Of a DNA stretch of 20,966 nucleotides, positions 1 to 20,966 are shown one piece after another. The stretch's first letter is position 1. Each line of letters opens with the position of its first letter. The DNA comes from a virus: positions 1 to 20,966 of IMG/VR virus record IMGVR_UViG_3300043788_000146; one strand, 5' to 3'. Made by a program: the position numbers and the translations under genes. Under the pieces are notes generated by a model. It had not been told where the DNA came from, searched no databases, and saw only the letters and a program-made list of their open reading frames with translations.

Positions 1-337
1 CCCGTTCGATTTCCTTCCGAATAGTCTTCGTCACTGTTTTATATCCGACCACTTTGCATTGATCGACATAATTCAATCGAATGCTCAAATTATCCTTATC
101 GCCCTTATAGCCGATATTGATTCCATCTACCTGCTTTTCCATTTTGCCAACGAGCGTGGTCACAAGAGCGAGAACTTGATGACGCTTTTCATCTGACCAT
201 TTATGATCGTAAATCCATCCCTTCGGATAGATTCTCAGATTGATTGCCCCATTACCGGAAACCATCAATTCAATGCTTTCTTCCGAAAGCTCATCTATAA
301 CTTTTAAACATTTTTCGATTCGTTCTCGATCAATCAT
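1..337 (-). CDS. Hypothetical protein, 3' end outside window
   Basis: The frame opens with ATG at 337 and stays open for 112 codons to the left window edge, so the C-terminus is missing. An AAAGGAG ribosome binding site lies 6 bases before the ATG, which fixes the start. The product begins MIDRERIEKCLKVIDELSEE and is mixed alpha/beta and charged, with no signal peptide, membrane segment or motif I recognise. It is the last visible gene of the leftward operon and its start overlaps the end of the tiny frame at 330-398. I assign no function; the reading frame itself is secure. Confidence 0.75.
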   Translation of the reverse strand, partial: MIDRERIEKCLKVIDELSEESIELMVSGNGAINLRIYPKGWIYDHKWSDEKRHQVLALVTTLVGKMEKQVDGINIGYKGDKDNLSIRLNYVDQCKVVGYKTVTKTIRKEIER

Positions 338-398
338 TTGATTCTCCTTTAGACGGCCTCGGGCTCGTCTTATCCATTTTTGTTCCTTTTTTACTCAT
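330..398 (-). CDS. Possible 22-residue micro-protein
   Basis: An ATG at 398 overlaps the stop of the upstream HNH gene (ATGA). The frame closes at 330, overlapping the start of the next gene at 337. The peptide is MSKKGTKMDKTSPRPSKGES plus two residues: lysine- and serine-rich and probably unstructured. AGGA lies before the first ATG, and a better-placed AAGGA precedes the internal ATG at residue 8, so a 15-residue product is equally possible. Its main support is the tight coupling on both sides. It could instead be only a leader that keeps ribosomes moving between the HNH gene and the gene at 337. Confidence 0.4.
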   Translation of the reverse strand: MSKKGTKMDKTSPRPSKGESND

Positions 399-883
399 TT
401 TAATCCTAGATGTCTTCGGATGGTATTTGGATGAACTTCAAATCTTTCTGCAAAAACTCGGATGGGAACTGTTCTATATCTATATGAACGTCGGATAATA
501 TCGTGTTGCTCTGCGGTTAACTTGCGATGCTCTCTAATTGAATTTTCAGATTGCGGAAGCCATCTGATATTACCAATCAAATATCCTTTTGATGAATCAA
601 TTCTATCAATGGTTGGAGCTGATCTGAATTCTGATCCAGTAGCTCTCCAATGATTAAACCATGGCTCAAGATATGACCGCGATTCAGAAAGAAATTTATT
701 CCATTCATTGCGAGATAAAATTGGCAGTCCTTTATATTGCAGTCTCCCAGCTTTTCCTTTGCAACGCTCTAGCATTCCTGAATACTTGCGATTGAAGTAT
801 AAATAGAAATTATTCTTTGCTTTATTCCTATATTCTCTAGCATATTCCGGATGCTTGTCTTTCCATCGTTTTTTCTGATTCAT
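395..883 (-). CDS. HNH-type homing endonuclease with C-terminal helix-turn-helix
   Basis: A 162-residue protein with a basic N-terminus rich in Lys, Arg and aromatic residues (about 1-50). Residues 91-109 (TIDRIDSSKGYLIGNIRWL) form the conserved core seen in many phage HNH-like endonucleases, in which an Asp often replaces the first His and the N-G-N-x-R-W tract follows. Residues about 121-162 (KLTAEQHDIIRRSY, then FAERFEVHPNTIRRHLG) look like a helix-turn-helix that would add DNA specificity. AAGGGA precedes the ATG by 7 bases. Such enzymes usually nick or cut a cognate intron-less or gene-less allele to spread their own gene. It sits between tiny genes of the leftward operon, as expected for a mobile insertion. 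Whether it is active is not known. Confidence 0.8.
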   Translation of the reverse strand: MNQKKRWKDKHPEYAREYRNKAKNNFYLYFNRKYSGMLERCKGKAGRLQYKGLPILSRNEWNKFLSESRSYLEPWFNHWRATGSEFRSAPTIDRIDSSKGYLIGNIRWLPQSENSIREHRKLTAEQHDIIRRSYRYRTVPIRVFAERFEVHPNTIRRHLGLK

Positions 884-886
884 AAT

Positions 887-1105
887 TTATCCCTTAATGA
901 AAGCCCAAGCATGAAAAATTATTTCACAACCGATGATGATAACGATAGGAACGGCGATAGCCGCGCACACCCATGGCAACACCTTATCCACAAACCTTTG
1001 AAACCGCGCGTCCGGCGTCATCTTGTTCAGGGCTTCCCACTTTTCGGGGGGCGTATAGAGATAATGAATCTCACGGTCAAAGTCTTCTTTCTGTAAGGGT
1101 GTCAC
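887..1105 (-). CDS. Small single-pass membrane protein
   Basis: A 72-residue product starting at a GTG (1105-1103) that overlaps the stop of the preceding gene as GTGA; GGAGG lies 6-8 bases upstream. Residues 1-40 are soluble and charged. Residues about 42-69 form one long hydrophobic helix (VLPWVCAAIAVPIVIIIGC and on), ending in KG at the C-terminus. The topology (soluble domain first, C-terminal anchor) does not match a canonical holin, and no lysis gene is nearby. Its role is unknown; a membrane-located early host-interaction protein is an inference only. Confidence 0.7.
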   Translation of the reverse strand: MTPLQKEDFDREIHYLYTPPEKWEALNKMTPDARFQRFVDKVLPWVCAAIAVPIVIIIGCEIIFHAWAFIKG

Positions 1106-1284
1106 GATTTAGCCTCCCATCGAACAGCTTCAGGTCCACACGCCGTAATTCCGAATCGCTCCAGATTACAAAAGAAGAATTTCTTTTCTCCTGTCACGGG
1201 ATCGATATGCTCACTTTTCGGATGTAGACAACGCGGCATAAAGTCGCCGATCCCAAACCATTTACAATCCTTGCAAAGCTTCAT
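1102..1284 (-). CDS. Small cysteine-rich, zinc-finger-like phage protein
   Basis: A 60-residue product, MKLCKDCKWFGIGDFMPRCL and on, with Cys at 4, 7, 19, 39 and 49 and His at 21. The C-x2-C near the start, the C-x-H pair and the DPVTG turn resemble a common class of small phage proteins that probably bind one zinc ion. AGGAGGG sits just before the ATG at 1284, inside the end of the 24-residue gene upstream, and the two overlap as ATGA. At the 3' end it overlaps the membrane-protein gene as GTGA, so the genes are translationally coupled. Molecular function is unknown. Confidence 0.75.
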   Translation of the reverse strand: MKLCKDCKWFGIGDFMPRCLHPKSEHIDPVTGEKKFFFCNLERFGITACGPEAVRWEAKS

Positions 1285-1355
1285 GCGACCCTCCTGAACG
1301 GAAATTCTTCTTCGGCCATTTTGCGGATCAATTCAAGAATGTCTTCTGCACTCAT
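1281..1355 (-). CDS. 24-residue micro-protein
   Basis: The ATG at 1355 is preceded by GGAGGTG at 6 bases, one of the best ribosome binding sites in the operon. The frame encodes MSAEDILELIRKMAEEEFPF followed by RRVA, a single amphipathic acidic helix, and ends in an ATGA overlap with the next gene. Its last codons double as the AGGAGG site of that gene. An in-frame ATG at 1379 would add MDGIGGGV but has no Shine-Dalgarno sequence, so 1355 is preferred. It is either a real small protein or a coupling leader for the cysteine-rich gene. Confidence 0.6.
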   Translation of the reverse strand: MSAEDILELIRKMAEEEFPFRRVA

Positions 1356-1384
1356 AACCCCACCTCCGATACCGTCCATGGCGT

Positions 1385-1582
1385 TCAGGCGACTTCCTTG
1401 ATTGTTTCAATAAATACGCGAGCTTCTGCTTCATTCTCAAAAAGGTAAGTCAGTGTCACCATGTCTCGCGCAAATTGACCATTCTCACTACTTCGGCGAC
1501 TTCTCCCCCATTCGGGATGAGTTACTTTTTCTATCATCTTTGCTCGCTTCAATAACTCTGCCTCATCGAAAATGTGTTCCAC
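1385..1582 (-). CDS. Small hypothetical protein
   Basis: A 65-residue acidic, helical product (MEHIFDEAELLKRAKMIEKV and on) starting at GTG 1582, directly after the TAA of the upstream gene. GAGGTGG about 6 bases upstream supports this start. The C-terminal half (LTYLFENEAEARVFIETIKE) looks like an amphipathic beta/alpha element, possibly one half of a small ferredoxin-like fold. No motif is recognised. It is the second gene of the leftward operon. Confidence 0.65.
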   Translation of the reverse strand: MEHIFDEAELLKRAKMIEKVTHPEWGRSRRSSENGQFARDMVTLTYLFENEAEARVFIETIKEVA

Positions 1583-1708
1583 TTAGGCCACCTCTATGTA
1601 ATCAGACGTTCCGCGATAGAAGATGCCGTTTGTGAATTGAGCTAACAGGAACATCTCTTTGCCTTCACGATCTTGGAAGTAGAAGCAATACTCGTTGAAG
1701 TTTGTCAT
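1583..1708 (-). CDS. 41-residue protein, first gene of the leftward operon
   Basis: The frame runs from ATG 1708 to TAA at 1585-1583 and encodes MTNFNEYCFYFQDREGKEMF and on, ending IEVA. It is aromatic-rich and looks like a small beta sheet. GGAGG five bases upstream fixes the start. In-frame ATGs at 1738 and 1744 lie at or upstream of the transcription start predicted from the promoter at 1745-1773, so they are unlikely to be used. The stop abuts the GTG of the next gene. Function unknown. Confidence 0.6.
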   Translation of the reverse strand: MTNFNEYCFYFQDREGKEMFLLAQFTNGIFYRGTSDYIEVA

Positions 1709-1744
1709 GGTGACCTCCGTGGAGAATTTGTCTTTCATGGTCAT

Positions 1745-1773
1745 AGTCTACCACGTATTAGGTATAGTGTCAA
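1745..1773 (-). promoter_or_regulatory. Sigma70-type promoter of the leftward operon
   Basis: Read on the minus strand: a perfect -35 TTGACA (1773-1768), a 17-base spacer and -10 TAGACT (1750-1745, four of six matches to TATAAT). Transcription would begin near 1738 and give a leader of about 30 bases carrying the GGAGG site of the 41-residue gene. It is the best promoter match I found in the window and implies recognition by the host polymerase, consistent with early expression. Confidence 0.75.
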
Positions 1774-1805
1774 GAACTATTTTACCAAATACTAATTATG
1801 AGTCT

Positions 1806-1839
1806 TTGGACCTATTGACCTAGTACCTTATATATGGTA
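1806..1839 (+). promoter_or_regulatory. Divergent rightward promoter / operator region (tentative)
   Basis: Two overlapping promoter readings are possible: TTGGAC (1806-1811), 17 bases, TATATA (1829-1834); or TTGACC (1815-1820), 17 bases, TAACCT (1838-1843). The second would place the start at or near the ATG at 1850 and make that message almost leaderless. Repressor-site-like structure overlaps both: a direct repeat GACCTA at 1809 and 1817 with an 8-base period, and an inverted repeat TACC-N8-GGTA at 1824-1839. Together with the leftward promoter this forms a compact divergent switch-like region; binding by a regulator is inference. Confidence 0.4.
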
Positions 1840-1849
1840 ACCTTTGAGC

Positions 1850-2023
1850 ATGAACAAAACATCGTGTGCAAATCCGTCATGCTTCAACAAATTTGAGCCT
1901 AAGCCCTACTGGATGCGTTTTTGTAGTGGTAAATGCCGAGATCGGTTCCATTATCTACAAAAGCGCGATAAACGCAAGGAATCGAAGGCCGAGCCCCTTC
2001 CCGTGGCCCCTGATGCGGCGTGA
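1850..2023 (+). CDS. Small FCS/TRASH-like zinc-finger protein
   Basis: A 57-residue product opening MNKTSCANPSCFNKFEPKPY, with Cys at 6, 11, 25 and 29. The tract FCSGKCRDRFHYLQK resembles the FCSxxC-x-x-F core of small treble-clef or TRASH-like zinc fingers. The C-terminus is a basic helix and then a Pro/Ala tail. No clear Shine-Dalgarno sequence precedes the ATG (context TTTGAGC), which fits a short-leader or leaderless message from the promoter just upstream. It overlaps the next gene by 11 bases. DNA or RNA binding is plausible but not shown. It is the first gene of the rightward transcription unit. Confidence 0.65.
   Translation: MNKTSCANPSCFNKFEPKPYWMRFCSGKCRDRFHYLQKRDKRKESKAEPLPVAPDAA
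2010..2023 (+). repeat. 14-base direct repeat CTGATGCGGCGTGA, copy 1
   Basis: This sequence recurs exactly at 2166-2179. Here it ends the gene at 1850-2023 (GAT GCG GCG TGA) and contains the ATG of the next gene. The second copy lies at the end of that next gene. Each copy sits at a gene junction, so a duplication associated with the intervening 57-codon gene is possible. Confidence 0.7.
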
Positions 2024-2186
2024 TGAACTCAAAAAAATTGCCAGCGAAGTGTGGCATACTCAAATAACTCCATGGGGAATCCGTTCAGCCATAAAAGAAG
2101 CTCAGGAATGTTGTGGGTGCGGTTGCGAACGGTGTGTATGGGAATTGTCATGGATCATCCAGCAACTGATGCGGCGTGAGCGATGA
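2013..2186 (+). CDS. Small cysteine-cluster protein
   Basis: A 57-residue product, MRRDELKKIASEVWHTQITP and on, with a dense cluster of Cys at 33, 34, 36, 38 and 41 (CCGCGCERC), probably metal-binding. The frame is open much further upstream, but the start at 2013 is chosen because it falls inside the stop region of the zinc-finger gene, an 11-base overlap. No good Shine-Dalgarno sequence is visible, so translation probably depends on coupling. The first and last residues (MRRDE and MRRER) come from the two copies of a 14-base direct repeat. It ends in an ATGA overlap with the next gene. Function unknown. Confidence 0.55.
   Translation: MRRDELKKIASEVWHTQITPWGIRSAIKEAQECCGCGCERCVWELSWIIQQLMRRER
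2166..2179 (+). repeat. 14-base direct repeat CTGATGCGGCGTGA, copy 2
   Basis: An exact match to 2010-2023, lying at the 3' end of the cysteine-cluster gene and just before the ATG of the next gene at 2183. The spacing between copies (156 bases) is a multiple of three, so both copies are read in the same frame by the cysteine-cluster gene. Confidence 0.7.
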
Positions 2187-2557
2187 AACCTTATTTTTGC
2201 ATGACTCAGGCTCTAACTCACAATATGGACTATATCGGCACTCCTCGTGAGGCGCGTAAACTATGGAAAAAATTTGGCATCGAAAAATTCGAGTTGGCCG
2301 ATCCAACACATAAAGTGGTTTCCATTGGTTTCTCACCTTCTCAACAAAAATGGTACGGGTGGTCACATCGCGCTATTTGCTGTTTTGGAATCGGCGATAC
2401 TGTCAAAGAAGGTGACTGCACCAATTCATCTGGTTTCATAGAAAGCTATTTGAAAGAACATCCAGAAGAAGATAAAAGATTGCCTATTGGATTTACAGCG
2501 AAAACTTTAGAGGATGCAAAACGTATGGCTATCGCTTTTGCTGAAAGTGTCTCTTAA
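2183..2557 (+). CDS. Conserved-looking phage hypothetical protein
   Basis: A 124-residue product. The most distinctive stretch is VSIGFSPSQQKWYGWSHRAI (about 46-65), followed by CCFGIGDTVKEGDC. This KWYGWSHRA-type segment recurs, as I recall, in small phage and plasmid proteins of unknown function. The C-terminus (IGFTAKTLEDAKRMAIAFAE) reads like an alpha/beta closing element. The ATG overlaps the preceding stop as ATGA. The upstream GTGAG is a poor binding site, so internal starts such as the Met before DYIGTP remain possible. It is the last gene before the structured leader at 2558-2732. Confidence 0.65.
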   Translation: MKPYFCMTQALTHNMDYIGTPREARKLWKKFGIEKFELADPTHKVVSIGFSPSQQKWYGWSHRAICCFGIGDTVKEGDCTNSSGFIESYLKEHPEEDKRLPIGFTAKTLEDAKRMAIAFAESVS

Positions 2558-2559
2558 TA

Positions 2560-2732
2560 CCCCCCGCCTGACGGGGACTTGAAATAGGGCTTGCATCTTT
2601 TAAAAACGTTTTGTAACTTAACGAAATGAAAATGATACCCTTGCAATCAAAATCCAATTTCCCCGTCAGATGCGCGGCTCACCTCGCAAGGGTATCTCTG
2701 CGCGCTGGCGGGGTTCTATATCAGGGGGGATC
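2560..2732 (+). promoter_or_regulatory. Structured non-coding leader upstream of the helicase operon
   Basis: Inverted repeats are interleaved here: arm A at 2568-2577 pairs with 2660-2669 (10 of 10), and arm B at 2634-2644 pairs with 2686-2696 (11 of 11). The order is A-B-A'-B', the topology of a pseudoknot. A third match (CCCCGCC 2562-2568 with GGCGGGG 2707-2713) and a local hairpin (CCCCG 2562-2566 with CGGGG 2572-2576) compete with A. A perfect palindrome AAAACGTTTT (2603-2612) lies in the spacer of a weak promoter candidate (TTGCAT 2591-2596, TAACTT 2614-2619). The ribosome binding site of the next gene follows at about 2724-2729. The region may be an RNA regulator, an operator/origin, or both. 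Confidence 0.55.
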
Positions 2733-3293
2733 ATGTCTGAAGAACAAGAAAAATACTTCGAGAAATTAGTTCCGATGAAGTCGCCGCTAGGCCGGGAATT
2801 TCTGGCATTGCAGACAGAACGTAACAAGCAAAGAGATATTTTTGGCGCGTGTGCTGACAAAATGGCCGCTGATACGATGCCCTACCGCCATTCCGAAATC
2901 GCTTTAGGCCGTTTCCTCGACGACATGATTCCTCTCATCACAAAACATAATCAGATATTGGCTCCCGCTAAAGCCGGACTTTTTATGGCCGAGCATGACG
3001 CTAAAAATCCGCTCTTTGGGCCGAAGCTCCGCATAGATCGACGATCAGAACGAATTATCTGGACACGGTTTCTCATTGAACGGTATCGGCAATTCGTCAC
3101 GAAAGAAAAACTCAAAATGGTTCGTAGATATCATCCCCATTTGTGGCACGATCTGCGGCAGGCGTGGCGAGAGTTCAGGAAAGAAATTCTCATCTGGCAG
3201 AGTGGACATCAACCTTATGATGGATCACAGGCCATGCATTTAATGCTGGCCGTTCAAGTTAAAGCGAGGCTCTTGGCATCTGCCAATGACTGA
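2733..3293 (+). CDS. Hypothetical helical protein preceding the helicase
   Basis: The start at ATG 2733 is chosen because a GGGGGG tract sits just upstream. The frame stays open to an ATG at 2670, but that would place the inverted repeats of the leader inside the coding region. The 186-residue product is rich in Arg, Lys and aromatic residues and mostly helical, with several basic segments (for example LRIDRRSERIIWTRFLIERY and FVTKEKLKMVRRYHPHLWHD), which could suit nucleic-acid binding. No catalytic motif was recognised. Its stop overlaps the start of the helicase-like gene by 8 bases, so it is likely a replication-module partner. Confidence 0.7.
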   Translation: MSEEQEKYFEKLVPMKSPLGREFLALQTERNKQRDIFGACADKMAADTMPYRHSEIALGRFLDDMIPLITKHNQILAPAKAGLFMAEHDAKNPLFGPKLRIDRRSERIIWTRFLIERYRQFVTKEKLKMVRRYHPHLWHDLRQAWREFRKEILIWQSGHQPYDGSQAMHLMLAVQVKARLLASAND

Positions 3294-4443
3294 GCGATTC
3301 ACGGAGAAGTATTTGCAGTACGCTAATGAATTCACCGATTGCCCTGACCCATTCCTTCTATGGGGAGCATTGCTGGCTATTTCAGCATCCCTATCTCGCT
3401 GTACTTATGTCGCCGCAGGATCGTGGAATGTGGCTCCGCATATCTGGGTCGTATTGATTGGAAAGTCATCTTCTCATAAAAGCACGGCCATTTCTATCGT
3501 CGAAGATCTGATTGAATCCGTTGATCCGGAACGCTCGGCACCCCATGAATTCACATCCGAAGCTATTATTCAATCTCTATCGAAACAACCTATCCGTCTG
3601 TTCATTTTCGATGAAGCGAAGTCATTCTTCGATATGCTTGGAAAGAAGTACAACGAATCTCTGAAGTCTCTTTTTACAATTCTTTACCGCAAACCAAATT
3701 ACACGCGCACAACCATAAAGCATGGCCTTTTAAATATCCAGAATGCCTATTTACCCATGGGACTAGCAACAACTCCTGAGTGGTTACGACAATCGCTCCA
3801 AGATGCAGAGCAGTCCGCTATGTCGGGATTCCTGGCGCGGTTTTTGATGGTGCCTTATACTGGAGAAGGGAATAAACCCATGTCATTACCCCCGCCGCAT
3901 GATGCCGATAAGTTTAAAGTTCTTTCGGAGATGCTTTGGGAATACAAAAAGATTGAGCAGGTTTTTCATTACACCGATGAAGCACGATTGCGGCTGGATA
4001 AATGGTATCTGGACACAACAAAACGTGAGAACGATACATTGCCATTGTTGGGTCCATTCTTTGAGCATTTTAAGAATGAAGCCATTCATAAATTGTCGTT
4101 GATATTCGCTGTAGATCGAGGGGAACGCGAGATCACCTTGGATTCTTTTAAAGAGGCCGCCCTTTGCTTGCGGTATGTGGAAGATATGCTCCCTTCTTTG
4201 GTTGAAGATTTAACGGACAATAAATGGGACCGGGAACGCAAGAAAATAGCAGAGTACATTAAAGCCAAAGGGATCTGTAAACGCGAGGCTTTGGCTACTC
4301 ATGTCAAGATTCATGGGGAGTCACTTACAAGGCACCTCATAGGGCTCGAAGCGGATGGAAAGATAGTTCAAAAGAAAGAGAAAGGTACCACGAAACCTAT
4401 CTGCCTGTTGGAGTGGGTTGGGGCTATAGATGAGGAAAGGTAA
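3286..4443 (+). CDS. DUF3987-like replicative helicase / P-loop ATPase
   Basis: A 385-residue product. Residues 57-67 (LIGKSSSHKST) form a Walker A loop in the variant style of DUF3987 proteins, with His where the second Gly is usual. Residues 105-110 (LFIFDE) form Walker B. ATTPEW (161-166) could be a sensor motif and GFLARF (181-186) could carry an arginine finger. The C-terminal 70 residues (EYIKAKGICKREALATHVKI and on) look like a winged helix. DUF3987 proteins are RecA/AAA-like ATPases, often linked to a primase domain in phages and mobile elements. No primase domain is present here, so a separate primase or a host enzyme would be needed. It likely unwinds or loads at the phage origin. 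Confidence 0.8.
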   Translation: MTERFTEKYLQYANEFTDCPDPFLLWGALLAISASLSRCTYVAAGSWNVAPHIWVVLIGKSSSHKSTAISIVEDLIESVDPERSAPHEFTSEAIIQSLSKQPIRLFIFDEAKSFFDMLGKKYNESLKSLFTILYRKPNYTRTTIKHGLLNIQNAYLPMGLATTPEWLRQSLQDAEQSAMSGFLARFLMVPYTGEGNKPMSLPPPHDADKFKVLSEMLWEYKKIEQVFHYTDEARLRLDKWYLDTTKRENDTLPLLGPFFEHFKNEAIHKLSLIFAVDRGEREITLDSFKEAALCLRYVEDMLPSLVEDLTDNKWDRERKKIAEYIKAKGICKREALATHVKIHGESLTRHLIGLEADGKIVQKKEKGTTKPICLLEWVGAIDEER

Positions 4444-4480
4444 CTATTCGTTTCTAATGTATCTTTTAAGACGGTGTAGT

Positions 4481-4563
4481 ATAGATAGATTAATACATTA
4501 TATATATATATATATTATATATGCGTATATACGCTATATAGGGACTATGAAGAATCTATCTAT
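4481..4563 (+). repeat. AT-rich palindromic segment, candidate origin or control site
   Basis: An 11-base perfect inverted repeat (ATAGATAGATT at 4481-4491 with AATCTATCTAT at 4553-4563) encloses an alternating TA tract and the 12-base perfect palindrome GCGTATATACGC (4523-4534). (ATCT)n microsatellite units and a T5 run follow the right arm. The gap from 4444 to 4612 holds no convincing gene. Lying directly after a replicative helicase, it could be a DNA-unwinding element or origin. A long-loop terminator or a protein-binding cruciform are alternatives. Confidence 0.5.
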
Positions 4564-4612
4564 CTATCTTTTTGGCGTGCCCTCGGGCTCTGAGAAATGA
4601 AAGGAGAAATAC

Positions 4613-4855
4613 ATGGAATTGTTGAAAGTGACGGAAGCGATGTTGGTTGCTCTTAACCACGCAGAATCAGCGATCGGGGTAGCCATAGCCGATGAAGATG
4701 GTTTGGATGGGGCGATTGGAGAAATGACGCTTAAAGAAATATCGCAAGCGGTCGCTCAATATCATCTGTGGGTTTACAGTCACACGCATCATCCCATGGA
4801 TTTATCAACTGCTCCTCAACTGACGGCCTCTGAGCCGGGGAAGGGGGAAAAGTGA
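4613..4855 (+). CDS. Small hypothetical protein
   Basis: An 80-residue product, MELLKVTEAMLVALNHAESA and on, acidic and mostly alanine-rich helix, with a His-rich YHLWVYSHTHHP stretch near residue 50 and a disordered tail. AAGGAG 7 bases before the ATG is a strong start signal. It is the first gene after the AT-rich palindromic region and overlaps the next gene as GTGA. No family recognised. Confidence 0.65.
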   Translation: MELLKVTEAMLVALNHAESAIGVAIADEDGLDGAIGEMTLKEISQAVAQYHLWVYSHTHHPMDLSTAPQLTASEPGKGEK

Positions 4856-5049
4856 GTAGCTATGAAATATCAGTTTGCGATTTATCAAGATGCATTCAAG
4901 AAGTTAAAACTTCAGAGAGAATAGCTAAAAATTGGGTGGTGATTGAGGGCACGCTATGGGCCTTTAATCACGATGAATCACCATCTTTGGATTTAGCTTT
5001 CTGTTCTTGGGAACATTTTACGGAAGCGGCAAAACGTAACTTTAAGTGA
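4852..5049 (+). CDS. Small hypothetical protein
   Basis: A 65-residue product starting at GTG 4852, which overlaps the upstream TGA; AAGGGGGA precedes it. The sequence (MSSYEISVCDLSRCIQEVKT, then a segment with NWVVIEGTLWAF) suggests a compact alpha/beta fold with two cysteines near the N-terminus. No motif recognised. It belongs to the run of coupled small genes after the helicase. Confidence 0.6.
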   Translation: MSSYEISVCDLSRCIQEVKTSERIAKNWVVIEGTLWAFNHDESPSLDLAFCSWEHFTEAAKRNFK

Positions 5050-5062
5050 CGGAGGAAAAATC

Positions 5063-5485
5063 ATGAGCGATCTGCGAGTTGACCGAATGTTTGACGGAGG
5101 ATATTCAATTATTGATTCCGAACAGACGAAAGAATTAACCAAAGTTGTCGTCATAACCCAAAATGCAACGTATGAATGTAAGAAGCCCGACCAGTTTCAG
5201 ACGGAGCGGAAAGAACGACATTTATATTGCCTTCACGGGATACATTCAACTTTAACCTGTAATCAATGTGGATTTGAACCTGCCACACCGCAATGTTCTG
5301 TCTGTCATACATGGCATGATCCCGATAAAGCCCATGCATGGACAGAACCCGCCAAGCCGTCGGCGGTGGAGGAGAAGATCAAAGAGATTGTGCATGAATT
5401 CAAGTGGTCTGGAACGCCTGTCTTTCGGAAGTATGACGCATTGAATGAACTCGTCGATCTGGTGCGGAAGGAGGGGAAATGTTGA
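5063..5485 (+). CDS. Zinc-ribbon-containing hypothetical protein
   Basis: A 140-residue product with GGAGG 7 bases before the ATG. The middle carries paired cysteines: C56, CNQC at 66-69 and CSVC at 78-81, with H82 and H85 nearby, consistent with one zinc ribbon. The N-terminal 45 residues look beta-rich (GGYSIIDSEQ, KVVVITQNATYECK). The C-terminal 40 are helical and start with EEKIKEIVHEF. The layout, with a central Zn ribbon and a helical end, suggests an adaptor or nucleic-acid-binding protein, but there is no specific family match. Confidence 0.65.
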   Translation: MSDLRVDRMFDGGYSIIDSEQTKELTKVVVITQNATYECKKPDQFQTERKERHLYCLHGIHSTLTCNQCGFEPATPQCSVCHTWHDPDKAHAWTEPAKPSAVEEKIKEIVHEFKWSGTPVFRKYDALNELVDLVRKEGKC

Positions 5486-5607
5486 CGGTATGGGGAATTC
5501 TCGCTTTTGCCGGTATAGACTATGAAAGACTAGATAGACGAACGGTTATCGCAAACTCTGAAGAGATTTATGAACAGGCTTATGCGAAATATAAAGGCTG
5601 GGCCTGA
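5479..5607 (+). CDS. 42-residue micro-protein
   Basis: ATG 5479 lies directly after AGGAGGGG and overlaps the stop of the zinc-ribbon gene by 7 bases. The product, MLTVWGILAFAGIDYERLDR and on, has a short hydrophobic N-terminus (about 1-13) and an acidic, tyrosine-rich remainder. The hydrophobic part is too short for a firm membrane call. The strong binding site and overlap argue that it is translated. Confidence 0.55.
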   Translation: MLTVWGILAFAGIDYERLDRRTVIANSEEIYEQAYAKYKGWA

Positions 5608-5622
5608 CGAAGAGGACGACAG

Positions 5623-5706
5623 ATGAGTAGAAAACGAGCTTATTTTTGGTACATCTTTTCAGGGACTGTCACATTGATAGCCATTTTATGGGGATTATTC
5701 CGATGA
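5623..5706 (+). CDS. 27-residue single-helix membrane micro-protein
   Basis: ATG 5623, with AGAGGA upstream, opens a frame encoding MSRKRAYFWYIFSGTVTLIA plus ILWGLFR. Three basic residues at positions 3-5 precede one hydrophobic helix (about 7-26). By the positive-inside rule the N-terminus would stay in the cytoplasm. It ends in an ATGA overlap with the next gene. Such tiny phage membrane proteins are often missed by gene finders. The role is unknown. Confidence 0.55.
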   Translation: MSRKRAYFWYIFSGTVTLIAILWGLFR

Positions 5707-5843
5707 CTGCCAAGTACGAGGGGAAAATGAATCATGTTCATAGATGGGTGAGCGTCGGATCAACTGGAACTTTATGGGACCGTGAAGAAATATATAAATG
5801 CTCCGATCCGAATTGTGATGCAGAGAAACGGATTAAAGAATGA
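5703..5843 (+). CDS. Small cysteine-pair protein
   Basis: A 46-residue product if translation starts at the ATGA overlap (5703), or 38 residues from ATG 5727, which has the better site GAGGGG. It contains NHVHRWVSVGSTGTLWDREE and then YKCSDPNCDAEKRIKE. The H-x-H-x-W opening and C-x4-C pair recall small zinc-binding proteins common in phages (HxHxWxxxG...CxxCG type). It overlaps the following gene as ATGA. Confidence 0.6.
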   Translation: MTAKYEGKMNHVHRWVSVGSTGTLWDREEIYKCSDPNCDAEKRIKE

Positions 5844-6253
5844 CCGCGCCGCGCGAGGGGAAGTGTCGATATTGCGGTAATGTGTTGCTCGGCGATAGAC
5901 GAGAAGAAGATTGCGTTTCTAAGCCTCTCTCCGCCGAGGAACGGGCGAGGGAAATACTTCGATGGATTCGTGAAACAACAAATATGGAGTTTTCATCAAA
6001 AGTCGAGGAATATCTGACCGCCCAGCTAGTCGCGTATTACGAAGAACACGACAAATACGATGCTCGTGAACTAGCTGCCGGGTTACGACGTTCGGAAGCA
6101 GAGGGCTACCGGCGGGGGATTGAAGAGGCGGCGGAGATTTGCCTTAAATATCACGAAGAAATAGATGGAACGGATTGCATGTGCGATGAGGGCATAGCGG
6201 CAGTCCAACTAGCCAAGCAGATCTCGGGGCTTGACAAGGGCGCGAAAGAGTGA
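5840..6253 (+). CDS. Hypothetical protein with N-terminal cysteine motif
   Basis: A 137-residue product. The N-terminus has C9, C12 and C25 (CRYCG, then EEDC), a partial zinc-binding set. A strongly helical, acidic remainder follows (SAEERAREILRWIRE, then EAEGYRRGIEEAAEICLKY). The EAEGYRRGIEEAA segment is a pattern seen in small phage proteins of unknown function. The start is set by the ATGA overlap. This is the last gene of the small-gene run before the HTH gene. Confidence 0.65.
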   Translation: MTAPREGKCRYCGNVLLGDRREEDCVSKPLSAEERAREILRWIRETTNMEFSSKVEEYLTAQLVAYYEEHDKYDARELAAGLRRSEAEGYRRGIEEAAEICLKYHEEIDGTDCMCDEGIAAVQLAKQISGLDKGAKE

Positions 6254-6265
6254 TATATCTAGTGC

Positions 6266-6727
6266 GTGCCGGGACAAGAATCTATCACACTCACTCGCAC
6301 GCCCATCCAAATGCAGATCTATGCCAAGGCATTACTGGATATGGGCGTAAGTATTCGTCAAGTCGCGCGCAAGACAGATCTCTGCACAACAACCATTCAG
6401 GTTATTAAACGCCAGCAAGATTATTCACCCTTCATGCTGGATCAATTCAAGAAGCGATTGCCGTTTAAAGCTTACCAACTTGCTGACGATGTATTGGATT
6501 TGATTGATCGAGACGAGATTAAAAAAGCGCCCCTCGGCACGAAGATGATGGCGTTTGGGGTAGCAATAGACAAAGCGCGGGACATGGAGGGTAGCAACCG
6601 GCCCGTGTTTAACATCAGCAATATTGTAATGGATGCACAACGCACCTTAACGAAGCTCGACGCCCAATTATCAAACTTCTCAGACTCTATTACGGAACAA
6701 AAAGCGTTGACGGAAAATGCAATATAA
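6266..6727 (+). CDS. HTH DNA-binding protein, possible small terminase subunit
   Basis: A 153-residue product from GTG 6266. The upstream site is weak, and ATG 6311 is an alternative that removes 15 residues. Residues about 26-50 (LLDMGVSIRQVARKTDLCTT and on) form a helix-turn-helix. KMMAFGVAIDKARDMEGSNR (about 93-112) resembles the LxxxGIxxDKxxLLxG helix common in phage small terminases. The C-terminus is helical. Small terminases bind the packaging site and hand DNA to TerL. Here TerL lies about 3.5 kb downstream, which is unusual but possible. A transcription regulator is the main alternative. Confidence 0.5.
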   Translation: MPGQESITLTRTPIQMQIYAKALLDMGVSIRQVARKTDLCTTTIQVIKRQQDYSPFMLDQFKKRLPFKAYQLADDVLDLIDRDEIKKAPLGTKMMAFGVAIDKARDMEGSNRPVFNISNIVMDAQRTLTKLDAQLSNFSDSITEQKALTENAI

Positions 6728-7073
6728 TAAACGTTATCGGAAGTGCGAGACAACTCTTAATATCGCCCCGACGGAGACTGATCCATCGCCGATGACGCGA
6801 GAGGGCACGCACGCGCTGGTGGAGAGGCATTACGCGCTCAAAATGGCTTTCCCCCGGCAGGTCGGGGTAGGGGGGGTGCCCGATCCCCATAGTCTTACCT
6901 CCCTTCCCTCTTTCCCGACGAAAAAAACAAAAAGCATCCTCGATTACCATCCCTCTTACCTCCGCGAAGATTGTCACTGCACCACATTCTCCTTTCCGCA
7001 CTGGCGCATTAGCTGTATGACCGGCATCGACGGTGGCGACACTGACAACGCGGAGATCCGCCGTCGATCATGA
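6717..7073 (+). CDS. Hypothetical protein, uncertain
   Basis: A 118-residue frame that overlaps the HTH gene by 11 bases and the next gene as ATGA, which argues for real translation. The N-terminal half (ETDPSPMTREGTHALVERHY) looks protein-like. The middle is proline- and glycine-rich and crosses a G7 run at 6870-6876. The end (LREDCHCTTFSFPHWRISCM) contains Cys and His. No Shine-Dalgarno sequence is evident (context GACGGAAA). A frameshift at the G run, natural or from sequencing, would alter the C-terminal half. Function unknown. Confidence 0.5.
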   Translation: MQYNKRYRKCETTLNIAPTETDPSPMTREGTHALVERHYALKMAFPRQVGVGGVPDPHSLTSLPSFPTKKTKSILDYHPSYLREDCHCTTFSFPHWRISCMTGIDGGDTDNAEIRRRS

Positions 7074-7630
7074 CCAAAACCAAGCGCAAACCGATGCAGT
7101 TATCCGATGAGGAACGCGCCCGTCGTAGTGAGCGGATGAAAGCGACGATGGCGGCGCGGAAGCCGATTGAGACGGGAGCGGCGTTGAAATCCATTGTCGA
7201 AGAAGTTCAGCCTACCCGTCGAGAAATGTCTTCCGAAGCCCAAGCTGTTGTTGATAGCATGGACCCTGCGCGTCGTGTGAAGCTGGAGATGATACAAGCG
7301 CGGAACTTAGCGACGTTAGCGCAGACGAAGGAGGGGCGGGAAGCGATAGAGCGGCTTGAGGCGCGGCATGTCAATGTTGAGAAGATAGCGGCGGCGAAAC
7401 CCGGAGCGGTGATTCCTGTTCCTGACTTAGAGCCGCAGACGAGAGCAGACGTTCGGGCCGTTATTGAGGCGACGCAACCGCCAAAGTTGATAGTTCGTGA
7501 AGTCCCGATGAAAGCTCCGTTTCGCTTGACGGGGAGTCAGAGTGGGCAGATGATCAGTGAGTTAGGGAACTGTCTTTGTGGGGAACCGAAGTTACGGTGG
7601 CATCCGATATGTCTGAAGGTGCGGGTATGA
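7070..7630 (+). CDS. Basic N-terminal protein with CxC-H-C tail motif (paralogue 1)
   Basis: A 186-residue product. The first 35 residues are strongly basic (MTKTKRKPMQLSDEERARRS and on), and a long helical middle follows. The C-terminal tail GNCLCGEPKLRWHPICLKVR carries C-x-C-x7-H-x2-C. The same motif ends the next protein, so the two share a mini-domain, probably a zinc knuckle. It starts at an ATGA overlap. Codons ending in G (GCG, ACG, CCG, GGG) are notably frequent here, as in the next several genes. The basic head suggests nucleic-acid binding; the role in packaging or virion assembly is inferred from position only. Confidence 0.65.
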   Translation: MTKTKRKPMQLSDEERARRSERMKATMAARKPIETGAALKSIVEEVQPTRREMSSEAQAVVDSMDPARRVKLEMIQARNLATLAQTKEGREAIERLEARHVNVEKIAAAKPGAVIPVPDLEPQTRADVRAVIEATQPPKLIVREVPMKAPFRLTGSQSGQMISELGNCLCGEPKLRWHPICLKVRV

Positions 7631-7800
7631 CGGATCGTGGGACGAGTGAAGCTCCTTATGCGACGAGGGCCAAGATTGAAGAATATCTTTTGCGCACGAA
7701 CGGAAATGGCGAGATTGTGAGCACGCTGGGTCCTTGTGTGTGCGGGGCCGCGAAGCGGGAGTGGCACAAGATTTGTTTAAGGGAGAAAAGCCATGAATGA
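7627..7800 (+). CDS. Small protein with CxC-H-C tail motif (paralogue 2)
   Basis: A 57-residue product if it starts at ATG 7627, which overlaps the previous stop as ATGA and has GAAGG 7 bases upstream. The frame is open further, with starts at 7609 or 7576 lacking a good site. The C-terminal tract GPCVCGAAKREWHKICLREK repeats the C-x-C-x7-H-x2-C motif of the preceding protein. The preceding residues (NGEIVSTLG) also align with its GQMISELG. The pair most likely arose by duplication of this element. It overlaps the next gene by 8 bases. Confidence 0.65.
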   Translation: MTDRGTSEAPYATRAKIEEYLLRTNGNGEIVSTLGPCVCGAAKREWHKICLREKSHE

Positions 7801-7951
7801 TGAGAAGCGAGCAGAGGAGCGCGATCCTGGTGAGTATGAGCAGAACGTGGCGATAGCCAAGGGATTGACAGACGCGCCGATTCCTGTTAAAGAAGTGGTA
7901 GTTCATCCTGGGAAATGTCCGATGTGCGGTCGAGACAAAGCGAACACATGA
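7793..7951 (+). CDS. 52-residue protein with C-terminal CxxC
   Basis: ATG 7793 has AGGGAG upstream and lies within the end of the previous gene. The product begins MNDEKRAEERDPGEYEQNVA, is acidic, and ends HPGKCPMCGRDKANT. The C-P-x-C-G pair at the very end echoes the cysteine-ended tails of the two genes before it, though only two cysteines are present, so metal binding would need a partner or dimer. It was found by reading the gap between larger genes. Confidence 0.6.
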   Translation: MNDEKRAEERDPGEYEQNVAIAKGLTDAPIPVKEVVVHPGKCPMCGRDKANT

Positions 7952-7958
7952 GGGGCTA

Positions 7959-9116
7959 ATGAAACAATTTATCGTTGGATGCGGGGCGGCAATAGCCGCT
8001 CTTTTTTTATGTGTGAGTGGTTATGCGGCGGGTGGTGGGCAAGTTCAGACGGATACCAGTTTACCGATTTCTCCGAATGGATATGTAGCGGCGAACTCGA
8101 CGCCGAGTTTACGGACGGACGGATTTGACTGGGCATCGATTCAGTTGGTGGTGACGAGTGCAACGGTAGCGGCGCAGACGTTTACGGATGGATCGAAATC
8201 GACGGCAACGATTACGGTAACGAGTGCTCCGATTGGTGGATTTGTTTATCCGGGGCAGATTTGTATTGCTGGGGTTTGTGCGACATACACGTTGGGGTTG
8301 GTTCCGACGGCGACGGGCCAATACACGTATCCATACGATAGTAATGGTATAAGTTCCAACACGGCGCAGGGAATCTGCAATTGGATTTTGGGTAACAACC
8401 AGTTGCAGTCGGAGGTGACGTGCAATGCGCCGGCTGGCCAGAGTGTTATATATACGACGAGTGTTGTGAGCGGGATTGCGGCGAACTATCCTGTTTTTTC
8501 ATCTTCTGCGACGCAAGTGGGATTTGGGTTTGGCAAGATCGGCAGTGGGTTTATGACGGGAGGGACGAACAGTGCGGTGCCTTATAACGGGACGCTGATT
8601 ACAGTTTCTAATGGGAACGTTTATGCGACTGGGTTAGGGGTTTACTTATCCAGTTCTTCTCCGACGCAACCGATCTTTTACAGTACGGGGACGGTCGGTG
8701 CGGCAGCGGTAGCATTCCAGACGGGAACGACGTTTTATGCGATTTACAATAATTCGACACAGATTGGTTTTGCGACGACTCAGGCGAATGCTCTGGCAGG
8801 GACATATGTGACGTTTGTTTCATCGAATGGGGCGGCGAGTGCTGACACCTTTACGTTGAACGTTCCGACGATATCGGGAACGCCTGTTTTGAAATGGCTT
8901 GTGAGTAATGATGATCAGAATTGGCTTCCGTTTACGACGAGTACATTTGGTCAGACGGTGACTGTTCCGCCTGTGTTATCGACGTATTATTCGACGGGTT
9001 CTGTGACGTGGTCGGATTTAGGGCATTTGAATTCGAGCTGGTTTGGATTAGGGGTCACGGCTCCTACGGCGGGTGAGATTCAGATTCAGAGTCGCATTAC
9101 TGGAAGTGCGCCGTAA
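7959..9116 (+). CDS. Beta-rich virion or adhesin-like protein with Sec signal peptide
   Basis: A 385-residue product. Residues 1-24 (MKQFIVGCGAAIAALFLCVS then GYAA) look like a classical signal peptide: Lys at position 2, a hydrophobic core and a G-Y-A cleavage site near residue 23. The mature part is Gly/Ser/Thr-rich and beta-stranded with almost no charged residues. The segment TTFYAIYNNSTQIGFATTQA (about 264-283) matches a repeat-like motif I recall from many phage tail and surface proteins (TxYYxI...TTIxLAxTxANALAG). A short-spaced GAGGGG precedes the ATG. A signal peptide on a phage structural protein is unusual; secretion to the host surface, or a misleading hydrophobic head, are the options. 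Confidence 0.7.
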   Translation: MKQFIVGCGAAIAALFLCVSGYAAGGGQVQTDTSLPISPNGYVAANSTPSLRTDGFDWASIQLVVTSATVAAQTFTDGSKSTATITVTSAPIGGFVYPGQICIAGVCATYTLGLVPTATGQYTYPYDSNGISSNTAQGICNWILGNNQLQSEVTCNAPAGQSVIYTTSVVSGIAANYPVFSSSATQVGFGFGKIGSGFMTGGTNSAVPYNGTLITVSNGNVYATGLGVYLSSSSPTQPIFYSTGTVGAAAVAFQTGTTFYAIYNNSTQIGFATTQANALAGTYVTFVSSNGAASADTFTLNVPTISGTPVLKWLVSNDDQNWLPFTTSTFGQTVTVPPVLSTYYSTGSVTWSDLGHLNSSWFGLGVTAPTAGEIQIQSRITGSAP

Positions 9117-9616
9117 TGGATTTCGCGGCGCTTTGCGCAGAGTATCAGACGGATAAAGGACGATACGCCAAGTTTTATGAGGGAATGATGGAAGACTGGC
9201 GCAGGAGCGTAAAGAAGGTTCTTGAGATAGGGTTGGCGGGAGGGAGTTCGCTCCGTCTCTGGGAAGACTGGTTTCCGAACGCTAAGATTTACGGGATTGA
9301 TGAGGACTTGACGCGGATGCGGCATTATCGGAAACCCGAATGGACGTTGGGCGCTATGCGACAGGAAGACATTCCGTCGGTGAAGAAGTTTGCGGAAGAG
9401 AATGGTCCATGGGACGTGATTGTGGATGATGCGGGGCATATTCCGTCGTTGGGGCACATATCGTATCTGATTCTCAAACCATGGACGGATGTATTTGTGA
9501 TTGAGGATGTGAGAGATGATCATGTAGGGTTATGGCCGAAGGATCTGAAACGGCATCAGTTTATTGGTGAGAACATTTTGGTTTTTGTTAAGGAGGGCAT
9601 TCATGCCTTTAATTGA
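9116..9616 (+). CDS. Class I SAM-dependent methyltransferase
   Basis: A 166-residue product. Motif [12 protein letters not shown] (35-45) would bind S-adenosylmethionine, and IYGIDED (58-64) supplies the acidic residue for the ribose. [10 protein letters not shown] (99-108) matches the D-D-G-S-H region that binds metal in macrocin/mycinamicin O-methyltransferase relatives, here with Ala-Gly for Gly-Ser. TDKG (12-15) is also typical of that family. It is short for the family but has the main core. Such enzymes methylate sugars, often beside glycosyltransferases. The start overlaps the previous stop by one base (TAATG), and it lies between a beta-rich surface protein and the packaging genes. 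Confidence 0.8.
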
Positions 9617-9746
9617 GGGGAAGAGTGAGAAATCATTTCACTCGAATATTAAGGAAATGGTGAAAGCGGGTCATCCGGTAAAGCAAGCGGTGGCGGCGGC
9701 GTATTCGGAGCAGAGAAAATCCGAGAAGAAGGAGAAAAAATCATGA
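9603..9746 (+). CDS. Small conserved phage protein (KSxKxxxxNIKxM...KQAVAAAY type)
   Basis: A 47-residue product from ATG 9603, with AAGGAGGG upstream. Reading from an upstream start would add residues with no binding site. It begins [20 protein letters not shown] and continues [21 protein letters not shown] recall this as a widespread family of small basic phage proteins located near terminase and portal genes, with no assigned function. It overlaps the methyltransferase end by 14 bases and the next gene as ATGA. Confidence 0.75.
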
Positions 9747-9970
9747 TGGGACCGAAAGGCAAATCCGATTACGGAAACGAAGCGCAGATGCCGGAGCCGC
9801 AAGAATATCGTGAAGCGAACGGTGAAAAAGACGTTGTGACGGACATTCCGACGATGGACCCGTTTGAATTGAAAGCTCCTGAAGATAACCATACGCCGAA
9901 TATGGGTGGATCATCTAAACCCAATTACGGAAAACACGAAGGACGCGGAAATGGAGGGGTGGGATTATGA
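9743..9970 (+). CDS. Small disordered acidic protein
   Basis: A 75-residue product, [20 protein letters not shown] and on, rich in Pro, Glu, Gly and Asn and almost certainly disordered. AGGAG lies upstream, and two ATGs in a row (9743 and 9746) are both usable. Two similar segments, [13 protein letters not shown] and [13 protein letters not shown], hint at a short internal repeat. It overlaps its neighbours as ATGA on both sides. Function unknown. Confidence 0.6.
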
Positions 9971-10236
9971 TTCCAAAAAAGAAGGAAGACTACACGTTCC
10001 CGGAAGGGGCAGGCCGTCCGTTTGAGATGAATCCTCGTTATCCGATTGAAAAGAATGACGCAGAACGGCAGAGGCCGATTGTAATACATCTTGGGGAACT
10101 GAATGGGCAGACTACGGCAAAAGGGATGCCGAAGAATTTTATAAGGAAGGCGGGGCGTTGTCTTCCGAGTTTTGATCGGTACTGGACAACGGATGAAATT
10201 GCGGAATACGGTGATGAGGATTTTGATATTCAATGA
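9967..10236 (+). CDS. Small hypothetical protein upstream of terminase
   Basis: An 89-residue product, [20 protein letters not shown] and on, with a short beta segment (RPIVIHLGELNG) and an acidic tail ending YGDEDFDIQ. ATGA overlaps couple it to the genes on both sides, including TerL. No family recognised; by position it is probably a packaging or head-assembly accessory. Confidence 0.6.
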   Translation: MIPKKKEDYTFPEGAGRPFEMNPRYPIEKNDAERQRPIVIHLGELNGQTTAKGMPKNFIRKAGRCLPSFDRYWTTDEIAEYGDEDFDIQ

Positions 10237-11975
10237 AGATGCCGAAGCTGGACGTGGATGCCAGCACTCAGAAGTTGCTTCGGAAAGATCCGCGCTTAAT
10301 GACGCCCGAGGAGAAAGACCGGGCGCAGGCGGCGATACTGGAACAGCGGGCGGCGTTGGTGGAGAAGGTTAGGGTACTGAAGGATTCGGACCCGTTCTGG
10401 TTTTACGAGCCGACGAAAAATGAGATATCGAGTACGCAAGCGAGTTTCCTCAAAGAATTTCTACGACCAGACGATATTCCTATACGTCTCGATGCCGCCG
10501 TGGATGTCCATGCGTGCGAAGCGAACATTATTGGAGTATCTGGAGGGAACCAATCCTCTAAGACTACTACCTGCACCATTGAAGACCTCATCAAAGCATG
10601 TCGAGTTATTCCTGAATCGCTCAAAGGGATCTATCCAGAAACGAAGCTTCCTAAAAAGAAGCTCAACCGCATCCGTATTGTCTGCGAAGACTATCAGAAC
10701 GGGATTCTGAAACACAATCTTCCGAACCTAATGCATTGGACGCCTCGCAGTTATCTAATGGATGGTCGGTGGGAGAAGAGTTGGTCGGCGGAGAAGATGC
10801 AGTTGACGCTTGTGCATCCGGAGGAACGTCAGATTTGCGCGACCATCGAACTGATGACGAATAATGCAGAGGTTGGGACTTTTCAAGGTCCGCCCATAGA
10901 CAGAGTACGCTATGATGAAGAGCCCCGCGAAGACATATTCGACGAAAACCTACACAGATTCGTCACCTCGGATCACCTCGACATAGCCTTTGGTATGACC
11001 CCTACCAATGGCTTGTCGTGGGTGTATGATAGGCTCTGGAATAAGGATGATATAGATGGCAAAAACTCAATACGATGGTTTCAGCTCTGTTCCATCAGCA
11101 ACCCAAAGGCCAATCTCAATACTCTTAGAGAGATATGCAAGAACATTAAGCGATACGACGAACTCAAGATGCGTTTACTCGGAGAATGGATCTCTCTCAG
11201 CGGATTGGTCTACGGCACCTATTTCAAGCGACGCATTCACGTTGTCGCGCCAGAAGCACTTGGGCTCGGTAAAGGTGTCTACATGGATTGCCATTGCAAT
11301 GCTGGTCGTCTCGGTGATTTATCTGTTGATATCGCTGAACTCAACCATGCGGTTGATTGTCCTTTTATCGAGTATGTTGCTTTTCTCGGGCTTGATCCGC
11401 ATGAAGTTAAAGCGACGGCGGCTGTTATTGTTGCCGTCAATCGAGACGAAGAGGTGTTCGTAGATCGGTGTTATAAGGGCGAGAAGACTTTGAAGGCGGT
11501 GAAACATGATCTTAATTCGATACTCGGACTGTATCGTTACGGTTTCGGGAAATGCGACCCTCACGCGGACTCCGACAGGACGGCTTTCGATAACATTAAT
11601 GCATGGAAGATACTCACCAAAGGCGAAAACCCGATTCCCAACCTCAAGAAAGCGGATTCATACAAGGGATCGATCCTTGCCGGTGTCGATATTATACGGC
11701 AAATGCTCGTCGGCTATGATGAATCGCATCCTAAACTCAGGATCATAGATCGGCCTGAGAATGCGGAATTGATTCACAGTTTCCGAACGCTTCAGCGCGA
11801 CACGTTTTCAAATGAAGATCATCGGGGGGCTAAAGATGCTATTGCTGAAGGTAAACATGATCATCATGCAGCTTTACGCTACATACTGCAAAGTCCGTTA
11901 CGGTGGTATCCATTAGAAAGTCTGATATCGAAAGATATGGAATATGCACAGGAAGCTATTGAGACGGTAGCTTAA
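10233..11975 (+). CDS. Terminase large subunit (TerL)
   Basis: A 580-residue protein, a usual length for TerL. ATPase domain: Walker A GGNQSSKTT (104-112, the SKT variant of phage terminases), Walker B VRYDEE (225-230) with catalytic Glu, and coupling motif MTPTNG (255-260). Nuclease domain: LGLDPH (385-390) holds the first metal-binding Asp, CDPHADSD (441-448) a likely second, and KHDHHAAL (541-548) a likely third. It pumps DNA through the portal and cuts the concatemer. Unusual is DCHCNAGRLGDLSVDIAELN (352-371) followed by a further HAVDC, a Cys/His-rich insert between the domains. Codon choice changes from mostly G-ending to mixed C/T-ending near 10440. It overlaps the upstream gene as ATGA. 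Confidence 0.92.
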   Translation: MKMPKLDVDASTQKLLRKDPRLMTPEEKDRAQAAILEQRAALVEKVRVLKDSDPFWFYEPTKNEISSTQASFLKEFLRPDDIPIRLDAAVDVHACEANIIGVSGGNQSSKTTTCTIEDLIKACRVIPESLKGIYPETKLPKKKLNRIRIVCEDYQNGILKHNLPNLMHWTPRSYLMDGRWEKSWSAEKMQLTLVHPEERQICATIELMTNNAEVGTFQGPPIDRVRYDEEPREDIFDENLHRFVTSDHLDIAFGMTPTNGLSWVYDRLWNKDDIDGKNSIRWFQLCSISNPKANLNTLREICKNIKRYDELKMRLLGEWISLSGLVYGTYFKRRIHVVAPEALGLGKGVYMDCHCNAGRLGDLSVDIAELNHAVDCPFIEYVAFLGLDPHEVKATAAVIVAVNRDEEVFVDRCYKGEKTLKAVKHDLNSILGLYRYGFGKCDPHADSDRTAFDNINAWKILTKGENPIPNLKKADSYKGSILAGVDIIRQMLVGYDESHPKLRIIDRPENAELIHSFRTLQRDTFSNEDHRGAKDAIAEGKHDHHAALRYILQSPLRWYPLESLISKDMEYAQEAIETVA

Positions 11976-12184
11976 TGGATCATACAAATCATCAGATTCC
12001 AGATGTTATCGAAGAACGTCAAACGATTGGTCGTGATAAAGAATATGCGATTGACAAGTTTGTCCATGATTTTATCCCTGAAAGAGAAATTCCATTTATT
12101 AAGGCAAAGATGGAAATAGAGATTTTTATTCGGTGTCGTTTGTATAGAGCTATGAAGGAGGCTGAATGTCAGGTAGTGATGTAG
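11975..12184 (+). CDS. Small hypothetical protein between TerL and portal
   Basis: A 69-residue charged helical product, MDHTNHQIPDVIEERQTIGR and on. The ATG overlaps the TerL stop by one base (TAATG) and there is only a weak upstream site, so translation is probably coupled. Its end overlaps the portal gene by 19 bases and contains the AAGGAGG site for portal. No domain recognised. Confidence 0.6.
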   Translation: MDHTNHQIPDVIEERQTIGRDKEYAIDKFVHDFIPEREIPFIKAKMEIEIFIRCRLYRAMKEAECQVVM

Positions 12185-14127
12185 CTTTATCCTTTCCGGC
12201 TGATAATCAAGTTGAGTATATCGGCAAGCCGGGGACTGAGGAAGAAAAGCTGGTCCGACGCGGTATTGACATTATCCGCATGAGTCGAAATGTGCGAAAT
12301 CTGGTTGAGTTCCAGTGGGCGGAGAGCAATGATCTTTACGATTCAAAATTCAGTAAAAAGGAAATGGCCCATTCAGAATTTCTGGGTGTCCCTCGCATTT
12401 TTATCCCTAAGACGTATGCCCAAACTCAGCGGATGCTGGAAGAGATTTTAGAGCAGTATTTCTTCGATGTTGAGGAGTTTTGCAGTATTCGTAGCTGGAA
12501 GAATGTTCCACGTGAAACACTCGATATCGTCAAGGCTCTTATTAACTACCGCCTAAACGATCATCCTATCCAGTCTTATCAGGAAGTTTATGAGTTCTGC
12601 CAGGACGGTATTAAAAACAAGGTTGGGATCTTCAAAGTTTATCCCCGCTTTAAGATTGCCAAAAAAGAAGGACGCAAGTTTCTAGTTGATGAGAACGCCA
12701 ACGAAGTGCCTCCACCCGACACTAAGAACATTGAAGATCTTGTTCAGTTTTTCTCCCCCATTGTTGAATGTATTCCCTATGAGGATGTGTTCCTGCACTT
12801 TGAATCGACGTGGAAGGACTATTGGCGTAACCCAATTGTGCATCGAGTAAAAAGGAGTCGGGACTACTGTAAGAAGCGCGGATACGACAACGTTGATTTA
12901 ATTCCTTGGGCTGGGACATTTCCAGGTACGGATTTAATCAAGATGCAACGGAGCTTGAATCAAGGGAGCCCATTCAGCGGTGCGCCAGAAGATATAAAAG
13001 AACAACAGTATATTTGGCTCTACGAATGCTGGGACTTACAGCCTGGTAAGTTCGGGTACTTGGAATCTGGGTCTTTTGTTCTTGGTGGAAGTGCTGAGAG
13101 GCCTATGGCATTAATGAGAGGATGGGTTAAGAATGAGCTTCCTTATCAATTTGATCCCACGGAGCCAGTCCGACCGCCGTTTATTGTTGGAACTGCTTTC
13201 CCAGAATCCCACGGAATGTACGGAAAAGACCTTCCTCAAGTTACTGAAGGATTGCAAAAAGAAACCAACGCTCGTTTTAACAGTGAACGGGAGGCGAGTG
13301 CCCGTGCGCTTAGACCTCCAGTCCTAGTTAATCGGGGAGCCAACGTTGATTTAATGGCACTCATGATCCGCAAAATAGGAGGGGTGGTGCAGGGCAATGA
13401 CATTGGACCGGAAGCTATCAGAGAAATGGAAATCGCAAACCCCATACCCATCAGCCTTCCGGGCCAACAGAGAACAGATCAACTTTATACTGAAATCAGT
13501 TCAATCGGACCCGAGCAAGTGGGAGCATCTCAGCCCGGCAGTGAAGATCAGAGTGCTACAGCTTCAAGCACTCAATCTACAAATGCCAGCAAAAAAATGA
13601 ATATGGTCATACGGAATTTAACCCAAACGGGTATAATTCCGATGCTGAGATTTCTTCTTAGGCTTGAGCAGGAATACGAGTCGGATGAATTGATTGAGCA
13701 AGTCACAGGGAGGGTTCTGGGATGGAAGTTCGTAAAAGACTCGAAAGGCAATCACGTCGGGCCGCGTCCAAGCGTCGTGATACAAGGGGATTTCGACCTT
13801 CAAATCAGCGTCGGCATAAACAAGCAGAATCAATTGGCTCAATTGAAGACAATTACGGAACTTGGGACCCAAGCGAATGGGACGCTGGTTCAAGCTTTAC
13901 AGGTCCATGCCGTAAAAGCTACGGATGTTAAATTCTTCAATTCGATGTGGGCATTCAAGCAGATGGCTAAACTTTTAGGACAGAGGGATACAAGTGAAAT
14001 GTATTATCCGGCAATGCAACCTCCTCCGCCACAAAGAGCGCAGGGTGGTGGAACGCAATTGCCGAGTGCGCCGGGAGTGTCCGGGCCAATGAGCCCGGCA
14101 CAAATGAATATTTTAAGTCCCGGTTAG
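12166..14127 (+). CDS. Portal protein (head-tail connector), podovirus-like
   Basis: A 653-residue product with AAGGAGG before the ATG. It directly follows TerL and precedes scaffold and capsid, as portals do. Length, an acidic N-terminal helical region, a conserved-looking core (GTAFPESHGMYGKDLPQVTE, about 344-363, followed by long helices with QKETNARFNSEREASARALR) and a low-complexity Pro/Gln/Gly tail (about 618-653) fit dodecameric portals of podovirus type. It forms the unique vertex through which DNA enters and leaves, and docks TerL and the tail adaptor. The stop TAG lies inside a direct repeat that recurs at the end of the HNH gene downstream. Assigned by context and pattern; no short diagnostic motif exists. 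Confidence 0.85.
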   Translation: MSGSDVALSFPADNQVEYIGKPGTEEEKLVRRGIDIIRMSRNVRNLVEFQWAESNDLYDSKFSKKEMAHSEFLGVPRIFIPKTYAQTQRMLEEILEQYFFDVEEFCSIRSWKNVPRETLDIVKALINYRLNDHPIQSYQEVYEFCQDGIKNKVGIFKVYPRFKIAKKEGRKFLVDENANEVPPPDTKNIEDLVQFFSPIVECIPYEDVFLHFESTWKDYWRNPIVHRVKRSRDYCKKRGYDNVDLIPWAGTFPGTDLIKMQRSLNQGSPFSGAPEDIKEQQYIWLYECWDLQPGKFGYLESGSFVLGGSAERPMALMRGWVKNELPYQFDPTEPVRPPFIVGTAFPESHGMYGKDLPQVTEGLQKETNARFNSEREASARALRPPVLVNRGANVDLMALMIRKIGGVVQGNDIGPEAIREMEIANPIPISLPGQQRTDQLYTEISSIGPEQVGASQPGSEDQSATASSTQSTNASKKMNMVIRNLTQTGIIPMLRFLLRLEQEYESDELIEQVTGRVLGWKFVKDSKGNHVGPRPSVVIQGDFDLQISVGINKQNQLAQLKTITELGTQANGTLVQALQVHAVKATDVKFFNSMWAFKQMAKLLGQRDTSEMYYPAMQPPPPQRAQGGGTQLPSAPGVSGPMSPAQMNILSPG

Positions 14128-14136
14128 TTCTTTAAT
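14122..14136 (+). repeat. Direct repeat flanking the HNH cassette, left copy
   Basis: TTAGTTCTTTAAT (14124-14136) recurs exactly at 14454-14466, 330 bases away. CG two bases before it is shared too, and AACGT and CGAAAT blocks follow both copies at similar distances. The left copy spans the portal stop codon. Confidence 0.8.
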
Positions 14137-14166
14137 AATCCAACGTCGTAAGCGAAATGGAAGCCG

Positions 14167-14194
14167 TCTAGGGCTATTTAAAAGGAGCCCTAGA
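14167..14194 (+). promoter_or_regulatory. Hairpin over the ribosome binding site of the HNH gene
   Basis: A perfect 9-base inverted repeat, TCTAGGGCT (14167-14175) and AGCCCTAGA (14186-14194), with a 10-base loop, ends two bases before the ATG. The Shine-Dalgarno AAAGGAG (14181-14187) lies across loop and stem. Folding would hinder initiation. In phage T4 some homing-endonuclease genes are known to be held down by hairpins over their ribosome binding sites, so the same logic is plausible here. Confidence 0.75.
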
Positions 14195-14195
14195 A

Positions 14196-14465
14196 ATGTC
14201 AAAGGCGAAAAGGAATAGATGCTATACAGAAAGACAAAAGAAGTTTATTCAAGAATTAAAATCGAATCCATGTGTCGATTGTGGAAAACGATTTCATTTT
14301 TGTGTTATGGATTTCGATCATCGAAATCAGTTCATAAAGCAATCAGGCATATCTCGAATGATTTCACATTATGGTCGAGCGACAATTTTAAAAGAGATTT
14401 CAAAATGCGATCTTGTTTGTTCAAATTGTCATAGGCTGAGAACTTATAGACGTTTAGTTCTTTAA
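14196..14465 (+). CDS. Free-standing HNH homing endonuclease
   Basis: An 89-residue product. CVDC (26-29) and CSNC (75-78) would form the structural zinc site. VMDFDHR (37-43) carries the first catalytic His (H42), and the second half (ISKCDLVCSNCHRLRT) supplies N77 and H79. This is a compact HNH fold typical of small phage endonucleases. Its C-terminal VL and stop codon are encoded by the right copy of the direct repeat that also holds the portal stop, pointing to insertion with duplication. Binding-site hairpin upstream, terminator-like hairpin downstream. It has no expected role in virion assembly and is likely a mobile passenger. Confidence 0.88.
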   Translation: MSKAKRNRCYTERQKKFIQELKSNPCVDCGKRFHFCVMDFDHRNQFIKQSGISRMISHYGRATILKEISKCDLVCSNCHRLRTYRRLVL

Positions 14466-14466
14466 T
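14452..14466 (+). repeat. Direct repeat flanking the HNH cassette, right copy
   Basis: The second copy of TTAGTTCTTTAAT (14454-14466). It is read in another frame here, as the last codons and TAA stop of the HNH gene. The terminator-like hairpin starts 15 bases further on. Confidence 0.8.
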
Positions 14467-14480
14467 TTAAAACGTAGACG

Positions 14481-14528
14481 AAATCGGCAATTCAGGTGCC
14501 TGAATCACTTGAGTTGCCGATTTTTTTT
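14481..14528 (+). terminator. Rho-independent terminator-like hairpin
   Basis: AAATCGGCAA (14481-14490) pairs perfectly with TTGCCGATTT (14514-14523) and is followed by a T8 run (14521-14528). An inner hairpin TTCAG-GTGC-CTGAA sits in the loop. It lies between the HNH gene and the next morphogenesis gene, and ends directly at that gene's ATG. In an element-free ancestor it would lie just after the portal stop. It could reduce read-through from portal into scaffold and capsid, or act only as a 3' end of the portal message. Confidence 0.7.
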
Positions 14529-14912
14529 ATGCCGAAAATGACCGCAGAACAGCAGGAAGTTGAGAACTTCATTAGAGCCACAGCGCAACAGGCGCAAGGA
14601 TGGCAAAAGGCCATTACGGCTGATGAAGACCTTGAACGATGGGTGAATGAAGGGAACTGGACTTATTTTCGGGCGAAGGTTCTTGACGTGATTGAAATGG
14701 CGGCGTTTCGGACTATCAAGAATCCTAATTTTAACGTAGCAGACGTAAACCAAGTCGCGCAGTTCAAAGCACTATGTCAGACTATCGATCTGATTGAATC
14801 TGAAATCAATCGACGCTTGGCTACAGTGCAAGATGCTCGTGACCAGCTCAAGAAGTTAGAAATAGACGCTACCCTGACTGGGCGTGTCGAGGAGAATAAA
14901 AATGGTAACTAA
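14529..14912 (+). CDS. Hypothetical protein between portal and scaffold
   Basis: A 127-residue helical product, MPKMTAEQQEVENFIRATAQ and on, with a coiled-coil-like C-terminal half (LCQTIDLIESEINRRLATVQ). The start is uncertain: the ATG at 14529 abuts a terminator T run and has no Shine-Dalgarno sequence; ATG 14538 and GTG 14496 (which would read through the hairpin) are alternatives. It overlaps the scaffold gene by 11 bases. By position it is probably a head-assembly accessory. Confidence 0.65.
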   Translation: MPKMTAEQQEVENFIRATAQQAQGWQKAITADEDLERWVNEGNWTYFRAKVLDVIEMAAFRTIKNPNFNVADVNQVAQFKALCQTIDLIESEINRRLATVQDARDQLKKLEIDATLTGRVEENKNGN

Positions 14913-15954
14913 AATCAAAGATTCGGCTACCGCTGAAAAAGCGGCGTTGAATTTGAACAAGGGGTTAGAACCGACTGTACCGACTGAACCGAATGCGCCA
15001 CGTGAAAAAGGAACGACTGAACGCCTTTTCCCTGATTTCATGACACAAGACGGGGGAATTGTGAATCGGCCTGTCCCGAAAGACGTGCCAGCGACGGAAA
15101 CGGTTGTTGTAGTGGCTCCGACCCAGACACCTCAGACCCAAGCACCTACCGCACCCATCTACATCAAACCAGAAGATATGGTGGGCAAGATGGCGAAATT
15201 GAAAGTTGATGGAGTCGAACAAGACGTGCCAGCCGAAGACTTATTTAAGGTTAAGCAACTAGAACGCCACTCGATCTCTCAATTGGAACAGTTGGCGAAG
15301 GAACGGGCTCAACTGGAACGTGATCGCGCAGAGTTTTTAGCGCGGAATCAAGCTCCTATTGAACCTCCAAAACCGATCAAACAGGAGAAGAAATTACCGG
15401 AAGTTGAGGCTCTAGAATCTCGTCTTGCGCAGATGGAGCAATCCATAGCGCAGGAACGGGCTATTTTGATGCCTCAGATTCAAGAAGCCGGGATTAAACG
15501 GGTAGAACAGATGGCGAAGGAGCGGACGGGATTTGACGATTACCGGGCCTATCACGAAAGAATCAGGCAGGAGGCTTTCGCTGAGGCGCAGAAAGCGCAG
15601 GCAGCGGGTGATATGCAGGCAGTCAAATTCTTCGATTCTGACGGTTTTTATTTCCAGAAGTATCAGGAAATGAAACTTCGGGATTTGTCTGCAAAACCCA
15701 TTCCGACAACTCCTATTAATCCGCAAGCTCCTGTTCTACAGACTCAACAGGGAGCTCCCGTTATTGTGAATAACAATGGTGAAGTACGGAGTATTCCTAA
15801 CTTTGAGAGTTCCAGTGGCGTTCCAAGTTCGCCTAGCGAAAATCAGAACTGGCAGGGCACGTATCAGTCCCTCTTAGCGAGGGCGAAAGCAGATCCTACA
15901 GATCTTAACTGGATGGCTGTAATGCGTCATAAATTCAGAGAAGGTCAGCAGTAG
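14902..15954 (+). CDS. Scaffolding protein (probable)
   Basis: A 350-residue product from ATG 14902 with AGGAG 7 bases upstream; an earlier GTG at 14884 lacks a site. It is Pro/Gln/Thr-rich at the N-terminus (about 25-95), with long charged coiled coils in the middle (KQLERHSISQLEQLAKERAQ and on, about 120-220) and a disordered segment, then a basic helical end (SLLARAKADPTDLNWMAVMR). This composition and the position directly before the capsid gene fit internal scaffolds that guide procapsid assembly and then leave. No sequence motif defines such proteins, so the call rests on architecture and context. Confidence 0.75.
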   Translation: MVTKIKDSATAEKAALNLNKGLEPTVPTEPNAPREKGTTERLFPDFMTQDGGIVNRPVPKDVPATETVVVVAPTQTPQTQAPTAPIYIKPEDMVGKMAKLKVDGVEQDVPAEDLFKVKQLERHSISQLEQLAKERAQLERDRAEFLARNQAPIEPPKPIKQEKKLPEVEALESRLAQMEQSIAQERAILMPQIQEAGIKRVEQMAKERTGFDDYRAYHERIRQEAFAEAQKAQAAGDMQAVKFFDSDGFYFQKYQEMKLRDLSAKPIPTTPINPQAPVLQTQQGAPVIVNNNGEVRSIPNFESSSGVPSSPSENQNWQGTYQSLLARAKADPTDLNWMAVMRHKFREGQQ

Positions 15955-15973
15955 GTCGGCTTAGAGGAATTCA

Positions 15974-16885
15974 ATGGCACCTCCTACAAATACGTATCAA
16001 ACGTATCAGGCCATCGGAAACCGGGAAGACTTGATCGACATTATCACCATTTTGTCGCCCATGGATACCTGGTTTACGAGCAATACCGGCTCGACACGTG
16101 CAATTTCGACGTATCACGAATGGCAGACTGACGTTTTAGATACGCCAGCGGCGAACGCACAGATTGAAGGTAATGACGCGACGGCTGAAGCGGTGACGGC
16201 GACTACTCGAATCGGGAACTATACCCAGATTCTATGGAAAGTGTTCTTTGTGTCTGAAACGCAGAGAGCGATTGTCGCGGCTGGTCGTAACGATGAAGTG
16301 GATTACCAGACCTTGAAAATGTCCAAGAGCTTAGCGCGTGATATCGAATACGCCTTGGTTCTTAATTCTTCGAGCGCGTCTGGTGCTTCTGGGACTGCTC
16401 GACAGTTAAAGGGTGTTCTCGGATGGATCACTTCCAATGTGACGGCTCCTTCGGCAACAACTGTGGCATTGACGGAAGCTCTGTATAACACGAACTTGGC
16501 TGTGATCTGGAAAAACGGTGGTTATCCTACCGTTACGCTCGTTGGGGCGTATCAGAAACAGCAGATTTCAGGTTTCACTTCTAACGTCCGGCGTATTGAA
16601 GCGGAAGAAAAGAAACTTGTGAACTCTGTGGACGTGTACGAATCAGACTTCGGTATGATCATGGTGCGCCTGCATCACATCCTAAACGACAATGACCCCG
16701 GATATGTTGTGAATCTGGGTGTCATGGAACTTTGGGTGAAAGCATGGCTTCGTCCCGTAAACCGGATTGAACTAGCGAAGACTGGTTCATCTGATAAGTA
16801 CAAAATTGAAGCTGAATTGACCCTTGAGGCACGGAACCAACTGGGTTCGGGTCTTATTACAGGTCTTTTCTACAGCTACAACTAA
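15974..16885 (+). CDS. Major capsid protein (DUF5309 / SU10-like)
   Basis: A 303-residue protein with AGAGGA upstream. The N-terminus (YQAIGNREDLIDIITILSPM, then DTWF), the HEWQTDVLDTPAANAQIEGN stretch (about 48-67), RIGNYTQILWKVFFVSETQ and SKSLARDIEYAL match the conserved blocks I recall for the SU10-type major head family, an HK97-like fold. Near the C-terminus are DFGMIMVRLHHILND, GSSDKYKIEAELTLEARNQL and a Gly-rich close. It assembles the icosahedral shell with the scaffold encoded just upstream. The family is common in podoviruses and other tailed phages with long genomes. Confidence 0.88.
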   Translation: MAPPTNTYQTYQAIGNREDLIDIITILSPMDTWFTSNTGSTRAISTYHEWQTDVLDTPAANAQIEGNDATAEAVTATTRIGNYTQILWKVFFVSETQRAIVAAGRNDEVDYQTLKMSKSLARDIEYALVLNSSSASGASGTARQLKGVLGWITSNVTAPSATTVALTEALYNTNLAVIWKNGGYPTVTLVGAYQKQQISGFTSNVRRIEAEEKKLVNSVDVYESDFGMIMVRLHHILNDNDPGYVVNLGVMELWVKAWLRPVNRIELAKTGSSDKYKIEAELTLEARNQLGSGLITGLFYSYN

Positions 16886-16892
16886 TCCGTAC

Positions 16893-16938
16893 CCCTCCGG
16901 AGTTGCTTTGCCGCCGCTCCGGAGGGCCCCGAAAGGGG
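16893..16938 (+). promoter_or_regulatory. Tandem hairpins after the capsid gene
   Basis: CCCTCCGGAG (16893-16902) and CTCCGGAGGG (16917-16926) form a perfect 10-base stem with a 14-base loop. Immediately after comes CCCC-GAAA-GGGG (16927-16938), a small hairpin capped by a GNRA tetraloop. No T run follows, so this is not a standard intrinsic terminator. It could stabilise the capsid message 3' end, cause pausing, or limit translation of the next gene, whose GGGGAG site overlaps the second hairpin. Confidence 0.65.
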
Positions 16939-16949
16939 AGAAAGTCAGT

Positions 16950-17261
16950 ATGTTAATCAGTGCTAAGTATAAAAGCGACAAAGTTACTGCAACGCACGTT
17001 GAAAGAATTGACGAGCAGTCGGCTTATTGCCGGGATTTGGCCAAAGACCAGTCGAATGGCTTCACGAAAGACCGGAATATGCGCCGAATTGGATCTTTCC
17101 CAACTGTTACTCTTATGGAATATGACAGAACACATCCCGGTTGGTATACAAGGGCCTGTATCACGAAAGATTTTCAGGATAAACAGAAGGCTTGGAAGGA
17201 ATTCCTTGATTCCGACTATGCGAAACCGTTCATGATGGTTGAAAAGATGAAGCACGGATGA
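16950..17261 (+). CDS. Small hypothetical protein after capsid
   Basis: A 103-residue product from ATG 16950 (MLISAKYKSDKVTATHVERI and on). Earlier in-frame starts overlap the capsid gene and the hairpins and are rejected. GGGGAG lies 9 bases upstream, partly inside the GNRA hairpin. The C-terminal half (PTVTLMEYDRTHPGWYTRAC, then KQKAWKEFLDSDYAKPFMMV) is aromatic-rich. No family recognised. ATGA overlap with the glycosyltransferase gene. Confidence 0.65.
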   Translation: MLISAKYKSDKVTATHVERIDEQSAYCRDLAKDQSNGFTKDRNMRRIGSFPTVTLMEYDRTHPGWYTRACITKDFQDKQKAWKEFLDSDYAKPFMMVEKMKHG

Positions 17262-18436
17262 TCAATATTCTTGGATTTGTGAAATCGAAGTCAGGATGCG
17301 ACTGGTATCGTGTCGAGCAGCCTCTTTTGAAGATTGCAGAAAATAAAGCGGCGCATGTTCGCTTCTTTAATAAGGGAGATGACATTGGATGGTTCGGAAC
17401 CGATGAAGCGGCCCGTAAAATCGAGGGAATGTTTGAGTGGGCTGACATTATTTTTATTCCCCGTTTGATTGAGGGACGATTGATTGATGTTATGTCGACA
17501 TTCCGGCAGAGTTTTGGAAAAAAAGTGGTTACGGACTGGGATGATGACATTTTTCACGTTAATCCGCTATCTCCGAGTTATCGGCAGTTCGGAACTGAGG
17601 AAATTCGGTGGAAAATGGAAGATGGGACATGGCTGGATGGCTGGATTGATGGAAAGAACATTGATTTAGCTAAGAACAGGGCACAACTAGCGGCTATGAC
17701 GGACGGAATTAAGTTTTCTGACGCTTTTATTGTAACCGGAGAAGGTTTGAAACGAGTTTATGCCCCTTATCACGATAATATTCACATTTGTCCGAATTCG
17801 ATTGATTTAAAGCTCTGGAAGAAGATGCCGCTGAGGTCTCACGAAGGGGTTCGTATGGGTTGGTTTGGTGGCAACTCTCATTATGAGGATTGGCGGGCTA
17901 TTCTGGCTCCTGTTATGCGGAACTTCATGGCGACTCATCCTGACGTTACGATGATAGTTATGGGCGAAAAATGGTCCAGTCTTTTTGATGGGATTGATGA
18001 AAAGCGCGTGGAATGGCATCCGTGGGTTCATATTGAAGCCTATCCTTATAAAGCGGCTCTTTTGGATCTTGATTTTGCAGTCATTCCGCTCGTCGATGAC
18101 GATTTCAATAATGGGAAGAGTGTGGTTAAGTGGCTTGAGATGGGAGCTTTGGAAGTTCCCAGCGTGACTTCTTTTGTTGAGCCTTATAACAAGCTCAATG
18201 ATCTAGTTTCTGATAATGGCTTGTTCGTGGAAAATAACAGTCCTTCGGGGTGGTATGAAGCCATGGACAAAATGGCGAAAGACGAAAAACTTCGGAAGCG
18301 AATGGGCGTTGCGGCACGGCAAACGGTCGAGCGATTTTATAATGCTGATGAAACATGGAAAGAGTGGTTGAGAGTGTTTGAAGATATTGCATCGAAGAAA
18401 ATGACCAAAGATACAATTTCGCTGGGAGTTGCTTGA
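17258..18436 (+). CDS. GT4-like glycosyltransferase
   Basis: A 392-residue protein. The N-terminal domain has a Rossmann-like opening (MINILGFVKSKSGCDWYRVE) and DWDDDIF (93-99), as in phage glycosyltransferases with a DxDDxx strand. The C-terminal domain has CPNSID (178-183), GWFGGNSHYEDW (201-212) and NNGKSVVKWLEMGALEVPSV (284-303), the nucleotide-sugar-binding region of GT-B family 4 enzymes. It would transfer a sugar from an activated donor to an acceptor that is not evident. It sits inside the head operon between capsid and adaptor, and a sugar-type methyltransferase lies upstream, so virion glycan decoration is a reasonable inference. Host-surface modification is the alternative. Confidence 0.83.
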   Translation: MINILGFVKSKSGCDWYRVEQPLLKIAENKAAHVRFFNKGDDIGWFGTDEAARKIEGMFEWADIIFIPRLIEGRLIDVMSTFRQSFGKKVVTDWDDDIFHVNPLSPSYRQFGTEEIRWKMEDGTWLDGWIDGKNIDLAKNRAQLAAMTDGIKFSDAFIVTGEGLKRVYAPYHDNIHICPNSIDLKLWKKMPLRSHEGVRMGWFGGNSHYEDWRAILAPVMRNFMATHPDVTMIVMGEKWSSLFDGIDEKRVEWHPWVHIEAYPYKAALLDLDFAVIPLVDDDFNNGKSVVKWLEMGALEVPSVTSFVEPYNKLNDLVSDNGLFVENNSPSGWYEAMDKMAKDEKLRKRMGVAARQTVERFYNADETWKEWLRVFEDIASKKMTKDTISLGVA

Positions 18437-19341
18437 TGGCCGCTCCGGTTTCTCCAACATTAGCAAGTATTGTGACGGAAGGACTGCGGCAGGCGCGCAT
18501 CTTCAGCCCGACTCAATCACAGATTACGCTTTATTCTGGTGATCCGATGGAGCAGTTGAAGAATACGCTTTGGACAAATATTAAGCAGGCAAAGCCATTA
18601 ATGACATTCTCCTATCTGGTTTTGGTGCCGGGTCAATCGAGATACAGTTGTCCTCAAGATTTTTCATCTGATATGACCATGGTGATTTTGACAGGTCTTT
18701 ATACGGGGAATGTGGTTTCAGCCACAGCTAACACGTTGACGGTTTCGACGATTCCGAATGGTGTTTATGACATCAACCAAGTTTTAGGAGAGGATCTTGC
18801 TATTACCGGGGGGACAGCCTCGGCATCCGTTTCTCAGATTATTGGACTCGTCAATAATAATGATGGGACTCAGACATTGACGGTTTATCCAAATTTTCAA
18901 GGAACCCCTGATGCGACATCGTCTTACATGATTGTTGATAACCAATATCCTGTTGAAGCGGATCATATTGCCAATTATGACCGATTCCGATCCTCTGAGT
19001 TAAATCGTCCCCGCAAGTTCTATTCGATGGGTGATGAGGATTATGATGAATTCATTTTTGATTGTGCGCCTGACAACGTTTTCGTTTATGTGGTTCGGAT
19101 GCGTTATTTCGTGAATGTGATGACTCTTGATTTAGCATCTCAGCTTATGAGTACGCTTTATCTGAAATTTAGAGATTATTTCATTCAGGGTATTCGGGCT
19201 CGCGTCTTAGCTGACAATATGGACGATGAGGCTCCAGCGGCTGAACAGACTCGGGATCGTAAGCTTCAAGAACTGATTATGTCTCAGCAATATGGGACCG
19301 ATATTCATACTCTTAGACAGCATGTGGAGGATTACGTGTGA
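18436..19341 (+). CDS. Head-tail adaptor-like protein (tentative)
   Basis: A 301-residue product from ATG 18436 (TGATG overlap; GGGAG upstream). The N-terminus is helical (SPTLASIVTEGLRQARIFSP, then MEQLKNTLWTNIKQA), followed by a beta domain (LVPGQSRYSCPQDF, VTATANTLTVSTIPNG) and a PRKFYSMGDEDYDEFIFD region. It closes with helices (LMSTLYLKFRDYFIQGIRAR). This order of helical start, P-x-D of a 'ypLP-D' turn, P-x-x-Y region and helical close resembles podovirus adaptor or head-completion proteins that join portal and tail. Position after capsid agrees. Confidence 0.6.
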   Translation: MAAPVSPTLASIVTEGLRQARIFSPTQSQITLYSGDPMEQLKNTLWTNIKQAKPLMTFSYLVLVPGQSRYSCPQDFSSDMTMVILTGLYTGNVVSATANTLTVSTIPNGVYDINQVLGEDLAITGGTASASVSQIIGLVNNNDGTQTLTVYPNFQGTPDATSSYMIVDNQYPVEADHIANYDRFRSSELNRPRKFYSMGDEDYDEFIFDCAPDNVFVYVVRMRYFVNVMTLDLASQLMSTLYLKFRDYFIQGIRARVLADNMDDEAPAAEQTRDRKLQELIMSQQYGTDIHTLRQHVEDYV

Positions 19342-20006
19342 GCGCCATTATTGAATTACCCGCTGCAACAACCGGGCAAACGATTTATGCCACGATTCAT
19401 AATAATCTGGGTCAGTATTGGAATGGCACCACTTTTGAGAATTTTACAGCCGCAAACTGGTCGAATTATGTGAATACGGTTACGGAAGATCGATCTGGTG
19501 GCTCTGGAACAGGCTATTACAAAGGGACTTTTCCATCTGGGATCTCGGCAGGTAAGTATAGCGAAGCTTTTTATCAGCAGGGTGGGGGGTCTCCGGCGAT
19601 CGGGGATATCAATATCGGGAGCAATACGATTTACTGGAATGGAACAATTGAGGAGCAGGGAATTGGAATTGTAGTGGCGGCGACCCCTGTGACTCTTGCG
19701 GCGAGTCAGCCGTCCCTTAATATTGGGACTGTTTCGACTGTCAATAATATTGGCGCAACTGGTCTTGCCAACATTCAGGCTCAATTGCAGACTCTTTTAA
19801 ATGCTACCGCTATGCCGGAATTGACAGGGATTCCATCAGCAACACCAACGATATTCCAGGCTCTTATGTTGGCTTATATGGCGATGCGTAGTGCTCATAC
19901 AGCCACGGCTAGTATTGAAACGGTCTATAACAGCAGTGGAATGCCTATAACTACAGCGGCATTGTCTGACGATGGAACTACATTTACGAAGGCGAAATTT
20001 CAATAA
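19338..20006 (+). CDS. Virion structural protein
   Basis: A 222-residue product from GTG 19338, which overlaps the previous stop as GTGA and has GGAGG 5 bases upstream. The N-terminal block (TTGQTIYATIHNNLGQYWNG, then TTFENFTAANWSNYVNTVTE) and the GSGTGYYKGTFPSGISAGKY pattern are characteristic of a beta-sandwich domain I recall in many phage virion proteins. The C-terminus (SATPTIFQALMLAYMAMRSA, then a SDDGTTFTKAKFQ end) is also typical. The exact role (tail, whisker or baseplate accessory) is not known. Confidence 0.68.
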   Translation: MSAIIELPAATTGQTIYATIHNNLGQYWNGTTFENFTAANWSNYVNTVTEDRSGGSGTGYYKGTFPSGISAGKYSEAFYQQGGGSPAIGDINIGSNTIYWNGTIEEQGIGIVVAATPVTLAASQPSLNIGTVSTVNNIGATGLANIQAQLQTLLNATAMPELTGIPSATPTIFQALMLAYMAMRSAHTATASIETVYNSSGMPITTAALSDDGTTFTKAKFQ

Positions 20007-20248
20007 TGGCGATTAATACCGCAGAACGCAGGCGATCCGCTCTTGATTTTGGGAAAGGCACACGTGGAACAGGGATGCATATCCCTTCTAGAAGCATTAA
20101 AGTGGGAGCGCGGGCCCATATCTTGAATCTGTATGGTGGAATTACGCCTGTTCCAACACCTTCTTATAACTGGCGCAATCGGAATATTGTTTCGAGTTCA
20201 TGGGTGAGTAAGATACCTCCTCCGGATAGCAGTACGCAGGAGATTTGA
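20006..20248 (+). CDS. Small phage structural-module protein
   Basis: An 80-residue product beginning MAINTAERRRSALDFGKGTR, overlapping the previous stop by one base (TAATG). The MAI-x-TA-x-(K/R)RRSAL opening is recurrent in small proteins next to phage tail genes, as I recall. The rest is Pro/Ser/Asn-rich and probably extended. It ends in a TGATG overlap with the propeller gene and contains its AGGAG site. Confidence 0.65.
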   Translation: MAINTAERRRSALDFGKGTRGTGMHIPSRSIKVGARAHILNLYGGITPVPTPSYNWRNRNIVSSSWVSKIPPPDSSTQEI

Positions 20249-20966
20249 TGGGCTACGCAGGAATTCAATTTCGGATGCCATTGACGGACACTGGGTTTCG
20301 AGATGACCGAAACACTCAGCTTTTGCCTCCCACCGCGCTTTTACAACCTTCTGCGAATCTTAATTATCATGAGAATGGATTGTCTAAGCGCGGTGGGACG
20401 GTTATTCAGATTGATAATCCTGGCGGTGCGATTCCCATTTCTTTTGGTCAAGGATTATTTCAGTTCTATACGCCATCGCTTCAAAGAACAGTTTTTGCCA
20501 GTTCGGGATCTGTCTATAACGGAAGTTATTCAAACAAAATCAGTAATGATGTGATAATGTCAACTCAGAATTATGTTAGTTTTGTTCAGACTTCTAAATA
20601 TGTATTTTGGGCTGACGGTCAAAGTAATCCTCAGTATTGGGATGGCATTGCAGCGTCATCAATTTCGGTGACTGCTCCTTCTTCATGGACAGGAAATATG
20701 CCGTTTCAAATGGTCAGTCATACGCGTGCTGGTTCGGGGGCTGGGGATAGACTTTGGGCCGTTACCCCGGATGCTTTGTGGTATTCCGAATTAAATACGC
20801 CAATAGATTTTAATGATGGTGATGCTGGATCTATTCCGATTGATTCTATTGGTGGTCTTGTTGGAGCGGTTGATTTAGGTGGTCAACTTTTTGCTTTCTC
20901 TCGGACTCAAACTTTTCTTATTAATGATACTGGGACCATTGAGACATGGGGTTATAACAATGCTAT
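20248..20966 (+). CDS. Beta-propeller-like tail hub/stabilisation protein, 3' end outside window
   Basis: ATG 20248 has AGGAG 7 bases upstream and the frame is open for 239 codons to the window edge. The product (MGYAGIQFRMPLTDTGFRDD, then LLPPTALLQPSANLNYHENG and LSKRGGTVIQ) has the start of podovirus tail proteins that recount a 'gg..kRpG' loop. Repeated short strands follow with FQTSKYVFWADG-type turns, RLWAVTPDALWYSELNTPID and GQLFAFSRTQTFLIND. This matches a beta-propeller tail-tube/stabilisation protein that binds the portal-adaptor complex. The missing C-terminus prevents a firmer family call. Confidence 0.72.
   Translation, partial: MGYAGIQFRMPLTDTGFRDDRNTQLLPPTALLQPSANLNYHENGLSKRGGTVIQIDNPGGAIPISFGQGLFQFYTPSLQRTVFASSGSVYNGSYSNKISNDVIMSTQNYVSFVQTSKYVFWADGQSNPQYWDGIAASSISVTAPSSWTGNMPFQMVSHTRAGSGAGDRLWAVTPDALWYSELNTPIDFNDGDAGSIPIDSIGGLVGAVDLGGQLFAFSRTQTFLINDTGTIETWGYNNA

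Follow-up and report, generated by a model that had tools for sequence, protein, structure and literature searches.

Does the sequence in front of the helicase operon of this phage encode a structured leader RNA, and what might such a leader control? In the window, the 20,966-nucleotide stretch of viral DNA analyzed here, perfect inverted repeats of 10 bases (2568–2577/2660–2669) and 11 bases (2634–2644/2686–2696) interleave in the order A-B-A′-B′, as the first-pass annotation had described, and a perfect 7-base repeat joins 2562–2568 to 2707–2713. The palindrome AAAACGTTTT (2604–2613) and the Shine–Dalgarno (SD) G-run (2724–2729) were both located in the same gap. When 2558–2740 was subjected to 1000 dinucleotide shuffles, a perfect repeat of at least 10 bases appeared in 9 of them and one of at least 11 bases in 2, while two interleaved repeats of at least 10 bases each appeared in none. 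Given the many windows scanned in the first pass, this rarity alone is only suggestive; comparison with relatives settled the matter. The operon that follows the gap begins with two overlapping genes:

2733–3293, + strand: ORF1, the first gene of the operon, encoding a helical protein of 186 aa that belongs to no known family
3286–4443, + strand: DUF3987 helicase/primase-type protein (PF13148, E 6e-19; phrog DNA primase, E 1e-24)

Seven contigs in IMG/VR carry a helicase with 67–82% identity. The leaders of two of these (L004 and L005) are identical, leaving six distinct relatives. Based on the major capsid and portal proteins, the phage was placed among the SU10-like tailed phages. An alignment-based scan of IMG/VR for more homologues returned the same seven helicase loci, and none was found in the genome contig collection; a scan with ORF1 yielded no additional phage.

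The window and its six relatives have in common an H-type pseudoknot, always 5′ of the DUF3987 helicase/primase operon and, in every case, directly 5′ of the first start codon. There is one copy per genome. In the window, it consists of the following parts:

2634–2644, + strand: 5′ arm of helix S1, GATACCCTTGC, pairing perfectly with 2686–2696 and covarying in the seven leaders
2645–2660, + strand: loop L1, unpaired, with the conserved motif AATC..AATCC..TTT
2661–2677, + strand: 5′ arm of helix S2, CCCCGTCAG-A(2670 bulge)-TGCGCGG, pairing with 2698–2713 and covarying
2678–2685, + strand: loop L2, pyrimidine-rich, CTCACCTC
2686–2696, + strand: 3′ arm of S1, GCAAGGGTATC, the partner of 2634–2644
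2697, + strand: loop L3, one unpaired base between the 3′ arms of S1 and S2
2698–2713, + strand: 3′ arm of S2, CTGCGCGCTGGCGGGG, the partner of 2661–2677
2714–2732, + strand: AU-rich spacer and the SD G-run (2724–2729)

As used in the analysis, S1 comprises 11–13 pairs across the seven leaders and S2 comprises 12–16 pairs, in most leaders interrupted by one or two bulges or mismatches. L1 spans 16–20 nt, L2 8–12 nt and L3 0–2 nt, and the distance from the end of S2 to the start codon is 19–28 nt in all seven. Conservation within the leader is highest in L1 (mean pairwise identity 0.68) and exceeds that of the helix arms, which suggests that L1 may be a site of recognition; the repeated AAUC loop would be the specific target to look for. 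Scans of viral and bacterial collections with the L1 motif gave no further convincing member. Just 5′ of the ORF at 2674–3096 (− strand) of contig L039, a siphovirus tail-region gene, there is a leader that looks pseudoknotted and carries an AATC..AATCC loop; it was not reported by the covariance model described below. Elsewhere in the window, interleaved pseudoknot-like repeats at 6993–7068 (+ strand) end just before an ATG at 7070, but they do not contain the AATC loop and may be due to chance.

The first-pass annotation had thus drawn a leader pseudoknot with one correct helix and one incorrect one. Its 11-base pairing is S1. Its 10-base pairing is not conserved: the A′ arm is used in S2, but its partner is 2698–2713 (the GGCGGGG region) rather than arm A, which falls outside the conserved element:

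2568–2577, + strand: arm A of the 10-base repeat, not conserved in the relatives

The A-A′ helix was rejected, as it has no counterpart in any of the six distinct relatives, where the longest complement to S2 within 120 bases upstream is 3–5 bases, compared to 10 in the window. Arm A is unique to the window phage, and a transcript starting at the nearest promoter-like site would probably not include it. The “third” 7-base pairing of the annotation is real and forms part of S2, where it is extended to 16 pairs with A2670 bulged.

Support for the two helices came from compensatory changes, the absence of which in homologues had been named as grounds for abandoning the idea. In a hand alignment, such changes were present in 9 of the 12 S1 pairs and 12 of the 15 S2 pairs, and all 177 of 177 cells were canonical; the helices of L006 and L007 were completed manually in this alignment, and the S2 count is biased, its hand-made register having been selected to pair. 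The swap test is free of this bias: it requires no alignment and compares duplex energies between each leader's own arms and arms exchanged between phages, over 5040 permutations. The mean energy was −18.7 kcal/mol for own arms and −7.6 kcal/mol for swapped arms in S1, and −27.6 and −17.1 kcal/mol, respectively, in S2. For both helices, the true assignment of arms was the single best of the 5040 permutations. On an unfitted MAFFT alignment, S1 outscored every one of 500 column shuffles by each of the five measures used, as well as all slid registers, and the interleaved-pair (pseudoknot) score of each of the seven leaders exceeded those of 500 of 500 of its own shuffles. A covariance model of the kind that the first pass had proposed, built from the six other leaders without the window, recovered the window leader as its sole match in 86 kb (46.8 bits, E 5e-9).

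An H-type pseudoknot of two interleaved helices, each with covariation, is thereby strongly supported at the sequence level, although the covariation comes from few sequences (seven leaders) of one phage group and is equally compatible with a simultaneous pseudoknot or with two alternating hairpins. The hand-alignment cells include 13 G-U wobbles and no A-C, which would be the wobble of the minus strand; this pattern favors an RNA read from the coding (+) strand. Computation shows conserved, covarying coding-strand helices in a fixed place 5′ of the operon, with promoters positioned ahead of them in four relatives.

In these four relatives (L001, L002, L004 and L007), a TTGACA box is followed after a 17-base spacer by a −10 element that ends 6–9 nt before S1. 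Transcription in these phages is accordingly predicted to start approximately at the 5′-most base of S1. Sequence CCCCCTGCCCGAGTATGACGGCG occurs 5′ of the leader twice in L002 (3115–3330) and once in L001. A standard promoter scan of the window found none, and the best candidate fell below its threshold:

2579–2606, + strand: weak promoter-like site, TTGAAA-16-TAAAAA, 3′ of arm A and ending 27 nt before S1

Because this site is weak, the transcript start in the window is inferred. A terminator scan gave one terminator-like site in the window (2696–2713), one on the + strand of L007 (403–421, 5′ of S1) and none in L004; no terminator was common to the three.

The reading that we prefer, which we give about an even chance of being right, is that the leader is a 5′-terminal cis-regulatory pseudoknot, bound by a trans factor and serving as a translational operator like that of T4 gene 32. 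The operon mRNA would begin at or near S1, and S1 and S2 would build the pseudoknot with its conserved L1 loop. The trans factor, for which a phage replication protein is the most likely candidate, would recognize the folded leader and, once bound, block or permit loading of the 30S subunit on the AU-rich spacer and SD, 19–28 nt downstream. The controlled unit would be the replication operon of ORF1 and the DUF3987 helicase/primase, at the level of translation initiation. We infer all four elements of this reading: simultaneous formation of the helices, a regulatory role for the leader, action on translation and a protein signal. Counting against it, the SD is outside the pseudoknot, and the structure does not reveal a means of blocking it.

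ORF1 was considered as the binding protein. Its homologues, at 51–61% identity, were found in five contigs, and the protein was predicted to be all-helical. In L007 there is no ORF between the leader and the helicase, and in L006 only a short, divergent ORF, in which a 40-residue stretch resembles ORF1, and for these reasons autoregulation by ORF1 would not be general. An ORF1 profile matched the RNA-binding domain of SLBP, the eukaryotic histone hairpin-binding protein, weakly (E 0.06), with a similar spacing of RRxxQI, RYxxxxP, HP and IxxWx7D as judged by eye. Profile–profile comparison with hhalign gave a probability of just 3–6%, the Pfam SLBP model (PF15247) did not match ORF1, and the window's copy lacks several residues common to the ORF1 profile and SLBP. 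Foldseek and VIA-align searches with low-confidence ORF1 models (pLDDT 66–70) returned generic helical matches, and SLBP was not among the matches listed. The resemblance is weak and was kept as a lead only. That ORF1 is a phage relative of SLBP that binds the pseudoknot of its own leader is a long shot; if true, it would constitute an SLBP-type autoregulatory RNA–protein pair in a bacteriophage. On the other side of the leader, just 5′ of it, is an ORF that strongly matches Tad6, a type I Thoeris inhibitor (2183–2557, + strand; PF25188, E 7e-49), which would place an anti-defense gene beside the replication operon. An HNH/endonuclease VII-like protein is encoded on the opposite strand at 395–883 (−).

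The best rival to the operator reading, although an unlikely one, is a conformational switch. Here the pseudoknot would be the ON state, and opening of S1 would free its 5′ arm GAUACCCUU to pair with the SD AGGGGGGAUC in an OFF state that also has a short hairpin between L2 and the 3′ arm of S1, inside S2; a ligand, a protein or the ribosome would shift the balance, as reported for the timP mRNA, in which the active form is pseudoknotted and the ribosome binding site (RBS) is sequestered (PMC11228461). Indeed, in the nested minimum free energy structure computed for the window leader, the SD is masked by the 5′ arm of S1, and a rough estimate for the pseudoknot, −40.5 kcal/mol, is within 0.3 of the nested value of −40.8 kcal/mol, but these energies rest on an assumed pseudoknot penalty. 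In the window, the S1 arm forms a better duplex with the SD than shuffled arms do (p 0.017), and the relatives show weak trends; however, this pairing does not covary, 1467 of the 5040 permutations were equally good, and L003, L004 and L006 mask the SD only weakly. Masking of the SD by the S1 arm is thus plausible in the window and not conserved. The hairpin between L2 and S1 was also without covariation, and L2 as an anti-SD loop was rejected, its duplexes with the SD being no better than shuffles or swaps.

It is also improbable, in our judgment, that the leader is a constitutive stabilizer, in which a 5′ end buried in S1 would shield the operon mRNA from 5′-end-dependent decay without sensing anything. 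Some 5′-end enzymes require unpaired 5′ nucleotides (PMC3997798), and in L002, L004 and L007 the predicted +1 approximately coincides with the 5′-most base of S1. A simple hairpin would be enough for this purpose, however, so that a two-helix pseudoknot with a conserved L1 exceeds the need, and the best promoter-like site in the window would leave about 20 unpaired bases.

A metabolite riboswitch, with a small molecule bound by L1 and the junction, is very unlikely. The conserved unpaired L1, the compact pseudoknot and the absence from Rfam would suit it, but the operon serves phage replication rather than metabolism, there are seven examples only, and no expression platform is conserved: neither the seven leaders nor the terminator scans revealed a conserved alternative pairing to the SD or a conserved terminator. 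The suggestion of a riboswitch or attenuator in the first-pass annotation was not substantiated: the single alternative pairing of the SD is good in the window and does not covary. Finally, a DNA element (an origin hairpin or cruciform) or chance repeats, which the location 5′ of replication genes and the frequency of inverted repeats in phage DNA might bring to mind, can hardly account for G-U without A-C pairs, covariation, constant spacing to the start codon and the shuffle tests.

The first-pass annotation had recognized no known RNA family, and a search of 4227 Rfam families agreed: with Rfam 15, nothing in the window reached the gathering score, and at E up to 10 there were only two sub-threshold matches in 2400–2900, both upstream of the leader. 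We found no paper on this element in the open-access literature searched. Judged by its sequences, which are few and from one phage group, the element is a new RNA family among the known phage leader pseudoknots. The STAXI motif (RF01728) is likewise a pseudoknot near genes for DNA-handling proteins, but it consists of 2–3 tandem pseudoknots in Enterobacteriales (PMC2864571), whereas the helicase leader contains just one and matches no Rfam family. ToxI antitoxin RNA is, similarly, a pseudoknot 5′ of a small ORF; it is described as repeated units paired with an endoribonuclease toxin. A type III toxin–antitoxin system was rejected, since the helicase leader comprises only one unit and an all-helical fold is predicted for ORF1. 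Leader pseudoknots are tied to translation in the timP mRNA (PMC11228461) and in IncI-alpha repZ, which encodes a replication protein. Small or antisense RNAs are described as the regulators of both; for the helicase leader none was found, and SD masking is not conserved.

The closest parallel is the gene 32 operator of T4, where a replication protein binds over the RBS and the pseudoknot nucleates this binding (PMC535899). In T4 and RB69, as here, a 5′ pseudoknot is followed by a less structured RBS segment in the leader of a phage replication gene (PMC535899), and a pseudoknot 5′ of an unstructured RBS segment was found in all seven helicase leaders. The two differ in the gene concerned and no sequence relation was shown; the binder is a replication protein in T4 and a candidate trans factor here. 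The T4 pseudoknot measures about 28 nt, compared to about 80 nt in the helicase-operon leader; the segment after it in T4 exceeds 40 nt and contains UUAAA repeats, whereas the helicase leaders have a spacer of 19–28 nt in which no UUAAA or UAAA repeats were found. The leader described here is a covariation-supported RNA and a candidate for the control of a phage replication operon, with exact helices and loops defined for testing. If a phage protein does bind it, it would be a further case of the gene 32 principle, in a helicase operon.
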